Below are positions 1 through 64,000 of a stretch of DNA of 64,000 nucleotides, piece after piece. Below the pieces are notes generated by a model, which did not search any database, was not told the origin of the DNA, and saw only the letters and a program-made list of their open reading frames with translations. A program made the translations under genes and the position numbers. Every line of letters starts with the position of its first letter. Within the stretch, counting starts at the first letter, position 1. This stretch comes from Natrinema pellirubrum DSM 15624. Its GTDB lineage: Archaea > Halobacteriota > Halobacteria > Halobacteriales > Natrialbaceae. The stretch is from NCBI RefSeq assembly GCF_000230735.2, contig NC_019962.1, forward strand, positions 3,286,001 through 3,350,000, given 5' to 3'.

Positions 1-1008
1 CCCCTGATAGCGCATCCCGCCGGGGACGACCCGGTCGTCCTGAACCGCGGTGAGCTGGCTGCCGGCGGAGTCGTTTGCCAGCCGCTTGCGAACGTTGCCG
101 ATGGCGTATCGGGGCGTGATCCCCCAGAGGTGGAGGATCACGTCGGGATCTTCCTCGAGCATCGCCTCGTAGCCGACGGTGCCCCAGTCGCGCTCCCAGT
201 CCCGGTCGGCGAAGACGTCGCGGGCCCCGAGCGGGCGCGTGTCCGCCTGCCAGTAGCCGTCCGCATTGAGGTGGTAGGCGAAGAACTGGCCGTCGTCCAG
301 CGTGACGCGGGCGACCGTCGGCCGCTCGCTCTCGGGCGGGAGCTTCGACGCGATGTGTGAACGCAGGTCGGCGTGGACTTCGGCGAGGGCCTCGTAGCGT
401 TCTTCCTCGCGAAAGACCGCGGCGACCCGCTCGAACAGCTCCCAGAGCGTGTAGTACTCGTAGCTGTCGGCGTAGGCCGACGCGGGCTCGCTGTGGACGC
501 CGCTGTGGAAGTTGCCGACCCACGGGCCGATCTGATCGGCGACGTCCGCGATCCTCGAGTCGTCCCAGTCGTCGTCGGTCTTGACGGGGTAGGACGGGTC
601 GAGGAAGTGAACGTCGCTGTCGAGGGCGTAGAGTTGCTCTTCGCTGAGTCCCTCCGCGAGGGGGTTCTCGAGCCCTTCCCACTCGAAGGACACGCCCTCG
701 AGGCGGTCGTAGTAGGTGTTCATCGTCGCGCCGGACATGTCGGGCGCAAAGAGGGTGGTGACCGCGTCGCCATGACCGAGTGCGACGGCCATGTCCGCAT
801 ACTGGGGGAAGGAGACGAAGGCGTCCTCGGGAACGGAATCGAACTCGACCTCGCCCATCGGGGCCATCGAGACGGTATAGGAGTCGCCATCGCTCGTCGA
901 TTCGGAATCGATTCCGCCGATACAGCCGGCTACTGCCGCACTGCCGGCCGCGATACCCGTCGCGACGAACGCGCGACGGCTTCGGTCCGCCTGTGGGGTC
1001 GGATCCAT
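1..1008 (-). CDS. Iron-siderophore (or related) ABC transporter substrate-binding lipoprotein, partial
   Basis: The 3' end lies outside the window; 336 codons are visible. The N-terminus reads MDPTPQADRSRRAFVATG, a twin-arginine signal, followed by a lipobox-like AVAGC (Cys at about residue 29), so the protein should be exported by Tat and anchored in the membrane by lipid. The body has the periplasmic-binding layout of FepB/BtuF-type proteins, with a late segment (DPDVILHLWGI) typical of iron-complex binding proteins. The gene is preceded by a perfect DtxR-type palindrome directly upstream of its ATG, which supports an iron role. A cobalamin or haem ligand cannot be excluded. The start at 1008 is the first ATG before the Tat motif. 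Confidence 0.8.
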   Translation of the reverse strand, partial: MDPTPQADRSRRAFVATGIAAGSAAVAGCIGGIDSESTSDGDSYTVSMAPMGEVEFDSVPEDAFVSFPQYADMAVALGHGDAVTTLFAPDMSGATMNTYYDRLEGVSFEWEGLENPLAEGLSEEQLYALDSDVHFLDPSYPVKTDDDWDDSRIADVADQIGPWVGNFHSGVHSEPASAYADSYEYYTLWELFERVAAVFREEERYEALAEVHADLRSHIASKLPPESERPTVARVTLDDGQFFAYHLNADGYWQADTRPLGARDVFADRDWERDWGTVGYEAMLEEDPDVILHLWGITPRYAIGNVRKRLANDSAGSQLTAVQDDRVVPGGMRYQG

Positions 1009-1013
1009 ACGAT

Positions 1014-1027
1014 TTAGGCGCGCCTAA
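1014..1027. promoter_or_regulatory. Perfect DtxR/IdeR-type iron operator palindrome
   Basis: The 14-mer TTAGGCGCGCCTAA is its own reverse complement and lies 5 nt upstream of the ATG of the substrate-binding lipoprotein. It matches the half-site pattern TTAGG..CCTAA of the DtxR family, known in haloarchaea as SirR/Idr regulators. Its position at or downstream of the likely transcription start fits repression when iron is replete. Confidence 0.7.
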
Positions 1028-1048
1028 TTATTCAAAAAGCGTTCGGTT

Positions 1049-1062
1049 TTAGGTTGGCCGAA
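1049..1062. promoter_or_regulatory. Second, degenerate DtxR-type half-site pair
   Basis: TTAGGTTGGCCGAA keeps the left half-site TTAGG and has one mismatch in the right half (CCGAA for CCTAA). It is centred 35 bp upstream of the perfect operator, so two regulator dimers could flank the promoter of the lipoprotein gene. The SIMPL gene ends at 1099 and reads the same way. Confidence 0.4.
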
Positions 1063-1098
1063 AACGTTGCGGTCCGCCGGACGGGCCCGCCGAAACGG

Positions 1099-1857
1099 TC
1101 ACTCCTCGAAGTCGTAGGTGACCGTCACGCTCGCGGTCACGCTGACCGGATCGGCGTCGATTTCGGTCGGCGGGGCCCCGCCGGCACCGCCGGCCGCGTC
1201 GTCGCTGGCTTCGGTACGGACCGTATGCACCTGTACGTCACCGGTCGTAACGGCCGCCGTTCCCGTGATCTCGACCTCGCGGTTGTCGGCGATGTGTGCC
1301 GCCTCCGCGTCGGCGTTCGCGAGCGCGGCGTCGATCGCGTCCTCGCGTAGCGTCGATCGGGTCTCCTCCTGTAGCGTAAACCGGACCCGGCCGACGTCGT
1401 CGGCACCGGCCTCGATCGCGGCGTCGATGACCTCGCCGACCCGGTCGACATCGGAGAGGGTCACGTCGAACGAGTGAGACCCCTCGAACCCGTCGGTCTC
1501 GCGCCCGCGAGCGGGATGGACGCGGTACCGCCCCTCCTCGACGTTCTCGTCGGGGATGCCGAGGTCGTCGAAGGTCTCGCGGAGCCGTTCGGCACCGCTG
1601 GCGAGTTCGTCGGTGACCGCGTCGGCGCTTTCGCCGGTCGCAGTGACCCCGACATCGACCGTCGCCTGATCCGGTTCGGCCTCGACCTCACCGTCGGCAC
1701 TCACCGTGATCTCGCCGTCGGCATCGTCGTTCGTGTTCGAGTCCGTAGTCGACCCCGACTCGGGGTCGTCGTCGCCCTCGGTCGCGCTTCCGGTACATCC
1801 TGCCACTGCGGCCGCGAGCCCGATACTCGAGGCCGCGAGGAATCGTCGTCGATCCAT
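1099..1857 (-). CDS. SIMPL domain (DUF541) lipoprotein
   Basis: The protein has 252 aa. The N-terminus MDRRRFLAASSIGLAAAVAGC is a Tat-type lipoprotein signal with the lipobox Cys at residue 21. A low-complexity Asp/Ser/Thr linker follows to about residue 48. The rest is a SIMPL (DUF541) domain, seen as ITVSADGEVEAEPDQATVDVGV at its start, a central GxxFEGSHSFDVTLSDVDRVGEVIDAAIEAGADDV block and the terminal SVTASVTVTYDF strand. Family members are exported proteins of unclear molecular function, some linked to stress protection. The gene is monocistronic, since the next gene (cysK) reads away from it. Confidence 0.9.
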   Translation of the reverse strand: MDRRRFLAASSIGLAAAVAGCTGSATEGDDDPESGSTTDSNTNDDADGEITVSADGEVEAEPDQATVDVGVTATGESADAVTDELASGAERLRETFDDLGIPDENVEEGRYRVHPARGRETDGFEGSHSFDVTLSDVDRVGEVIDAAIEAGADDVGRVRFTLQEETRSTLREDAIDAALANADAEAAHIADNREVEITGTAAVTTGDVQVHTVRTEASDDAAGGAGGAPPTEIDADPVSVTASVTVTYDFEE

Positions 1858-1993
1858 ACTGAACGCTCGTTCGGAAACGGAAAAAAGCCCGCCCCAAGCT
1901 CAAACGTGTCTTTGAGCCAGGGCCGCGAGTCACGAACCCGTACGAACCTGTTCGGGATAACGCGGACTGGCGTCCTCGCCAGTGATTCGGGTG

Positions 1994-2938
1994 ATGGACT
2001 CATCGCTTCCCGCCGCAGCCGAGATCGATGCCGCAGCGACCGTCGACGAACTGATCGGCGAGACGCCGCTGTTGCGACTCGATGCCGTCGCCGACAACTG
2101 TGTCGGGAAAGTCGAGGCGGCCAACCCCTACTCCGTCAAAGACCGGATCGCGCGGGCGATCATCGATGCCGCCGAGCGCGAGGGCGCTCTCGAGCCCGGC
2201 GGCACCGTCGTCGAATCGACCAGCGGCAACACGGGGATCGGGCTGGCGGCCGTCTCGGCCGCTCGAGGCTACGACTGTGTGCTGACGATGCCCGAATCGA
2301 TGTCGACCGAGCGCCGCCAGCTCCTGCGGGCGCTGGGGGCCGACCTCGAGCTGACCCCTGCCGAGGACGGGATGGGCGGCGCCAACGAGCGGGCCGCGGA
2401 AATCGTCGCCGATCGGGAGAACGCCGTCCTCGCGGGCCAGTTCGAGAACGAGGCCAACCCGACGGCCCACCGGGAGACGACCGGCCCCGAGATCTGGGCG
2501 GCTACGGACGGCGCGGTCGACGCGGTCGTCGCCGGTGTCGGGACCGGCGGCACGATCACGGGCGTCTCGGAGTACATCAAGGAAGAGCGGGGGAAGACCG
2601 AGTTCACGTCGGTCGCGGTCGAACCCGCCGAGTCGCCGACCCTCTCGGAACTCAGTTCCGACGGCCACGACATCCAGGGGATCGGCCCCGGCTTCGTCCC
2701 GGAGATCCTCCGGACCGAACTCGTCGACGAGGTCCGGGCCGTCGAGGCCGACGACGCCAGGGCCGCGGCCCGGACACTCGGCCGCGAGGAGGGGTTGCTC
2801 GTGGGCATCTCCGCCGGTGCAGCGATCGCGGCCGCCGCCGACTACGCCGCCGACAACCCCGACGAACTGATCGTCGTCGTCCTCCCCGACACCGGCGAAC
2901 GCTACCTCTCGACGGACCTCTACGACATCGAGGACTGA
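1994..2938 (+). CDS. cysK: Cysteine synthase (O-acetylserine/O-phosphoserine sulfhydrylase family, PLP)
   Basis: The protein has 314 aa and makes cysteine from an activated serine and sulfide in the cytoplasm. Visible motifs are NPYSVKDR with the PLP-binding Lys49, the substrate loop STSGNTG (residues 75-81), the phosphate-binding GTGGTITG (183-190) and a C-terminal GISAGA. The length is normal for CysK/CysM without a CBS domain. I chose ATG 1994 over the in-frame GTG at 1982 because it starts just before the typical N-terminal helix and haloarchaeal genes are often leaderless. Which acyl-serine donor is used cannot be told from sequence alone. Confidence 0.93.
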   Translation: MDSSLPAAAEIDAAATVDELIGETPLLRLDAVADNCVGKVEAANPYSVKDRIARAIIDAAEREGALEPGGTVVESTSGNTGIGLAAVSAARGYDCVLTMPESMSTERRQLLRALGADLELTPAEDGMGGANERAAEIVADRENAVLAGQFENEANPTAHRETTGPEIWAATDGAVDAVVAGVGTGGTITGVSEYIKEERGKTEFTSVAVEPAESPTLSELSSDGHDIQGIGPGFVPEILRTELVDEVRAVEADDARAAARTLGREEGLLVGISAGAAIAAAADYAADNPDELIVVVLPDTGERYLSTDLYDIED

Positions 2939-3068
2939 CCGCGGACTCGAGTCGTGGAACCCGCCTCGAGCGCGACTGATCCGGGAATCGCGTCGCACTC
3001 GAGCGATGGTATCGGCAGGACGTGCGGCCCCAGCCACACTTAACCGGGTCCTGTGCAATGCATCGCTC

Positions 3069-3857
3069 ATGGAATCCGTTGGCAGTGGCCTCGCGGCGAT
3101 CGACTGGCACGACGACCGGGCCGACGTCTACCTCTCGCGACCCGACAAGCGAAACGCGATGACCGTCCCGCTCATGGACGACCTCATCACGGCCTTCGAG
3201 CGGGTCGACGCCGACGAGGACATCCGTGCCGCCACCCTGCTCGGCGAAGGGCCGGTCTTCTGTGCCGGGATGGACCTCGAGATGATGCGCGACCGGGTCG
3301 AGCCCGACGCTGGGATCGACCGCAACAAATTCCCCGAGGTCCTCGAGACGATCGAGGAGACCCGCCAACCGGTCGTGGTCGGCATCAAACGCGCCGCGCC
3401 CGCGGGCGCGTTCGAACTCACGCTGCCCTGTGACTTCCGGATCATCGGCCGAAACGCGAAGTACGGCCTGCTCGAGGTCCAACTGGGGACCTTCCCCCAT
3501 GCAGGGGGCACGCAGCGGCTCCCCCGGCTGGTCGGACTCTCGAAGGCCAAAGAGATCGTCCTGACCGGCGAGTTCGTCGACCCCGAGGAGGCCGCCGACA
3601 TCGGCCTGGCCCACGAGGTCGTCGACACCGACGACGTCGACGAGCGGGCGAAGGCCTTCGCCGACAAACTCTGTGAGAACGCGCCGCTCGGTCTGCGAAA
3701 CGCGAAGAAAGCCCTCAACGCCGCCCTCGAGACCCCCCTCGAGCAGGGGCTGGCCTACGAGCGCCAACTGGCCTACGAGATCGACGACACCCACGACTAC
3801 CGCGAGGGGTTCGAGGCGCGACTCGAGGGCCGGGAACCCGAGTTCCGCGGCGAATAA
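3069..3857 (+). CDS. Enoyl-CoA hydratase/isomerase family protein
   Basis: The 262-aa protein has a crotonase fold. The oxyanion-hole segments are GPVFCAGMDLEMM (about residues 62-74) and the central RAAPAGAFELTLPCDFRI. The second usually reads GGGLELA, so the PAGAFEL variant is slightly unusual. The C-terminal helix with NAKKALNAALETPLEQGLAYER is typical. A role in fatty-acid or amino-acid acyl-CoA degradation is likely, with hydration of 2-enoyl-CoA the default reaction. ATG 3069 is preferred to GTG 3006 because the family begins a few residues before the first strand. Confidence 0.85.
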   Translation: MESVGSGLAAIDWHDDRADVYLSRPDKRNAMTVPLMDDLITAFERVDADEDIRAATLLGEGPVFCAGMDLEMMRDRVEPDAGIDRNKFPEVLETIEETRQPVVVGIKRAAPAGAFELTLPCDFRIIGRNAKYGLLEVQLGTFPHAGGTQRLPRLVGLSKAKEIVLTGEFVDPEEAADIGLAHEVVDTDDVDERAKAFADKLCENAPLGLRNAKKALNAALETPLEQGLAYERQLAYEIDDTHDYREGFEARLEGREPEFRGE

Positions 3858-3887
3858 CAGGTGGTGGGGCGGGCCCGCGGTATCACA

Positions 3888-4787
3888 TCAGCGCCGGTCG
3901 TAGACCCGAACTGCCCGGTCGTGGCGCTCCGAGAGCCCGTTGGGGTTCCGTCGGCTCGAGCGGTCGGCATAGCGGGCGCGGACGCCGTCCCAGAGCCCGC
4001 GGGCGATGTTTTCGGTGACATCGACGCCGTCCGAGACCCAGCCGGTCGGCGTCGCCTCGCCGGCGGCCAGTCGGCGGACGCCGCCGGCACCGTCCCGGAG
4101 CGCGCTCCCGACGGTCCGGGCGAACACGCTCGGCCGGGGGCCGTAGTTCTTCGCGAGTCGGTAGGACAGCGAGCGGTAGGTCGGCCCCCAGTCGGGGTCG
4201 GCCCGGCCGCCGTCGGTCCCGACCTCACGGCGGGCGGCCATCGCCGCGTCCCACGAGACCTCGTACTCGAGGCCGGCCACGCGGTGGGCACAGTCGCACT
4301 CGCTTTCCTGGACGAGGTACTCGTCGAACCCGTCCAATGCCTCGAGGACGGACCGCTCGAAGGCGACGTTGTCGCCGTGAAACTCCGTCACCGTCCGGCC
4401 GCCGATCCGCCGGGGCGAGCGATCGCGCTCGCGATCGGACCCGCCGGTGATGGGGCCGGTGACGACATCGGTCTCGTCGGCCATCGCCCCCTCGATGGCC
4501 GGATACCAGCTGTGATCGATCGTGTACTCGCCGTCGAGGAAGGCGATCGCGTCTCCCGTCGCGAGTTCGAGGCCGGCGTTTCGGGAGACGCCGGGGTTTC
4601 GCTCGGAGATCTCGACGAGGACATCGACGTCGTCGCGATCACGGACGACGCCAGTGGTCCCGTCCGAGGACGGGCCGTTGACGACGATGATTTCCGTCGA
4701 CGACGGCGTTCGTCCCCCGAGGGCGTCGAGACACGACGGCAACCGCTCCCGGTCGTTCAGCGTCGAGACGACTACCGAGAGCTCCAT
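3888..4787 (-). CDS. Glycosyltransferase family 2 protein
   Basis: The 299-aa protein begins MELSVVVSTLNDRERLPSCLDAL, the first strand of a GT-A fold. It continues with IIVVNGPSSDGTTGVV and the metal/nucleotide motif region AIAFLDGEYTIDHSWYPAI (a DxD-like DGE). The C-terminal third is rich in Arg and has no obvious membrane span. It would transfer a sugar from a nucleotide- or dolichol-linked donor, perhaps in N-glycan or glycolipid assembly. The start at 4787 removes a 19-codon extension that would overlap the neighbouring methyltransferase. That gene lies upstream in the same direction, 53 nt away. Confidence 0.85.
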   Translation of the reverse strand: MELSVVVSTLNDRERLPSCLDALGGRTPSSTEIIVVNGPSSDGTTGVVRDRDDVDVLVEISERNPGVSRNAGLELATGDAIAFLDGEYTIDHSWYPAIEGAMADETDVVTGPITGGSDRERDRSPRRIGGRTVTEFHGDNVAFERSVLEALDGFDEYLVQESECDCAHRVAGLEYEVSWDAAMAARREVGTDGGRADPDWGPTYRSLSYRLAKNYGPRPSVFARTVGSALRDGAGGVRRLAAGEATPTGWVSDGVDVTENIARGLWDGVRARYADRSSRRNPNGLSERHDRAVRVYDRR

Positions 4788-4840
4788 ACGTCCCGGTACG
4801 GGCTCCTGATAGTAAATAGATTGGATTGACCCCGATGCCG

Positions 4841-5548
4841 TCACCGAACGCGCGCGTTCCAGTACGATACCGACGCGAAGTGATCGGTGACCGGGAGCGT
4901 CCCAACCGCCTCGTCGATCGCCCGAAGTGGCGAGGCGAGCGCGTTCGGAATCGATCGATACAACCCGTAGGGGAGGAGGAAGTCGTCTTCCACGTCGACG
5001 AGCGTGAGATCGGTCTTCGCGAGCAGGACCGCCACTTCGCTCTTCGAGTAGAGTCGGGACCCCATCGGCAGCGCCCAGTTGTAGACGCTCCGGCTCGAGA
5101 ACCGATTGAACGTATCGAAGACGATCTGATCGCGGGCCACCCGTCGCATCTCCTCGAGGAAGGCCTCGGGGTCGTCAGCGAGGTGGAAAAACCGCATCGC
5201 GATGACGGTATCGAAGTGATCGTCCGGGAACGGCAGCCGCCCCGCGTCCCCCCGGAGGAACTCCAGCGTTCCCGAAAGCTCGTCCTGTTTCGCCTTCCGT
5301 CGTCCCTGCTGTAACATCGCCGCCGAGATGTCGAGTCCGACGACGTCAGCCCCCTGGTGGGCCAGCATGACCGTAAACCGCCCGGTACCACAGGCGATCT
5401 CGAGGACCTTGCGGTCCTCGACCGGCATGATGGCCTCGAGGACGGCCTCCTTCTCTCGGCGGTCGATCAGCTGGCCGCCCCGGGAGAAGCGCTTGTCGTC
5501 GTATTCCTCGGCGATGTCGTCGGCTTGGTACCACTCCTGTCCTTTCAC
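4841..5548 (-). CDS. Class I SAM-dependent methyltransferase
   Basis: The 235-aa protein is of the UbiE/Methyltransf_11 type. Motif I is KVLEIACGTGRFTVMLA (about residues 47-63), motif II includes VVGLDISAAMLQQG, the post-II region is LRGDAGRLPFPDDHFDTV and post-III is RDQIVFDTFNR. The substrate is unknown. It is co-directional with the glycosyltransferase 53 nt downstream, so the pair may modify the same lipid or glycan. The divergent upstream region carries a perfect 14-bp palindrome. Confidence 0.87.
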   Translation of the reverse strand: MKGQEWYQADDIAEEYDDKRFSRGGQLIDRREKEAVLEAIMPVEDRKVLEIACGTGRFTVMLAHQGADVVGLDISAAMLQQGRRKAKQDELSGTLEFLRGDAGRLPFPDDHFDTVIAMRFFHLADDPEAFLEEMRRVARDQIVFDTFNRFSSRSVYNWALPMGSRLYSKSEVAVLLAKTDLTLVDVEDDFLLPYGLYRSIPNALASPLRAIDEAVGTLPVTDHFASVSYWNARVR

Positions 5549-5758
5549 ACTGAGCGAATCTACTGTCGCGATGGGATAAAACGATACTGGAGTCGACTGA
5601 CGAATCGGTGTCGACGGCAGTTACCCACCCGCCTGCGGTCGATCGGAGCCGGGCACAATATATTGTGTTAATACCTCATTCATATGCCTTATACAAACTG
5701 CATTGTTCGTATCCACATATAGGGAAGCTTTACCACTGGCGATTGCACTCAAGTGGGT
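5549..5758. promoter_or_regulatory. Divergent AT-rich promoter region with a 14-bp perfect palindrome
   Basis: The 210-bp gap separates the methyltransferase (minus) from a small winged-helix gene (plus). It is far richer in A+T than its surroundings from about 5652 to 5745. CACAATATATTGTG at 5654-5667 is a perfect palindrome, and two further AT-rich tracts (near 5677-5690 and 5712-5730) could hold TATA elements for the plus-strand gene. Confidence 0.55.
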
Positions 5759-6040
5759 ATGAGCATGAGTACAGCCGAGGACCGTGGCGCTGCTGCCGAA
5801 GAAACGCTGTCGGAGGACGAATACCGCGACCGACTCCGCGATCTGCCCCCGAGCGCGAAACTCGTTGCGAAAGTTCTCGAGACCGACTCGCCGCTCTCGC
5901 AGGGCCAACTCGCCGAGGAGTCGCTGCTGCCCGACCGCACCGTCCGCTACGCCCTCAATCGCCTCGAAGACGTCGGACTGGTCGGCTCCCGATACAGCTT
6001 CCGCGACGCGCGCAAACAGGTCTACTACCTGAATCACTGA
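5759..6040 (+). CDS. Small winged-helix (MarR/TrmB-like) transcriptional regulator
   Basis: The 93-aa protein is a single winged helix-turn-helix. LPPSAKLVAKVLETDSPLSQGQLAEESLLPDRTVRYALNRLEDVGLVGSRYSFRDARKQVYYL shows helix 1, the recognition helix (DRTVRYALNRLEDVGL) and the wing. No ligand-binding domain is present. ATG 5759 is chosen over GTG 5753. Its AT-rich upstream region holds a perfect palindrome that could be its own operator. The target genes are unknown. Confidence 0.8.
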   Translation: MSMSTAEDRGAAAEETLSEDEYRDRLRDLPPSAKLVAKVLETDSPLSQGQLAEESLLPDRTVRYALNRLEDVGLVGSRYSFRDARKQVYYLNH

Positions 6041-6141
6041 CCGGCTCGCCGCCCACGTCTCCACTGCTCGGGGGAGCGGGGAGGGGTCGAGTGCCGGTCG
6101 CCGCCGATACGTCTTTTTTCACCCGGTCGTACTGTCCTGAC

Positions 6142-6966
6142 ATGCACGTTACTCGGTGGTCCGTCCCCGTCGCGACGCGCGCGCCGTCCGGCGACACCAA
6201 CGCGTACCTCCTCGAGGGAGCGAAACCGTCCTCGGACGGCGGGTCCAGCCCCGAATCGGCGATCCTCGTCGACCCCGCGGCTCGAACCGACGCCCTCGAC
6301 CGGGCGGTCTGCGACCGATCCGTCGATCACGTTCTCGTCACCCACACCCACCCCGATCACGTCGGTGCCGTCGCGGCCTACGCGGCCGAAACCGACGCGA
6401 CGGTCTGGGCCCGCTACGGCCGCGCCGACCGCTTTCGCGACGCGACCGGGATCGAGCCCGACCGCACCTTCACGCCGGGGACCGAAATTCCGCTCGGCGA
6501 GGAGCGAGTTCGCGTTCTCGACGCGCCCGGCCACGCGCCGGACCACGTCGCCCTCGAGGCCGGCCACGGCGGCCCGATCTGCTGTGGTGATTGTGCCGTC
6601 CGCGAGGGTAGCGTCGTCGTCGGCGCGCCCGAGGGGGACATGCGCGCGTACGTGACGACTCTCCGTCGCCTCTGGGCGGCCGATCCGCCGGCACTGTATC
6701 CCGGCCACGGCCCCGAGATCGACGCCCCCCGCGAAACCCTCGAGCGACTGCTTACCCACCGGGCCGACCGCGAGCAGCGCGTCCGCGAGGCCGTCACCGG
6801 TGGCGCGGACACGCTCGAGAGGATCCTCGCGGCGGCCTACGACAAGGACCTCTCAGGGGTGGAAGACCTCGCACAGGCGACGGTCCTGGCCCACCTCGAG
6901 AAACTCGCCGTCGAGGGACGGGTCGAGTGGGACGGCGAGCGCGCCGCACCGTCCGCGGACGACTGA
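6142..6966 (+). CDS. MBL-fold metallo-hydrolase with C-terminal winged helix (LACTB2-like)
   Basis: The 274-aa protein carries the metal-binding motif THTHPDHVGA (about residues 68-77), a later GHAPDHV and PALYPGHGPEI, matching the histidine ligands of the metallo-beta-lactamase fold. The last about 70 residues form a small helical winged-helix-like region (LERILAAAYDKDLSGVEDLAQATVLAHLEKLAVEGRVEW), as in the LACTB2/glyoxalase II-like group. The substrate is not identifiable; thioester or phosphodiester hydrolysis is possible. It reads the same way as the next gene, 30 nt downstream. Confidence 0.85.
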   Translation: MHVTRWSVPVATRAPSGDTNAYLLEGAKPSSDGGSSPESAILVDPAARTDALDRAVCDRSVDHVLVTHTHPDHVGAVAAYAAETDATVWARYGRADRFRDATGIEPDRTFTPGTEIPLGEERVRVLDAPGHAPDHVALEAGHGGPICCGDCAVREGSVVVGAPEGDMRAYVTTLRRLWAADPPALYPGHGPEIDAPRETLERLLTHRADREQRVREAVTGGADTLERILAAAYDKDLSGVEDLAQATVLAHLEKLAVEGRVEWDGERAAPSADD

Positions 6967-6996
6967 CTTTTCCGCCTCGACCCCCTCCCCTCGAGC

Positions 6997-7716
6997 GTGC
7001 AATCGCTCGAAGCCGAACTCGAAGACGCCCGCCAGCTCTCGATCGCCGACCTCGCGGACGCGATCGAGTCCATCGGCTTCGAGTGTACCCGCTGTGGGGC
7101 CTGCTGTACGGGCGAGGCCGAGGACGATCACACCGCGACGGTGTTCCCCGACGAAGTCCGCGACCTCGAGGAAAGCGACGAGTACGACGGGGACTACGAC
7201 TGGCGCGATATCGCCCGACCGATGCCGTACGGCCTCTCGGAGACCGAGGACGGCGATCTCGAGGGCGAGACCTTCGAGTGGGCCTTACAGACCGACGACT
7301 GCGGCGACTGTACGTTCTACGAGGAAGACGACTCGGGCACGGGCGCGTGTGCCGCACACGGGGATCGGCCGCTGATCTGTCGGACCTACCCCTTCAGCGT
7401 CGCGCTCGCGGGCACCAGCCAGCCGATGGGCGAGGTGGTCGACAGCGTTGCGCTGGAAGCGCAACGGGAAGCCGGCGAAGCCGGCGACGAGGCCGGGATG
7501 GTCCGCGCCCACGAGTGCGAGGGGCTGGGCCGCGACATCTCGAGAGCCGACGCCGAGGAGTTGGCTCGAGCGCTGAAGGAACGGGCCGTGCGGGAACTCG
7601 AGGAGGCCATCGCCGTTCGGGACAACTACGCGCCCGCCGATCCAGACCCAGGCGAGGTCGTCGTCCACGACTCCGAGGGTGCGAAGCGGGCCGATGGGAC
7701 GCCGCTCGAGGAGTAA
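6997..7716 (+). CDS. YkgJ family cysteine-cluster protein
   Basis: The 239-aa protein starts with GTG. The core signature is FECTRCGACCTG (Cys residues at about 29, 32, 35 and 36), followed by CGDCTFY and ACAAHGDRPLICRTYPFSV. This is the YkgJ/FliB-like cysteine cluster expected to bind zinc or an Fe-S cluster. The acidic C-terminus (GLGRDISRADAEELARALKERAVRELEE) is haloarchaeal. The function is unknown. Its 3' end is followed by a cluster of three hairpins shared with the convergent TRAM gene. Confidence 0.85.
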   Translation: MQSLEAELEDARQLSIADLADAIESIGFECTRCGACCTGEAEDDHTATVFPDEVRDLEESDEYDGDYDWRDIARPMPYGLSETEDGDLEGETFEWALQTDDCGDCTFYEEDDSGTGACAAHGDRPLICRTYPFSVALAGTSQPMGEVVDSVALEAQREAGEAGDEAGMVRAHECEGLGRDISRADAEELARALKERAVRELEEAIAVRDNYAPADPDPGEVVVHDSEGAKRADGTPLEE

Positions 7717-7770
7717 CAAAAGAAGAAACCGACGGCTCGAGCAGTGGGACTTCTTAGGAGCAGTCCTGTA

Positions 7771-7789
7771 CGGCGCGCTCCGCGCGCCG
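7771..7789. repeat. Hairpin after the YkgJ gene
   Basis: CGGCGCG and CGCGCCG form a perfect 7-bp stem around a 5-nt loop (CTCCG). It is the first of three hairpins in the 206-bp convergent gap. Confidence 0.55.
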
Positions 7790-7812
7790 TTTCACCGAGC
7801 GCTCGCGTTTCC

Positions 7813-7837
7813 GAGGGCTTCGCTTCGTTCAGCCCTC
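7813..7837. repeat. Hairpin with conserved GAACGAAGCGA loop
   Basis: Read on the minus strand, the stem GAGGGCT/AGCCCTC (7 bp) closes the 11-nt loop GAACGAAGCGA. The same loop, with unrelated stems, recurs beside the tRNA-His and tRNA-Phe genes in this window. Confidence 0.6.
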
Positions 7838-7870
7838 GCCCCGCTCGCGCTCGGCCTTTTTTGGTCCAGA

Positions 7871-7914
7871 TTTTTTGCGCGAGAGGTCGGCTCCGCCGAC
7901 CCGAGCGCAAAAAA
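7871..7914. terminator. Bidirectional intrinsic terminator-like hairpin
   Basis: TTTTTTGCGC (7871-7880) pairs with GCGCAAAAAA (7905-7914) and, inside, GGTCGGC (7885-7891) pairs with GCCGACC (7895-7901) over a 3-nt loop. The outer T6/A6 arms give a U-tract on both strands, suiting the convergent YkgJ and TRAM genes. Confidence 0.75.
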
Positions 7915-7922
7915 GGTGGTCT

Positions 7923-8366
7923 CTAGAACGTGTCCTCGATGATCTCGCCGACCGCGAAGTTCGACTTGACCTCGGTGACTTCGATCTTGACCCGTTCGCC
8001 GACGTCGGCACCCGGCACGATGATGACGTAGCCGCGTTCGACGCGGGCGATGCCGTCGCCCTGCTTGCCGATGTCCTCGATTTCGACGTAGCGGGTTTCC
8101 CCGACGTCGACCGGTGGCTGCGGCTCCGACGGTGCGCTCTGGGGCTGGCTCGCCGTCCCCGAGTCGTCCTCGGCGGCCGCCTCGTCCCGCGAGATGAGCG
8201 CGACACGGTAGACCTCGCCGGGGTCGATGTCGCCGGTTTCGACCTCCTGACGGGGTACTTCGATGACGTAGCGATCCTCTTCCTCCGAAACGTCCGTACT
8301 GAACAGACACAGCAGCTTTTCAGATATCTCCACAGGTAGACCCTCTATTTCATTGCAGAGACCCAT
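7923..8366 (-). CDS. TRAM domain-containing protein
   Basis: The 147-aa protein ends with a TRAM domain (VDVGETRYVEIEDIGKQGDGIARVERGYVIIVPGADVGERVKIEVTEVKSNFAVGEII), a nucleic-acid-binding beta-barrel. Single-TRAM proteins of archaea act as RNA-binding, cold-shock-like chaperones. The N-terminal half (EISEKLLCLFSTDVSEEEDRYVIEVPRQEVETGDIDPGEVYRVALI) is a haloarchaeal extension followed by a Ser/Pro/Gln linker. ATG 8366 is preferred to an upstream alternative at 8387. Confidence 0.88.
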   Translation of the reverse strand: MGLCNEIEGLPVEISEKLLCLFSTDVSEEEDRYVIEVPRQEVETGDIDPGEVYRVALISRDEAAAEDDSGTASQPQSAPSEPQPPVDVGETRYVEIEDIGKQGDGIARVERGYVIIVPGADVGERVKIEVTEVKSNFAVGEIIEDTF

Positions 8367-8483
8367 CCATAATAGAACTACCGACACCGAGCCGTCGACT
8401 GACGGGGAAAGAGGCTTGTGTACCCGTTCGACCGGGCGGTTCGAGGGGCCATGCGAGTGTGTGACGGTCCCAGACGCGAGGAA

Positions 8484-10211
8484 TCAGTCCGCGCGCTCGA
8501 GGGGGCGAACAGTCGCGAGCCGCGAGAGGTCGACCTCGCTGCCGAAGTCGGCGTCGGACAGGGTCTCGTAGGGACGGTCGACGACGATGTCGCCGGCGGT
8601 GCTGTCCCCGATGCCGGGGATGGCGGTGAGTTCGTCCATCGAGGCCGCGTTGAGATCTAGCGGGTGGGGGACGCCGGTCACCGAGCGGTAGCCGTGGTCG
8701 ACCACCGCGACGTCGATCGTCCGCCCGAGTTCGCGCTCGCCCGGAATCCCGACCAGCAGGGGGTAGGTGCCGAGCTGGCGGCCGAAGGTCTTGCCGTCCT
8801 GATGGTACTCGAGGTGGACGTCGGGGAGGACGGTGCCGAGCGGGGCGACCCGCTCGAGCATGGGGTTGTCGATCTCCTCGCGGACCCGCTTCTTGTAGCG
8901 TTTGAACAGCTGTTTGTGGTCGTTGGCGATCTCCGCTCCGGTGTCGCTCATGTCGGTGCCGTCGAAGGCCATCACCTGCCGGATGTTGATCCGGCGAAGC
9001 ATGTAGCCCTCGTCGTAGACCCGCTGGAGGAACTCACGGTTGCGCTCGTAGGTCTCCTCGCGCTCACCCTTGAGGCCGTGCAGGAGGTTGATGCCGGGCA
9101 GGAGTTTTGGGAGCCGGTTCGGGGTGTCCCGACCGACGCTCGGGCCGTCCCCGGGGTCTTCGCCGGGTCGCCAGCCGGCCTCCTCGTTGACGATCTTGAC
9201 CGCCTCGAAACACTCCTCGGCGGTGACGTTGAGGTTGTTCTCCTCCTGGACGACCGGATCGGCCGACTCGAGGCCGAACGCTGCGGTGTCGCCGGGCGTG
9301 TTGTGTTCGGCGATGATCCGGATCCCCTCGCGGCTCTGCTCGGGCCACTCGACGATCGTGATGGGGTTCATATTGTCCAGATGGAGCGTCTCGAGGTCGG
9401 GCGCGACCTCGCGGATGCCGCCGTAGAGTTGGCGCAGGGCGTCGGGGTTGGGCGCTTCCCCGTCGCCGCCGTAGGCGAGGATATCGGCCTGCCGGCCGAG
9501 CCGGAAGTGTTTGACGCCGTAATCGGAGAGAGCGTCGACCTCGCCGACGACGGTCGGCGGCGGTCGGAACTCGGGGTTACCATAGAGCGGCTCCGTACAG
9601 AACGAACACCGATACGCACAGCCCCGCGAGGTCTCGAGTTCGGCGATGAGATGGTCCGGGTGGTTGGGGTGTTGTTCGACGACGAACGCCCCCTCCCGTG
9701 CCCACCGTGAGACCTCCTCGATGTCTCGCATCCGGTTGTTGAAGCCCTCGAGGCCGCTCTCGACGAGATCGTGGACGGCAGCCTCGACGTCGCCCTTGGC
9801 GACGAAATCGAAGTCAAGATCCTGCCGTTCAGTCTCGGTCGCGCCGGCGTTTTCGTCGCCGACGCCGAACTTGACGGGGCCGCCCATCAGGCTCGTGCCG
9901 TTGGCGGTCCAGGCCAGCTTGCGGACCTCGTCGGGTTCGGCCGGCGTCCCACCGACGTACTTCCCGGGGACGGTCATGCCGCCCAGATAGAGCAAGAGGT
10001 CGGCCTCGTCGACGTCTCGCCAGTAGTCGGGTTCGTCGCGGAGTCGATCGATCGTATGGTAGGTGATCCGCTCCCGGGGAACACCCGCATCGACGAGCGC
10101 ACCTGCCGCGTACCGGGGATATGTCGAGATATACGGCGGCACCCCGAAGTGTGCGGGCTCGTCGACGTAGCCGTCGACGATCGTCACCGACAGCGTCTCG
10201 GGGTCAGTCAT
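8484..10211 (-). CDS. Radical SAM protein with C-terminal helix-hairpin-helix domain
   Basis: The 575-aa protein has an N-terminal region of about 190 residues resembling the cobalamin-binding-like domain of B12-type radical SAM enzymes (SVTIVDGYVDEP.. LLLYLGGMTVPG). The cluster motif CAYRCSFC follows, CxxxCxxC at residues 198, 202 and 205. The SAM-binding barrel includes FRLGRQADIL and AFGLESADPVVQEENNLNVT. The last about 60 residues hold a ComEA-like HhH (LDLNAASMDELTAIPGIGDSTAGDIV) that should contact nucleic acid. The combination suggests an RNA/DNA-linked radical reaction, but no substrate can be named. Confidence 0.88.
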   Translation of the reverse strand: MTDPETLSVTIVDGYVDEPAHFGVPPYISTYPRYAAGALVDAGVPRERITYHTIDRLRDEPDYWRDVDEADLLLYLGGMTVPGKYVGGTPAEPDEVRKLAWTANGTSLMGGPVKFGVGDENAGATETERQDLDFDFVAKGDVEAAVHDLVESGLEGFNNRMRDIEEVSRWAREGAFVVEQHPNHPDHLIAELETSRGCAYRCSFCTEPLYGNPEFRPPPTVVGEVDALSDYGVKHFRLGRQADILAYGGDGEAPNPDALRQLYGGIREVAPDLETLHLDNMNPITIVEWPEQSREGIRIIAEHNTPGDTAAFGLESADPVVQEENNLNVTAEECFEAVKIVNEEAGWRPGEDPGDGPSVGRDTPNRLPKLLPGINLLHGLKGEREETYERNREFLQRVYDEGYMLRRINIRQVMAFDGTDMSDTGAEIANDHKQLFKRYKKRVREEIDNPMLERVAPLGTVLPDVHLEYHQDGKTFGRQLGTYPLLVGIPGERELGRTIDVAVVDHGYRSVTGVPHPLDLNAASMDELTAIPGIGDSTAGDIVVDRPYETLSDADFGSEVDLSRLATVRPLERAD

Positions 10212-10487
10212 GGCTCCCGGTAGCGCCTCGAGGGGTAAAACGGTGACTACACGCTCTCGGCCGACACTGCAGTGATTCGCCGCGGTCGTCTCTCGGGCGG
10301 CTGATCGAGTCCGGATCGTATCGAGTGGATTAATTTAAAGGACGGAACGATGTTCGTTTCGAACAGTCGGAACGGAGACGATCGCACGGAGAGCCGCCGC
10401 CGTCGGCCCCGACATCGTGTCACGATCGCGGCCGATGGCGACTCGCCGGCCGGCAGGACAGCGTTCCGATCGGTGACTCGAGTACCC
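10212..10487. promoter_or_regulatory. Promoter and leader of the membrane-anchored winged-helix gene
   Basis: The 276-bp gap separates divergent genes. TTAATTTAAA at 10330-10339 is a good TATA element. A start about 25 bp downstream (near 10360) would lie beyond the in-frame ATG at 10350 and leave a leader of about 130 nt before ATG 10488. Confidence 0.5.
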
Positions 10488-11732
10488 ATGAGGGTCGGAC
10501 GCGCGCGACCGGTGCTGTTGATGAGCGTCGTCATAGTGATCCTTGCGACGACGGTCACGGCGGGAGCGACGGCGACGGCCGCCGCTGCGGACGGAACCGG
10601 CGACCGGGCGGAGTCCCTCGTCTCGGACGGTGACCGGACCGCGTTTGCGATACAGACCGATTCCGACGACCCGGACGATCCCGATGATCCTGATGATCCG
10701 GACGACCCGGACGATCCCGACGATACGTCGGACCAGAACGATACGTCCGATACCAGCGACACCACAGACACGAGCGATTCTGACGACCTCGACGATCCGG
10801 ACGACCCCGATGATCCTGATGACCCCGATGATCCGGACGACTCCGACGACCCGGATGACCCAGATGATCCAAACGACCCCGACGATTCAGATGACCCCGA
10901 TGATCCTGACGGTGCCGACGACGCCGAAACTCCGGACGGACCGAACCGCACGGACGGGTCCGGCGACGGATCGGGGTCGACGGCCGATGGCGACCCGTTC
11001 GAGTCGGCCGACGTTACCGAACCCGTCGACTCGAGCGACGGGAACGAGTCGGGTCCCGAGTCGCCGCCTGACGAGTCCACGAGCCCGAGCGAGGCGGCCG
11101 GACTGGCGCTCGCGACGATGCTCACTGCGGGTGCGGTCAACGCCTCGGCCACCGGCAGCGCCTCGGTCGTCGCGGGCCAGTCCTCGGCCCGGATGGCGGC
11201 GCTCTCCCTCGAGCAGGCGGGCGGCGACCGGCCGTGGCGGGTGCTGGGCTCGCTGTTTCGCTACAGTCGATACGACGACTCGGACCCGCTCGACCACGAC
11301 GTCCGGCAGACGCTCTACGAAACGATCGACGACGAGCCGGGAATAGTACTCTCGGAACTCGAGTCGGCGACCGACGCCTCCCTGTCGACGGTCCGCCACC
11401 ACCTCCGGATCCTCGAGGAGGAGAACCTGATCGCGTCGACGAAGCGCCGGGGGAACCGCTGTTACGCCCGTGCGGACGCGATCGACGACGTCGATATCGA
11501 ACTGCGGGCGGCGCTCGAGAACGTACCGACCCGTCGCATCCTCGAGGCGCTCGCCGAGGACGGGCCGGCACAGACGACGACGCTCGCCGACCGCCTCGAT
11601 CGGGATCCGAGTACGGTGACCCATCACCTCTCGACGCTCGAGGAGGACGGGCTCGTCGTCAGGGACCGCGATGGCCCGGCGGTCATCACGAGCCTCGCAC
11701 CCGGCGTCGAGCCGGCCCTCGAGCGGGACTGA
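10488..11732 (+). CDS. Membrane-anchored double winged-helix protein with DPD-repeat ectodomain
   Basis: The 414-aa protein has a hydrophobic N-terminal segment (residues 8-33), then a strongly acidic low-complexity region built of DPDD repeats (about 58-142) and a Gly/Ser/Asp linker. A second hydrophobic stretch (AAGLALATMLTAGAVNASATGSASVVAG, about 203-230) follows. Two ArsR-like winged helices come last: LYETIDDEPGIVLSELESATDASLSTVRHHLRILEEENLI (about 276-335) and RILEALAEDGPAQTTTLADRLDRDPSTVTHHLSTLEEDGLV. The likely topology is acidic loop outside and DNA-binding domains inside, making a one-component membrane regulator. An in-frame start at 10350 exists but would place an Arg-rich segment before the signal. 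Confidence 0.75.
   Translation: MRVGRARPVLLMSVVIVILATTVTAGATATAAAADGTGDRAESLVSDGDRTAFAIQTDSDDPDDPDDPDDPDDPDDPDDTSDQNDTSDTSDTTDTSDSDDLDDPDDPDDPDDPDDPDDSDDPDDPDDPNDPDDSDDPDDPDGADDAETPDGPNRTDGSGDGSGSTADGDPFESADVTEPVDSSDGNESGPESPPDESTSPSEAAGLALATMLTAGAVNASATGSASVVAGQSSARMAALSLEQAGGDRPWRVLGSLFRYSRYDDSDPLDHDVRQTLYETIDDEPGIVLSELESATDASLSTVRHHLRILEEENLIASTKRRGNRCYARADAIDDVDIELRAALENVPTRRILEALAEDGPAQTTTLADRLDRDPSTVTHHLSTLEEDGLVVRDRDGPAVITSLAPGVEPALERD
10659..10914 (+). repeat. Tandem DPD(D) coding repeat
   Basis: A degenerate 9-nt repeat (GAC-CCG-GAC-like codons with varied third bases) encodes Asp-Pro-Asp units, interrupted by a Ser/Thr/Asn-Asp spacer (about residues 80-98). The synonymous variation between units argues against very recent slippage. 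Confidence 0.85.
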
Positions 11733-11800
11733 GCCACCGGAGCCTGCAGTCGTCGTGGGTGAAGCCAATGTTGATTAGTTTCCCGACCGAACGGACGGGT

Positions 11801-11959
11801 ATGCCGCCGACGGAAGAGATCGTGTGTACCGACGACGACTGTTTTCTCGACATCTTCGAGAACCACTACACCTACGACGTTCCCGATGACCTCGCGGTCA
11901 CCGACCTGTCGTGTCCGGTCTGTGGGGGGACCGACTGCCTCGAGCGGGTCGAACTCTGA
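11801..11959 (+). CDS. Small CxxC zinc-ribbon-like protein
   Basis: The 52-aa protein MPPTEEIVCTDDDCFLDIFENHYTYD.. ends with CPVCGGTDCLERVEL. It has two cysteine pairs, CTDDDC (C9, C14) and CPVCGGTDC, that could bind one zinc. Close relatives are common as tiny hypothetical proteins in haloarchaea (DUF7559-like, from memory). ATG 11801 follows the winged-helix gene by 68 bp on the same strand, with TTGATTAGTT in the gap. The function is unknown. Confidence 0.75.
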   Translation: MPPTEEIVCTDDDCFLDIFENHYTYDVPDDLAVTDLSCPVCGGTDCLERVEL

Positions 11960-12160
11960 CGGGGGAGTGGCGTCCGTCCGTCGTCTTGCTGGGACGGTGT
12001 CGAGCCGCGCGTCTGACGTTTCTTTTGGCATGGGCAAAAGAGATATGAAACGGGCTCACGTATCCGGTCGTACGGCCATGTCTCCCACGTACTGTCAGTC
12101 CCTTCTCTCGGTCCCCACGACCGCCGCCCGCGCCGGCCGTCCCGCCCGAGGTGAGGTCCC

Positions 12161-12652
12161 GTGAGCCTCCAAGATCTCGGGGAATCGGTCGGCAGCACGC
12201 TGTATCGACAGATCGGGCGCGCGAGCGGCCGCGTCCAGAACCACCGTTCGCTCCCCGTCGACATCCTCGAGAACGACGACGCCTATCGGGTCGTCTTCGA
12301 CGCGCCCGGTGCCGAACCCGACGACGTGCAGGTCCGATATCTCGATGGCACCGTCAAAATCCGGATCGATCGCTTTCGGGGATTCCATGAAGGCTACGAA
12401 ATGCGGTTTCCCGGCCGGGGAATGTCGTTATCCGGCGCCGCCGAACTGCCCGGCGACGCCGTCGTCGATCCCGACGCCGGGACCGCCCGACTCACCGAAA
12501 CCGGCACGCTGAGCGTCGAAATCCCGAAGGGATCGTCGCTCGAAGAGCCGTCACAGGAGGCTGACTCGAGCGCCGAGTCACGCGAGGAAACCGATCGGAC
12601 CGGGTCCACACAGACGGACCCCGAGACCGAACCGGTCGCCGTCGACGACTAA
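12161..12652 (+). CDS. Hsp20/alpha-crystallin family protein
   Basis: The 163-aa protein starts with GTG. The alpha-crystallin core begins LPVDILENDDAYRVVFDAPGAEPDDVQVRYLDGTVKIRIDRFR and ends with GTLSVEIPKG; a Ser/Glu/Asp-rich tail follows. It is expected to be an ATP-independent holdase. The usual C-terminal I-x-I anchor is not evident, so oligomer assembly may differ. The stop codon is separated by one base from the stop of the convergent FAD oxidoreductase. Confidence 0.85.
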   Translation: MSLQDLGESVGSTLYRQIGRASGRVQNHRSLPVDILENDDAYRVVFDAPGAEPDDVQVRYLDGTVKIRIDRFRGFHEGYEMRFPGRGMSLSGAAELPGDAVVDPDAGTARLTETGTLSVEIPKGSSLEEPSQEADSSAESREETDRTGSTQTDPETEPVAVDD

Positions 12653-12653
12653 G

Positions 12654-13847
12654 TCAGTTCGGCTCCGTCGACATTCCTTCCGCGATCTCGAATGCTTCGT
12701 CGCCGTCGAACCGGGTCGGGTCGAACGCGTCGATCCCGTCGCCGCCGAGGATCTCGGCCGCGAGTCGCTGTCCGATCGCCGGCGCGCGCATAAACCCGTG
12801 ACCCTGGAAGCCGGTCGCGACGTAGACCCCGTCCCGAACCGCACCGACCAGTGGATCCCGGTCCGGGGTCGACGTACAGAGACCGGCCCACGAGCGCGTG
12901 ATCGCGTTCTCGCCCCCGAGATCGATCGCCGGGACCCGGTGTGAGACCCGCTCGCGGAGATCGGCCCGGAACTCGGGATCGGCCTCGCGGTCGTAGCCGT
13001 CGGGATCCGCCTCGCGTTCTTCGGTCCCGTCGCCCGCGAGAATGCCGCCGGCGTGCGGTCGCAGATAGAAGTCGCCGCTCGCATCGTAACACATCGGCTC
13101 CGCCAGATCGCCGTCCGCGAGCAGCGCCTGGACGCGGTAGGGTTTCACGGCCAACTCGAGGCCCGCGTCCGCGAGCAAGCCGCCGGTCCGGGCCCCGGCT
13201 GCCACGAGGACTGCGTCGACCTCGTGAACGCCGCCGTCCGGACGGATCACCCGGCTCGGATCGGCCCGGACCTCGACCGGGGTCTCGGTCTCGAGAGTCG
13301 CACCCGCACCGGTGGCCGCGGCCGCGAGACAGGCGGTGTACTCGGCGGGATCGGCATAGCCCGCCGCGCCGGCGATCCCGGCGACGGCAACGTCGTCGGT
13401 CCGCAGCGCGGGGAACCGGTCCGCGAGCGCGTCGCCCTCGAGTTCGAGCGCGACGATACCGTGTTCCTGCATGCGACGGACCTGTTCTCGGATCGCGTCA
13501 GCGCGTTCGAGGTCGTCCTCGCGGGCGAGCCAGACGTAGGGACACTCGACGAACGCAAAGGTATCGTCGCCCGAGAGCGCGCGGAATCGCTCGATGGCGT
13601 CGCCGGCGATCTCGGCGTCGAGCCCGTCCGCGAACGCGTCGTAACAGATCCCCGCCGCCCGGCCGCTGGCACCGCTGGCGACGCTCCCGCGGTCGTAGAC
13701 CGTCACGTCGGCACCCTCGCGGGCGAGGTCGTAGGCCGCGGTCGCGCCGACGGCACCCGCGCCGACGACCGCGACCTCGAGGCCGCTGCCGTCCTGCGTG
13801 AACGCGTCCGCACCGACCGCCAGCTCGGCGTCGTCCGGACTGCTCAT
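12654..13847 (-). CDS. FAD-dependent oxidoreductase (DadA/sarcosine oxidase-like)
   Basis: The 397-aa protein has a Rossmann motif VAVVGAGAVGATAAYDLAREGADVTVYDRG near residue 24, followed by SGASGRAAGICYD. The substrate-binding DAO domain contains AITRSWAGLCTSTPDRDPLVGAV and the C-terminal FAD contact VATGFQGHGFMRAPAIGQRLAAEIL. It probably oxidises an amino acid or N-methyl amine. ATG 13847 is chosen; an in-frame start at 13943 would add an Arg-rich leader not typical of the family. No partner subunit is adjacent. Confidence 0.88.
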   Translation of the reverse strand: MSSPDDAELAVGADAFTQDGSGLEVAVVGAGAVGATAAYDLAREGADVTVYDRGSVASGASGRAAGICYDAFADGLDAEIAGDAIERFRALSGDDTFAFVECPYVWLAREDDLERADAIREQVRRMQEHGIVALELEGDALADRFPALRTDDVAVAGIAGAAGYADPAEYTACLAAAATGAGATLETETPVEVRADPSRVIRPDGGVHEVDAVLVAAGARTGGLLADAGLELAVKPYRVQALLADGDLAEPMCYDASGDFYLRPHAGGILAGDGTEEREADPDGYDREADPEFRADLRERVSHRVPAIDLGGENAITRSWAGLCTSTPDRDPLVGAVRDGVYVATGFQGHGFMRAPAIGQRLAAEILGGDGIDAFDPTRFDGDEAFEIAEGMSTEPN

Positions 13848-14165
13848 CGTCGATCCCCCACCGACGCGGTGGCCGATCCGCTCGGCGACTGCCCGTCGGC
13901 TGCGTGTTCGGTTCGCATAGCGGTCACTCGTGTGGCGGCCCACTTACCTCTGGGTGATTCCGCGATCCGAGCGAACGTATCGCCTGTGCGAAGACCGGCG
14001 CGTCGAACGAAAGGGGGAGTGGATGGGGGAAGAGGGGGTACGACGGCAGGGGGCGTGAAGCTCCATGGTTCAGCGCCGATCGTCCCTGCCGTACCTTCGG
14101 TTATTCGCCGATCACGGATACCGTTACTCCCAAATAAATTTGGCCGATCGCGACATCGACGCGGC
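13848..14165. other. 318-bp intergenic region with a structured inverted repeat
   Basis: This gap holds no convincing gene. It contains a long imperfect stem-loop (14037-14095, listed separately) and an AT-rich tract CCCAAATAAATTTGG around 14131-14145 near the end of the minus-strand membrane gene. Confidence 0.5.
14037..14095. repeat. Long imperfect stem-loop, candidate structured RNA or terminator
   Basis: GGTAC/GTACC, GGCAGGG/CCCTGCC, GGCG/CGCC and TGAA/TTCA pair in nested order around a 9-nt loop, about 20 bp with small bulges. It lies 70 bp past the stop of the 14166-14459 gene (minus) and 190 bp before the FAD oxidoreductase start. On the minus strand a C/T-rich run follows. Confidence 0.55.
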
Positions 14166-14459
14166 TCAGGTCACGTACAACGAGTATGCGATCACGAAGA
14201 AGCCGGCCAGTACCAGCAGGCTCTCGAGGAGGATGCCGGTCATCAGCGGGACGCCGAGTATTTCATACAGCATGCCGGCCAGTACCAGTCCGAGGGTGAC
14301 GAGGCCGAAGCCGAGCGAGAGATAGCCCAGCGCGGACTGACGAGTGCGCCGGTAGGCCTTGTAGGCGAAGAACGTGATGACGCCGCCGACGATGAGGACG
14401 AGCGTCTTGACGACCGCGAGGGCGATCGCGGTCGGCATTGTCGCGGCGGAGACCCACAT
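14166..14459 (-). CDS. Small three-helix membrane protein (DUF7521-like)
   Basis: The 97-aa protein MWVSAATMPTAIALAVVKTLV.. has three predicted membrane segments (about residues 10-30, 46-64 and 73-95) joined by a basic loop YKAYRRTRQSALGY. This pattern fits small haloarchaeal DUF7521-type membrane proteins, an assignment made from memory. ATG 14459 is the first start immediately before the hydrophobic helix; a longer frame to 14627 begins in an Arg-rich, uncharacteristic stretch. The function is unknown. Confidence 0.7.
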   Translation of the reverse strand: MWVSAATMPTAIALAVVKTLVLIVGGVITFFAYKAYRRTRQSALGYLSLGFGLVTLGLVLAGMLYEILGVPLMTGILLESLLVLAGFFVIAYSLYVT

Positions 14460-14699
14460 GACTGTTCCTATCCTGATTTTCAACAGCCGAACCAAGAACC
14501 TTGCCGTTCCCGGAGACGGTGTTCCGTGCCACCATCCCACACTACCAGTCGCCGGTACTGATAGTCGACGTCGACGCCGGTCCCAGGGATCGGCGGTTCG
14601 TGGCTGCTTTCCGCCGGATGACGGCACACTGGCGGATCACACCGCCGTGGAACGGCTGCGAGCGAAGCGTTTTGCCGACGGCGACGCGAGACACACACG

Positions 14700-14936
14700 A
14701 TGACGCGACTGGTCGAACTCGAGGCCAACGGCCCACGGAAGCTCGAGCCGGACGACATCGACGACGGGAAAGGCGACGTGGCGGTCTGTCAGTGCGGGCT
14801 CTCGGACGAGTTCCCCTTCTGTGACGGGAGCCACCGGCGGACCCGCGACGAGGATGAGGGGACGACGTACGTCTACGAGGACGGCGAACGGCGAGAAGTC
14901 GAACGGGTCGTGACGGCCGACGAAGCGGACGAGTAG
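14700..14936 (+). CDS. CDGSH iron-sulfur domain protein
   Basis: The 78-aa protein has the [2Fe-2S] ligands in CQCGLSDEFPFCDGSH, the C-x-C-x-n-C-D-G-S-H pattern of mitoNEET-type proteins. A short N-terminal strand and an acidic C-terminal extension complete it. It may act as a small electron-transfer or cluster-transfer protein. It is convergent with the copper ATPase gene, which ends 44 bp away. Confidence 0.93.
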   Translation: MTRLVELEANGPRKLEPDDIDDGKGDVAVCQCGLSDEFPFCDGSHRRTRDEDEGTTYVYEDGERREVERVVTADEADE

Positions 14937-14979
14937 GGGCGCTCGAGGCCGGGACGCGACGGCATCGGCATCGCCTCGC

Positions 14980-17430
14980 TCACAGCGAGCGGGCGGAGTT
15001 GCAGACGACGAGCAGACTGCTCGCGGCCATCGCGACGGCGGCAAACAGCGGGTTCAACAGACCGGCGACTGCCAGCGGGATCGCGACCGCGTTGTAGGCG
15101 AAGGCCCAGCCGAGGTTCTGGCGGATCCGTCGGTGCGTGGCCGTCGCCACGTCGAAGGTTTCGCCGACGGCCGTGAGGTCGTCGCCGACGATCACCGCGT
15201 CGGCCGCGTCGGTCGCGAGCTGTGTTCCCCCGCCCATCGCGATGCCGACGTCGGCCGCGGCCAGCGCGGGCGCGTCGTTGCTGCCGTCGCCGACCATCGC
15301 GACCGTCCCGCGGGCCCGGAGCCGGTCGACGGTCTCGGCCTTCGCTTCCGGCGGCACGCCCGCGAAGACCTCGTCGACGCCTGCGAGGTCGCGGAAACGC
15401 TCGGCCGCCGCCCCTTCGTCGCCGGTGAGGACGACGATCTCGTGGTCCGCCGAGAGGTCGGTCAGGGCCGCCTCGAGGTCCGCACGCGGTGCGTCCCCGA
15501 CGACGACGACGCCGTGAGCCTGGCCGCCCCAGCCGACGACGACGGGCACGCGGCCCGCCGATCGCGCGTCCTCGATCCGGGGCTCGAGGGCGTCGGGGAT
15601 CGCCAGCCCGCGCTCCCGACAGAAGTCGGGGTGGCCGACGACGACCCGGTCGCCGTCGACGCGACCGCTGACGCCGCGGCTCGCCCGCTCGAAGTCCGCG
15701 ACGGTGCTGGCTGCCGTCGCGTCGTCGGGTGCCGCGTCGGCGACGGCGGCCGCGACGGGGTGTTCGGAGAGGGACTCGACCGCGCCGGCCCGTCGGAGCA
15801 GTTCCTCGCGCCCGGGGCCGCCGCCCGCGGCGTCGCCGCCGGCCATATGGACGGTATCAACGGTCATCGTCCCGGTCGTGAGTGTCCCCGTCTTGTCGAG
15901 GACGACGGTATCGACCTCGGTGGCGTCCTCGAAGATCGTCTCCGCGGCGACGACGATCCCCCGTTCGGCGGCCGACTGGACCCCCGCAGCGATGGCAAGC
16001 GGCGTCGCCAGTCCCAGCGCGCAGGGACAGGAGACGATGACGACCGTGAGCCCGAGCAACAGCGCCGTCGCCGGGCTCGAGCCGGTCGCCAGCGAGACGG
16101 CGACCGTCCCGGCGGCAAGGGCGATCACCAGCGGGACGAAGACGGTCGCGAGCTTGTCCGCGAGCCGCTGGACGCCCGGACGGGAACTCTGGATCGACCA
16201 GAGCAGGGAGACGAGCCGGTCGAGGGTACTTTCCGCCTCGTCACCGACCGCGACGACGATCGGGGCGTCAGTGACGACGGTCCCCCCGCGGACCGGATCG
16301 CCGGGTCCCTTCTCGGCCGGCAGCGACTCGCCGGTGACCAGCGACTCGTCGACCGCGGCCGATCCCTCCGCGATCTCGCCGTCGAGGGGAACCCGCTCGC
16401 CGGGACGAACGAGCAAACGATCGCCGGGCTCGACCGCCTCGAGGGGCACCGTCTCGCCGCTCTCGCGACGGGCCTCGTCGACCTGTCGTTCGGTCAGGTC
16501 GGAGAGCAGGCCGGTCGCGCGGCGCTTGACCGCCTGTTCGTAGCGCCCGCCCGCGGTGACGACGAGGATGACGGCGACGGTGACGTCGAAGTAGAGGTGA
16601 CTGCTGCCGAGCAGGGTCGCGACGGCGCTGTAGCTATAGGAGCCAAGCGCTGCCGTCGCCACCAGCAGGTCCATGTTCGGGCTGCCGGCCCGGAGGCTAA
16701 CGTACGCCCCCCGAAGGATCGGACCGCCGGTATAGAAGAGAATGATCGAGGTGAACACCCAGATGTTCGCCGACAGAAAGGCGGTCTCGTACCCGCCGAA
16801 GTCGGCGACCGGCTCGTAGCCGAAGTACGTCGGGTAGAGAAACAGGATGTACCACATCATAACCATCATGCCGAAGAAACCGCCGAACAAGAGCGGCGCA
16901 AGCCCGTCGTCCGAACCGCTCGTCTCGCCCACAGCGGATCGATCCGACGCGGAGTACCCGTAGCCGGAGACGAGTTCGGGGAGGTCGTCGGAATCGAGTC
17001 GGTCGGGATCGTAGACGAGCCGAATCGTATCCGTCGCGTAACTCGCCGTCGCGCCGCGGACCCCGGGTTCTCGCTCGGCGGTGGTCTCGAGGAACGCCTC
17101 ACAGGTCGAGCAGTGCATGCCGTCGACCGCGAGGTAGGCGTCTTCGCCGTCGAGATCGTCGAGGTCCGGCCCGTCGTCGCCGGAATCGAGGCGGGATCGG
17201 ACCGCCGACTCGTCGGGCGCGTCGTCGGTCCCGTCGAGCGTGCGAGCGACCTCGAGACAGCCACGACAGCAGTACGTGCCGTCGACGTCCGGGTCGGTGA
17301 TCGGCTCCGCGGGCGTCGGCAGGTCACAGAGGTCGCAGGTGTCAGCAACTGAGTCGTCGTCCGCCGCCGTCCCGCCGGTTTCAGCCGGTGCCGATAGCGA
17401 GCCTCGAGCGGGTGGTGAATCCGGTGTCAT
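14980..17430 (-). CDS. copA: Copper-translocating P1B-type ATPase (CcoI/FixI-like CopA2)
   Basis: The 816-aa protein starts with a Cys-rich metal-binding region (TCDLCDLP..TYCCRGCLEV, residues 31-61) like that of FixI/CcoI ATPases, then an HMA domain (GMHCSTC, 104-110). Membrane helices carry the Cu(I) motif SCPCALG. The P-domain has DKTGTLT, the N-domain has the ESLSEHPVAAAV His-Pro pair, and the hinge is GDGSNDAPAL. It should pump Cu(I) out of the cytoplasm. Placed beside a TauE/SafE-like protein and a cytochrome oxidase operon, it more likely feeds copper to the oxidase than confers copper resistance. The gene starts 2 nt after the upstream stop, suggesting coupled translation. Confidence 0.92.
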   Translation of the reverse strand: MTPDSPPARGSLSAPAETGGTAADDDSVADTCDLCDLPTPAEPITDPDVDGTYCCRGCLEVARTLDGTDDAPDESAVRSRLDSGDDGPDLDDLDGEDAYLAVDGMHCSTCEAFLETTAEREPGVRGATASYATDTIRLVYDPDRLDSDDLPELVSGYGYSASDRSAVGETSGSDDGLAPLLFGGFFGMMVMMWYILFLYPTYFGYEPVADFGGYETAFLSANIWVFTSIILFYTGGPILRGAYVSLRAGSPNMDLLVATAALGSYSYSAVATLLGSSHLYFDVTVAVILVVTAGGRYEQAVKRRATGLLSDLTERQVDEARRESGETVPLEAVEPGDRLLVRPGERVPLDGEIAEGSAAVDESLVTGESLPAEKGPGDPVRGGTVVTDAPIVVAVGDEAESTLDRLVSLLWSIQSSRPGVQRLADKLATVFVPLVIALAAGTVAVSLATGSSPATALLLGLTVVIVSCPCALGLATPLAIAAGVQSAAERGIVVAAETIFEDATEVDTVVLDKTGTLTTGTMTVDTVHMAGGDAAGGGPGREELLRRAGAVESLSEHPVAAAVADAAPDDATAASTVADFERASRGVSGRVDGDRVVVGHPDFCRERGLAIPDALEPRIEDARSAGRVPVVVGWGGQAHGVVVVGDAPRADLEAALTDLSADHEIVVLTGDEGAAAERFRDLAGVDEVFAGVPPEAKAETVDRLRARGTVAMVGDGSNDAPALAAADVGIAMGGGTQLATDAADAVIVGDDLTAVGETFDVATATHRRIRQNLGWAFAYNAVAIPLAVAGLLNPLFAAVAMAASSLLVVCNSARSL

Positions 17431-17432
17431 CG

Positions 17433-18326
17433 TTAGAATAGTGGTTCGTACGGGAGCGGAGGATGGGGCAGGTGGATGCCGTACAGCATCAGGCCGTGCG
17501 AGAGTGGGATGTAGCCGAGGAGGATGAACGCCGCGCCCAGCGCGCGGTGAAGTCGCACCCGCGTGTCGACGTCGATCGCGGTCATGGCGGTGCCGTAGAC
17601 GAACAGCGTGGGGATCGTTCCGAGTCCAAGGACGGCCAGCGAGAGCGCGCTGCGTGCCGGCGATCCCAGCGCGAACGCGTAGAGATACGCGGGATAGATG
17701 ATCGGACACGGCATGACCCCGTGAACCGCTCCGAGCGCGACGATCCCCGGCGACGTCGCGAGCCGATCGACATGGCTCGAGAGCAGCTCCGAGAGTCGGC
17801 GAAACAGCGTGCCGACGATCGGGAGCCCGTGGCCGGGAACGGCGGTCTTGCCCCGGAGATAGTAGAGGCCGCTCGCGACGATCGCGATCCCGACGAGGAT
17901 GCCGGTCGCCCCCCTGACGCTATCGCCGACCGCGGCGACGGCCTCGCTCGAGGCGACCGTCACCGCACCGAGGAGACCGAACAGGCCCCCGATCGCGGCG
18001 TAGCTGAGCGTCCGGCCGAGGTTGAACAGCGCGTGCTGGCGCACCTCGTAGCCGGTCAGCGTGTCGTCGCGGCGCTTGTCACTGGCGTCACCGATCCGAT
18101 CGGCGTAGGTCGTCACCAGCGGGCCGCACATACCCAGACAGTGTGCGCCGGCGAGCAGTCCGACGACGAAGAGGACGAACAGGTTCACGTGTTCGGGGGC
18201 GAGTCCGGAGCCCGGACTCGCCATCAGCGGTGTTCCGATGGGGAACCGGACGGCTCCGTGCCCCGCGCTAGTCGTCAGTAGCTCCGGGGAAAGTGAACTA
18301 GGGGTCATTTCGCGGGCGGCGGTCAC
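17433..18326 (-). CDS. Sulfite exporter TauE/SafE-family (CcoH/DsbD-like) membrane protein
   Basis: The protein has 297 aa from GTG 18326, whose codon overlaps the upstream TGA as GTGA, or 291 aa from ATG 18308. About six membrane helices are visible. The motifs LLAGAHCLGMCGPLVTTYADR and VHGVMPCPIIYPAYLYAFA match the group found in cytochrome oxidase biogenesis loci, where conserved Cys/Met/His residues suggest metal or thiol handling. It sits between a His-rich small membrane protein and the copper ATPase in one minus-strand operon. True sulfite transport is unlikely in this context. Confidence 0.85.
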   Translation of the reverse strand: MTAAREMTPSSLSPELLTTSAGHGAVRFPIGTPLMASPGSGLAPEHVNLFVLFVVGLLAGAHCLGMCGPLVTTYADRIGDASDKRRDDTLTGYEVRQHALFNLGRTLSYAAIGGLFGLLGAVTVASSEAVAAVGDSVRGATGILVGIAIVASGLYYLRGKTAVPGHGLPIVGTLFRRLSELLSSHVDRLATSPGIVALGAVHGVMPCPIIYPAYLYAFALGSPARSALSLAVLGLGTIPTLFVYGTAMTAIDVDTRVRLHRALGAAFILLGYIPLSHGLMLYGIHLPHPPLPYEPLF

Positions 18327-18538
18327 CCGGCAGTTCCGTTGCCGTCACCGTGGTGATCGCCGTGCGAGCCCTCGACCGGGGACATCGCGAGGTACAGTGA
18401 GCCGACGATAAGAACGACGTTGACCGCGCTGACGGCGCCGGCGACCGTCGAGTTGGTGAGCCCATAGACGAGCAGCGGAACGATCGCCAGTAGCCCCGCG
18501 ATCGCAGCCAGCCGCGGCGGTACTGTCTCGAGGTTCAT
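18323..18538 (-). CDS. Small His-rich two-helix membrane protein of the cytochrome oxidase locus
   Basis: The 71-aa protein has two membrane helices (residues 9-27 and 31-50) and a tail GSHGDHHGDGNGTAG carrying three His. It lies divergently from the oxidase operon and overlaps the TauE/SafE-like gene by GTGA. It may be a small oxidase subunit or an assembly/copper factor; haloarchaeal ba3 loci carry such peptides (Cba-type). No family motif is decisive. ATG 18538 directly precedes the hydrophobic N-terminus. Confidence 0.7.
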   Translation of the reverse strand: MNLETVPPRLAAIAGLLAIVPLLVYGLTNSTVAGAVSAVNVVLIVGSLYLAMSPVEGSHGDHHGDGNGTAG

Positions 18539-18638
18539 ACACGGTACTGGGCGGGACGAGCGCTTAATACCCCACCATCTTCCCATCGATCGGGAACCAA
18601 GGTTGATAGTAAGTCGTCCCTATTCCCTACTCGTCCGT

Positions 18639-18842
18639 ATGAGTTCCAAAACTGAACAACGGGAGCCCGAACATGTTCAAACACTCGGGCACGAGGAGTA
18701 CGATCCGATCGGGACGGCGATCCTGATCGGGATCTACTTCCTGATACTGGTATTGCTGTGGATATTCATGTACTTCGTTGAGTTTCTCGGCAACGGGCCG
18801 ACCGTCGTCGGAATGGCCCTGACGGTGGTGGGACTGGCATGA
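18639..18842 (+). CDS. cbaD: Small cytochrome ba3-type oxidase subunit (subunit IIa-like)
   Basis: The 67-aa protein has a short soluble N-terminus and one long membrane region, IGTAILIGIYFLILVLLWIFMYFVEFLG, followed by a second short hydrophobic stretch. Its place directly before subunit II, overlapping it by 4 nt (ATGA), fits the small helical subunit of ba3 oxidases of Natronomonas and Thermus. The symbol is assigned by position and size only. Confidence 0.7.
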   Translation: MSSKTEQREPEHVQTLGHEEYDPIGTAILIGIYFLILVLLWIFMYFVEFLGNGPTVVGMALTVVGLA

Positions 18843-19645
18843 ACATTCACACCTATGAGAAGGTATGGCTCGTCGCCGCCATGGTGTTAATCGTTGGTTT
18901 CATCGCGACGATCACGTACGGGGCAGTCGGCCCGGGTATCGCGATGATCGACGACGACGGCGGCGACATCAACCCCGACGAGATCAACGACGACGAACGG
19001 TTCGCCGAGCCCGGCGTCGAACACGTCGGCGGCAACGAGTATGAAGTCTCGGTCGTCGCACAGGCGTGGTCGTACACGCCGAGCCAAATAGAGGTGCCAG
19101 CCAACAGCGAGGTGACCTTCTATGTCACCAGCCGGGACGTGACACACAGTTTCTCCGTCGTGGGAACGAACGTGAACACGATGGTCATTCCCGGGCAGGT
19201 CTCGGAGATGACCGTGGAGTTCGACGAACCCGGCGAGTACGGCATCCTCTGTAACGAGTACTGCGGCGAGTATCACCACACGATGGAAGGCAAACTGAAC
19301 GTCGTTCCCGAAGACGAGTTCGACATGACCGAACTGTCCGTCGAGGCCGACGACGAGGTCGAATCGGGCAACGAGACGACGATCACCGCGAACGTGGAAA
19401 ACGGCATGCAAGAGGACCTCGAGACGACCGTCTCCCTCGAGATCGACGACGAAACGCGTGAAGCGGACATCACCGTCCCCGGCGACGGCAGCGAGGAAGT
19501 CGCGTTTACCGTCGACAGCGCCGACCTCGGCGAGGGCGACCACGACTGGACCGTGACCGTCGACGACTACGAGGAAAGCGGAACGCTGTCGGTCGTGACT
19601 CCCGATGGCAACGAGTCCGCCGACGGAGGTGACGGCGATGCGTAA
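18839..19645 (+). CDS. cbaB: Cytochrome ba3-type oxidase subunit II with C-terminal CARDB-like extension
   Basis: The 268-aa protein has one N-terminal membrane helix (about residues 8-32). The CuA domain follows, with DVTHSFSVVG supplying the first His and CNEYCGEYHHTM supplying the two Cys, Glu, His and Met ligands. After about residue 165 it carries an additional acidic beta-rich region (ELSVEADDEVESGNETTITANVENG..EADITVPGDGSEEVAFTVD..WTVTVDDYEESGTL), a CARDB/NEW3-like fold not found in standard subunit II. It transfers electrons from a halocyanin or cytochrome c to subunit I on the outer face of the membrane. Confidence 0.92.
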   Translation: MNIHTYEKVWLVAAMVLIVGFIATITYGAVGPGIAMIDDDGGDINPDEINDDERFAEPGVEHVGGNEYEVSVVAQAWSYTPSQIEVPANSEVTFYVTSRDVTHSFSVVGTNVNTMVIPGQVSEMTVEFDEPGEYGILCNEYCGEYHHTMEGKLNVVPEDEFDMTELSVEADDEVESGNETTITANVENGMQEDLETTVSLEIDDETREADITVPGDGSEEVAFTVDSADLGEGDHDWTVTVDDYEESGTLSVVTPDGNESADGGDGDA

Positions 19646-21386
19646 CGCCTACGTTGACCAGTTCCCCGACGAGGCGCGAGTGATCAAAGCGGCCTTCTGG
19701 AGTTCCTTCATCGCGCTGGCAATCGGCGGGACGCTCGGGCTGATCCAAGCACTCCACCGGACCGACGTCTTCAGGTTCATCGAGTCGCCCGACTACTACA
19801 CCGTCCTGACCGCCCACGGCGTGTTGCTGGCGATCACGTTCACGATCTTCTTCCTCGTGGGGACCTTCACGTGGGCGGTAACGACCAGTCTGGACCGGGG
19901 CGTCGTCGACGTCCGGTTCACCTGGGCCTGGTACATCATGATGGTCATCGGCACGGCACTCGTTGGGATCGCGATCTTTAGCGGCTTCCTCGAGTCGGCG
20001 CCGTCGGTACTCGGCTCGGAACTGAACGCCGACGTCCTCTTTACGTTCTACGCGCCGCTGGAAGCCCATCCGATCTTCTACATCGGACTGGTGCTGTTCG
20101 TGGTCGGCTCCTGGCTCGCCGGCGTCGACTGGTTCCGGACGTGGTTGGCCTGGCGGAGCGAGAACCCCGACGAGCGGATCCCGCTGCCGACCTTCATGGT
20201 GCTGACGACGACGCTGTTCTGGTACATCTGCACGTTCGGTGTGGCCCTGTCGATCCTCGTGTTCCTGCTGCCGTGGTCGCTGGGGATCACCGACTCGGTT
20301 AACCCACTGTTGACCCGGACGCTGTTCTGGTACTTCGGTCACGCCGTCGTCTACTTCTGGCTGATGCCGGCGTACATGATGTGGTACATCATGCTGCCGA
20401 AGTTCTCCGGCGGAAAGCTGTTCAGCGACCCGCTTGCACGCGTCGTCTTCGTGCTGTTCCTGCTGCTCTCGACACCGCTTGGAATCCACCATCAGTATCT
20501 GGATCCGGGCATCGCTGAGGGGTACAAGTTCATCGCGATGACGAACACGATGTTCCTCCTCCTGCCGAGCCTGCTGACCGCCTTCACCGTCGTCGCGAGC
20601 ATGGAACACGGCGCGCGCCAGCGCGGCGGCGAGGGCTACCTCGGCTGGCTGAAGGCGCTCCCGTGGCGCAACCCGATCTTCACCGGGATGGCGCTCGCGG
20701 GCCTGATGTTCGCCGCGGCCGGCTTCTCCGGCATGATCAACGCCGGCATGAACATCAATTACCTCGTCCACAACACGTGGTGGGTCGTCGGTCACTTCCA
20801 CCTCACAGTCGGCACCGCCGTCGCACTGACGTTCATGGCGGCGTCCTACTGGTTCATCCCGCAGCTGACGGGCAAGGAACTCTGGAACCGGTCGGTCGCG
20901 CTCGGACAGGTCCTCCTCTGGTTCATCGGCATGACGTTCATGTCCAACGCGATGCACCGCTCCGGACTGTTCGGGATGCCCCGCCGGACCGCCGAACCGC
21001 AGTATCAGGGCTTCAACTTCGAACCCGCCGTGGGTACCGTCGGCGAGATCAACATGCAGGTCGCCCTCGGCGGCGTCATCCTGACGCTGTCGCTGGCCCT
21101 GTTCCTCCTGAACATGATCATGACGTCGATCGGCGACGACAGCGAGTCGATCCCCGACAACACCTACGCGGGGACGCTCTCCGGGGCCGAGGACTCGCCG
21201 CGCATCCTCGACAACCTCAAGCTCTGGACCGCGATCGCCGTCGTCCTCGTGATCATCGCGTACACGCTCCCGCTCGCGAGCATCATCGACGCCGGCGGCA
21301 TCTTCGGGCCCGACATCGAGGGCGTCAGGCTCTCGACGTGGGTCGATCCCGCCGTCATCGAGTCTCTCGGTGAGGTGATTCGCTAG
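19638..21386 (+). CDS. cbaA: Cytochrome ba3-type oxidase subunit I
   Basis: The 582-aa protein has about 13 membrane helices. The low-spin haem ligand lies in YYTVLTAHGVLLAITF. The CuB/Tyr region is FWYFGHAVVYFWLMPAYMMWYIMLPK, the CuB His pair HHQYLDPG, and the haem a3/b ligands HNTWWVVGHFHLTVGTA. It reduces oxygen to water and pumps protons. ATG 19638 overlaps the subunit II stop by 8 nt, giving translational coupling. The helix pattern and lack of the K/D channel motifs of aa3 oxidases place it in the B-type (ba3) group. Confidence 0.93.
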   Translation: MRNAYVDQFPDEARVIKAAFWSSFIALAIGGTLGLIQALHRTDVFRFIESPDYYTVLTAHGVLLAITFTIFFLVGTFTWAVTTSLDRGVVDVRFTWAWYIMMVIGTALVGIAIFSGFLESAPSVLGSELNADVLFTFYAPLEAHPIFYIGLVLFVVGSWLAGVDWFRTWLAWRSENPDERIPLPTFMVLTTTLFWYICTFGVALSILVFLLPWSLGITDSVNPLLTRTLFWYFGHAVVYFWLMPAYMMWYIMLPKFSGGKLFSDPLARVVFVLFLLLSTPLGIHHQYLDPGIAEGYKFIAMTNTMFLLLPSLLTAFTVVASMEHGARQRGGEGYLGWLKALPWRNPIFTGMALAGLMFAAAGFSGMINAGMNINYLVHNTWWVVGHFHLTVGTAVALTFMAASYWFIPQLTGKELWNRSVALGQVLLWFIGMTFMSNAMHRSGLFGMPRRTAEPQYQGFNFEPAVGTVGEINMQVALGGVILTLSLALFLLNMIMTSIGDDSESIPDNTYAGTLSGAEDSPRILDNLKLWTAIAVVLVIIAYTLPLASIIDAGGIFGPDIEGVRLSTWVDPAVIESLGEVIR

Positions 21387-21596
21387 ATGCGTATCTCGAA
21401 GGGGGCGCTACTGGTCGTCGTGGCCTTGCTCGTCCCGTTCGTCGTCGAGTTCCGAACGGCGCTGTCGTGGTTCGGGATCAAACTCACCGTCCTCGAGTCG
21501 CTCGCCCTTGCCGGCGTCCTCGTCCTCGGGCTCCTGCTCTGGGCGGTGTGGCCGAAAAACGGTAACGGCGGGACGGGAACGGCCGACTCGAGCTGA
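21387..21596 (+). CDS. Small cytochrome oxidase-associated membrane protein (CbaC-like)
   Basis: The 69-aa protein starts immediately after the subunit I stop codon with no gap. It has two membrane helices (residues 6-22 and 33-54) and a Gly/Asn/Asp tail. The position suggests a fourth oxidase subunit or assembly factor, matching the CbaC family of haloarchaeal ba3 loci. No catalytic motif is visible. Confidence 0.75.
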   Translation: MRISKGALLVVVALLVPFVVEFRTALSWFGIKLTVLESLALAGVLVLGLLLWAVWPKNGNGGTGTADSS

Positions 21597-21633
21597 CAGC
21601 CGCACTCGTTTCGCTGCGTTCCGTCGCTGTTTC

Positions 21634-22674
21634 TCAGAAGGCGTCGCGTTCACGAAGCCGATCGACGACTTCGCGAACCCGCTGTGACGACGTCCGTGGC
21701 GCAACGAGGATCCGGTCGTCGTAGGCGGCGACGATCAGGTCCTCGACCTCGAGCAGGGAGACGTGCCGATCGGGCGCGGCGACGACGTTGTTCGCCGCGT
21801 CGACCGGCAGGATCTCGCCGGCGATTCGGTCGTTCGTCGCGGCCGCGTCACGGTCCGAGCGGGTCCGCCCCACGGCGTCCCACGTTCCGAGGTCGTCCCA
21901 GTCCACCGGCAACGGCGTCACGAAGACGTCGCTCGCCCGCTCCATGATCGCGTAGTCGACGCTGACGGCCTCGACCGCGTCGAAGCCGCGTTCCGGCTCG
22001 CCGGCCTCGAGGGCCTCGACCAGCGAGGCAAGCGGCGAGGCCCGCGCTTCCCGCAGCAGGGCGGCGGGCGTCCAGGCGAAGATCCCGGCGTTCCAGTACG
22101 CGCCCGCCTCGCGGAGCCGCCGCGCTTCCTCGCGGTCGGGTTTCTCGGTGAAGCGTTCGACGCCGTCGTAGTCCGCGCTCGCCCCCTCGAGTTCGTCCGC
22201 GTCGCCGTCGGGGACGATGTAGCCGTAGCCCGTCGCCGGCCGAGTGGGTTCGACGCCCAGCGTCACGAGACCGTCCGTCTCGGCGGCGATCTCGGCGGCG
22301 CGCTCGAGGTGGGCGGCGAAGGCGGCGTCGTCGCCGACGTGGTGGTCACTGGGGAGACAGACGAGGACGGGGGCGCGGTCGAACCGCTCCCGGAGCCGCC
22401 AGGCGGCATAGACCAGCGCCGGTCCGGTGTCCTTGCCGGCGGGTTCGACGAGCAGGCCCGCTTCCGGCGCGTGTTCGTGGATTTCGTCGGCAAACGATTC
22501 GCGAGTCAGGACGAAGCGCTCGTCGGCGAACGCCGTCCGATCCATCGTCTGCGAGAGGAGCGAGCGGTCGCCGCCGAACTCGAGGAACTGTTTCGGGCGC
22601 TCCCCGCGACTCGCGGGATAGAGCCGGCTGCCGATACCCCCGGCGAGGACACAGGCAACGATGGGCCGATCCAT
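21634..22674 (-). CDS. Mannose-1-phosphate guanylyltransferase-like nucleotidyltransferase
   Basis: The 346-aa protein begins with the signature VLAGGIGSRLYPASRGERPKQFL and has GPALVYAAWRL, LPSDHHVGDD and the FTEKPDREEARR segment of ManC-type enzymes. The C-terminal phosphomannose isomerase domain of bifunctional bacterial ManC is absent. It would form GDP-mannose (or another NDP-sugar) for glycolipid or N-glycan synthesis. Its ATG is one base past the stop of the upstream gene, so the two are co-transcribed. Confidence 0.9.
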   Translation of the reverse strand: MDRPIVACVLAGGIGSRLYPASRGERPKQFLEFGGDRSLLSQTMDRTAFADERFVLTRESFADEIHEHAPEAGLLVEPAGKDTGPALVYAAWRLRERFDRAPVLVCLPSDHHVGDDAAFAAHLERAAEIAAETDGLVTLGVEPTRPATGYGYIVPDGDADELEGASADYDGVERFTEKPDREEARRLREAGAYWNAGIFAWTPAALLREARASPLASLVEALEAGEPERGFDAVEAVSVDYAIMERASDVFVTPLPVDWDDLGTWDAVGRTRSDRDAAATNDRIAGEILPVDAANNVVAAPDRHVSLLEVEDLIVAAYDDRILVAPRTSSQRVREVVDRLRERDAF

Positions 22675-22675
22675 C

Positions 22676-22987
22676 TTACCAGGTCTCGATCCGCCCGTTC
22701 CGGACGTCCTCGGCACAGCCCTCGCAGTCGGGGTGATCCGCCTCGTAACAGGCCGGTCGGTACTCCTCGTCTAACTTCGCCGCCCGCTGTTGGGCGTAGC
22801 GCCGACAGACGATCTTCGCTCGGCCCGCCTCGTCGGTGGGTAACTCGCGGGCGTTTCGCGCCACCTCGTAGGCCTCGCGGGCCTCCTCGAGCTGGTCGTC
22901 GGTCGATCTGCGAAGCTCCTCGAACTGCTCGCCGGCTCCCTGCAGCGTCGAGCGCAGGAACCGCTCGAGTCGACGCCGATCCGCCAT
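22676..22987 (-). CDS. Haloarchaeal cysteine-containing protein of unknown function (DUF7091-like)
   Basis: The 103-aa protein is mostly helical (RLERFLRSTLQGAGEQFEELRRSTDDQLEEAREAYEVARNARELP), with a C-terminal Cys group (IVCRR, ACYEADHPDCEGCAEDV) that could bind zinc. It overlaps nothing but ends one base before the nucleotidyltransferase start. I recognise it only as a conserved haloarchaeal hypothetical; the DUF number is from memory. A much longer frame upstream on this strand is an artefact of high GC. Confidence 0.75.
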   Translation of the reverse strand: MADRRRLERFLRSTLQGAGEQFEELRRSTDDQLEEAREAYEVARNARELPTDEAGRAKIVCRRYAQQRAAKLDEEYRPACYEADHPDCEGCAEDVRNGRIETW

Positions 22988-23098
22988 TGCCCCGTGGTTC
23001 GACCGCCGGACACATAGGCCCGCCGGTGGTCGGAGGCGCGGCGACGGCTTGCGGAACCGATGCGAACGATTTTCATCGTCCCGACGGAGGCAACGAGC

Positions 23099-23680
23099 AT
23101 GGCTATCCGCGATGCACTCCGCGGGATCACCGCACCGACGGTGACCCCCTTCGACGACGGCGCGATCGACGAGGCGGACCTGACCGATCTGCTCGCCCAC
23201 CTCGAGGACGGCGGCATCGACGCGGTCTTTCCCTGCGGGACGACCGGCGAGTTTCCGAGCCTGACCACCGAGGAGCAGCGCCGGATCGTCGCGGCGACCG
23301 TCGACCGCGTCGACGTCCCGGTCGTCGCCGGTGCGGCCGCCACGAGCGTCGCCGATACCGTCACAGCCATCGACCGCGCGGCCGAGGCGGGAGCCGATGC
23401 CGCCGCGATCGTCGCGCCGTATTTCACGACGGCGAACGCGCCCGACGGCAACCGGCGGTTCTTCGAGGCCGTCCTCGACGATGCCGCGCTCCCCGTCCTG
23501 CTGTACAACATTCCGCAGTGTACGGGCCAGCGGATCGAACCCGAGACCGTTGCCGCCGTCGCCGAGCGCGGCGTCATCCCCTCCGACGAGGTCCGCCCGC
23601 CGCTGGTCGGCGTCGACGACGCGGGAACCGACGCGATCGCCGCCGCCCTCGAGACGACGCTCGAGGTCGGCAGGCAGTAA
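23099..23680 (+). pseudogene. DHDPS/KDG-aldolase family gene with an internal in-frame deletion
   Basis: The 193-aa product starts as a normal dihydrodipicolinate synthase-family protein (GITAPTVTPFDDGAID.., the TTGEFPSLTTEEQ loop, PYFTTANAPDGNRRFFEAV, and LLYNIPQCTGQRIEPETVAAVAERG with the catalytic Tyr136). At about residue 157 (near 23567-23578) it jumps straight to the family's C-terminus (VIPSDEVRPPLVGVDDAGTDAIAAALE). About 90-100 residues are missing, including the strand with the Schiff-base Lys (usually VGIKDSSGD). Length is 193 versus about 290 aa. The frame is intact, so it may be expressed but should lack aldolase/synthase activity. Confidence 0.8.
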
Positions 23681-23803
23681 CCGCCGGTCCACGGGATCGG
23701 CGGAACCCGACGACACCGCTGCAGAGCGACATCTTCAATCGGCCCCGCGACGCCGTCTTGCGGTTTCTTCCGCCGCCGTTCACTTTCGCTCCGGTGGCGG
23801 TAG

Positions 23804-23811
23804 TTTAAATA
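23804..23811 (+). promoter_or_regulatory. TATA box of the rpa operon
   Basis: TTTAAATA lies about 26 bp before the ATG of the 10-codon upstream ORF, so transcription should start at or next to that ATG. Confidence 0.65.
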
Positions 23812-23832
23812 CCATTGGGAGCGAACGGGTGT

Positions 23833-23865
23833 ATGCCTCCCACTGAAACCGAAGAGGAGGCGTGA
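23833..23865 (+). CDS. Leaderless 10-codon upstream ORF preceding rpa
   Basis: ATG CCT CCC .. GCG TGA encodes MPPTETEEEA. Its ATG sits about 26 bp from the TATA box, as expected for a leaderless message. Its last codons contain GGAGG (23856-23860), which lies 10 nt before the rpa ATG at 23871. Translation of this peptide could control ribosome access to the rpa Shine-Dalgarno site. Confidence 0.5.
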   Translation: MPPTETEEEA

Positions 23866-23870
23866 AGCCA

Positions 23871-24800
23871 ATGAGCGACGTACGACAACACGCGGACGAC
23901 ATCCACGAGCAGTTTTCGGACCACCTCGACGTCGATGTCGAGGACGTCGAAGAGCGCCTGACGACGCTCGTCGACGAGTACAAAGTACCGATGGACGAGG
24001 CACGCCGGAGCGTCACCAACCACTACCTCGAGGAGGCCGGCCTCGATCGCGAGGACATCTCGAGCGGCGACAGCGAGGCGGCCAACGTCGAGGACGTCGA
24101 CGAGCCCGAGGAGTGGATCGACCTCACCGCGAAGGTCATCGAACTCTGGGATCCCCGCAGCGACTCCGTCGCACAGGTCGGCCTGCTGGGCGACCCGACG
24201 GGGACGATCAAGTTCACCAAGTGGGCCAAGTCCGACCTCCCCGCGCTCGAGGAGGGCAAGGTCTACGAACTTCGCAACGTCGTCACCGACGAGTACCAGG
24301 GCCGGTACTCGGTCAAACTCAACTCGACGACGGTGATCGAGGAACTCGACGAGGACCTCGAGGTCGGCAACGACACGAGCGAGGTCGAGGGCGCACTGGT
24401 CGACATGCAAAGCGGCAGCGGACTGATCAAGCGCTGTCCCGAGGAGGGCTGTACCCGCGTCCTCCAGAACGGCCGCTGTAACGAACACGGCGAGGGCGAA
24501 GGCGAGTTCGACCTCCGCATCAAGGCCGTCGTCGACGACGGCATCGACGCCCACGAGGTCATCTTCGACAAGGACGCCACGGAGAACTTGACGGGACTGA
24601 GCCTCGAGGAGGCCAAGGAGATGGCGATGGACGCCCTGGATACGACCATCGTCGCCGACGAGATCCGCGAGGACATCGTCGGGACCTACTACCGCATCGA
24701 GGGGCCGACCTTCGGCCGGTACGTGCTGGCCGATGACGTCGAGGAGCTCGACGGGCCGATCGATGGCGAGGAACTGCTGATCAAAGCGAGGTCGATGTGA
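23871..24800 (+). CDS. rpa3: Single-stranded DNA-binding replication protein A (RPA3-type)
   Basis: The 309-aa protein has an N-terminal helical region (residues 1-75), one clear OB-fold (WIDLTAKVIELWDPRSDSVAQVGLLGDPTGTIKFTKWAKSDLP..), and a zinc finger C189-x4-C194-x8-C203-x2-H206 (CPEEGCTRVLQNGRCNEH). A second OB-like C-terminal part follows. Size and single zinc finger match haloarchaeal RPA3 rather than the larger RPA1 or RPA2. It coats ssDNA in repair and replication. ATG 23871 is supported by an SD 10 nt upstream; GTG 23862 lies too close to that SD. The RPA-associated partner follows after one base. Confidence 0.9.
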   Translation: MSDVRQHADDIHEQFSDHLDVDVEDVEERLTTLVDEYKVPMDEARRSVTNHYLEEAGLDREDISSGDSEAANVEDVDEPEEWIDLTAKVIELWDPRSDSVAQVGLLGDPTGTIKFTKWAKSDLPALEEGKVYELRNVVTDEYQGRYSVKLNSTTVIEELDEDLEVGNDTSEVEGALVDMQSGSGLIKRCPEEGCTRVLQNGRCNEHGEGEGEFDLRIKAVVDDGIDAHEVIFDKDATENLTGLSLEEAKEMAMDALDTTIVADEIREDIVGTYYRIEGPTFGRYVLADDVEELDGPIDGEELLIKARSM

Positions 24801-24801
24801 T

Positions 24802-25446
24802 ATGAGCCAGGCAGAACTCACCCGCGAAGTCGCCCGCCGCGTCTTCGCATCGGAATTCAACGATTCGACGTACACCTTCAAAGAGAGCGACGACGAGCGC
24901 GCGCCCAACTACGCGCTCTTACCGACGGGCGACCGCGCGAACCGCGTGTTCGTCACCGGGACCCTGACCGAGACCGAAGACGTCGGCGACGAAAGCGAGT
25001 ACTGGCGCGGCCGGGTCGTCGACCCGACCGGGACGTTCTTCGTCTACGCCGGCCAGTACCAGCCGGAAGCCGCCGCCGTCCTCCGGGACACCGAACCGCC
25101 GGCCTACGTCTCGATCGTCGGCAAACCCCGGACCTACGAGACCGACGACGGCACGGTCAACGTCTCCCTGCGACCCGAGTCCATCGCGGTCGTCGACGAC
25201 GCCACCCGCGACCGCTGGGTCGTCGAAACCGCCGAACGCACCCTCGACCGCATCGAGGCCTTCGAAGCGTGGGAAGCCGAGCAGGAAGCACCCGAAAGCG
25301 GCTCGACCGCACCCACGAACGAATACGCCGAGATGGCCCGCGAGCGCTACGACTCGCCGGTCGTCAACTACCGCAACGACGTCATTCAGGCGCTCGAGCA
25401 ACTCGAGGACGTCGAGGAGCCCGACGACGCGGAAGCGACGGTCTGA
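24802..25446 (+). CDS. rpap3: RPA-associated protein (COG3390, RPAP3-type)
   Basis: The 214-aa protein carries an OB-fold region (RVFVTGTLTETEDVGDESEYWRGRVVDPTGTFFVYAGQYQPEAAAVLRD..YVSIVGKPRTYETDDG) typical of COG3390 proteins, which in Haloferax are co-transcribed with and bind their cognate RPA. The C-terminus is helical and acidic. The ATG follows the rpa TGA by one base. Confidence 0.9.
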   Translation: MSQAELTREVARRVFASEFNDSTYTFKESDDERAPNYALLPTGDRANRVFVTGTLTETEDVGDESEYWRGRVVDPTGTFFVYAGQYQPEAAAVLRDTEPPAYVSIVGKPRTYETDDGTVNVSLRPESIAVVDDATRDRWVVETAERTLDRIEAFEAWEAEQEAPESGSTAPTNEYAEMARERYDSPVVNYRNDVIQALEQLEDVEEPDDAEATV

Positions 25447-25491
25447 CGCCTGAACCAGTCGACCGGTTTTTTGGTTTAGTCGAACGGCGAG

Positions 25492-26163
25492 CTACAGCAC
25501 GGCCTCGAGCATCGCCCCGATCGCGTCGAACTCGTCGTCGGTGACCTCGTGGCCGGTTTCGGGATAGCGCCGCGTCTCGACCGAAGCAGCCGCGCCCTCG
25601 AAGATTCGGGTCGTCTCGGCGACGTGGTCGGGAGCGACGTGTGGATCGACAGCGCCGTAGCCCAGTAGTATCGGCGTCCCCTCGAGCGAGCCGTCGATCG
25701 CGGTCGCACGGAGTTCGGCGAGCGTCCCGGGGAGCGTTCCCGAGAGGACGGCGATCCCACCGTACCGCGCCGGGTTCAGGCGGGCGAACTCGGCGGCGAC
25801 GCAGGCCCCTTGCGAGAAGCCCGCGACGACGGTGCGCTCCGGCGGGACGCCGATCTCGGCCGCCGCATCGACGGCCGCCGCCACGCAGTCGACGCTCGAG
25901 GAGAGCCACGGTTCGTTCTCGGCTCGGGGGGCGGTCGCCCGGCGGGGGTACCAGCGGCTTCGCTCGGCGTCCGGCGCGAGGACGGCGACGCCGTGGCGAA
26001 TCGCCGGCTCCATGAGGTTGATAACGCCCTGCGCGGTCGCGCCGCGGCCGTGACAGGCGACGAGCGCGGCGTCGGCCGCCAGCGCGGGCGCGCCGGCAGT
26101 GAGCAGCGGTCGGCCGGCGTGGGGCCCCGAGACGCCGTCCATCGAGCGGCCGGAGCCGGTCAT
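25492..26163 (-). CDS. Phospholipase/carboxylesterase family alpha/beta hydrolase
   Basis: The 223-aa protein has the oxyanion segment ALVACHGRGATAQG, the nucleophile elbow VVAGFSQGACVA with catalytic Ser, an Asp in GYGAVDPHV and the final His in ETGHEV. This is the small carboxylesterase/phospholipase type. Its ATG overlaps the stop of the upstream ring-cleaving dioxygenase gene (ATGA), so the two act together, probably in degradation of an aromatic or quinone-like compound. Confidence 0.9.
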   Translation of the reverse strand: MTGSGRSMDGVSGPHAGRPLLTAGAPALAADAALVACHGRGATAQGVINLMEPAIRHGVAVLAPDAERSRWYPRRATAPRAENEPWLSSSVDCVAAAVDAAAEIGVPPERTVVAGFSQGACVAAEFARLNPARYGGIAVLSGTLPGTLAELRATAIDGSLEGTPILLGYGAVDPHVAPDHVAETTRIFEGAAASVETRRYPETGHEVTDDEFDAIGAMLEAVL

Positions 26164-27140
26164 CGGTCCGTGGGAGAGTCGCCGCTCTCGTCGTCCCCGT
26201 TCCCGTTAGGCACCGTTAGCTCGGGCAGTTGGCTCTCGATCAACTCCCGGTCGCGTTCGAACCACGCGGGCAGGTACAGCGACTCGCCGGGGCCGCCGGT
26301 CGGTCCGCTGGCGGCGACGCCGTCGGTTTCCGTCGCCAGCTCGAGGAGGATGCCGCCCGGTTCACGGACGTACAGCGAGTGGAAGACGTGCCGGTCTTTC
26401 ACGCGGGATACGTCGTGGCCGCGCTCGTCGAACAGGTCCCGCCACTCGTGGAGGGCGTCCTCGCTCTCCACCCGGACCGCGACGTGATGCAGCGTTCCCT
26501 GTCCCTCGCGGCCGAACGCCGCGTCGCGATCGAGGACGTCCACGACTGCGGCTCGTGAGCCGGACGCACGATACCGGATCCGGTCGCCGTCTTCCGCTTC
26601 GTGTTCGAACCCGAGCGTCTCGAGCGCGCCCGCGGTCCCGTAGGGGTTGACCGACAGCGTCGCGACGCCGTGGAGGCCGCGGATCGCGTGGTCCGTCGGG
26701 ATCGGTCCTTCGGTCCACGGCTCGACGTCGCCCGGAACCGGCGGGCCGGCGACGAGTTCGAGTCGCGTCCCTGCGGGGTCGGCAAAGCGCAGGACGCGTT
26801 CGTCGAACCGCTCGAGGGGCCCCTCGAGCGCGACGCCGCGTTCGGCGAGCCGGTCCGCCCGGTACGCGAGCGAGCCGTCGGGGACGACGAACGCGACCGA
26901 TTCGGGCTGGGGAGCCCCGAACCGGCCGGGATCGCCGTGGGGGTCCGCGAAGTGGGTCAGGACCGTCCCCGGCCGGCCGGCGGCGTCGCCGAAGTAGAGG
27001 TGATGCTGGAGGACGTCCTCGAAATTGACCGTTTGCGTGACGAGCCGGAGCCCGAGGACGCCGCCGTAGAAGTCGATCGCCGACTGGGCGTCCCCGACGA
27101 TCCCGGTCACGTGGTGGAGTCCCGCCGTGTCAGTCAGCAT
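26160..27140 (-). CDS. VOC family ring-cleaving dioxygenase
   Basis: The 326-aa protein has two glyoxalase/bleomycin-type (VOC) domains. LHHVTGIVGDAQSAIDFYGGVLGLRLV (residues 8-34) opens the first and IRGLHGVATLSVNPYGTAGALETLGFE the second. Candidate metal ligands are the His of GLHHVTG, the His of TLHHVAVRV and the Glu of GGILLELATE. The LinE/PcpA/MhqO group of hydroquinone dioxygenases has this layout. ATG 27140 is chosen over 27191. It is translationally coupled to the esterase downstream. Confidence 0.87.
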   Translation of the reverse strand: MLTDTAGLHHVTGIVGDAQSAIDFYGGVLGLRLVTQTVNFEDVLQHHLYFGDAAGRPGTVLTHFADPHGDPGRFGAPQPESVAFVVPDGSLAYRADRLAERGVALEGPLERFDERVLRFADPAGTRLELVAGPPVPGDVEPWTEGPIPTDHAIRGLHGVATLSVNPYGTAGALETLGFEHEAEDGDRIRYRASGSRAAVVDVLDRDAAFGREGQGTLHHVAVRVESEDALHEWRDLFDERGHDVSRVKDRHVFHSLYVREPGGILLELATETDGVAASGPTGGPGESLYLPAWFERDRELIESQLPELTVPNGNGDDESGDSPTDR

Positions 27141-27289
27141 ACGCCGTGTTGGGCCTCGAGGCGCATAGCGTGTCGGATCCCGAGTGGTCACGTCGGTTCT
27201 CGCCCGGCGCTCGAGCGCGGTCAGCGGTCATCGCGACGCCCCGTGTCTGACTAATAGTTAAGTTCCGTGAACGACGACTAGGGGTATCG

Positions 27290-27694
27290 ATGGGGAACAA
27301 GAACAAGACCATCTCGTTCCGGGTCAACGAGGACGCCTTCGAGGCGCTGCAGGCGATCGCCGAGGAGCGCGACATCTCGCTGTCGGCCGTCTTCCGTGAC
27401 TACGTCGACCAGTTGGTCGAACACGACGGCCAGGTCGAGGTCGTCCCCGAGGCCGACCTCGAGGCCCGCACGGACGAGGGGGAAGACGTGTCGTTCCCGC
27501 CGACCGTCGAGGTGCCAAAGCGGTTCGTCCGCGAACACGAGCGACTCGAACTCGAGGCCGAACACCTCCGGGAGCAACTCGAGGAGTACAAGGCCTACGT
27601 CAACGACCTCCAGGACCGCCTCGAGGACGAGGAAGAGGAGATCCTGTTGCTCGACGAACTCGACGACGAAGACGAATCCTACCAGTTGCGCTGA
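27290..27694 (+). CDS. Ribbon-helix-helix (CopG-like) protein with C-terminal coiled coil
   Basis: The 134-aa protein starts with an RHH domain (NKTISFRVNEDAFEALQAIAEERDISLSAVFRDYVDQLVEHDG), where the strand TISFRV would insert in the DNA major groove. From about residue 85 it is a charged coiled coil (EHERLELEAEHLREQLEEYKAYVNDLQDRLEDEEEEILLLDEL). It may be the long CdrL-type relative of the cell-division regulator CdrS, but I cannot confirm that from the sequence. It is monocistronic; TAATAGTTAAG lies about 40 bp upstream. Confidence 0.75.
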   Translation: MGNKNKTISFRVNEDAFEALQAIAEERDISLSAVFRDYVDQLVEHDGQVEVVPEADLEARTDEGEDVSFPPTVEVPKRFVREHERLELEAEHLREQLEEYKAYVNDLQDRLEDEEEEILLLDELDDEDESYQLR

Positions 27695-27718
27695 CGATCG
27701 TTCCCGGTCGGAACGAAC

Positions 27719-27946
27719 CTAGCAGTCGTCGTCCGCGCCCAGATACCCGAGTTGCTGTAAGTCCTCGCGGGTCGAGTCGTCGAGATCGGCGTCCGCAAGC
27801 GCGTCTCGTCCGATGTCGTGTCGTTCTTCGATCACCAACAGCAACTGCCGCACAGTCCGGAGCTTGAACCGTAGGTCCGGGTCCTCGAGTTCCCCCTGGA
27901 CGCTATCGAGCATCGTGTTGATCGTCTCTATCGTCGTGTCCGGCAT
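27719..27946 (-). CDS. Small helical haloarchaeal protein, function unknown
   Basis: The 75-aa protein MPDTTIETINTMLDSVQGELEDPDLRFKLRTVRQLLLVIEERHDIGRDALADADLDDSTREDLQQLGYLGADDDC is all helical, acidic and ends in Cys. I do not recognise a family. It is convergent with the RHH gene, whose stop is 24 bp away. An AT-rich promoter region (27985-28010) lies upstream. Confidence 0.65.
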   Translation of the reverse strand: MPDTTIETINTMLDSVQGELEDPDLRFKLRTVRQLLLVIEERHDIGRDALADADLDDSTREDLQQLGYLGADDDC

Positions 27947-28093
27947 CGATTCTCGATAGGGGAGACCCACTGATGTCGCGCTCGATGATTATAGACTATT
28001 AATAATGTTCGAAACGCGTAGGTGGCCACTACAACCGAGAGACGGCGCGTCGACCAGGGTGTAAGGGCGGTCGGAGAACGGAACAACAGTCGG

Positions 28094-28549
28094 TTACCGC
28101 TCGAGGTTCCGTTTCGCCCGCCGAATTTCGTCGTGTTTCTCCCCGGCACCGTCCACTCGCGCCAACCCTTCGGCGGCCTCGAGGGTTCGAACGGCGTTAT
28201 CGAGGAAGGAGAGAACGTCCCCGGAGTAGGCATAGACCATGTAGTCGTCGGTCATCACGTCGACGATCGCGTCCGGGCCCAGTCCCTCGGCGCGCAACTC
28301 GAGCAGGTACGTCATGAACTTGCGCTCGGGACAGCCACAGTAGGGGTTGTTGTCGCAGCTACAGTCCAGAAAGTCCTGCGTGAAATCCAGCACCCGCTCG
28401 CGGGTCGCGTCGTCGAGTTTCTCGAGGCCTTCCCCCTGGAAGAGCATGTCCAGCGTCGCGCCCTTGAACGCCCCTTTGGGGATGTTCGTCTCGAGCTGGG
28501 AGCTGAGCTGGCGGTGATTCTTGACGTAGATCTTGTCGGTGATGGCCAC
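28094..28549 (-). CDS. DUF5814-type cysteine-containing protein
   Basis: The 151-aa protein contains LDCSCDNNPYCGCPERKFMTYLLELRAEGLGPDAIVDVMTDDYMVYAYSGDVLSFLDNAVR. This block occurs at the C-terminus of haloarchaeal DEAD/DEAH helicases and as stand-alone proteins (DUF5814, from memory). Four Cys in C-x-C-x5-C-x-C spacing could hold zinc. A role in helicase regulation or nucleic-acid binding is an inference. No helicase is adjacent. Confidence 0.75.
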   Translation of the reverse strand: MAITDKIYVKNHRQLSSQLETNIPKGAFKGATLDMLFQGEGLEKLDDATRERVLDFTQDFLDCSCDNNPYCGCPERKFMTYLLELRAEGLGPDAIVDVMTDDYMVYAYSGDVLSFLDNAVRTLEAAEGLARVDGAGEKHDEIRRAKRNLER

Positions 28550-28714
28550 GCGTTGGCGGGACTAACGCCCGCGGATCGAAAAACGTCTCGGTCGCGAGCG
28601 ACCCGCGGGGGCAGCCGAGATCCGCCGGCCGAAACCGAGCGAGGGCATCACACACCGCGTCCGGGAGTCGTAACGTATTTTAGTCCAACCGGCTGTAGGT
28701 TCAGGTGTAAGCGT

Positions 28715-28787
28715 GTCCGGGTTGGGGTAGTGGTTATCCTTCAGCCTTGTGGAGGCTGAGACGCGGGTTCGATTCTCGCACCCGGAC
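28715..28787 (+). tRNA. tRNA-His (GTG)
   Basis: The 73-nt gene folds as a cloverleaf: encoded G-1 opposite C73, acceptor TCCGGGT/ACCCGGA, D-arm GGG/TCC, anticodon stem CAGCC/GGCTG with loop TTGTGGA, and T-arm GCGGG-TTCGATT-CTCGC. The G-1:C73 pair is the identity mark of tRNA-His. CCA is not encoded. TATTTTAG at 28676-28683 is a fitting promoter. A 30-bp copy of its 3' part lies 122 bp downstream. Confidence 0.95.
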
Positions 28788-28795
28788 TTTGTCGC
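28766..28795 (+). repeat. Direct repeat copy 1 (tRNA-His T-loop to 8 nt past its 3' end)
   Basis: This 30-bp segment starts in the T-stem of tRNA-His, runs through the acceptor 3' strand and ends at GTCGC. It is repeated exactly at 28888-28917. Confidence 0.95.
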
Positions 28796-29103
28796 CGCGA
28801 ACAAATCCGTGAGCGGCGCAAATCCGACCGAGATCGAACCCTGCCAGTCGCAGCGGCCGAGCGAAGCGAGGCCGACCGTCTGGCTACGGTTCGATTCTCG
28901 CACCCGGACTTTGTCGCGACGACCATCGAGAAGAGTGGAAAAGCCGGAAGGCGGAACCACGCGAGACGAGTGTCTCCGACTGGCACGGTTCCGACGAGTA
29001 CCTGCTGAGGCCTGTGGTGACTGTGTTCGATTCCGAACGAGAGCCCGTCGACTGGCGAGACGCCGGAGAAGGCTTTACCCGTCTCACTCCGTTTGAATTG
29101 GGC
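28788..29103. other. Intergenic region with tRNA-His-derived repeat and two hairpins
   Basis: No gene is supported. The first 130 bp hold a CGCCGC/GCGGCG hairpin (28793-28818), a T-loop-like GATCGAACCC near 28832, a CGGCC/GGCCG hairpin with loop GAGCGAAGCGA (28854-28874) and the repeated tRNA-His 3' end (28888-28917). The rest is the leader of the histidine kinase gene. Confidence 0.7.
28888..28917 (+). repeat. Direct repeat copy 2, partial tRNA-His 3' end
   Basis: All 30 bases match 28766-28795; identity stops abruptly at both ends. The 5' T-stem strand is not preserved (TACGG replaces GCGGG), so this is not a functional tRNA arm. It resembles an att-site core left by tRNA-targeted integration. 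Confidence 0.95.
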
Positions 29104-31065
29104 ATGGCTTCATCGGCCGATACAGATCCTCACTCCGGAATTCGACACCAAGTGGTTGTCGCTGAACTCGGCCAACAGGCGCTCGAAACCGACGACATAG
29201 ATCAGTTGATGCACGACGCATGCGTTGCAGTAGCCGAGACGCTGAGCAACGACTACTGTAAGGTCCTCGAGTTGCTGCCCAGTGGTGACGAACTCTTCCT
29301 TCGGCAGGGTGTCGGCTGGCGGGAGGGTCTCGTCGGGAACGCGACAGTCCCGACCGACCGGGGCTCACAGGCGGGCTACACGCTGCTTTCCGAAGAGCCC
29401 GTGGTCGTCGACGACTTGCGTACCGAGGAACGCTTTTCCGGCCCCGAACTCCTCACCAGTCACGACGTCGTCAGCGGGATCAGCGTCATTATCGGCTCGA
29501 TCGAAAACCCGTGGGGGATCCTCGGTGTACACGCCACCGAGAAGCGCGAGTTCACCGACCACGACGTTACCTTCGTCAAAAACGTCGCGAACGTCCTCGC
29601 AGCAGCGATCGAGGAAACGAGAACCAAACGGAAACTCGAGGAGCGAGAGACCGAACTCGAGCGGACGTTCGAACGGATCACCGACGGATTCGTCGGTCTC
29701 GATGAAGACTGGACTATCACGTACGCGAACGAGCGGGGGAAGAACGTCCTCGACCCCGAAGACGAGGGCTTAGTCGGCGAGAACTTCTGGCAGATGTTCG
29801 AACCGGCGCTCGGAACGACGTTCGAGGAAGAGTACCGGGAGGCGGTACGAACGCAGGAACCTACATCGTTCGAGGAGTACTACCCGCCGCTTGGCACGTG
29901 GTTCGAGGTTCACGCCTATCCCTCCGAATCCGGACTCTCGATCTACTTTCGAGACGTCACGGAACGCAAGGAGCGAGAGCGCAAACTCAAAGAGAGCGAA
30001 CGTCGGTATCGAACGCTGGCGGAGTTTTTCCCGAACGGGATCGTCACGCTGTTCGGTGCCGACCTCGAGTACACGCTCGCCGCGGGACAGGCGTTCGCGG
30101 AGTTACCGATCTCGCCGGACGACGTCGAAGAGCGGACACCAGCACAAGTGTGGGGTGACTCGGTTGCTGACGACCTCGAACCTGCACTCCGGGCGGCGCT
30201 TGACGGCGACGAGACGTCAGTCGAGTTTCAGTACGTAAACCGAGACTGGCGAGTGCACGCCGTGCCGGTGACCGACGATGCTGGTGAGGTCTTTGCCGGA
30301 ATGACGATGGCCCAGGACATCACCGAACAGAAAGAGCGCAAACAACAGTTGGAGGACACGGTCGAGAAACTCGAGAAATCGAACGAGCGATTGGAGCAGT
30401 TTGCCTACGCCGCCTCTCACGATCTGCAGGAGCCGCTGCGGATGGTCTCGAGCTACCTGCAACTCCTCGAACGGCGGTACGAGGATACGCTCGACGAGGA
30501 GGGTGAGGAATTCCTCGAGTTCGCTGTCGACGGCGCAGACCGGATGCGTGCGATGGTCGACGGATTGCTGCAGTATTCTCGTGTCGATACGGAGGGGGAC
30601 CCGCTCGAACCGGTCGATCTGAACGCGGTACTCGACGACGTTCTCGCCGATCTACAGTTGCAACTCGAGGAAACGGACGCCGACATCACGGCGGCGTCAC
30701 TGCCCCGTGTCGAGGGAGACGCCAGCCAGCTGCGCCAACTCTTGCAGAATTTACTGAATAACGCAGTCACGTACGCGGGAGACGAGCCGCCACGGATCGC
30801 CATCTCTGCAGAGCGGGCCGGGCGGGACTGGGTGGTCTCGATCAGCGACGAGGGGATGGGGATCGATCCTGACGACCAAGCGGCCGTCTTCGAGGTGTTC
30901 CAGCGGCTCCACGGCCCCGACGAACACGCTGGCACCGGTATCGGGCTGGCACTCTGTGAGCGGATCATCGAGCGCCACGACGGTGAGATCTGGGTCGACT
31001 CCAAACCGGGCGACGGGTCGACGTTCTCGTTTACGCTGCCGGCACCACGTGATCGCGATGCGTGA
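29104..31065 (+). CDS. Cytoplasmic GAF-PAS-PAS sensor histidine kinase
   Basis: The 653-aa protein has no membrane helix. A GAF domain spans about residues 15-172, PAS domains about 185-290 and 300-412, then HisKA with the phospho-acceptor in FAYAASHDLQEPLRMVSSYLQLLERRY (His439). HATPase_c follows with N-box LLQNLLNNAVTYAG, G1 DEGMGIDPDD and G2 GTGIGLALCERIIERHDGEI. No receiver domain or response regulator is adjacent, so the partner is unknown; the input is likely intracellular (redox, gas or small molecule). ATG 29104 is preferred to GTG 29014. Confidence 0.9.
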   Translation: MASSADTDPHSGIRHQVVVAELGQQALETDDIDQLMHDACVAVAETLSNDYCKVLELLPSGDELFLRQGVGWREGLVGNATVPTDRGSQAGYTLLSEEPVVVDDLRTEERFSGPELLTSHDVVSGISVIIGSIENPWGILGVHATEKREFTDHDVTFVKNVANVLAAAIEETRTKRKLEERETELERTFERITDGFVGLDEDWTITYANERGKNVLDPEDEGLVGENFWQMFEPALGTTFEEEYREAVRTQEPTSFEEYYPPLGTWFEVHAYPSESGLSIYFRDVTERKERERKLKESERRYRTLAEFFPNGIVTLFGADLEYTLAAGQAFAELPISPDDVEERTPAQVWGDSVADDLEPALRAALDGDETSVEFQYVNRDWRVHAVPVTDDAGEVFAGMTMAQDITEQKERKQQLEDTVEKLEKSNERLEQFAYAASHDLQEPLRMVSSYLQLLERRYEDTLDEEGEEFLEFAVDGADRMRAMVDGLLQYSRVDTEGDPLEPVDLNAVLDDVLADLQLQLEETDADITAASLPRVEGDASQLRQLLQNLLNNAVTYAGDEPPRIAISAERAGRDWVVSISDEGMGIDPDDQAAVFEVFQRLHGPDEHAGTGIGLALCERIIERHDGEIWVDSKPGDGSTFSFTLPAPRDRDA

Positions 31066-31279
31066 TCGGCGAACGGGAGTGCGCCGATGGAGGTGATGTG
31101 AGTCGAGGACGATACCGGTATCGCGTGGCCGACGGCGGCGGCGTTCAAAGACCGCCGGATCGGGACCACGCGCCACGCGCCGGCGATGGCCTACTCACCG
31201 GGCAATGCGCCGCCCGGAAGAAGGCGGCCTCCAGTCCCGAAGCGGGACTTTTTATCGTACGACTCCGACAGTGGACCAC

Positions 31280-31633
31280 ATGACCCACGGACTGGAGCCG
31301 ACCGAGGAGTACGACGGCTCTATCGCCGTCCACCTGCTGGACGATCAGTCGGGCCGGGAGGAGATCCGCTGTGGCTCCTACGAGGAGGCGATCGACGTCG
31401 TCAAAGCCAACCACCGCTCGGTCACGGTCGCGAAGATCGTCGACCGGGGCGGCGATGTCGTCTTTACCTCCGCGGAGATGACGATCGACGACTGGGAGAC
31501 CGAGTGGGAACGCGCGAAACGCCGCCTCTCCGTCGACGTCGAGGCGTACGACTGCCCCCACGACAACGTCGCCTGTTTTGCCGACGATCTCTGTCTCGAC
31601 TGCCAGATCGACAGGGTCAAAGAACAGTACTGA
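31280..31633 (+). CDS. Haloarchaeal protein with C-terminal Cys motif, function unknown
   Basis: The 117-aa protein begins THGLEPTEEYDGSIAVHLLDDQSGREEIRCGSYEEAIDVVKANHRSVTVAKIVDRGGDVVFTSAEM and ends with YDCPHDNVACFADDLCLDCQID. The four C-terminal Cys and one His could form a zinc site. I do not recognise the family. TTTTTATC (about 31248) lies some 28 bp before the ATG, consistent with a leaderless transcript. Confidence 0.7.
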   Translation: MTHGLEPTEEYDGSIAVHLLDDQSGREEIRCGSYEEAIDVVKANHRSVTVAKIVDRGGDVVFTSAEMTIDDWETEWERAKRRLSVDVEAYDCPHDNVACFADDLCLDCQIDRVKEQY

Positions 31634-31663
31634 GCGCGTAGTCACGACCGGCTCGAGGGGCGG

Positions 31664-32512
31664 TCACGCGGCGTCGTCGAGAAACGTCGTCAACCGATCG
31701 ACGAAGTACGCCGGCCGTTCCTCGGGGATCCAGTGGCCGGCACGGTCGACGACCTCGCCCTCGACATCGGTCGCGACCGCCTCCATGTCCCTGATCGGCA
31801 GCTCCCGAAACGAGGCCGCACCGCCGAGTGCGAGGACCGGCAGCTCGAGGGGTTCCTCGGCGTGGGCACGGTTGTGTTCGGCGTCGGTCTCGTAGGCACG
31901 GTAATACTCGAAGCCGCCCCGCAGGCCGCCGGCCTGTGAGTAACAGCGGACGTACTCATCGCGGGCCTCGTCGTCGATCGCCGACGGATCGTACGCGCCC
32001 TCCTTGTAGAACCAGTCGAGGTAGAGCCGTTCCCGGCCGGCGACTAGCCGCTCGGGCAGGTCACGAACGCCGTGGAATCGGGTGTGCCAGAGTTTCGTCT
32101 TTCCGTCTTCGTTGATCCCCGGCAGGCCGGCCTCGAGGACACAGAGCGCACGGACTTCGTCGCGATACTGGGCGGCGTAGGCGTAGGCCGTCGGCATCCC
32201 CCAGTCGTGGCCGACGAGGGCGATCCGATCGTCGCCGAAGCCGAGGTGGGCGACGAGTTCCCGGACGTCGGTCGCGACAGTGTCCTTGTCGTATCCCGAG
32301 GTTGGGGTCGCGGAATCACCCAGCCCACGGAGGTCGGGCGCGATGACGGTGTAGTCGTCGGCGAGCGACGGGATCACGTCCCGCCACTCGTACCACGTCT
32401 GTGGCCAGCCGTGACACAGGACCAGTGGCGGGCCGTCACCAGCGGTCACGTAGTGGAGTTTCGTGTCGTTGACGCGGGCCTGTCCGTGTTCGAGGTCGTC
32501 ACGTGCAACCAT
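31664..32512 (-). CDS. Alpha/beta hydrolase, epoxide hydrolase/haloalkane dehalogenase type
   Basis: The 282-aa protein shows the oxyanion motif HGWPQTWYEWR, the nucleophile elbow VGHDWGM in which Asp rather than Ser is the nucleophile, and the C-terminal AGHWIPEERP with the catalytic His. An Asp nucleophile is typical of epoxide hydrolases and fluoroacetate/haloalkane dehalogenases. It is convergent with the preceding gene. The substrate is unknown. Confidence 0.9.
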   Translation of the reverse strand: MVARDDLEHGQARVNDTKLHYVTAGDGPPLVLCHGWPQTWYEWRDVIPSLADDYTVIAPDLRGLGDSATPTSGYDKDTVATDVRELVAHLGFGDDRIALVGHDWGMPTAYAYAAQYRDEVRALCVLEAGLPGINEDGKTKLWHTRFHGVRDLPERLVAGRERLYLDWFYKEGAYDPSAIDDEARDEYVRCYSQAGGLRGGFEYYRAYETDAEHNRAHAEEPLELPVLALGGAASFRELPIRDMEAVATDVEGEVVDRAGHWIPEERPAYFVDRLTTFLDDAA

Positions 32513-32658
32513 ACGTCACCATTGCGGGACTGACGTATCAGGCTTCCGTCGGAAACGGGGTGGCGAGTCGGGCCGTTCGGAGTCGCTCGAGGCAGTCGAG
32601 CCGGGCGGTGGCTTTGTCATGCTCTCGCGTTTAGGGCCGTCGGCCCATACAGCGTCGT

Positions 32659-33945
32659 ATGGCGGACGCTCGACTCGACGGCCTGTTCGACGACACGCAA
32701 GGAAACGCGGTACTCGCGTGGGCGCTGACGATTGCGCTCGTCGCGTTGGCGATCAATCACGGGTTCGCGGACTCGTACCGCTGGTTCGCGTTTACCGCGT
32801 TCGCGGTCGCCATCGTCCTGCTTCCCGTCGTCGCGTTTCGAGATCCGCTCGTGATGCCGCCGTGGGAGTTGCTGGTGCTGGTCTTGCTCCCCGTCGTCGA
32901 CGCGACGGTCCTCGGCGAATCGCCCCTCACGTCGATCGCCGTCTACGTCGCCGTCGCCGCGGTCGCGCTCGTCGTCACCGTGGAGATCGACCGGTTCACC
33001 GCGGTCCGGATGAACCACGCCTTCGCGGTCGCGCTCGTCGTACTGACGACCCTCGCCGTCGCCGGCGCGTGGAACGTCGCCCAGTGGCTGGCCGACGTAA
33101 CGTTCGGGACGGAGTACATACTGAACGGGCGCTCGCAGGACGCGGCCAACCGCGCACTGATGATCGACTTCGGGTACGCGGCGGTGGCCGGCCTGTTCGC
33201 TGGCGTCCTCTTCGGCCGCTACTTCGGATCCGACGGCGACGAGGGGGTCGAGACGCGACGGACGCCGACGCCGCGGGACACCTCACCCGACGAGGAGCCG
33301 GATCCCGTCCCGACGCTGATCCGCGATCAGCTGGACGTCCCCGATGGGATCGTCGTCCGACTCTCCCGAGGCATGCAGGCGGCGCTCGCGATCCTCCTCG
33401 TATACGGCGTCGTCAGCCGCGATCTGACGACCGTCTCGAACGCCGCCATCGCGCTCGCGATCACGTTCCTCCCCGCGCTTCTCGAGCGCGACGCCAAGTT
33501 GCCCCTCGAGCCGGGGCTGGTGTTCTGGCTCACGGCGGCCGTCTTCCTGCACGTCCTCGGATCGGCCGGCATGTACGCGCTCGTCGGACAGTGGGACAGC
33601 ATGACGCACACGGTCTCGGCGTCGATCGTCGCCGCGGGCGGCTACGCAGTCGTCCGAGCGATCGACCTCCATACCGACGAGATCTACGTCCCGCCTGCGA
33701 TGTTGTTCACGTTCATCCTCGTGTTCGTACTGGCTTTCGGCGTCGTCTGGGAACTCATGGAGTTCGGCATCGACTGGAGCGCCCAGCGGCTCGGCCTCGA
33801 GGCGGTGCTGGCCCAGCACGGGCTCTCGGACACGATCGTCGACCTCGTCTACGATACCGTCGGGGCCGTCGTCGCCGCGGTCTGGGGCTCGTTCTATCTC
33901 ACCGACCTCTCAGAGCGCATCGCCGGCCGACTCGCGGCCTCGTGA
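32659..33945 (+). CDS. Polytopic membrane protein, DUF2238/YjdF-like C-terminal half
   Basis: The 428-aa protein has about ten membrane helices in two blocks: residues 18-195 (about six helices) and 238-420. A soluble acidic loop (GDEGVETRRTPTPRDTSPDEEPD) separates them. The second block shows QWDSMTHTVSASIVA, GVVWELMEFGIDW and SDTIVDLVYDTVGAVVAA. These resemble the polar membrane motifs of the DUF2238/YjdF family. Function is unknown. The N-terminal half may be an added sensor-like membrane domain. Confidence 0.75.
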   Translation: MADARLDGLFDDTQGNAVLAWALTIALVALAINHGFADSYRWFAFTAFAVAIVLLPVVAFRDPLVMPPWELLVLVLLPVVDATVLGESPLTSIAVYVAVAAVALVVTVEIDRFTAVRMNHAFAVALVVLTTLAVAGAWNVAQWLADVTFGTEYILNGRSQDAANRALMIDFGYAAVAGLFAGVLFGRYFGSDGDEGVETRRTPTPRDTSPDEEPDPVPTLIRDQLDVPDGIVVRLSRGMQAALAILLVYGVVSRDLTTVSNAAIALAITFLPALLERDAKLPLEPGLVFWLTAAVFLHVLGSAGMYALVGQWDSMTHTVSASIVAAGGYAVVRAIDLHTDEIYVPPAMLFTFILVFVLAFGVVWELMEFGIDWSAQRLGLEAVLAQHGLSDTIVDLVYDTVGAVVAAVWGSFYLTDLSERIAGRLAAS

Positions 33946-33946
33946 C

Positions 33947-34807
33947 TCACTCGGCCGCGTCGGTCAGTCGCTGCACCTCGTCGTCGGACAGCGACAGCTG
34001 CGAGGCGGCGACGTTCGACTCGAGGTGGTCGGGATCCGAGGTACCCGGAATCGGGAGGATAACCGGCGAGCGCTCGAGGAGCCACGCCAGCGCGATCTGT
34101 CGGCGCGTCGCGTCGTGGGTCTCGGCGATCTCGTCTAAGAGGTCGCCGTGTTCGGCCAGGTCGTCGCCGTTGATCGGGGCCCACGGGATGAAGCCGATGT
34201 CGTTCTCGGCACAGACCTCGAGGGAATCGGCCGCGCCGCGGTCGTTCAGGTTGTACCGGTTCTGGACGGTCGCGACCTCGATCTGTTCCCGGGCCTGATC
34301 GATGAGTTCCGGGGAGACGTTGCTGAGGCCGACCTGATCGACGAGTCCCTCGTCTTTGAGTTCCGCGAAGGCTGCCACGGAGTCCTCGAACGGCGTGTCG
34401 TCGTCTGGCCGGTGGAACTGGTAGAGGTCGATGGTGTCGGTCCGGAGCCGGTCCAGCGACGTCAGCACCTGATTCCGGATGTAGTCGGGGTCGCCGTGGG
34501 CGAGCCAGTCGCCCTCGCGGTTGCGCAACAGGCCGGCCTTGGTCGCGACCAGCACGTCGTCGGGATCGCCGATCGCCTCGCCGATGAGTCGCTCGCTGGT
34601 TGCCGGGCCGTAGGAGTCGGCCGTGTCGATGAGGTCGACGCCGCAGTCGACGGCGTGTTCGACGACCTCACGGGCGGCCGCCTCGTCGTCGGGTGCGCCG
34701 ATAATGTCCTCGCCCGTGATCCGCATCGCCCCGAATCCGAGCCGATGGACCGTCGTCTCGCCGATCTCGAACGTGTCGCTCTCGTTTGTAATCGAGTTAC
34801 TGCTCAC
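33947..34807 (-). CDS. Aldo/keto reductase
   Basis: The 286-aa protein carries the catalytic set Asp/Tyr in DLIDTADSYGPA, Lys in LVATKAG and His in LYQFHRPD. The NADPH-binding C-terminal part ILPIPGTSDPDHLESNV is conserved. It reduces aldehydes or ketones in the cytoplasm; the physiological substrate is unknown. It ends 1 nt from the stop of the convergent membrane protein gene. Confidence 0.9.
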   Translation of the reverse strand: MSSNSITNESDTFEIGETTVHRLGFGAMRITGEDIIGAPDDEAAAREVVEHAVDCGVDLIDTADSYGPATSERLIGEAIGDPDDVLVATKAGLLRNREGDWLAHGDPDYIRNQVLTSLDRLRTDTIDLYQFHRPDDDTPFEDSVAAFAELKDEGLVDQVGLSNVSPELIDQAREQIEVATVQNRYNLNDRGAADSLEVCAENDIGFIPWAPINGDDLAEHGDLLDEIAETHDATRRQIALAWLLERSPVILPIPGTSDPDHLESNVAASQLSLSDDEVQRLTDAAE

Positions 34808-34983
34808 GTCCGTATGTCAGCCTCGGGCCCCTTGAGAAGTCGGCTTCCCGAACGATGTGCCGGTTACGTCAGTTGGGTCCGTTTCGCCGTCCGACTCGAG
34901 AGATACCACCGTTCGTCTCGCCGGACGAGTATCGTATGGTATCATGCCCCAATCGCTAACTGTCGGGCGACCGTAGCGACGAT

Positions 34984-35274
34984 ATGGGTGCCCCCGGGCA
35001 GTTGTATGCCGCCATCATCGGCGTTCTCCTGCTCGTCGCGTTGGGAGTCAGCGTCCCGGTTCTCGTCGGAATCGCACGGGACGGCCTCGAGCGCCACCGC
35101 AAGCGACGGGCCGGTAAACTGGAGCGCGACACCGACGACGAGGAGTTCGACCGCAGGCCTCCCGGAGCATTCGAGGCGGACACGGCGGATCGAACGCGCG
35201 TGACGTGTCGTCGCTGTGGCGCGGAAAACGACGCCGAATTCACGTACTGTCGTCGCTGTACGACGCCGCTTTGA
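34984..35274 (+). CDS. Single-span membrane protein with C-terminal zinc ribbon (DUF7577-like)
   Basis: The 96-aa protein has one N-terminal membrane helix (residues 6-31), a basic stop-transfer segment (RDGLERHRKRRAGK), an acidic linker and a C-terminal zinc ribbon CRRCGAENDAEFTYCRRC (CxxC..CxxC). The ribbon should face the cytoplasm. This layout is common in small haloarchaeal proteins of unknown role. Confidence 0.8.
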   Translation: MGAPGQLYAAIIGVLLLVALGVSVPVLVGIARDGLERHRKRRAGKLERDTDDEEFDRRPPGAFEADTADRTRVTCRRCGAENDAEFTYCRRCTTPL

Positions 35275-35380
35275 CCGCTCCCGAACGGATCGAGGTAACC
35301 GATCGAGGGCCGTTCGTCGTGGGCCGTTCTACAGTTAGTTCCGTGAGCCGTCGTCACTTGAGCGTCGTATCTCTCCGATA

Positions 35381-35410
35381 GTATGGAAAATTCTTATAAC
35401 GTATTGGAAA
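35381..35410. promoter_or_regulatory. TATA box flanked by direct repeats, candidate XRE operator
   Basis: GTATGGAAA (35381-35389) and GTATTGGAAA (35401-35410) begin exactly 20 bp apart and flank the TATA-like TTCTTATAAC (35391-35400). The ATG of the following operon is at 35427. Binding on the same DNA face around the TATA box would repress initiation. Confidence 0.5.
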
Positions 35411-35426
35411 GTGTGCTTTACACGAG

Positions 35427-35816
35427 ATGGCAGAAACGTACTCCCGTAAGCTCTCCGCCGGGATCGGACTCATGGTCGCCGGCGTCATCGCATTGACCGT
35501 CGGTGCCGACGTGGCACCCGATCCGGAGATCAGCACTGCCCTCGCGATCGGCGGCGGCCTCCTCATCACGCTCGTCGGTGTCTGGTCGTTTCGCCTCACC
35601 GAGCGACGAAACGACTACGACGAACGGTATCTCAAGATCGGCCTCCGGGGAACGGCGGTCTCCCTCTGGGTGTTCTTCTGGGCGGTCGCCGTCTGGACGA
35701 CCCTCGAGCGCAGTACCGATCTCACGACGCCGGTACTCGAACCGCTGACGTGGCTCATGATCGTGCCGTTTCTCGTATTGCCGAGTACGATCTGGTACTA
35801 CGGACGGGTCATGTAA
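35427..35816 (+). CDS. Four-helix membrane protein paired with an XRE regulator (DUF2178-like)
   Basis: The 129-aa protein has four membrane helices (about residues 9-28, 36-55, 78-95, 108-125) with a charged loop LTERRNDYDERYLKIGLRG. Such proteins are often encoded directly before a small Cro/CI-type regulator, as here (3 nt gap). The DUF2178 assignment is tentative. It could be the membrane sensor or immunity-like partner of the regulator. Confidence 0.75.
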   Translation: MAETYSRKLSAGIGLMVAGVIALTVGADVAPDPEISTALAIGGGLLITLVGVWSFRLTERRNDYDERYLKIGLRGTAVSLWVFFWAVAVWTTLERSTDLTTPVLEPLTWLMIVPFLVLPSTIWYYGRVM

Positions 35817-35819
35817 ACG

Positions 35820-36023
35820 ATGGAGAACGATCTCACCGTCTGGCGGGCGAAAGCCGATATCACGCAAGCCGAACTCGCCGATCAGGTCGGTGTTTCGCGA
35901 CAGACGATCAACGCGATCGAACGCGGGCGGTACGACCCGAGCCTCGAACTCGCGTTCGAACTAGCACACTATTTCGACTGCCGAATCGAGGACATCTTCG
36001 ACTACGAGTCGGCCGACGACTGA
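35820..36023 (+). CDS. XRE (Cro/CI-type) HTH transcriptional regulator
   Basis: The 67-aa protein is a single HTH: LTVWRAKADITQAELADQVGVSRQTINAIERGRYDPSLELAFELAHYFDCRIEDIFDYE, like YgzD/YozG-type regulators. It starts 3 nt after the membrane-protein stop. It probably autoregulates the operon through the repeats flanking the TATA box at 35391-35400. Confidence 0.9.
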   Translation: MENDLTVWRAKADITQAELADQVGVSRQTINAIERGRYDPSLELAFELAHYFDCRIEDIFDYESADD

Positions 36024-36162
36024 GCGCTGGGGAACCCGATCGAAAGCGTTCAGTACTCGCTTCTACGCCGTCGACCGGCCGCTCACGTGGCGTGTCTTTC
36101 ACGACCGGGACTCGATGGCCGGCCTCACAGAGTCGGCTCTCGGAGAGGGACCGAACGGAAAC

Positions 36163-36240
36163 GCCGTCCCGGATTTGACCGGGAGGTCCGGATTGCTTCA
36201 CTGCAGGGGCTAGCTGTGGAGTTAGCATCCGCTCGGGAAA
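36163..36240 (-). repeat. Distant tRNA-Phe-derived repeat copy
   Basis: On the minus strand TCCCGAGCGGAT is followed about 45 nt later by CCCGG-TCAAAT-CCGGG, a T-arm like that of tRNA-Phe. The same order occurs in the copy at 36725-36812, with interrupted identity (GCTTC, GGGGCTA/GCGGGCTA, ATCCGCTCGGGA). It is thus a diverged member of the same element, 558 bp from the second copy. Confidence 0.6.
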
Positions 36241-36271
36241 ATACAAGACCGAAGCGGCCCATGAGTCGGAT

Positions 36272-36484
36272 ATGGTCGACCAGAACGTCGGTGGCCGTGA
36301 CAGACTCGTCCGCGCACTACTCGCCGTTGTGCTGACGCTCGTCGCAGCAACCACGCTCCGAAACGGCAAGCGCAAGACCGGCCTACTTGCCCTCGTCGGG
36401 GCGCTCGGGCTCGGCTTCAACGCGACGACGTGTTTCTGCGGGCTGAATGAGGCGCTCGGGATCGACACGACGACCGACGAGTAG
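36272..36484 (+). CDS. DUF2892 (YgaP-like) inner-membrane protein
   Basis: The 70-aa protein has NVGGRDRLVRALLAVVLTLVAATTL followed by GLLALVGALGLGFNATTCFCGLNEALGI. Two membrane helices, the N-terminal NVGGxDRxxR and the Cys-containing second half are the DUF2892 signature. Relatives accompany rhodanese-like proteins; none is adjacent here. Function unknown. Confidence 0.88.
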   Translation: MVDQNVGGRDRLVRALLAVVLTLVAATTLRNGKRKTGLLALVGALGLGFNATTCFCGLNEALGIDTTTDE

Positions 36485-36843
36485 CGCCCCTTCTTCGAGC
36501 GAAAGAGAGCGACTACGCCTCGTTCACAAGCCGTTCAGCCTCGAGTTCCGTTCCCGACTCGAGTGATACCGACAGCGAATGCTGGTCGGCGGGACGTATA
36601 ATGAAACGCCCGCCAGCGAAGGGTGCGTTCATGAGCCGGTTCAAATCGCTCCGGAATCACGGGGACAACACTGTCGAAATCCACCGCTGTACGGTCAATC
36701 TGCAACGAACCGCAAAAGGATGCTGCCTCCCGGATTTGAACCGAAGGAAGACATTCCTGCTCGCTTCGCTGCGCGGGCTATGACTTCCAGGGTTCAGAAT
36801 CCGCTCGGGAGCGTTTTTACTGCTCACTTCGTTCGCAGGAAAA
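36485..36843. other. Intergenic region with tRNA-Phe-derived repeat
   Basis: No gene is supported; small frames here only translate the tRNA-like repeats. On the minus strand the segment downstream of tRNA-Phe contains a CTGC/GCAG hairpin with loop GAACGAAGTGA (36820-36838), a TTCTGAACCC T-loop-like motif near 36793, and a partial copy of the tRNA-Phe 3' end (36725-36743). Confidence 0.7.
36725..36743 (-). repeat. Partial copy of the tRNA-Phe 3' end
   Basis: 19 bp (GCCTCCCGGATTTGAACCG on the plus strand) match 36848-36866 exactly, 123 bp from the genuine tRNA. On the minus strand the T-arm TTCGG-TTCAAAT-CCGGG can still pair through two G-U pairs. Confidence 0.9.
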
Positions 36844-36917
36844 TGCCGCCTCCCGGATTTGAACCGGGGACAGCTCGATCTTCAGTCGAGTGCTCTCCCA
36901 GTCTGAGCTAAGGCGGC
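36844..36917 (-). tRNA. tRNA-Phe (GAA)
   Basis: On the minus strand the 74-nt gene has acceptor GCCGCCT/AGGCGGC, anticodon stem CTCGA/TCGAG with loop CTGAAGA (anticodon GAA), T-arm CCCGG-TTCAAAT-CCGGG and discriminator A73. No CCA is encoded. Confidence 0.95.
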
Positions 36918-37137
36918 GCATCTCTTTCTCCGTCCATCGTATAAAAAAGGATTTCGAATCGCGATCGTCGTTCCGATCGGCTTACAGATGGCCGACCGGC
37001 GACCGGACCGCTCGAGTACGGTTGTGATTCGTGAGTAATGGAGGCGATACACGCGACTCTACGTGCCATTACCGGCGTCTGTTGGAATTTCGGATATTCA
37101 AGACACCCTTTTGCGCCCCGGGAGGTAATACCGTGTT

Positions 37138-37584
37138 ATGGAAGCCCTTACCTCGAGTCAGGAGGCCCACGAACTCGACGCCGACACGATTCTCGAGCTG
37201 TTAGCGAACCGCCGGCGTCGCTACCTCCTCTATGCCCTTCGCGGGCGGGAGGACCCGATCGAACTCTCGACGCTGGCCGAGACGGTTGCGGGCTGGGAAC
37301 ACGACGTCCCACCGGACGAGGTCGCCAAAAACGAGTACAAGAGCGTCTACGTGTCGTCGGTCCAGTGTCACGTCCCGAAACTGGACGACGCCGGCGTCGT
37401 CGACCACGACGAGGACAACCACACCGTCGTCCTCGCGGACAACTTCGACCAACTCGAGCCGTACCTCCGGATCGTCGTCAAGGACGAACCGGAGAACTCG
37501 ACGCTGCATGCCGCCCTCCAGACCGAGTCGGGTGAGGGCCTGCTCGGCCAGATCCGCGAGAACGTCGCCCGACTCAAACAGTAA
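37138..37584 (+). CDS. Winged-helix protein of the DUF7344 type
   Basis: The 148-aa protein has DTILELLANRRRRYLLYALRGREDPIELSTLAETVAGWE, then KSVYVSSVQCHVPKLDDAGVVDHDEDNHTVVLADNFDQLEPYL. This is the haloarchaeal DUF7344 winged helix, in which VSSVQCHVPKLDDAGVV is the recognition region. GGAGGT at 37121-37126 lies 11 nt before the ATG, a Shine-Dalgarno site complementary to the 16S 3' end. Targets are unknown. Confidence 0.85.
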   Translation: MEALTSSQEAHELDADTILELLANRRRRYLLYALRGREDPIELSTLAETVAGWEHDVPPDEVAKNEYKSVYVSSVQCHVPKLDDAGVVDHDEDNHTVVLADNFDQLEPYLRIVVKDEPENSTLHAALQTESGEGLLGQIRENVARLKQ

Positions 37585-37694
37585 CGCCAGCACTGCGGCC
37601 GGCGTTGGTCAGTCAGACGTCTCGACTCGAGGTCGTTTCTCCGCGTTTGCCGGACCACTCGGACCGGCGGGTTTGAACACGGTGAAGACTCGGC

Positions 37695-37715
37695 TGGGCT
37701 CGGGCGGGTTCGAAC
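37695..37715 (-). repeat. Partial copy of the tRNA-Val 3' end
   Basis: 21 bp are identical to 37815-37835, 120 bp from the genuine tRNA. A third, weaker copy (GGCGGGTTTGAACACGG, near 37667) lies a further 34 bp away. Between copies 1 and 2 is a CCTGCTGC/GCAGCAGG hairpin (37782-37811) starting 4 nt after the tRNA end. Confidence 0.9.
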
Positions 37716-37814
37716 AACGCGAAGACTCGCTCACTGGGTTCGCGTCGCCTACTCTCGTTCGAACCGCACTCGGTCCACATACCTGCTGCTCGCGAAGTTG
37801 CTCGCAGCAGGAAG

Positions 37815-37888
37815 TGGGCTCGGGCGGGTTCGAACCACCGACCTCGGCCTTGTAAAGGCCGCGTCATGACCAGCTAGACCACGAGCCC
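37815..37888 (-). tRNA. tRNA-Val (TAC)
   Basis: The 74-nt minus-strand gene has acceptor GGGCTCG/CGAGCCC, anticodon stem CGGCC/GGCCG with loop TTTACAA (anticodon TAC), T-arm GGTGG-TTCGAAC-CCGCC and discriminator A73. No CCA is encoded. Confidence 0.95.
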
Positions 37889-37950
37889 GCACCCGAGACG
37901 AGTGGGTCCGTCCGAATAACCTTTACTCTCTGGCTCCACAGGAATCGTGC

Positions 37951-38580
37951 ATGGCGCTCGAGTCCGTCTGGAAGGGGCTGCTGGTGATCGCCGCCGTCTT
38001 GCTCGTCGGCGTCGTCCTCGTGCAAGCCGGTTTGGTCTCGGTTCCATGGGGACCGGACGAGGGGCAAGTACAGGTCCACAACGAGTCCGACGGCGGGAAC
38101 GAAACCGAACTCAAGGCCGTGGTCGACGTCGAGATTGCTGACGACACACGAGAACGTCGCACCGGACTAAGCAATCACGACTCGCTCGAGCGGGGCAACG
38201 GCATGCTGTTCGTCCACAATGGGGAACGAGACCTGACCTACGTCATGCGCGAGATGGACTTCGACATCGACATCATCTTCATCGACGCCGACGGCGAGAT
38301 AACTCAGATACACCACGCCCGCGCACCCGAACCCGGCGAGGACGGCGAGGAACTCCAGTACTCGGGCCGCGGGAAGTGGGTCCTCGAGGTCCCCCGCGGC
38401 TACGCGAACGAAACCGGAATCGAGGTCGGCGACCAGGTCGAGATCGACCTCGAGTCGAACCGGACGTCGATCTTCGACACCGTTCCCGCCGATTCGCTCG
38501 AGCGTCAGGCGGCAGTAGCCGACCCCGATTCGGTCCCAGCGGCGGCCGTCGGCGTCCGACATGTTTCGGTTCGTAGGTAA
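37951..38580 (+). CDS. DUF192 family membrane-anchored protein
   Basis: The 209-aa protein has an N-terminal membrane helix (residues 7-30), so the domain faces outside. The DUF192 core follows: VDVEIADDTRERRTGLSNHDSLERGNGMLFVHNGERDLTYVMREMDFDIDIIFIDADGEITQIHHARAP and WVLEVPRGYANETGIEVGDQVEI. Molecular function is unknown. The gene ends 33 bp before the ABC exporter and may share its transcript. Confidence 0.88.
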   Translation: MALESVWKGLLVIAAVLLVGVVLVQAGLVSVPWGPDEGQVQVHNESDGGNETELKAVVDVEIADDTRERRTGLSNHDSLERGNGMLFVHNGERDLTYVMREMDFDIDIIFIDADGEITQIHHARAPEPGEDGEELQYSGRGKWVLEVPRGYANETGIEVGDQVEIDLESNRTSIFDTVPADSLERQAAVADPDSVPAAAVGVRHVSVRR

Positions 38581-38613
38581 CCCTTATTGCCGGCGATCCC
38601 GGAGCCGTGTGCA

Positions 38614-40548
<1,935 letters not shown>

Positions 40549-40563
40549 GGGGTCCCGCCTGAA

Positions 40564-40908
40564 TTAAAAGGATTCCTGTCCGTCCTGATCGTCCTGGTCC
40601 GGCCCGCCCTCGTCCTGTCTGTCCTCGCCCGCGGCGGGCGGGGTCCGGTCGCTGTAGTTCTTCCGCCCGATGGCCTCGTCGCTGACCATGTTCATGATCG
40701 CGCCCTCGACTTCCTCGTAGTCGCGGTACTCGTCCTCGCCGAGCGGTCCGATGAGGTCCGCGAGCGTCGTCGTGTTGCCGCTCATCTCGATCGTCTCGTC
40801 GCCGTGTTTCTCGAGGAGTTCGTCGTGGCCGATCGGGTACGACTCGCTCTCGAGGGTCTCCTGCAAGCCGCCGAGTTCGACGCCGCGTTCGCGGCTATCG
40901 TCGGGCAT
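40564..40908 (-). CDS. DUF5789 family protein
   Basis: The 114-aa acidic protein has GVELGGLQETLESESYPIGHDELLEKHGDETIEMSGNTTTLADLIGPLGEDEYRDYEEVEGAIMNMVSDEAIGRKNYSDR, the haloarchaeal DUF5789 signature. The tail is rich in Asp, Gln and Gly. Function unknown. It is convergent with the ABC exporter (15-bp gap). Confidence 0.88.
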   Translation of the reverse strand: MPDDSRERGVELGGLQETLESESYPIGHDELLEKHGDETIEMSGNTTTLADLIGPLGEDEYRDYEEVEGAIMNMVSDEAIGRKNYSDRTPPAAGEDRQDEGGPDQDDQDGQESF

Positions 40909-41050
40909 GGGTCGTGAAAGGAGTCGGCGACGCAAACGGGTTGGGCCTGCGTTCGCCGTGAGACGGTGTACTGTCAGTCAGTACCGGTCCCCGCGACCGT
41001 CCTGCGGGGACACCGGGAAACAGTGACAATAATCCGTATGAGACGGTGGG

Positions 41051-41986
41051 TCAGTCCGACGCCGGCTCGCCCCTGTTCGAGCGCGAAAGCACGGCCGTCG
41101 GGACTCCCGCCAGGAGACCGAGCAGCGTCGCCGACGCGACCAGTCGCGCCCGGCCGTCGAAGAGGGAGACACCGACGGTAGTCAGTGCCCCGATCGCGAG
41201 CAACAGGACCCCCGTGTGATACCGTCCGGCCGTGGGCATCGGAAGCGCCTGACCGCCGAGCCACCCTGCGAGCGCGCCGGCCACGAGCGCGACGTACCCG
41301 ACGGCGCTGTCCGCTCCCCCACTCGTGAGCCCCGCCACGCCGGCCAGCGTCAGTGCGAGCCCCGATGCGGTGATCGTTCGATCGAACGGCGACCGCTCGA
41401 GGAGCCGCCACGCGACGGCGAGATACGCACCGCCGACGACCACCCCAGCGACGACATCGAGCGGGTAGTGAACGCCGAGGACGAGCCGAGTGGCCGAGAC
41501 GGCGGCCACGAGCGAGGTGGCGACCGCAAGCCGGAGCCGACGGGTTCCGGCCTCGAGGATCAGCGCGAACAGGCCGTAAGTGACGGTCGCGCCGACCGCG
41601 TGGCCGCTGGGAAAGCCGTAGCCCCCGGCGCTGGCGACCGAGCGGTACAGGGGCTCGAGCGACGAGGGGAGCCACGCGGGAACGACCGTCCCGAGGTCGG
41701 GACGCGGCAACGCGAAGAAATGTTTTAGCGCCGTCATCACTGCCAGCCCACCGACGATGACCGCAAGGAACCAGGGACCGTCGGAACGGCCGACTCCGGG
41801 CCGGTGTCCGGGGCGACCGCGCCGCCGCCACGCGGTCGCCCACGACGCGCCGAGTCCGAGCGCGAGGAGCCACCAGCCGTCGCCGAGCTGGGTCACGACC
41901 GCGGCGAGGACCACCCCCCAGTCGGGGACGAGGTCGCGGATACCGTCGAGAAGGCGGGCTCCGCGGAACACACGAGCGGCTTTCAC
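41051..41986 (-). CDS. PAP2-superfamily membrane phosphatase
   Basis: The 311-aa protein has about seven to nine membrane helices. All three acid phosphatase motifs are present: KHFFALPRP (K-x6-R-P), GFPSGHA (P-S-G-H) and SATRLVLGVHYPLD (S-R-x5-H-x3-D). It likely dephosphorylates a lipid such as phosphatidate, a dolichyl pyrophosphate or a polyprenyl diphosphate. The extra C-terminal helices are usual in haloarchaeal members. Confidence 0.9.
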   Translation of the reverse strand: MKAARVFRGARLLDGIRDLVPDWGVVLAAVVTQLGDGWWLLALGLGASWATAWRRRGRPGHRPGVGRSDGPWFLAVIVGGLAVMTALKHFFALPRPDLGTVVPAWLPSSLEPLYRSVASAGGYGFPSGHAVGATVTYGLFALILEAGTRRLRLAVATSLVAAVSATRLVLGVHYPLDVVAGVVVGGAYLAVAWRLLERSPFDRTITASGLALTLAGVAGLTSGGADSAVGYVALVAGALAGWLGGQALPMPTAGRYHTGVLLLAIGALTTVGVSLFDGRARLVASATLLGLLAGVPTAVLSRSNRGEPASD

Positions 41987-42123
41987 GGCACTGCCGATAA
42001 CGCTCGGCCGGGAACTTGCAGGCCGGTCTTTTTCGCCTCGAGCGCCGGCGTCACGCGCCCGGCAGCGATGACTGCCTGCTCACCATCGCGGGTTTCATGT
42101 CCCCGCGGTCGGCATACTCCGCT

Positions 42124-42861
42124 ATGGACCTCACGACGGCGACGTGGACGGACGCCCGAGACCTCGAGACCGACCTCGCGGTCGTCCCCGTCGGGAGTAC
42201 GGAACAGCACGGGCCCCACGCCCCGCTCGGGACGGACGTGGCGACGGCCGAGGCGGTCGCCGACGCCGGAGTCGACCGCTGCGAGCGCGAGGTCGCCCGC
42301 GCCCCGGCGATCCCGGTCGGCGTCGCCGAGGAACACCGCCAGTTCCCGGGCACGATGTGGGTCTCGGCGGACACGTTTCGGGACTACGTCGGCGAGGCCG
42401 TCTCGAGCCTCGCCCATCACGGCTTCGACCGGGTCGTCCTCGTCAACGGTCACGGCGGCAACGTCGACGCCCTCCGGGAGGTCGGCGGCCGACTCACGCG
42501 GGACGGCGACGCCTACGCCGTCCCCTTCACCTGGTTTGAGGCCGTCGGCGACCACAGCGCCGATATGGGCCACGGCGGCCCCCTCGAGACGGCCCTACTA
42601 CGTCACTGTGATCCCGACTCGGTTCGGGAGGACCGCATCGACGAGGCCCGCGACGGCGCTGCCGACGGCTGGGGCGAGTGGACGAGTCACGCCAACCTGG
42701 CCTACGACGCGGCGGAGTTTACGGAGAACGGAGTCGTCGGTGATCCGGGTGACGGCGACGCTGCTCGCGGCGCGGAACTGCTCGATCTCGCCGGCGACGC
42801 GCTCGCTCGGCTGCTCGAGGCGGTCGCCGAACGCGACGTTTCGCGACCCGCGGACCGATAG
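42124..42861 (+). CDS. Creatininase-family amidohydrolase (possibly ArfB-like)
   Basis: The 245-aa protein has VVPVGSTEQHGPHAPLGTDVATAEAV, then VLVNGHGGNVDALREV and ADMGHGGPLETALL, the metal-binding motifs of the creatininase fold. In archaea a creatininase-family member, ArfB, deformylates an early intermediate of riboflavin and F420 synthesis; that role is possible but not proven here. The nearby mptD (also GTP-derived pathway) adds weak support. ATG 42124 is preferred to longer frames. Confidence 0.85.
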   Translation: MDLTTATWTDARDLETDLAVVPVGSTEQHGPHAPLGTDVATAEAVADAGVDRCEREVARAPAIPVGVAEEHRQFPGTMWVSADTFRDYVGEAVSSLAHHGFDRVVLVNGHGGNVDALREVGGRLTRDGDAYAVPFTWFEAVGDHSADMGHGGPLETALLRHCDPDSVREDRIDEARDGAADGWGEWTSHANLAYDAAEFTENGVVGDPGDGDAARGAELLDLAGDALARLLEAVAERDVSRPADR

Positions 42862-42881
42862 ACGAGTGGGCCGGCGCTCGA

Positions 42882-43325
42882 TTACTCCTCGTCTTCCTCG
42901 TCGTCCGTAGCGTCGGCCGACTCATCGTCGGCAGGACCGGCGTCCTGCAGCGTACCCCGAAGCGCCGGGATCGTCGAGGTGAGTTCACCGACCTGTTCGC
43001 CGGCCTCGGCGATGTCCGTGATCGCGTCCTCGAGGTCCTCGATCTCGGCCTCGAGGTCATCGGCGTCGTCGAAGGCGTCGGCGCGCTGGCCCATCGTGAA
43101 CCACTTCTTCGCGTCGCGGAGGTGATCCTCGGCGTCGCCGACCTCAAGCGCGGAGTTGAGCCCGTTGAGCGCACCCAACACGTTGTCCGCGTCGGTCTCC
43201 CAGACGTCGTCGGCGTCGGGCAGGGCCGCCCAGGCCGCCTCGAGCGAGGACTCGACGTCCTCGCGCATCTCGTTGGCGGCTTCCCCGAACAGTTCCTCGT
43301 CGTCGCCGAGCGTCGCTTGGCTCAT
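42882..43325 (-). CDS. DUF5790 family protein
   Basis: The 147-aa acidic, helical protein MSQATLGDDEELFGEAANEMREDVESSLEAAWAALPDADDVWETDADNVLGALNGLNSALEVGDAEDHLRDAKKWFTMGQRADAF.. belongs to the haloarchaeal DUF5790 family. Function unknown. TTAAAAGAT (about 43350-43358) lies 25 bp upstream as a TATA element and the tandem GAAAGTGAAAGTGAAA lies just beyond. Confidence 0.87.
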   Translation of the reverse strand: MSQATLGDDEELFGEAANEMREDVESSLEAAWAALPDADDVWETDADNVLGALNGLNSALEVGDAEDHLRDAKKWFTMGQRADAFDDADDLEAEIEDLEDAITDIAEAGEQVGELTSTIPALRGTLQDAGPADDESADATDDEEDEE

Positions 43326-43596
43326 GTCACCGTCTTTGCGGGCACGGGGGTTAAAAGATAGCCCGAAAGTGAAAGTGAAATCAGTCGCGAGCGGGTCGGT
43401 ATCGGTCGAACGGCGGCACGATTTCGAAAGGGAGGTCCTCAGTCCAGCGGCGGATCGCTTGCGTCCGCCTCGTTCGGCAGCGAGCCGACGACCGCTCCGG
43501 ACGGACGGCCAGACGCAAGCGACGTGTCCGGACCGTCGCAATCGTCGCTCCACGAACATCGGAATCCCCTTGCCGGCCGCAGACGAGACCCATCGT

Positions 43597-43953
43597 ATGA
43601 GTTCCGAGACACCGACCGACGCCGAGACGGCCTGCTTCGAGGCCGGCATCAAGTTCGGCTCGCTGTACCACCAGTTCGCCGGCACGCCCGTCTCGCCCGA
43701 GAGCGCGCCCAGCCTCGCGACGGCGATAGCGGAATCGATCGAGAACCAGCCTCACTGTCGCGCGGTCACCGTCGACGTCCGAACCGACGAACTCGAGGCC
43801 GAACTCGCCGAGTCGACGGCCGACTACACCGAGCTGACGGGACGGTTTCTCGAGGTCGAGATCGTCGTCGACTACGAGGGCTGTACAGTCGTCACCCGTA
43901 TGGAAATGGAGGACGGCTATCCCCTGATGCGACTCGAGTCGGTTCGAGAGTGA
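43597..43953 (+). CDS. mptD: Archaeal dihydroneopterin aldolase (MptD/DUF372 family)
   Basis: The 118-aa protein reads ACFEAGIKFGSLYHQFAGTPVSPESAPSLATAIAESIENQPHCRAVTVDVRTDEL.., the archaeal MptD signature. MptD cleaves 7,8-dihydroneopterin to 6-hydroxymethyl-dihydropterin in tetrahydrofolate/methanopterin synthesis. The length equals the family norm. It starts 271 bp after a divergent gene and is followed by azf 85 bp away. Confidence 0.9.
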   Translation: MSSETPTDAETACFEAGIKFGSLYHQFAGTPVSPESAPSLATAIAESIENQPHCRAVTVDVRTDELEAELAESTADYTELTGRFLEVEIVVDYEGCTVVTRMEMEDGYPLMRLESVRE

Positions 43954-44038
43954 GCCGATCGACGGACGTGTGGCATCACCGACCGCACGCCCGGCAAACC
44001 GCATGGTACTTATCGACGCTTTCCCTTCCACCGAACGA

Positions 44039-44812
44039 ATGGCACAGTCAGTCCTGCTCACCGGGGCTGCGGGGCGGGTCGGAGACGCCATCCTCGGCGG
44101 CCTCGCGGACGACTACGAGTGGCGATTACTGGATCGGGAGCCGCCGACCGACGACCAGCCGGGCGAGTTCGTCGTCGCGGACATCACCGACGCGGAGGCC
44201 GTCCGGGAGGCGATGGACGGCATCGACGTCGTGATCCACCTCGCGGGCGACCCGCGTCCGGAAGCGCCGTGGAACAGCGTCTTGACGAACAACATCGACG
44301 GGACCCAGACGGTCTTCGAGGCGGCCGTCGACGCCGGCGTCGAGGCGGTCGTCTTCGCGTCCTCGAACCACGCCGTCGGCAACTACGAGACCGACGAGCG
44401 CACGCCCGAGATGTATCGCGAGGACGACGACTACCTGCTCGACGGGACCGAACTCCCGCGGCCAAGCAACCTCTATGGCGTCTCGAAGGCCGCCGGCGAG
44501 ACACTGGGTCGGTACTATCACGACGAACACGACCTCTCCGTCGCCTGTGTGCGCATCGGCAACCTCACACAGGGTCACCCGCCGATCGACTACGAGCGCG
44601 GGCAGGCGATGTGGCTCTCCTACCGCGACTGTGCGCATCTGTTCGATCGCTGCATTCGTGCGGACTACGACTACGAGATCGTCTACGGCATCTCCGACAA
44701 CGACCGCAAGTACTACTCGATCGAGCGCGCTCGAGAGGCGCTGGGCTACGACCCGCAGGACAACTCCGCGTACTACGACGGCGAGGAGCAAGTCGTCGAA
44801 CCGGACGCCTGA
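44039..44812 (+). CDS. azf: NAD-dependent glucose-6-phosphate dehydrogenase (Azf, extended SDR)
   Basis: The 257-aa protein has the Rossmann motif LLTGAAGRVGDAILGGL, VIHLAGDPRPEAPWNSVLTNNIDGTQTVFEAAVDAGV and the catalytic YGVSKAAGE. The stretch FASSNHAVGNYETDERTPEMYRED..LPRPSNLYGVSKAAGETLGRYYHDEHDLSVACVRIGNLTQGHPP..YERGQAMWLSYRDC is nearly identical to the characterised Haloferax volcanii Azf as I remember it. Azf starts the oxidative pentose phosphate pathway of haloarchaea. ATG 44039 fits the family start. Confidence 0.9.
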   Translation: MAQSVLLTGAAGRVGDAILGGLADDYEWRLLDREPPTDDQPGEFVVADITDAEAVREAMDGIDVVIHLAGDPRPEAPWNSVLTNNIDGTQTVFEAAVDAGVEAVVFASSNHAVGNYETDERTPEMYREDDDYLLDGTELPRPSNLYGVSKAAGETLGRYYHDEHDLSVACVRIGNLTQGHPPIDYERGQAMWLSYRDCAHLFDRCIRADYDYEIVYGISDNDRKYYSIERAREALGYDPQDNSAYYDGEEQVVEPDA

Positions 44813-44875
44813 CAAGAGCCGGCAACCGACTCCGACGAGCCCGATTTTTTGTCGCCGCCGGTCGGATCGTGATCC

Positions 44876-45847
44876 ATGGAGTACACGACGCTCGGCTCGA
44901 CCGGGATGACGGTCAGCCGAATCTGTCTCGGTTGTATGAGCTTCGGTACGGAACGGGAGTGGATGCTCGATCCCGAGGAGAGCAAGGCGTTGATCGACCG
45001 CGCGATCGATCTCGGCATCAATTTCTTCGACACCGCGAACGTCTACTCCACCGGCGAGTCCGAGGAAATCCTCGGCGACGCGCTCGCGGGCTACGACCGC
45101 GACTCGCAGGTCGTCGCGACGAAGGTCTTCGGCGAGATGGATCCCGGCAACCCCAATGCCAGCGGCCTCTCCCGCAAAGCCATCGAGCAGGAACTCGCGG
45201 CCAGCCGCGAGCGACTCGGGATGGACACCATCGACCTCTACCAGACCCATCGCTGGGACTACGAGACGCCGATCGACGAGACACTGCGTGCGCTCGACGA
45301 CGCCGTCCGCCGCGGCGAGGTACGCTACATCGGCACCTCCTCGATGTGGGCCCACCAGTTCGCCAACGCCTTGCAAACGAGCGATGCGTTGGACCTCGAG
45401 CGGTTCGCGACGATGCAGAACCACTACAACGTCCTCTATCGCGAGGAGGAACGCGAGATGCTACCCCTTTGTGACAAGGAAGACATCGGCGTCATCCCGT
45501 GGTCGCCGCTGGCCCGCGGCGTCGCGACCCGCCCCCACGAGGAGATCGAGTCGACCACGCGCGGTCGGACCGACCAGTACCTCGAGCAGATGTCCTATCT
45601 CCAGGGCGGCGGCGAGGCGATCAACGAACGGATTCAGGAGTTGGCCGCCGACAAGGGCGTCTCGATGGCCCAGATTTCGCTTGCCTGGCTGCTCCACAAG
45701 GACTGGGTCGATGCCCCAATCGTCGGCACGACCAGCGTCGAACACCTCGAAGACGCCGTCGAGGCACTCGAGATCGACCTCTCGGACTCCGATATGGAGT
45801 ACCTCGAGGAACCGTACGAGCCGTTGCCGGTGGCTGGACACCAATAA
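44876..45847 (+). CDS. Aldo/keto reductase
   Basis: The 323-aa protein has the catalytic residues in NFFDTANVYSTGESEE (Asp, Tyr), VVATKVFG (Lys) and LYQTHRWDYETPIDE (His). The C-terminal VDAPIVGTTSVEHLEDAVEAL binds NADPH. It is of the YajO/Kvbeta-like AKR type. It lies 63 bp after azf on the same strand and ends one base from the convergent LLM oxidoreductase stop. Substrate unknown. Confidence 0.9.
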   Translation: MEYTTLGSTGMTVSRICLGCMSFGTEREWMLDPEESKALIDRAIDLGINFFDTANVYSTGESEEILGDALAGYDRDSQVVATKVFGEMDPGNPNASGLSRKAIEQELAASRERLGMDTIDLYQTHRWDYETPIDETLRALDDAVRRGEVRYIGTSSMWAHQFANALQTSDALDLERFATMQNHYNVLYREEEREMLPLCDKEDIGVIPWSPLARGVATRPHEEIESTTRGRTDQYLEQMSYLQGGGEAINERIQELAADKGVSMAQISLAWLLHKDWVDAPIVGTTSVEHLEDAVEALEIDLSDSDMEYLEEPYEPLPVAGHQ

Positions 45848-45848
45848 A

Positions 45849-46721
45849 CTATAGCAGGCCGGTCTCGGTCAACACCTCGGCGACCCGCTCGAGGTGGGCC
45901 GTGTGTTCCGCCCCCTCGAGGCCCTGGTACATCGTCGTGATCGAGAGGTAGTCGGCCCCCAGCTCCCGCCAGGCCTGGGCGCGCTCGATCCACTCGTCTT
46001 CCTCGTCGGGAACGGCGTACATCCGGCCGGCAAGGCCGATGTCGTCGGGATCGCGACCTGCTTCCTCGGCGTACTCAGCGAGGTCCGCGAGGTGGGCCTC
46101 GGCGTCGTCGCCCGGCTGGAACTGGGGTAACCAGCCGTCGGCGAGGCGGGCGACCCGGCGCTTGACCGGTTCTGCCATCCCGCCCATCCAGAGCGGAATC
46201 GGTTGCTGGACCGGCAGCGGTCGGATACCGGCATCGGGAATCTCGTGGAAATCGCCGTCGAACTCGACTAAGTCGTCGGTCCACAGGGACCTGAGGACTT
46301 CGACCTGTTCCTCGATACGCTGTCCGCGTCGCGAGAAGTCCTCGCCAAGCGCGACGTATTCGGGCTCGTTCCAGCCGACGCCGACCCCCATCCGAAATCG
46401 TCCGTCGGTAAACCGATCCAGCTGGGCGGCCTGCTTCGCCACGAGCGCCGTCTGGCGCTGTGGCAGGACGAGAATCCCCGTCATGAACGTCAACGCCTCC
46501 GTCTGCCCAGCCAGATAAGAGTACGTCGTCAGCGGCTCGTGGAACGTACTCTCGTAGTCGTATGGGCCGTCCCATCCCTCCCGGTCCGGGTTCACCCCGA
46601 GGACGTGATCGTACGCCAGCACGTGTTCGTACCCCGATGACTCGACCCGCCGTGCGTAGTCGGCGAGCGTCTCCGGGTCGTGGCCGATCTCGAGTTGCGG
46701 TAACACGGTACCGATTTCCAT
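45849..46721 (-). CDS. LLM-class F420-dependent oxidoreductase
   Basis: The 290-aa TIM-barrel protein begins MEIGTVLPQLEIGHDPETLADYARRVESSGYEHVLAYDHV and contains TGILVLPQRQTALVAKQAAQLDRFTDGRFRMGVGVGWNEPEYVALGEDFSRRG, characteristic of luciferase-like monooxygenases that use F420 in archaea and actinobacteria. The reaction is unknown. No F420 biosynthesis gene is adjacent. Confidence 0.88.
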   Translation of the reverse strand: MEIGTVLPQLEIGHDPETLADYARRVESSGYEHVLAYDHVLGVNPDREGWDGPYDYESTFHEPLTTYSYLAGQTEALTFMTGILVLPQRQTALVAKQAAQLDRFTDGRFRMGVGVGWNEPEYVALGEDFSRRGQRIEEQVEVLRSLWTDDLVEFDGDFHEIPDAGIRPLPVQQPIPLWMGGMAEPVKRRVARLADGWLPQFQPGDDAEAHLADLAEYAEEAGRDPDDIGLAGRMYAVPDEEDEWIERAQAWRELGADYLSITTMYQGLEGAEHTAHLERVAEVLTETGLL

Positions 46722-46855
46722 ACCCCGGCGTTCGGACGGGGCCGACTTGAAGCTCCGGCCGTCGGCGAACGACGGCGGCTATCGGCACGCTGGACGACCA
46801 CGTGCCGCTCAACATCACCTGGCGAATCGTCACCCGAGACTCGAGCGCCGACACA

Positions 46856-47470
46856 TTAGAACAATCCCTCGACGTCCTCCTCGCGAGCCCGCCGCCGGCC
46901 GACGTGGTCCGTCAGGCGCTGATAAATGATCCCCCGATGCTCGTCCTCTCGGACGAAATCGAACACCAGCGTGATGAACCGACTGTCGTCCTCGCCGGCC
47001 ACGAGAGCGTCCTCGGCGTACTCCCGGGCCCGTGCGACCGGCTCCGGGTCGTAGCCGAACTCCTCGGCCAGGACGACCGCCGCGATCGCCGTCGGCTCGA
47101 ACGCAAGGTCCGAGAGTGAGGGGGGCGCGCCCTCGTGTTCGATCGAGACCGGCGGGCCCCGCTCGATCCGTTCGGGATCGGCCGCGAGTCCGGAGAGCGC
47201 GGTCCGGATCGGCTCGAGTCCCAGATCGCGGTAGTCCGCGGGCAGCCCCGCGAGGTACTCGCCGCCGCTCTCGGCGAGCCCGACCGCGCCCTCCCAGTTG
47301 CGCTCACGGGCGTGGTGGACCGCACCGCTGTACTGGATGAGTCCGTGGAGCAGCCGCTCGTCGTCGCTGCCGGACTCGCACTCGAGCCACCGGTCCTCCC
47401 AGGCGTCGTGAGCGGCGTGGTAATAACCGGCGTTGAAGATCGCGGCCCCGGCTCGAAGGTGATCGCGCAT
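46856..47470 (-). CDS. DUF309 family protein
   Basis: The 204-aa helical protein has AIFNAGYYHAAHDAWEDRWLECESGSDDERLLHGLIQYSGAVHHARERNWEGAVGLAESGGEYLAGLP, the DUF309 motif with conserved Phe/Tyr-x2-A-H-D-x-W-E and Q/G residues. Function unknown. ATG 47470 is used; a longer frame from 47572 adds an Arg/Pro-rich stretch. Confidence 0.85.
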   Translation of the reverse strand: MRDHLRAGAAIFNAGYYHAAHDAWEDRWLECESGSDDERLLHGLIQYSGAVHHARERNWEGAVGLAESGGEYLAGLPADYRDLGLEPIRTALSGLAADPERIERGPPVSIEHEGAPPSLSDLAFEPTAIAAVVLAEEFGYDPEPVARAREYAEDALVAGEDDSRFITLVFDFVREDEHRGIIYQRLTDHVGRRRAREEDVEGLF

Positions 47471-47790
47471 AGCCGTGGTTGGGGCTCGAAACTCGAGAAC
47501 GTGACGAAAACGGTGACCGCCGGATACCTCGTCGGGAAGCGATCGGGGCCGCACCGGGAGCGAACGGCCCAATCGCCGCCCGACGACGCGTACCGCCTCC
47601 GGCAGGGCGGGCAGACGACTGTGGACGGGTCGATTCCGGGACGTGTGATCCCAACCGGTTACTGGCCGCCACCGGTGCGGCGGTATCCGTTGTGAGGGGC
47701 TCCGTACGGATTAGTATGGGATTGCTTCCGGCGTTTCCGAGCGCGTTCGAGGACGGTAAGCATTTCCTACCGGTCGGTCAGCTCGAGCGT
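47471..47790. other. 320-bp gap with no recognised gene
   Basis: The gap lies between two minus-strand genes. I see no RNA gene, repeat or strong hairpin. It should hold the promoter of the DUF309 gene and the 3' end of the aminopeptidase transcript. Confidence 0.4.
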
Positions 47791-48888
47791 TCAGGCATCG
47801 AACCCATCCTCGAACCGGAAGGTCCCGTTTCGCTGGACGACCTCGCCGTCGATCTCGAGGCGGGAGTCCGCGCTGACGTCGGTGATCAGGTCGACGTGGA
47901 CCGACGAGTCGTTGCCCGCTTCGCCGTCGGGGAGACAGGCATCGTATGCCCGTCCAAGCGCCAGATGGACGGTATCACCCATCTTCTCGTCGAAGAGGAT
48001 GTTGTCCGTGTAGCGGTCGATCCCGCGGTTCATCCCGATACCGAGTTCGCCCAACCGGCGCGCGCCGTCGTCCGTCTCGAGGACGTCGCCGATCACGTCT
48101 CCGCCCTGCTCGGCGTCGTAATCGACGACCGCACCGTCCGCGAACTCGAGGCGGACGTCCCGGACGGCCTCGCCCCGGATCGTCATCGGCACGTCGAATG
48201 TCACCTCGCCCTCGGTCGCGTACGGCGCGGTAAACACCTCGCCGCTCGGCAGGTTGTGGGAGTCGTAGGCGACGGAGGCGGCGCTGTTGACCGCCGTTCG
48301 GCCCTCGATCGACATCGTGAGATCGGTGTCGCTCGAGACGAGCCGCACCTCCGAGCCCGCATCGAGGAGGTCTTTCAGTTGAGCCATCTCGTCGGCCAGC
48401 GACTCCCAATCACGCAGGATGGCGTCGTACGCGAAGTCCTGATACTCCTCGTAGGCCATGTTCGCCTGCTGGGCCAGCGAGCGCGTCGGATGCGCCGTCG
48501 ACACCCAGCAGGTCCCAAGTCGCGTCTCCCGGATCTCGTTTCTGGCCTCGGTGTAGGCCCGCCGGCGCTCGCCCGGCACGTCCGCCGTCGCGCTCGTGTT
48601 TCGCCCGCCGCCCAGCGAGAGGTAGACGTCCGCGTTCTCCACGAGCGCGAGTTCGTGGGCGGGGGTCTCGTCGAACGCGTCGTCGTGAGCCTGTAGATAC
48701 GCGCGCGTAATCTCGCCCGAACTGTACGTCGCGAGCAGGTTCGCGCCCCGCTCGCCGAGTTTCTCGGCGACGGCCACGGCCAGTTCGTGGGCGTCCGGCC
48801 CGACCGAGACGACCACGTCGTCGCCCGCCTCAACCCGCGCACTCCAGTCGACCAGTACTTCGGCGTGTTCGCGGACCCGTTCGTCCAT
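47791..48888 (-). CDS. M29-family metalloaminopeptidase
   Basis: The 365-aa protein starts MDERVREHAEVLVDWSARVEAGDDVVVSVGPDAHELAVAVAEKLGERGAN. It contains the cocatalytic metal-site regions PSGEVFTAPYATEGEVTFD, a LGELGIGMNRGIDRYTDNILFDEKMGDTVHLALGRAY block and DSSVHVDLITDV, all standard for thermophilic M29 aminopeptidases. It removes N-terminal amino acids from peptides in the cytoplasm. A longer frame running to 49728 overlaps the transporter gene and is not real. Confidence 0.9.
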   Translation of the reverse strand: MDERVREHAEVLVDWSARVEAGDDVVVSVGPDAHELAVAVAEKLGERGANLLATYSSGEITRAYLQAHDDAFDETPAHELALVENADVYLSLGGGRNTSATADVPGERRRAYTEARNEIRETRLGTCWVSTAHPTRSLAQQANMAYEEYQDFAYDAILRDWESLADEMAQLKDLLDAGSEVRLVSSDTDLTMSIEGRTAVNSAASVAYDSHNLPSGEVFTAPYATEGEVTFDVPMTIRGEAVRDVRLEFADGAVVDYDAEQGGDVIGDVLETDDGARRLGELGIGMNRGIDRYTDNILFDEKMGDTVHLALGRAYDACLPDGEAGNDSSVHVDLITDVSADSRLEIDGEVVQRNGTFRFEDGFDA

Positions 48889-48977
48889 ACCCGCACCTCT
48901 CGAGCGGGCTACTAAACGCTCCCCGTTCGGACCGAGAATCCGGGGCTGTGAGGAGGGGGACTGCGAGCCGCGAACGA

Positions 48978-49703
48978 TCAGGCGGTGCTGGCGTCCTCGG
49001 CCGGGACCCCCTCGCGCGAACGCACGAGCGAGACGATGGCGTAGACGATCGGGGTGTCCAGGAAGGCGATTGCGAGTTTCAGCAGGTACTGGCCGACGAT
49101 CAACGAGAGCAAGAGGTCGGGCGTGAGGACCGTCCCGACGCCGAGGACGGCGGGTGCAACGGCGAACGCGACGACGACGAAGATGACGGTATCGATGGCC
49201 TGACTGGAGGCCGTCGACCCGATGTTCCGAAGCCAGAGCTTCTCGGGGCCGGTGTACTCGCGAATTCGATGGAAGACGAGAACGTCCCAGTTCTGACTGA
49301 CGACGTAGGCCAGGAGGCTCCCCAGTACCACGTTCGTCGACGCCCCCAGCGCGGTCTCGAACGCGCCCGGATCGACGCTCGAGGGGGCGGCGGGCGCGGC
49401 GATCGTCGACCAGACCAGCGCGAGAACGACGAAGTTCAACACGAAGCCGACGTTGACCAGCACCTGTGCGGCGCGGCGACCGTACAGTTCGGTGTAACAG
49501 TCGCTCGCGAGAAACGTCAGTGCGTAGGCGAGCGCGGCCCCCGGCAACGCGAGCTGTGCCCCGGTGATCGGGATCGCGACGGGTAGTTCGAAGGCCAATA
49601 CCTTCGAGGCAGTCAACTGTGCGGTGACGAGCGCCGCCACGAAGAGACCGATCAACGCGACCTGGGCAGCCGTTGGGACACCCGTGGATCGTTCCTGACT
49701 CAT
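48978..49703 (-). CDS. Queuosine/archaeosine precursor transporter (YhhQ family)
   Basis: The 241-aa protein has six or more membrane helices and the COG1738 motifs LTASKVLAFELPV, LTFLASDCYTELYGRRAAQVLVNVGF, SQNWDVLVFHRIREYTGPEKLWLRNIGSTASSQAIDTVIFV and GQYLLKLAIAFLDTPIVY. The family imports 7-deazaguanine precursors; in archaea these feed archaeosine at tRNA position 15. Start ATG 49703. Confidence 0.9.
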   Translation of the reverse strand: MSQERSTGVPTAAQVALIGLFVAALVTAQLTASKVLAFELPVAIPITGAQLALPGAALAYALTFLASDCYTELYGRRAAQVLVNVGFVLNFVVLALVWSTIAAPAAPSSVDPGAFETALGASTNVVLGSLLAYVVSQNWDVLVFHRIREYTGPEKLWLRNIGSTASSQAIDTVIFVVVAFAVAPAVLGVGTVLTPDLLLSLIVGQYLLKLAIAFLDTPIVYAIVSLVRSREGVPAEDASTA

Positions 49704-50159
49704 GCCGCCGCGTATCCGTCGGACTCACCTAAACGATGCTACTTCGCTGCCGTGATCGCCGTCCGTCGCCTCGAACGGCGGTCGGACGCATCGACGATAA
49801 CCCGCGTCCACTGTTCGACCCTCCATCGAACGCACGCCCTCGAGGGGAAAGCGGTCCGAAGGCGTTCTTGACGGACGGTCACTCCGATTCGAATCGGACC
49901 CAACGACATCGACGACGTCACGAACTCTCGAGACGTATTTAACCGACGACTACGGGGACAGTTGGGAAGTACATCCAGTTGGAGAGCTGTTCCGTGGGTT
50001 TCCGTCCGATTCCGCCACGCACCACTCGAGAAAAACAGGTTCCACCGTTTCTCTGCAGTTCGCTCGTCACCCGTTTCCAATTATAGCTCAGTATTTTTCT
50101 TTCGGCTGCGGAATAATTGCACAACTGTTATACGCATCGCGGGTCTCTCTGGAATTGCA
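49704..50159. other. 456-bp gap with two promoter-like elements and no supported gene before cspA
   Basis: GTTATAC at 50127-50133 lies about 27 bp before the cold shock ATG and fits a leaderless transcript. A second TATA-like GTATTTAAC at about 49935 has no gene directly behind it. Frames here are short, Arg-rich and unconvincing. The last 130 bp are AT-rich. Confidence 0.5.
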
Positions 50160-50354
50160 ATGGCGAAAGGAAACGTTGATTTCTTCAACGACACAGGCGG
50201 CTACGGTTTCATCGAGACTGACGACGCGGACGATGACGTTTTCTTCCACATGGAAGACGTTGGCGGTCCGGACCTCGAAGAAGGCACAGAGATCGAATTC
50301 GACATCGAACAGGCCCCCAAGGGCCCCCGCGCCACCAACGTCACCCGCCTGTAA
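50160..50354 (+). CDS. cspA: Cold shock domain protein
   Basis: The 64-aa protein is a complete CSD: MAKGNVDFFNDTGGYGFIETDDADDDVFFHMEDVGGPDLEEGTEIEFDIEQAPKGPRATNVTRL. RNP1 is GYGFIET and RNP2 is DVFFHM. The Lys-to-Asp/Glu enrichment is the usual halophilic form. It should melt RNA structure. A TATA box about 27 bp upstream suggests a leaderless mRNA. Confidence 0.95.
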   Translation: MAKGNVDFFNDTGGYGFIETDDADDDVFFHMEDVGGPDLEEGTEIEFDIEQAPKGPRATNVTRL

Positions 50355-50606
50355 TACGGCTACTTGCGTTCGGTAACGGGTTTCACAGTTCGAATACCAT
50401 TCTTCGGAACGCAGACGCTTGAGCGACTGCGTTCTCTCTTACTCGGCGAACGACTCCCTCGTCGTTCGGATATAGTCAGTCGTTACCGAGTGAAATCGGA
50501 CCCATCGATCCGAGAGCCTCAATTAGTTGCCCGAAACGACTTCGGAACGGTTGATACGAAATCGATAACAAATAGTCGGATTCCCGTTCGTCCACCCGAG
50601 TACACA

Positions 50607-50882
50607 ATGGACGATCTGACTGGGTTTCAACGAGACCTTCTGTACGTGATCGCGGGGGCCGATCAGCCGTCCGGCCAAGACGTCAAAGACGAAGTCGAAA
50701 CGTACTACAACAGCGAAATAAATCACGGGCGGCTGTATCCGAACCTCGATACGCTCGTCAACAAGGACCTCGTCGAGAAAGGGCAACTCGACCGCCGGAC
50801 GAACTACTACGAGATCAGCGACAGCGGCCAACAAGCCATCGAACGACGCCGCGAGTGGGAGCAACAGTATATCAGCGACTAA
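50607..50882 (+). CDS. PadR-family transcriptional regulator
   Basis: The 91-aa protein is a PadR winged helix: LTGFQRDLLYVIAGADQPSGQDVKDEVETYYNSEINHGRLYPNLDTLVNKDLVEKGQLDRRTNYYEISDSGQQAIERRREWEQQYI. No C-terminal dimerisation helix beyond this is present, so it is the short type common in haloarchaea. ATG 50607 is chosen; the frame upstream is not coding-like. Targets unknown. Confidence 0.92.
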   Translation: MDDLTGFQRDLLYVIAGADQPSGQDVKDEVETYYNSEINHGRLYPNLDTLVNKDLVEKGQLDRRTNYYEISDSGQQAIERRREWEQQYISD

Positions 50883-51326
50883 GCTCCGCCGACCGCCACA
50901 CGAGGTCGATACCACGGGGCCGCCACGGACGGCAACCACCCGACGCCACGAGTACCGAATAGGCCCTTGTCCCGACCATCCCGCTCGACCCAGTCAGCAC
51001 CGCCTCGAGCCGCCATCCGACCCAAAACGTGGTGCCGATGCGATTCACCGTCGCGTCTCGGTTCCCGGCTCCCGCGACTACCCGTTTTCACACCAATCGA
51101 CCCCCGGCTGATCGCTCTCTCGCTCGCTGAAACCCGGGGCTACTTACGTCGGGAGAGCGGTTGCTATACTATCCGAAAAAGGCGCTGTCCGTGGCGCAGT
51201 CGGGGCCGGATATCGGTTCGGCCGCCCGAGACGTGATCGACGCCGGTTCTCGCCGTGCAGCACATCCGTCCGGCGGCCGTTCTGGCCGCGTGACTGTCCA
51301 CAGGACTGCTCTGATCGGTCCCACCA
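50883..51326. other. 444-bp gap before RNase J with no recognised gene
   Basis: The region is C-rich on the plus strand up to about 51100. GCTATACTATCC near 51163-51174 could be the promoter of the RNase J gene, leaving a leader of about 140 nt. No RNA gene was recognised. Confidence 0.4.
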
Positions 51327-52673
51327 ATGGAAATCGAAATTGCGACGATCGGCGGTTACGAGGAAGTCGGCCGACAGATGACGGCTGTCCGCGCTGGCGA
51401 CGACATCGTGATCTTCGACATGGGCCTGAACCTGTCGAAGGTACTCATTCACGACAACATCCGAACCGAAGGGATGCACAGTCTCGATCTGATCGACATG
51501 GGTGCCATTCCGGACGATCGGATCATGAGCGACCTCGAGGGCGACGTCCAGGCGATCGTGCCGACCCACGGTCACCTCGACCACATCGGTGCGATCAGCA
51601 AACTCGCACACCGGTACGACGCCCCCATCATCGCCTCCCCGTTCACGCTCGAGCTGGTCAAAGGCGAACTCGAGGAGGAAGGCAAGTTCGACGCCGACAA
51701 CGAACTGATCGCGATGGATCCCGGCGAGACGACCTCGATCGGCGACAGCGGCGTCCTCGACCTCGAGTTCGTCAACGTCACCCACTCCATCGTCGACGCG
51801 ATCAATCCCGTCCTCCACACGCCCGAAGGCGCCGTCGTCTACGGGCTGGACAAACGGATGGACCACACCCCCGTCATCGGCGATCCGATCGACATGGAGC
51901 GGTTCCGCGAGATCGGCCGCGAGGGCGAGGGCGTCCTCGCCTACATCGAGGACTGTACCAACGCGAACAAGAAGGGCCGAACGCCCTCCGAAAGCGTCGC
52001 CCGCGAACACCTCCGCGACGTCCTCTACAGCATGGAGGACTACGACGGCGGCATCGTCGCGACGACGTTCTCGAGTCACATCGCGCGCGTGAAGTCTCTC
52101 ATCGAGTTCGCTCGAGATATCGGTCGGCAGCCGATTCTGCTGGGCCGCTCGATGGAGACGTACTCCGGCACCGCGAAACAAATCGGGATCGACTTCCCGT
52201 CCGATGTCGAGATGGTCGGCTACCGCCAATCCATCGAGCAGACGTTCGAGCGGATCATGAACGAGGGCAAGGAGAACTTCCTGCCTGTCGTCACTGGACA
52301 TCAGGGCGAACCGCGTGCGACCCTCACCCGCATGGGCCGCGGCGAGACACCCTACGAACTGGAAGACGGTGACAAGGTCGTCTTCTCGGCACGAGTCATT
52401 CCGGAGCCGACCAACGAGGGCCAGCGCTACCAGGCCGAGAAACTCCTCCGCATGCAAGGTGCGCGCATCTACGACGATATTCACGTCTCGGGGCACCTCT
52501 GTCAGGAGGGTCACTACGAGATGCTCGATGAGTTGCAGCCTGAACACGTAATTCCGGCCCACCAGAACATGAGCGGCTTCTCGGGATACGTCGATCTGGC
52601 CTCTAATCAGGGGTACAAGCTCGGACGGGATCTGCACGTCACCTCGAACGGGAATATCATCGACCTCGTCTGA
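51327..52673 (+). CDS. rnj: Archaeal ribonuclease J (5'-3' exoribonuclease)
   Basis: The 448-aa MBL/beta-CASP protein has motif [14 protein letters not shown], motif [23 protein letters not shown], the [12 protein letters not shown]-type region ([18 protein letters not shown]), and beta-CASP motifs [31 protein letters not shown] and [23 protein letters not shown]. All match aRNase J, which degrades 5'-monophosphate RNA. It ends 68 bp before the rRNA-operon terminator hairpin and is convergent with that operon. Confidence 0.93.
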
Positions 52674-52740
52674 GTTAGCCAACAGCGATTTCTCTTCTCT
52701 CAGATACAAATAGCATAGAGTGTGCGACAATAAATACGAA

Positions 52741-52768
52741 AACCCGCATAGTAGCGACTATGCGGGTT
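52741..52768. terminator. Perfect 12-bp hairpin at the end of the rRNA operon
   Basis: AACCCGCATAGT and ACTATGCGGGTT pair fully around the loop AGCG. It lies 11 nt past the distal 5S gene on the minus strand and 68 bp past the RNase J stop on the plus strand, so it can serve both. Confidence 0.75.
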
Positions 52769-52778
52769 GAAGTATGAA

Positions 52779-52901
52779 TGGAAGCGGCGAAACGGGGTTC
52801 CCAGAGGGTCGCCCACTCCAGTACTGACCGTAACGTAGGCGAGCTTATCTTCCGTGTTCGGGATGGGTACGGGAGGCACCTCGCCACTATGGCCGCTGTA
52901 A
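52779..52901 (-). rRNA. rrf: 5S rRNA, distal copy (A)
   Basis: About 123 nt. The core CCCAUCCCGAACACGGAAGAUAAG and the terminal helix (5' AGCGGC with 3' GCCGCU) are present. It differs from the proximal copy at about 10 positions, including a compensatory A-U for G-C change in helix I. Ends are accurate to a few nt. Confidence 0.93.
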
Positions 52902-52908
52902 TGCCGAC

Positions 52909-52927
52909 CGGCGGAATCGAACCGCCG
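52909..52927 (-). other. tRNA-like T-arm element before 5S copy A
   Basis: CGGCGG-TTCGATT-CCGCCG on the minus strand is a perfect 6-bp stem with a T-loop, 7 nt before the 5S 5' end. In Haloferax volcanii a tRNA-like element upstream of 5S guides tRNase Z to form the 5S 5' end; this looks like its equivalent. Confidence 0.7.
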
Positions 52928-52971
52928 TCAGACCACGATCGGTATATTTCGGCTCTATTGGCCGATATGAA

Positions 52972-53094
52972 TGGTGGCGGCGAATCAGATTTCCCAGAGG
53001 GTCGCCCACTCCAGTACTGACCGAAACGCAGGCGAGCTTATCTTCCGTGTTCGGGATGGGTACGGGAGGCACCTCGCCGCTATGGCCGCCGTAA
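52972..53094 (-). rRNA. rrf: 5S rRNA, proximal copy (B)
   Basis: About 123 nt, with terminal helix 5' GGCGGC / 3' GCCGCC and the same core as copy A. It follows the 23S gene by about 130 bp and precedes copy A by 70 bp. Confidence 0.93.
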
Positions 53095-53102
53095 CGCCGA
53101 TT

Positions 53103-53119
53103 CACGGAATCGAACCGCG
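53103..53119 (-). other. tRNA-like T-arm element before 5S copy B
   Basis: On the minus strand CGCGG-TTCGATT-CCGTG has the same T-loop and a 5-bp stem with one mismatch, 8 nt before the 5S 5' end. Its flanks align with those of the element before copy A, showing that spacer and 5S were duplicated together. Confidence 0.65.
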
Positions 53120-53221
53120 ATCATGCCAATATCGGTGGTCTCTCCAAGACCGAGTGTACGTGTAGTCCAGTTTGCGTCCGGACCCGTTCACGCGTCACGG
53201 ATCCAATGCGATGTAGTATGA

Positions 53222-56138
<2,917 letters not shown>

Positions 56139-56366
56139 TTCATCGGATCGGCGTTGCGACAGAGTCGCAACATCGTGACCCGGGAACGGGTCCAGTGGAC
56201 GCCTGGACTACACGTACACACGGTCTCATCTGCACGCCGGTAGACGGCCGGCCTGCATTAACCCTTCCCACCCGCACTTGCGCGGGGTGGTGCATCGGTT
56301 CGTTCGGATTCAATCCTCGGGTCGTCTCCCACTTAAGGGGCACGATCTGTGATTTCCTCCGAGACA

Positions 56367-56438
56367 TGGACCCACAGGGATTCGAACCCTGGGCATCCTC
56401 CTTGCAAAGGAGGCACTCTACCACTGAGCTATGGGCCC
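56367..56438 (-). tRNA. tRNA-Ala (TGC) in the rRNA spacer
   Basis: The 72-nt gene in the 16S-23S spacer has acceptor GGGCCCA/TGGGTCC (one G-U), anticodon stem CCTCC/GGAGG with loop TTTGCAA (anticodon TGC), and T-arm CAGGG-TTCGAAT-CCCTG with discriminator A73. A spacer tRNA-Ala is standard in haloarchaea. Confidence 0.95.
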
Positions 56439-56591
56439 ACGTCCGCCACAAGGGCGGACAGAGCGTGAAGCGTTAGCCTTGGTAGTTCAAAGGTGCCCGA
56501 TCGGCCACGACGTGGGTCGATCGAACGTGGACTACGTAGCACGAATGCTACGAGTCAAGGTAGGCTGGGGCGACGCCCCAGTCCCGGTCTG

Positions 56592-58064
<1,473 letters not shown>

Positions 58065-58530
58065 GCTATCTGATCTCCCCAGCTGGGGAGGGTCTGTTTG
58101 GCGGTGAATGTTGGTACACACTCACACATGGGTCCACGTTCGCTGACGCCGGTCGTCTGACCGATCGAGCGTCACCGAACTACCAAGGCTAACATCAGAT
58201 CCCATCTGTACGGCGGACCGCAGGGGTGGAATCCTCATTTCCTTCGGATGTATTCGTAGACCGTCCGGGGTACATAACCCCTTCGGGTTCGAACCATCCG
58301 TGGAGACAGAGTGCGTCACGCACGCCGCCTCTTTCTTCGTATATATTCACAATCGCTGGTTACTACTTAAGGCCTACGAACCGATACTTCACAGAGAGGG
58401 AGTCCCACACACGGTTATGGGACAGTATTCCAATTATCTCCCCCGAAATGACAGCCGTTCATACTAAGAGCCGATCAACTATCGGAGACAGTTCGCTTCG
58501 CGTCAGCCCGATCCGTGCCGTTCGAGTCGG
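58065..58530 (-). promoter_or_regulatory. rRNA operon leader with tandem promoters
   Basis: On the minus strand, TTCGTAGGCCTTAAGTAGTAACC (TATA-like CTTAAGTA, 58364-58371) and a similar block ending CTCTTAGTATGAACGG (58457-58472) are spaced about 97 bp and read towards 16S. A 16-nt palindrome CTCCCCAGCTGGGGAG (58075-58090) lies 11 nt before the 16S 5' end and is likely part of the processing stem. No protein gene is supported. Confidence 0.6.
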
Positions 58531-58531
58531 C

Positions 58532-58554
58532 TCACAGCCCGTCATGGGCTGTGA
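58532..58554. terminator. Hairpin insulating the rRNA operon from upstream genes
   Basis: TCACAGCCC and GGGCTGTGA form a perfect 9-bp stem around GTCAT. It lies between the minus-strand remnant gene and the rRNA promoters, as expected for a terminator that blocks read-through. Confidence 0.6.
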
Positions 58555-58630
58555 CCGCCTCGTGCAGTGTCGGTGGACGAAGGGGAGCCATTGTCCGGAT
58601 CGGATTCGGGCGAGGCAAAGAGGGTCAGGG

Positions 58631-58978
58631 TCATCGGTTACGTCCACGACAGGAAAGAAGTTCGTCGTACTGTATATCCGTGACTCTCCCCTGCCATGCG
58701 TGTACGTCACCGTCCGGAAGGTACCAAACGACCTCTCCCTCTGTTGGCACGGTCATGCCGTTTCGTGTCTCGTAGTTCCGCCAGTAGCCGGACCAGGGCA
58801 TCAGTTCGTAGCCATCGTCTACGCGGCGGGCCGTCTCATGCTGGTGCCAGACGGTTCCGGCGAGAGCGACGGACACCCTGATAATGCGTTTGAGAATAGT
58901 ACGTATCGTATAGGTACAGGACCGCAGCCCGCGTCTTAAGCGTATTTCACGGACAGTCGTCGGATACCGGAGGCCCAT
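58631..58978 (-). pseudogene. C-terminal remnant of a DUF6920/DUF6544-like protein
   Basis: The frame ends with VDDGYELMPWSGYWRNYETRNGMTVPTEGEVVWYLPDGDVHAWQGRVTDIQYDELLSCRGR. This resembles the C-terminus of DUF6920-type proteins (pattern Y..v.G..iPt.gev.W.lpdG....rg.i...Y). Such proteins are about 250-300 aa; only about 65 family-like residues remain and the preceding 50 (Arg-rich) are not family-like. It lies directly behind the minus-strand membrane protein gene and before the rRNA operon. Confidence 0.55.
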
Positions 58979-59821
58979 CTACGATGTTCTTGCCCGGACC
59001 GGGTTGGACTCAGAACCGATCGCCATCAGAAATCGACCCATCAGCCACAGACTGATAGCTGTTAGCGTTCCGAAGATGAGTATCTGGGGCAGCGGCACAG
59101 CCTGCCCCTCGAGGGTCATGAAAACGATCATTGCGAGGACGGCGCCACCGAGTGTGGCGATCTTCACGAGCAAAACGGCGGTGAACGCGTATGCCCAGGC
59201 CCGACGGTTCCAAAGCCAGTAGGCTGTCAGAACAAATGCAGGGACGATGATGCCCAGATCCAGCGAATAAATAACTGCGGTAGGGAGTTCCGCCTCGGCG
59301 ATGGCCAGCGGTGACGTCCCCTCGAGGGTCGCCGGCAAAATCTCCGAGAGCCATAGCAACGAGACCAAGACGGCCAGCGAGAGCTGGAAGGCGACGTAGG
59401 GGCGAACGGACGCCTCGCCCAGGTCGCGTTTCAGCGTTGCTGCGTCGAGCCGAACCATCCCACCGACGAACGTGAACAGCGTCAGCCAGAGCAACGTCGT
59501 GTACACGAGGTACAGTTCGTTGAACGCGGTCATGAAGGCGTACGAGGCGTAGGTATACAACAGGTAGCCAGTCACGCCGAGCCAAATGACGTAGCCCCGT
59601 AGCGACCCACGGTTTGCGTAGTACAGCGAGATAGCGAGAGCTGGGACGCCAACTATGAGCGTTAACAGGTCTTGCCCGTATATCTGGGGCAGCAACACGG
59701 GGTGATCGCGGTAGAAGTTCGGGACGAACAGTCCGACGCTGGTGGCAACTGTCGTCAGCACCAGCGTCGCGAGCGATGCGAGACGGTACGGGCGGGGAAT
59801 CGGTATCTGAGACACGCTCAC
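58979..59821 (-). CDS. Polytopic membrane protein, function unknown
   Basis: The 280-aa protein has about eight membrane helices, starting MSVSQIPIPRPYRLASLATLVLTTVATSVGLFV and including DLLTLIVGVPALAISLYYANRGSLRGYVIWLGVTGYLLYTYASYAF. I do not recognise a named family. The downstream DUF6920-like remnant may have been its operon partner. A divergent small membrane protein follows after 135 bp. Confidence 0.75.
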   Translation of the reverse strand: MSVSQIPIPRPYRLASLATLVLTTVATSVGLFVPNFYRDHPVLLPQIYGQDLLTLIVGVPALAISLYYANRGSLRGYVIWLGVTGYLLYTYASYAFMTAFNELYLVYTTLLWLTLFTFVGGMVRLDAATLKRDLGEASVRPYVAFQLSLAVLVSLLWLSEILPATLEGTSPLAIAEAELPTAVIYSLDLGIIVPAFVLTAYWLWNRRAWAYAFTAVLLVKIATLGGAVLAMIVFMTLEGQAVPLPQILIFGTLTAISLWLMGRFLMAIGSESNPVRARTS

Positions 59822-59956
59822 AACCTCAGTCGTTGCTCCGATCGGCGTCGCGGTGCGCTAGCATGGTCTTTAACACGGACAGTGACGGGATGTTGCATTC
59901 GGGGAAAATATTCATATATCGAAACAATCATTCTGAGACACTGTATAATTACAGGC
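59822..59956. promoter_or_regulatory. Divergent promoter region of two membrane proteins
   Basis: The region has AT-rich tracts AAAATATTCATATATCG (59906-59922) and GTATAATTAC (59943-59952). The first is about 40-50 bp from the plus-strand ATG; either could be its TATA element. Confidence 0.45.
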
Positions 59957-60331
59957 ATGAGGGGCCTCCTGGCGTACGTGGGATCGATCATCCTCGTTGG
60001 ACATGGGATTGTTCATCTTCTCGGCACCGCCGTGTATCTCGGACTCGCCGATGTTGCCGAGTTCCCATACAAGACGACGCTCCTCGGCAGTGCGGTGAAC
60101 GTAGGGGACATGGGTATGCGTGTGTTCGGGATCCTCTGGGCAGTGGCTGCCATCGGATTCGTCGCCGCCGCCGGCGCAGTACTCGTAGACTGGGACCACT
60201 GGCCGTTGTTGGTGGGCTTGGTTGCGCTCTTTTCACTGATCTTGACAGTTCTCGACTACACAGTCGCCTACGCCGGCATCGTCGCCAACCTGGGAATCCT
60301 CGTCGCAGTGGTGTATTCTCAATTCATCTGA
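59957..60331 (+). CDS. Small four-helix membrane protein, function unknown
   Basis: The 124-aa protein MRGLLAYVGSIILVGHGIVHLLGTAVYLGLADVAEFPYKTTLLGSAVNVGDMGMRVFGILWAVAAIGFVAAAGAVLVDWDHWPLLVGLVALFSLILTVLDYTVAYAGIVANLGILVAVVYSQFI has four membrane helices. Such proteins occur beside DUF6920-like genes in other genomes as I recall; the family is not certain. Local GC is lower than elsewhere. Confidence 0.7.
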   Translation: MRGLLAYVGSIILVGHGIVHLLGTAVYLGLADVAEFPYKTTLLGSAVNVGDMGMRVFGILWAVAAIGFVAAAGAVLVDWDHWPLLVGLVALFSLILTVLDYTVAYAGIVANLGILVAVVYSQFI

Positions 60332-60562
60332 CTCGGATTCGTTGGCAGAATGGTACTGAGAATCCTGTGGAATCTGTTAGCAGATGAACTCATCTCTCAC
60401 ATCTGGTACCAGAGAAGTGTGTCGTGCGAGACACGAAGTGCCACATTCCACTGGCTCAGGAACCTGCACATTCGGGATGCTCTCACCAGGTCGAAGTGTT
60501 CTGTAATAGAATAAGCGCCGTTTTGTCCTCAGAGTGGCCCTTACACCAATTCTCTCAAACCA

Positions 60563-60637
60563 TGGGCCCTGACGGATTCGAACCATCGACCACTCGGTTA
60601 TGAGCCGAGCGCTCTCACCGGACTGAGCTAAGGGCCC
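60563..60637 (-). tRNA. tRNA with CAT anticodon (probably Ile2, elongator Met not excluded)
   Basis: The 75-nt minus-strand gene has acceptor GGGCCCT/AGGGCCC, anticodon stem CTCGG/CCGAG with loop CTCATAA (CAT), T-arm GATGG-TTCGAAT-CCGTC and A73. It has no intron, whereas elongator tRNA-Met of Haloferax has one, and lacks the A1-U72 of initiators. This favours tRNA-Ile2 (agmatidine-modified CAU). Confidence 0.85.
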
Positions 60638-60732
60638 TCCAGTCGGGACCAATCGTGCGCACTAATTAACGTTTGCTGTCCGGTCCGCTCGAGAGAAACG
60701 TAAGGGACCCAACTGCCCGGTGGACGTGCCGG

Positions 60733-61317
60733 CTACTCGTCTCGGTACTCCGCGAGCGTTTGATCGGTCGTCCCGGTCCGATGGCGAGTCGCCAGTCCCG
60801 CGAGGTGTGGCGCTTCGGGCACGATCAGTTCCTCGCAGGCGGTTTCGCAGGCGCTTTTGCTACCGGGCAGACAGAAGACCGGCGTGTCGACTGCGATGCC
60901 TGCGGTCGCGCGTGATGCCATCGCCCGCGTGCCGACTTCGTCCCAGGAGAGCGAGCGGAACAGTTCACCGAAGCCGGGCAGGTCGCGTTCGAATAGGGAC
61001 GACGTCGCCTCCGGCGAGACGTCGTCGACGGTGACACCGGTCCCGCCGGTGGTACAGACGACGTCGATGTCCTGACGGGCGACCAGCCGCCGGACGGCGG
61101 TTCGGATCGCCGAGTAGTCGTCCCGGACCAGTAGTCGGGCTCGAACCTCGTGGCCGTCGCCCTCGAAGCAGTCACGGATGGTGTCTCCGCCCGGGTCGTC
61201 GGGATCGTCTTCGCGTGCGCGCGAACTCGAGACGGTAACGATGCCGACGTGGAGTGGGTCGATGAGGTCGTGGCCGTGGTCGTCGGTACTCCGGCGATCG
61301 TCGTGATCGGCGGTCAT
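60733..61317 (-). CDS. moaB: MoaB/MogA-family molybdopterin adenylyltransferase
   Basis: The 194-aa protein has LHVGIVTVSSSRAREDDPDDPGGDTI, VDVVCTTGGTGVTVDDVSPEATSSLFERDLPGFGELFRSLSWDEVGTRAMASRATAGI and VFCLPGSKSACETACEELIVPE. The TTGGTG and DLPGFGE motifs are the MPT/AMP-binding core. It adenylates molybdopterin before molybdenum or tungsten insertion. The N-terminal His/Asp-rich 20 residues are a haloarchaeal extension. Confidence 0.92.
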   Translation of the reverse strand: MTADHDDRRSTDDHGHDLIDPLHVGIVTVSSSRAREDDPDDPGGDTIRDCFEGDGHEVRARLLVRDDYSAIRTAVRRLVARQDIDVVCTTGGTGVTVDDVSPEATSSLFERDLPGFGELFRSLSWDEVGTRAMASRATAGIAVDTPVFCLPGSKSACETACEELIVPEAPHLAGLATRHRTGTTDQTLAEYRDE

Positions 61318-61481
61318 AGGTACACATGGCTGGCGGAGGTGGTTAATCCCTCCCCCGAAGGCAGGGTCATGCATCGGCTGCCATCGCTGAGACGCAGGGA
61401 GTGTCCCTGCGCCATGCTCCGGCGAGCGACTACGACCTGCGAGGAGACTCAATGCTATCGATCACGGCGTCGGGAAGAAGA

Positions 61482-61554
61482 CGCCGAAGCCAGGACTCGA
61501 ACCTGGGACAACCTCGTTAACAGCGAGGTGCTCTACCATCTGAGCTACTTCGGC
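61482..61554 (-). tRNA. tRNA-Asn (GTT)
   Basis: The 73-nt minus-strand gene has acceptor GCCGAAG/CTTCGGC, anticodon stem CCTCG/CGAGG with loop CTGTTAA (anticodon GTT), T-arm CCAGG-TTCGAGT-CCTGG and discriminator G73. No CCA is encoded; the CCA-adding enzyme gene starts 96 bp away on the other strand. Confidence 0.95.
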
Positions 61555-61649
61555 CTATCCTCCGATAGTCGGGTGTATTTGATAGGGCTTTCGTTTTGCC
61601 TGCAGCGGGTTCGACACCCTTTCACGCACTGCTCGAGTACGCTCGGTCG

Positions 61650-63050
61650 ATGAGCGAGGAGGACGCTGACCGGGACGGACCCGAGGATGGAGACGGAGAT
61701 CGCGATCTCGAGGCGGTACTCGCCGAGGTTCGTGATCGCGTGACCCCCGACGAGGCGGAACGGACGCGGCTTCGCGAGGTCGCCGACCGTCTCATCGACC
61801 GGGCCGAGGCCGCGGCGACCGATCGCTGTGATGGGGCTGACGTCTTGCAGGTCGGCTCGACCGCCCGGAACACTTGGATCGCCGGCGATCGCGACATCGA
61901 CATCTTCGTTCGGTTTCCGCCGGAACTCGACCGTGAGACCCTCGAGGAGTACGGCCTCGCGGTCGGCCACGCGACCCTGCCGTCGGGCCACGAGGAGTAC
62001 GCCGAACACCCCTACGTCAAAGGCGAGGTCGAGGGGTTCGATATCGACGTGGTCCCGTGTTTCCGGCTCGAGTCCGCGACGGAGATTCGGTCGGCCGTCG
62101 ACCGCACGCCGTTTCATACGCAGTATCTCCAGCAACGGCTCGACGACGAGCTTGCGGGGGACGTTCGGCTCACGAAGCAGTTCCTCAAGGGGATCGGCGT
62201 CTACGGAAGCGACCTCCGAACGCGCGGGTTCAGCGGCTATCTTACGGAACTCCTCGTGTGCGAGTACGGCGGCTTTCGACCGCTGCTCGAGGCCGCAGCG
62301 GACTGGCGACCGCCGGTGGAACTCGATCCCGAGGATCACGGGACGAAGACGTTCGACGATCCGCTGGTGATCATCGATCCGACCGATCCGGAGCGTAACG
62401 TCGCCGCCGTCTGTTCGGCGGCGAACGTCGCCCGGTTCCAACACTACGCCCGGTCGTTCCTCGAGTCGCCGCGTTCGGCGTTGTTCGAACCGGAGACGGC
62501 CGAGCCGCTGACCGAAGCGGAGCTGCGCGACCACCTCGAGCGCCGTGGGACGACTCCCGTCGCCGTCCGTTTCGACGCCCCGGACCTCGTCGAGGACCAA
62601 CTCTATCCACAGCTCCGGAAGTCACTGGACGGGATCACGCGAGGGCTCGACGAGCGCGGGTTCGACGTCTTCCGGGCGACGACGATGGCCGACGGGGACG
62701 CCGTCGTCTTCGTCGAACTCGCGGTGAGCGAGCGGCCCGGAGTCGAGCGCCACGAGGGGCCACCGGTCCACGTTCGCGACCATGCCGGCGGGTTCTACGG
62801 CGCCTACGCGGACGATCCCCAGTCGTACGGCCCGTTCATCGAGGACGACCGATACGTCACCGAGCGCGAGCGGGAGTTCACGACCGCCTGCGAGTTCCTC
62901 GAGAGCGACCGGCTCTTCGACGTGGGACTGGGCGCACACGTCGAGACGACGCTCGAGGACGGGTACGAAGTGCTGGTCGGCAAGGAGGTCACGGCGTTGA
63001 TCGCGACGTTCGGTGCGGAACTCGCGGCCTATTTCGAGCCGCGACCCTGA
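61650..63050 (+). CDS. cca: Archaeal class I CCA-adding tRNA nucleotidyltransferase
   Basis: The 466-aa protein has the class I active site VLQVGSTARNTWIAGDRDIDIFVRF, with the catalytic GS and D-x-D (about residues 69-90), and VEGFDIDVVPCF with the third Asp. The central and body domains (LTKQFLKGIGVYGSDLRTRGFSGYLTELLVCEYGGF) are intact. It adds CCA to tRNA 3' ends, needed because none of the tRNAs here encodes CCA. ATG 61650 is used. Confidence 0.94.
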   Translation: MSEEDADRDGPEDGDGDRDLEAVLAEVRDRVTPDEAERTRLREVADRLIDRAEAAATDRCDGADVLQVGSTARNTWIAGDRDIDIFVRFPPELDRETLEEYGLAVGHATLPSGHEEYAEHPYVKGEVEGFDIDVVPCFRLESATEIRSAVDRTPFHTQYLQQRLDDELAGDVRLTKQFLKGIGVYGSDLRTRGFSGYLTELLVCEYGGFRPLLEAAADWRPPVELDPEDHGTKTFDDPLVIIDPTDPERNVAAVCSAANVARFQHYARSFLESPRSALFEPETAEPLTEAELRDHLERRGTTPVAVRFDAPDLVEDQLYPQLRKSLDGITRGLDERGFDVFRATTMADGDAVVFVELAVSERPGVERHEGPPVHVRDHAGGFYGAYADDPQSYGPFIEDDRYVTEREREFTTACEFLESDRLFDVGLGAHVETTLEDGYEVLVGKEVTALIATFGAELAAYFEPRP

Positions 63051-63059
63051 GCCGGATCG

Positions 63060-64000
63060 CTAGTAGTGATCGTCCAGTTCGACGTCGAGGTCGTGTGCCT
63101 CGAGGACATCCTCGAGGGTCGATTCGGCGTTGTCGTCGGGCTCGTCGTCGGGCTCGATCGGTTCGCGGCCGTCGAAGGTCTCGTGGACCATCGCGACGCT
63201 GTCGGCGAGGACGTCCAGGCCGTATCCTCCCTCGAGAATGAAAGCAAGCGCGGCGTCGGTATCTTCAGCGAGGGTTCGAACCCGGTCGCTCAACAGGGCA
63301 TAGGCCTCCGTCGAGAGTCGGATCCGCGAGATAGGGTCGTGACGGTGGGCGTCGAAGCCCGCGCTGATCAACAGGAGGTCGGGATCGAAGTCGGTGAGCG
63401 CGGCGGCAATGGGGCCGTCGACGGCGGCGAGATACTCGCCGTCGTCGGTACCGGCCGGCATGGGAATGTTCATCGTCGTCCCCTCGCCGTCGCCCTCACC
63501 GGTCTCGTCGATATCGCCGGAGCCAGGATAGAGCCCCTGTTCGTGGAGCGAGACGAAGAAGACGTCACCGCGGTCGTAGAAGATGTCCTGCGTGCCGTTG
63601 CCGTGGTGGACGTCCCAGTCGAGGATCGCGACCCGATCGACGTCGTAGGCGTCGTGATCGAGTGCGTGCTGGGCGGCGACGGCGACGTTGTTGACGAAGC
63701 AAAACCCCATCGCGTTGTCGTAGACCGCGTGGTGACCCGGCGGACGCCCGATCGAGAAGGGCGTCTCGCGGCCCGTCGCTCCCTCGAGGGCTTCTTCGGC
63801 GGCCCAACAGGCTAACCCCGCACTCCGGGAGGCCGCGTCCCACGTTTCCTCGACGGCGGTGGTGTCGGGGTCCCAGCTGCCGCCGCCGTCGGCACAGAAC
63901 TCTCGGACCGACTCGAGGTACTCGCGCTCGTGGACGGTCGCCATCGCATCGAGGTCGCAGGGGTCGGCCTCGACGTACTCGACGCCGTGTTTTTTCTGCA
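63060..64000 (-). CDS. Histone deacetylase-family protein, N-terminus beyond the window
   Basis: The frame stays open past an internal ATG at 63944 to the window end (QKKHGVEYVEADPCDLDAMATVHEREYLESVREF), so the true start lies outside. Zn-site and catalytic motifs are GRPPGHHAVYDNAMGFCFVNNVAVAA, ILDWDVHHGNGTQDIFY and LLISAGFDAHRHDP. Archaeal class II-type members deacetylate lysines or acetylpolyamines. The acidic C-terminal tail (EPDDEPDDNAESTLEDVLEAHDLDVELDDHY) is lineage-specific. Confidence 0.9.
   Translation of the reverse strand, partial: QKKHGVEYVEADPCDLDAMATVHEREYLESVREFCADGGGSWDPDTTAVEETWDAASRSAGLACWAAEEALEGATGRETPFSIGRPPGHHAVYDNAMGFCFVNNVAVAAQHALDHDAYDVDRVAILDWDVHHGNGTQDIFYDRGDVFFVSLHEQGLYPGSGDIDETGEGDGEGTTMNIPMPAGTDDGEYLAAVDGPIAAALTDFDPDLLLISAGFDAHRHDPISRIRLSTEAYALLSDRVRTLAEDTDAALAFILEGGYGLDVLADSVAMVHETFDGREPIEPDDEPDDNAESTLEDVLEAHDLDVELDDHY

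Follow-up and report, generated by a model that had tools for sequence, protein, structure and literature searches.

Behind three unrelated tRNA genes of Natrinema pellirubrum DSM 15624, hairpins lead into a partial copy of the same tRNA's 3' end, which raises the question of what these units are and how they came to sit there. The genes, for tRNA-His, tRNA-Phe and tRNA-Val, lie in a 64,000-nucleotide stretch of contig NC_019962.1 (the window), in which tRNA genes were called with ARAGORN. An earlier note on this DNA had read hairpin stems of CGCCGC, CTGC and CCTGCTGC after these genes and own-end copies at offsets of 122, 123 and 120 bp, and both were confirmed in the sequence. The window's remaining three tRNA genes (Ala, Met, Asn) have no copy of their own 3' end. 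The features are as follows.

28715..28788, plus strand: tRNA-His(GTG), target gene (ARAGORN)
28793..28818, plus strand: His unit hairpin 1, CGCCGC/GCGGCG stem, loop GAACAAATCCGTGA (sequence)
28823..28840, plus strand: imperfect inverted copy of the tRNA-His T-loop and acceptor strand (sequence comparison)
28841..28888, plus strand: His unit hairpin 2, CCAGTCGCAGCGGCCGAGCGAAGCGAGGCCGACCGTCTGG (sequence)
28889..28910, plus strand: direct copy of tRNA-His 53-73, offset 122 (sequence)
28911..28965, plus strand: probable second His unit, decayed, GACGACCATCGAGAAGAGTGGAAAAGCCGGAAGGCGG (by-eye comparison)
36844..36917, minus strand: tRNA-Phe(GAA), target gene (ARAGORN)
36820..36838, minus strand: Phe unit hairpin 1, CTGC/GCAG stem (sequence)
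36791..36812, minus strand: imperfect inverted copy of the tRNA-Phe T-loop and acceptor strand (sequence comparison)
36743..36790, minus strand: Phe unit hairpin 2 (sequence)
36721..36741, minus strand: direct copy of tRNA-Phe 53-73, one mismatch, offset 123 (sequence)
37814..37888, minus strand: tRNA-Val(TAC), target gene (ARAGORN)
37782..37811, minus strand: Val unit hairpin 1, CCTGCTGC/GCAGCAGG stem (sequence)
37757..37776, minus strand: imperfect inverted copy of the tRNA-Val T-loop and acceptor strand (sequence comparison)
37716..37756, minus strand: Val unit hairpin 2 (sequence)
37695..37715, minus strand: direct copy of tRNA-Val 53-73, offset 120 counted from discriminator A (sequence)
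37666..37694, minus strand: probable second Val unit, remnant, GTCTTCACCGTGTTCAAACCCGCC (by eye)

Each unit consists of hairpin 1, an imperfect inverted copy of a tRNA segment, hairpin 2 and a direct copy of that segment, which comprises the tRNA's last 21 bases from T-loop to discriminator (positions 53-73); both unit boundaries fall at discriminator positions. The block after CCGAG had been likened to a T-loop, but it repeats in inverted orientation the T-loop, the T-stem and, imperfectly, the acceptor strand of the same tRNA, a tailored component that the earlier note had missed. The inverted copy thus pairs with the direct copy, and the two form a single long hairpin with hairpin 2 between them. 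In 78 of 96 units the inverted copy matches its own direct copy better than one drawn at random from a different tRNA, with 17 units worse and 1 tied; its acceptor half often matches poorly. Order and spacing hold across loci, with none of the wide scatter that would speak against a shared unit: 98 units measure 96-171 nt (median 122), 31 of them 120-124 nt. They contain no gene and are too short for an integrase gene. By eye, hairpin 2 fits neither a bulge-helix-bulge nor a kink-turn. In the His direct copy, identity extends several bases (TTTGTCGC) beyond the copied T, and by eye GACGACCATCGAGAAGAGTGGAAAAGCCGGAAGGCGG resembles first-position His units of N. hispanicum, N. salsiterrestre and Halobiforma nitratireducens.

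Near-exact copies were counted as matches to a tRNA's last 21 bases at most 180 nt downstream, with upstream flanks and mismatched tRNA/flank pairs as controls. At 19 or more matches of 21, a copy of the own end lies downstream of 16 of 45 tRNAs, compared with 0 of 45 upstream flanks and 0 of 1886 pairs from other amino acids. At 16 or more, the counts are 18/45, 0/45 and 66/1886; a lone 16/21 match is therefore no proof of a copy. Three genomes carry own-end copies behind 18/45, 14/45 and 24/41 tRNAs. A unit pattern search of the Natrinema genome returned seven sites, six behind listed tRNAs and one behind a sequence that by eye reads as the intron-bearing tRNA-Trp, where ARAGORN without its intron option calls no tRNA. 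A second pattern gave 13 matches, of which ten fall inside units; the other three lie elsewhere and lack unit features.

The units are a general feature of haloarchaea. Within the class, a sequence pattern for the inverted/direct T-loop pair matches 286 of 391 genomes, including 116 of 125 genomes of the family, while a reversed control pattern gives 0 matches; the lack of copies in related genomes that could have undone the idea of a shared unit was not found. Beyond the class the pattern matches 5 of 311 genomes, all in one family, where about 2 are expected by chance on a rough estimate. The same hairpin 2 type recurs behind different tRNAs of one genome (5 of 1015 pairs) and in different genera (16 of 7521 pairs).

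Comparison of strains, which the earlier note had proposed, revealed empty or shorter sites alongside filled ones with matching flanks. For tRNA-Phe, the flank past the window's copy directly adjoins the tRNA in N. pallidum (57/60 identical) and matches 53/60 at an empty or shorter site in N. gari; flanks also match between N. hispanicum DSM 18328 and CDM_6 (52/60, with an older unit next in both) and between the empty or shorter and filled sites of N. ejinorense and N. thermotolerans (48/57). For tRNA-Val, the flanks of N. hispanicum DSM 18328 and N. limicola match at 59/59. No matching flank was found for any of the ten tRNAs with a unit in just one of this genome (G000) and a second genome, G052, and in the closest relatives, N. 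mahii and N. thermotolerans, the flank after the empty Phe site differs from that of the window. The tRNA-Phe genes of congeners carry differing unit types or none. Units also occur in tandem, with four behind tRNA-Val in G052 and up to five overall, as behind tRNA-Phe of Natribaculum breve with its five copies. Behind tRNA-Val of N. zhouii lies an insert of about 900 bp, in which a lipoprotein-like frame was read by eye and which has the unit-type right end.

Two features correspond to what tyrosine-recombinase-type integration leaves: an intact tRNA whose 3' part recurs in direct orientation at the distal end of the insert, and an empty site in relatives. Deletion between the repeats could account for the empty sites as well; passages of PMC3119063 describe such deletion in haloarchaea. 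Some copies look composite, with an element-like T-loop part and an acceptor part like the local tRNA. One additional T-loop base occurs in 13 copies, each verified individually, behind six tRNA identities, against 122 ordinary copies, and their acceptor part is that of the local tRNA; a fourteenth match, which has just a substitution, is left out of this count. The commonest extra-base form occurs in 0 of 239 tRNA genes, a control for this narrow form only, as the wide pattern also matches ordinary T-loops before C (164 of 239 genes). The extra base could instead be retained as a bulge. In Haloferax elongans, each unit copy tracks its own of two tRNA-Phe paralogues (by eye).

The tailored direct repeat, the empty sites, the arrays and the class-wide spread favor a family of haloarchaeal miniature mobile elements that lack genes and insert at tRNA 3' ends, a reading that we prefer and hold at about even confidence. 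The first of two alternatives raised in the earlier note, non-autonomous elements with an att-like duplication, thereby gains support from empty sites, arrays, patchiness and spread. Structure, tRNA-specific tailoring and the coexistence of empty and filled sites are matters of observation, as are arrays, patchy occurrence and class-wide distribution; the route of movement is reconstructed from them. The element would comprise hairpin 1, the inverted copy of tRNA 73-53, hairpin 2 and the direct copy of 53-73. On insertion the tRNA would stay whole, the hairpins landing just past the discriminator and the old 3' part being displaced as the copy; a further insertion beside the tRNA would shift the older unit outward and so build tandem arrays. 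Gain may proceed by site-specific exchange inside the T-loop, as the composite-looking copies suggest, and loss by recombination between the direct repeats. The units are probably moved by a recombinase acting in trans. A search of the genome for integrase domains gave 12 matches, just one of them no more than 1 kb from a listed tRNA (Glu-CTC), which has no unit, and no link of the units to a transposase or integrase was found. Neither an excision circle nor an act of transposition was observed. In addition, a double-stranded circle of 120 bp would be strained.

Like integrative elements and proviruses at the tyrosine recombinase att sites of archaeal and bacterial tRNA genes, such elements target the tRNA 3' part and leave one complete gene together with a shifted partial copy at their distal end; parts of PMC8371274 and PMC9897764 describe how the known elements can integrate in tandem. 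Unlike them, the units are about 120 bp long and gene-less, follow up to 24 of 41 tRNAs, and combine covarying hairpins with an inverted tRNA copy. Passages of PMC3119063 describe the MITEs, PATEs and SMR of Haloquadratum as short, transposase-free, abundant and strain-variable repeats, the PATEs with near-terminal palindromes. The units share their shortness, lack of transposase, abundance and strain variability, but the tie to tRNA 3' ends and the target copy are features of the units that do not appear in those passages. By eye, no terminal inverted repeat of the MITE kind was apparent in the aligned units. They do have a 21-nt direct repeat, which may be a target duplication or an element-borne end. 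REP, BIME and REPIN sequences are mosaics of conserved hairpins, scattered extragenically and linked to RAYT transposases. Hairpin modules reassort in both, whereas each of the units seen here lies behind a tRNA gene to which it is matched.

Covariation of the hairpin stems, which the earlier note had proposed to examine, suggests selection on a folded strand, which a plain att element would not require. Counted by script on anchored stems against shuffles that ignore relatedness, the Watson-Crick fraction of hairpin 1 is 0.667 (shuffled mean 0.346, maximum 0.427 among 1000), and positions 1 and 2 of hairpin 2 pair in 37/57 and 37/57 units, compared with 16.7 and 20.7 after shuffling. An apex motif occurs 51 times on the tRNA-sense strand and 0 times on the opposite strand, and of the two strands it is the sense strand that gives the more stable predicted fold in 74 of 97 units under RNA parameters and in 66 of 97 under DNA parameters. 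All of this would also suit a functional RNA of about 120 nt, transcribed from the tRNA promoter and freed by two tRNase Z cuts, one behind the tRNA and one behind the copy, with patchiness reflecting turnover by recombination; we regard this as rather unlikely. The helix of copy and inverted copy, behind which the second cut would fall, resembles an acceptor/T-arm minihelix. Both unit ends at discriminator positions agree with such processing, and a tandem precursor of Nanoarchaeum, in which a C/D sRNA directly follows a tRNA and gets its 5' end from the 3' processing of that tRNA, provides a precedent in the passages available from PMC3491384. Unlike that sRNA, the units are patchy and carry tRNA copies, being absent behind the same tRNA in near relatives, and those of the window match no Rfam guide RNA. 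An Rfam search of window positions 28000-38500 at E up to 1 returned no family for the units, just the three tRNAs and one sub-threshold Plastid-ycf2 match antisense to tRNA-Phe. Nor do G.T pairs clearly prefer the sense strand: they make up 215 of 3889 pairs in predicted sense folds and 282 of 3883 in complement folds. G.T and A.C mismatches number 16 and 6 in the hairpins, yet 7 and 34 in the inverted/direct pairing, and because these signs are opposite, RNA and single-stranded DNA are not separable by this strand test.

Single-stranded DNA would be the substrate of HUH transposition of the IS200/IS605 or REP-like kind, with a cut after the discriminator and the inverted copy serving as a long guide that pairs with the tRNA or the element's own end. 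The right end of IS608 reportedly has the order guide, hairpin, cleavage site, to which the unit may be likened. Unit apices show tandem GA and C-GNA-G triloops, which are known from very stable DNA mini-hairpins; GNA loops cap 26 of 52 hairpin 2 and 22 of 77 hairpin 1 apices found by script. The apex motif also has a strict strand bias. Occurrence tells against this reading, as Y1 transposase (PF01797) was not found in two of 12 unit-rich genomes (G193 and G233, both 99% complete) but was found in 8 of 15 genomes that the pattern does not match. Inspection of 30 of 47 transposase loci revealed no unit end, no hairpin-2 end and one apex motif; some copies, moreover, agree with the local tRNA and not with the element. 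IS200/IS605 (Y1) transposition is thus unsupported by either approach, and HUH transposition as a whole is improbable.

A more speculative reading, also improbable, is a tRNA-mimicking nucleic acid of about 120 nt with two hairpins, which would borrow the host tRNA promoter, be freed at each end by the enzyme that processes tRNA 3' ends or by a structure-reading recombinase, and re-enter tRNA genes through a folded T-arm/acceptor, its inverted copy re-tailored each time. If true, it would be among the smallest mobile entities of archaea, a gene-less, class-wide parasite of tRNA genes.

Local tailoring could also arise without a site-specific recombinase, through hairpin-driven template switching (a direct-inverted-direct triplication of 53-73) or casposase-like target duplication, with modules spread by homologous recombination. 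The direct-inverted-direct order with a hairpin at each turn fits, and both copies, inverted and direct, match the local tRNA also in units that have hairpin 2 in common (Arg-CCT/Val-CAC and Arg-TCT/Pro). Modules also reassort at one site: for Arg-TCT and Leu-TAA, hairpin 1 is common to G000 and G052 and hairpin 2 is not (by eye). However, the often poorly matched acceptor half of the inverted copy does not look fresh, and transmission is needed because hairpin types recur between genera, which leaves this origin quite improbable.

Shrinkage of ordinary large integrative elements or proviruses by deletion is very improbable and disfavored, since architecture and size are similar over 98 units and 18 scanned stretches hold no far copy of a tRNA end. 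The ~900 bp N. zhouii Val insert with its unit-type right end speaks for such a parent and is the one exception met. The scan for far copies drew on 20 fetched stretches of about 20 kb, 18 of them behind unit-less tRNAs of this genome (tRNA-Gln-CTG, Leu-GAG and others lay outside it), and allowed at most 3 mismatches of 21; it returned nothing besides the tRNA itself and look-alike tRNAs. Viral carriers were rejected, as 25 matches to the end motif GACCGTCT-N7-GTTCRAWYC in viral contigs were all without unit features on inspection.

The gene-less miniature mobile element that we prefer is apparently a widespread element of tRNA genes that is undescribed in the open-access literature, the body of work searched, with most subscription papers lying outside it. 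If this reading is right, a large part of haloarchaeal tRNA genes would carry an overlooked structured insert, which would account for much of the variation in tRNA 3' flanks and may shape tRNA 3' processing and trailers. The units would also serve as a minimal natural model of how DNA is inserted site-specifically at tRNA genes, and would imply a recombination activity, not yet described, that is widespread in the class.

The gene-less inserts of about 120 bp found at tRNA 3' ends are a real, class-wide family in the Halobacteria, and one that is apparently undescribed so far; no earlier description of such units was found in the accessible text of the open-access literature (PMC3119063, PMC8371274, PMC7714728, PMC12558985, PMC3491384, PMC9897764), and no Rfam family matches the units of the window. 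There, the tRNA-His, tRNA-Phe and tRNA-Val genes and their downstream units were confirmed, with the stems and the offsets of 122, 123 and 120 bp that the earlier note had claimed, whereas an inverted tRNA copy inside the unit had gone unrecognised. Read in its own direction, each tRNA is followed by hairpin 1 and then by an inverted, imperfect copy of its positions 73 to 53; next stands hairpin 2, and a copy of positions 53 to 73 in direct orientation closes the unit. Base pairing between the inverted and direct copies makes a single long hairpin of the unit's second half. Probable decayed second units lie after the His copy (window positions 28911-28965) and the Val copy (37666-37694), which suggests that both loci were hit more than once.

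In the genome of the window, the last 21 bases of each tRNA were sought within 180 bases downstream. At a threshold of at least 16 matches, a self-copy follows 18/45 tRNA genes and precedes 0/45, compared with 66/1886 mismatched tRNA/flank pairs; raising the threshold to 19 leaves 16/45 downstream, 0 upstream and 0/1886. Beyond these 18, copies are borne by tRNA-Lys(CTT), with one extra T-loop base in the copy, and by a locus with two units (L048), read by eye as an intron-bearing tRNA-Trp, where an ARAGORN run without introns called no tRNA. One unit search pattern matches seven places in this genome, all 3' of a tRNA gene if L048 counts, and a second gives 13 matches, ten inside units and three elsewhere without unit features. 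Two tRNA-Asp genes 449 bp apart (G000:C1:3549828-3550349; L027 and L028) have similar long hairpins behind them, one each, and the locus resembles a tRNA and its unit duplicated in tandem.

Across the class, the pattern GATTTGAA-(45-75)-GTTCAAATC, which detects only units with the commonest T-loop type, is present in 116/125 genomes of the Natrialbaceae, covering all 29 genera sampled, and in 286/391 class genomes, 101 of these being the window's own genome and its family. Beyond the class but within the Halobacteriota, it occurs in 5/311 genomes, all from one family; the reversed-pattern control is 0 in every genome listed. These five genomes (G511, G523, G569, G585 and G640, family f16) reflect either chance or a second host group. 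The earlier note had proposed checking related genomes, and these do carry copies 3' of tRNAs: among 80 loci of named haloarchaea fetched via a neighbour gene, a tRNA is present in 49, and a self-copy of at least 16 in 36 of those 49 and in 53/108 tRNAs. Copy-positive genera include Natrinema, Halopiger, Haloterrigena, Halovivax, Natribaculum, Haloferax, Haloprofundus, Halorussus, Natronomonas and Halosimplex, among others, and the sampled loci of some species, such as Halocatena marina and Haladaptatus halobius, have no self-copy. In the tRNA sets of three genomes, the window's included, 56/131 tRNAs have a copy (18/45, 14/45 and 24/41). Behind 154 tRNAs (76 with at least one unit, 78 with none), 98 units were extracted, a set that is biased because most loci were fetched for the tRNA-Val neighbourhood; since 20/98 copies reach just 16-18 matches out of 21, chance may account for a few. 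With the copy included, the units of this set measure 96-171 nt (median 122), and 31/98 fall at 120-124.

The units turn over: flank comparisons among relatives reveal sites with and without them. The tRNA-Phe of N. pallidum directly adjoins what follows the copy in the window (57/60 identical), and the corresponding values are 53/60 for N. gari, 48/57 for N. ejinorense against N. thermotolerans, and, at tRNA-Val, 59/59 between N. hispanicum and N. limicola. A single Phe unit distinguishes two genomes named N. hispanicum, where the following sequence (52/60) is an older unit. Twelve comparisons exceed the score threshold, and several of the weaker among them match older units rather than empty flank. 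Counting against turnover, no flank match turned up for the ten tRNAs with a unit in just one of the window genome and a compared genome (G052). N. mahii and N. thermotolerans, the two species nearest to the window by the ABC-transporter gene adjoining its tRNA-Val, have at their empty Phe site the flank of N. ejinorense, not that of the window. Haloarchaea lose DNA between short direct repeats, according to the accessible text of PMC3119063, and thus an empty site alone is no proof of insertion. Some unit types occupy second place behind another unit, as seen by eye at the window His locus and at N. ejinorense Val; together with the diversity of unit types that a single site shows across one genus, this makes repeated gain likely. 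The largest arrays hold five copies in Natribaculum breve, with two unit types alternating, and four in G052. In the N. breve tRNA-Phe array (L066), the second unit type (144 nt) contains a degenerate tRNA-Phe anticodon-arm stretch (CTCGACCGAAGATCGAGCTGTCCCC), indicating that the source of this type was a larger tRNA segment than 53-73. Two tRNA-Phe genes of Haloferax mucosum (L128), about 5.5 kb apart, have nearly identical 111-nt units, so that either tRNA and unit were copied as one or the unit passed from one paralogue to the other.

The hairpins are modular. By eye, hairpin 1 and the inverted copy at tRNA-Arg(TCT) and tRNA-Leu(TAA) are common to the window genome and G052 while hairpin 2 is unrelated, and at tRNA-Val N. 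hispanicum and N. limicola have hairpin 2 in common but not hairpin 1. Hairpin 1 is alike in 28/178 same-tRNA pairs within a genus and 20/1185 between genera, and in 3/1374 and 3/7521 different-tRNA pairs; its types are mostly bound to one tRNA. For hairpin 2, the counts are 14/178 and 12/1185 (same tRNA) and 7/1374 and 16/7521 (different tRNAs).

The copy spans position 53 to the discriminator, the limits expected if a T-loop exchange has to yield an intact tRNA again. Among six tRNA identities, thirteen copies have one extra T-loop base together with an acceptor part that matches the local tRNA, and the common form of this variant occurs in 0/239 tRNA genes. In Haloferax elongans, each copy follows its own one of two tRNA-Phe paralogues (by eye). 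These observations are read as a left part carried by the element and a right part supplied by the local tRNA, which would place the exchange point inside the T-loop; selection preserving the extra base as a bulge would be another explanation.

Among 12 integrase-domain matches in the window genome, only one lies within 1 kb of any of the 45 tRNAs, and that tRNA, tRNA-Glu(CTC), has no unit. At G000:C1:1685246-1686622, tRNA-Glu(CTC) is followed by a stop-free tyrosine recombinase frame, and no copy of the tRNA-Glu(CTC) end at up to 3 mismatches was found in about 20 kb behind it. Searches of two unit-rich genomes turned up no Y1 transposase, and 30 inspected Y1 loci have no unit ends. One scan gave no viral carrier, and 18 stretches of the window genome gave no far copies of the kind sought for large parent elements. 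In N. zhouii (L058), tRNA-Val is followed at offsets 1-925 by a roughly 900-bp insert in which a lipoprotein-like frame, seen by eye, runs in reverse; it terminates in a hairpin-2 end and tRNA copy like those of the short units, of which it is a possible cargo-bearing relative.

The hairpin covariation that the earlier note proposed to look for is present in hairpin 1 and at two inner positions of hairpin 2, with no clear signal at hairpin-2 positions 3 and 4. With shuffles that ignore the relatedness of the sequences for both hairpins, the Watson-Crick fraction of hairpin 1 is 0.667 (75 distinct stems) against a mean of 0.346 and a maximum of 0.427 in 1000 shuffles; in hairpin 2, whose frame fitted 78/153 units (57 distinct stems), the two inner variable positions are paired in 37 and 37 of 57 versus 16.7 and 20.7 shuffled, and positions 3 and 4 in 23 (shuffled maximum 24) and 15 (shuffled mean 14.7). 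On the tRNA-sense strand, 97 units contain the apex motif GARCGNAGYGAG 51 times in all, compared with 0 on the opposite strand; 464 kb of genome (partly overlapping stretches, window units included) contain it 7 times. As to folding as RNA or as single-stranded DNA, mismatch types point in both directions. It is possible that the unit serves as a trailer RNA; most probably, the inserts are miniature mobile elements, moved by a putative trans-acting recombinase.
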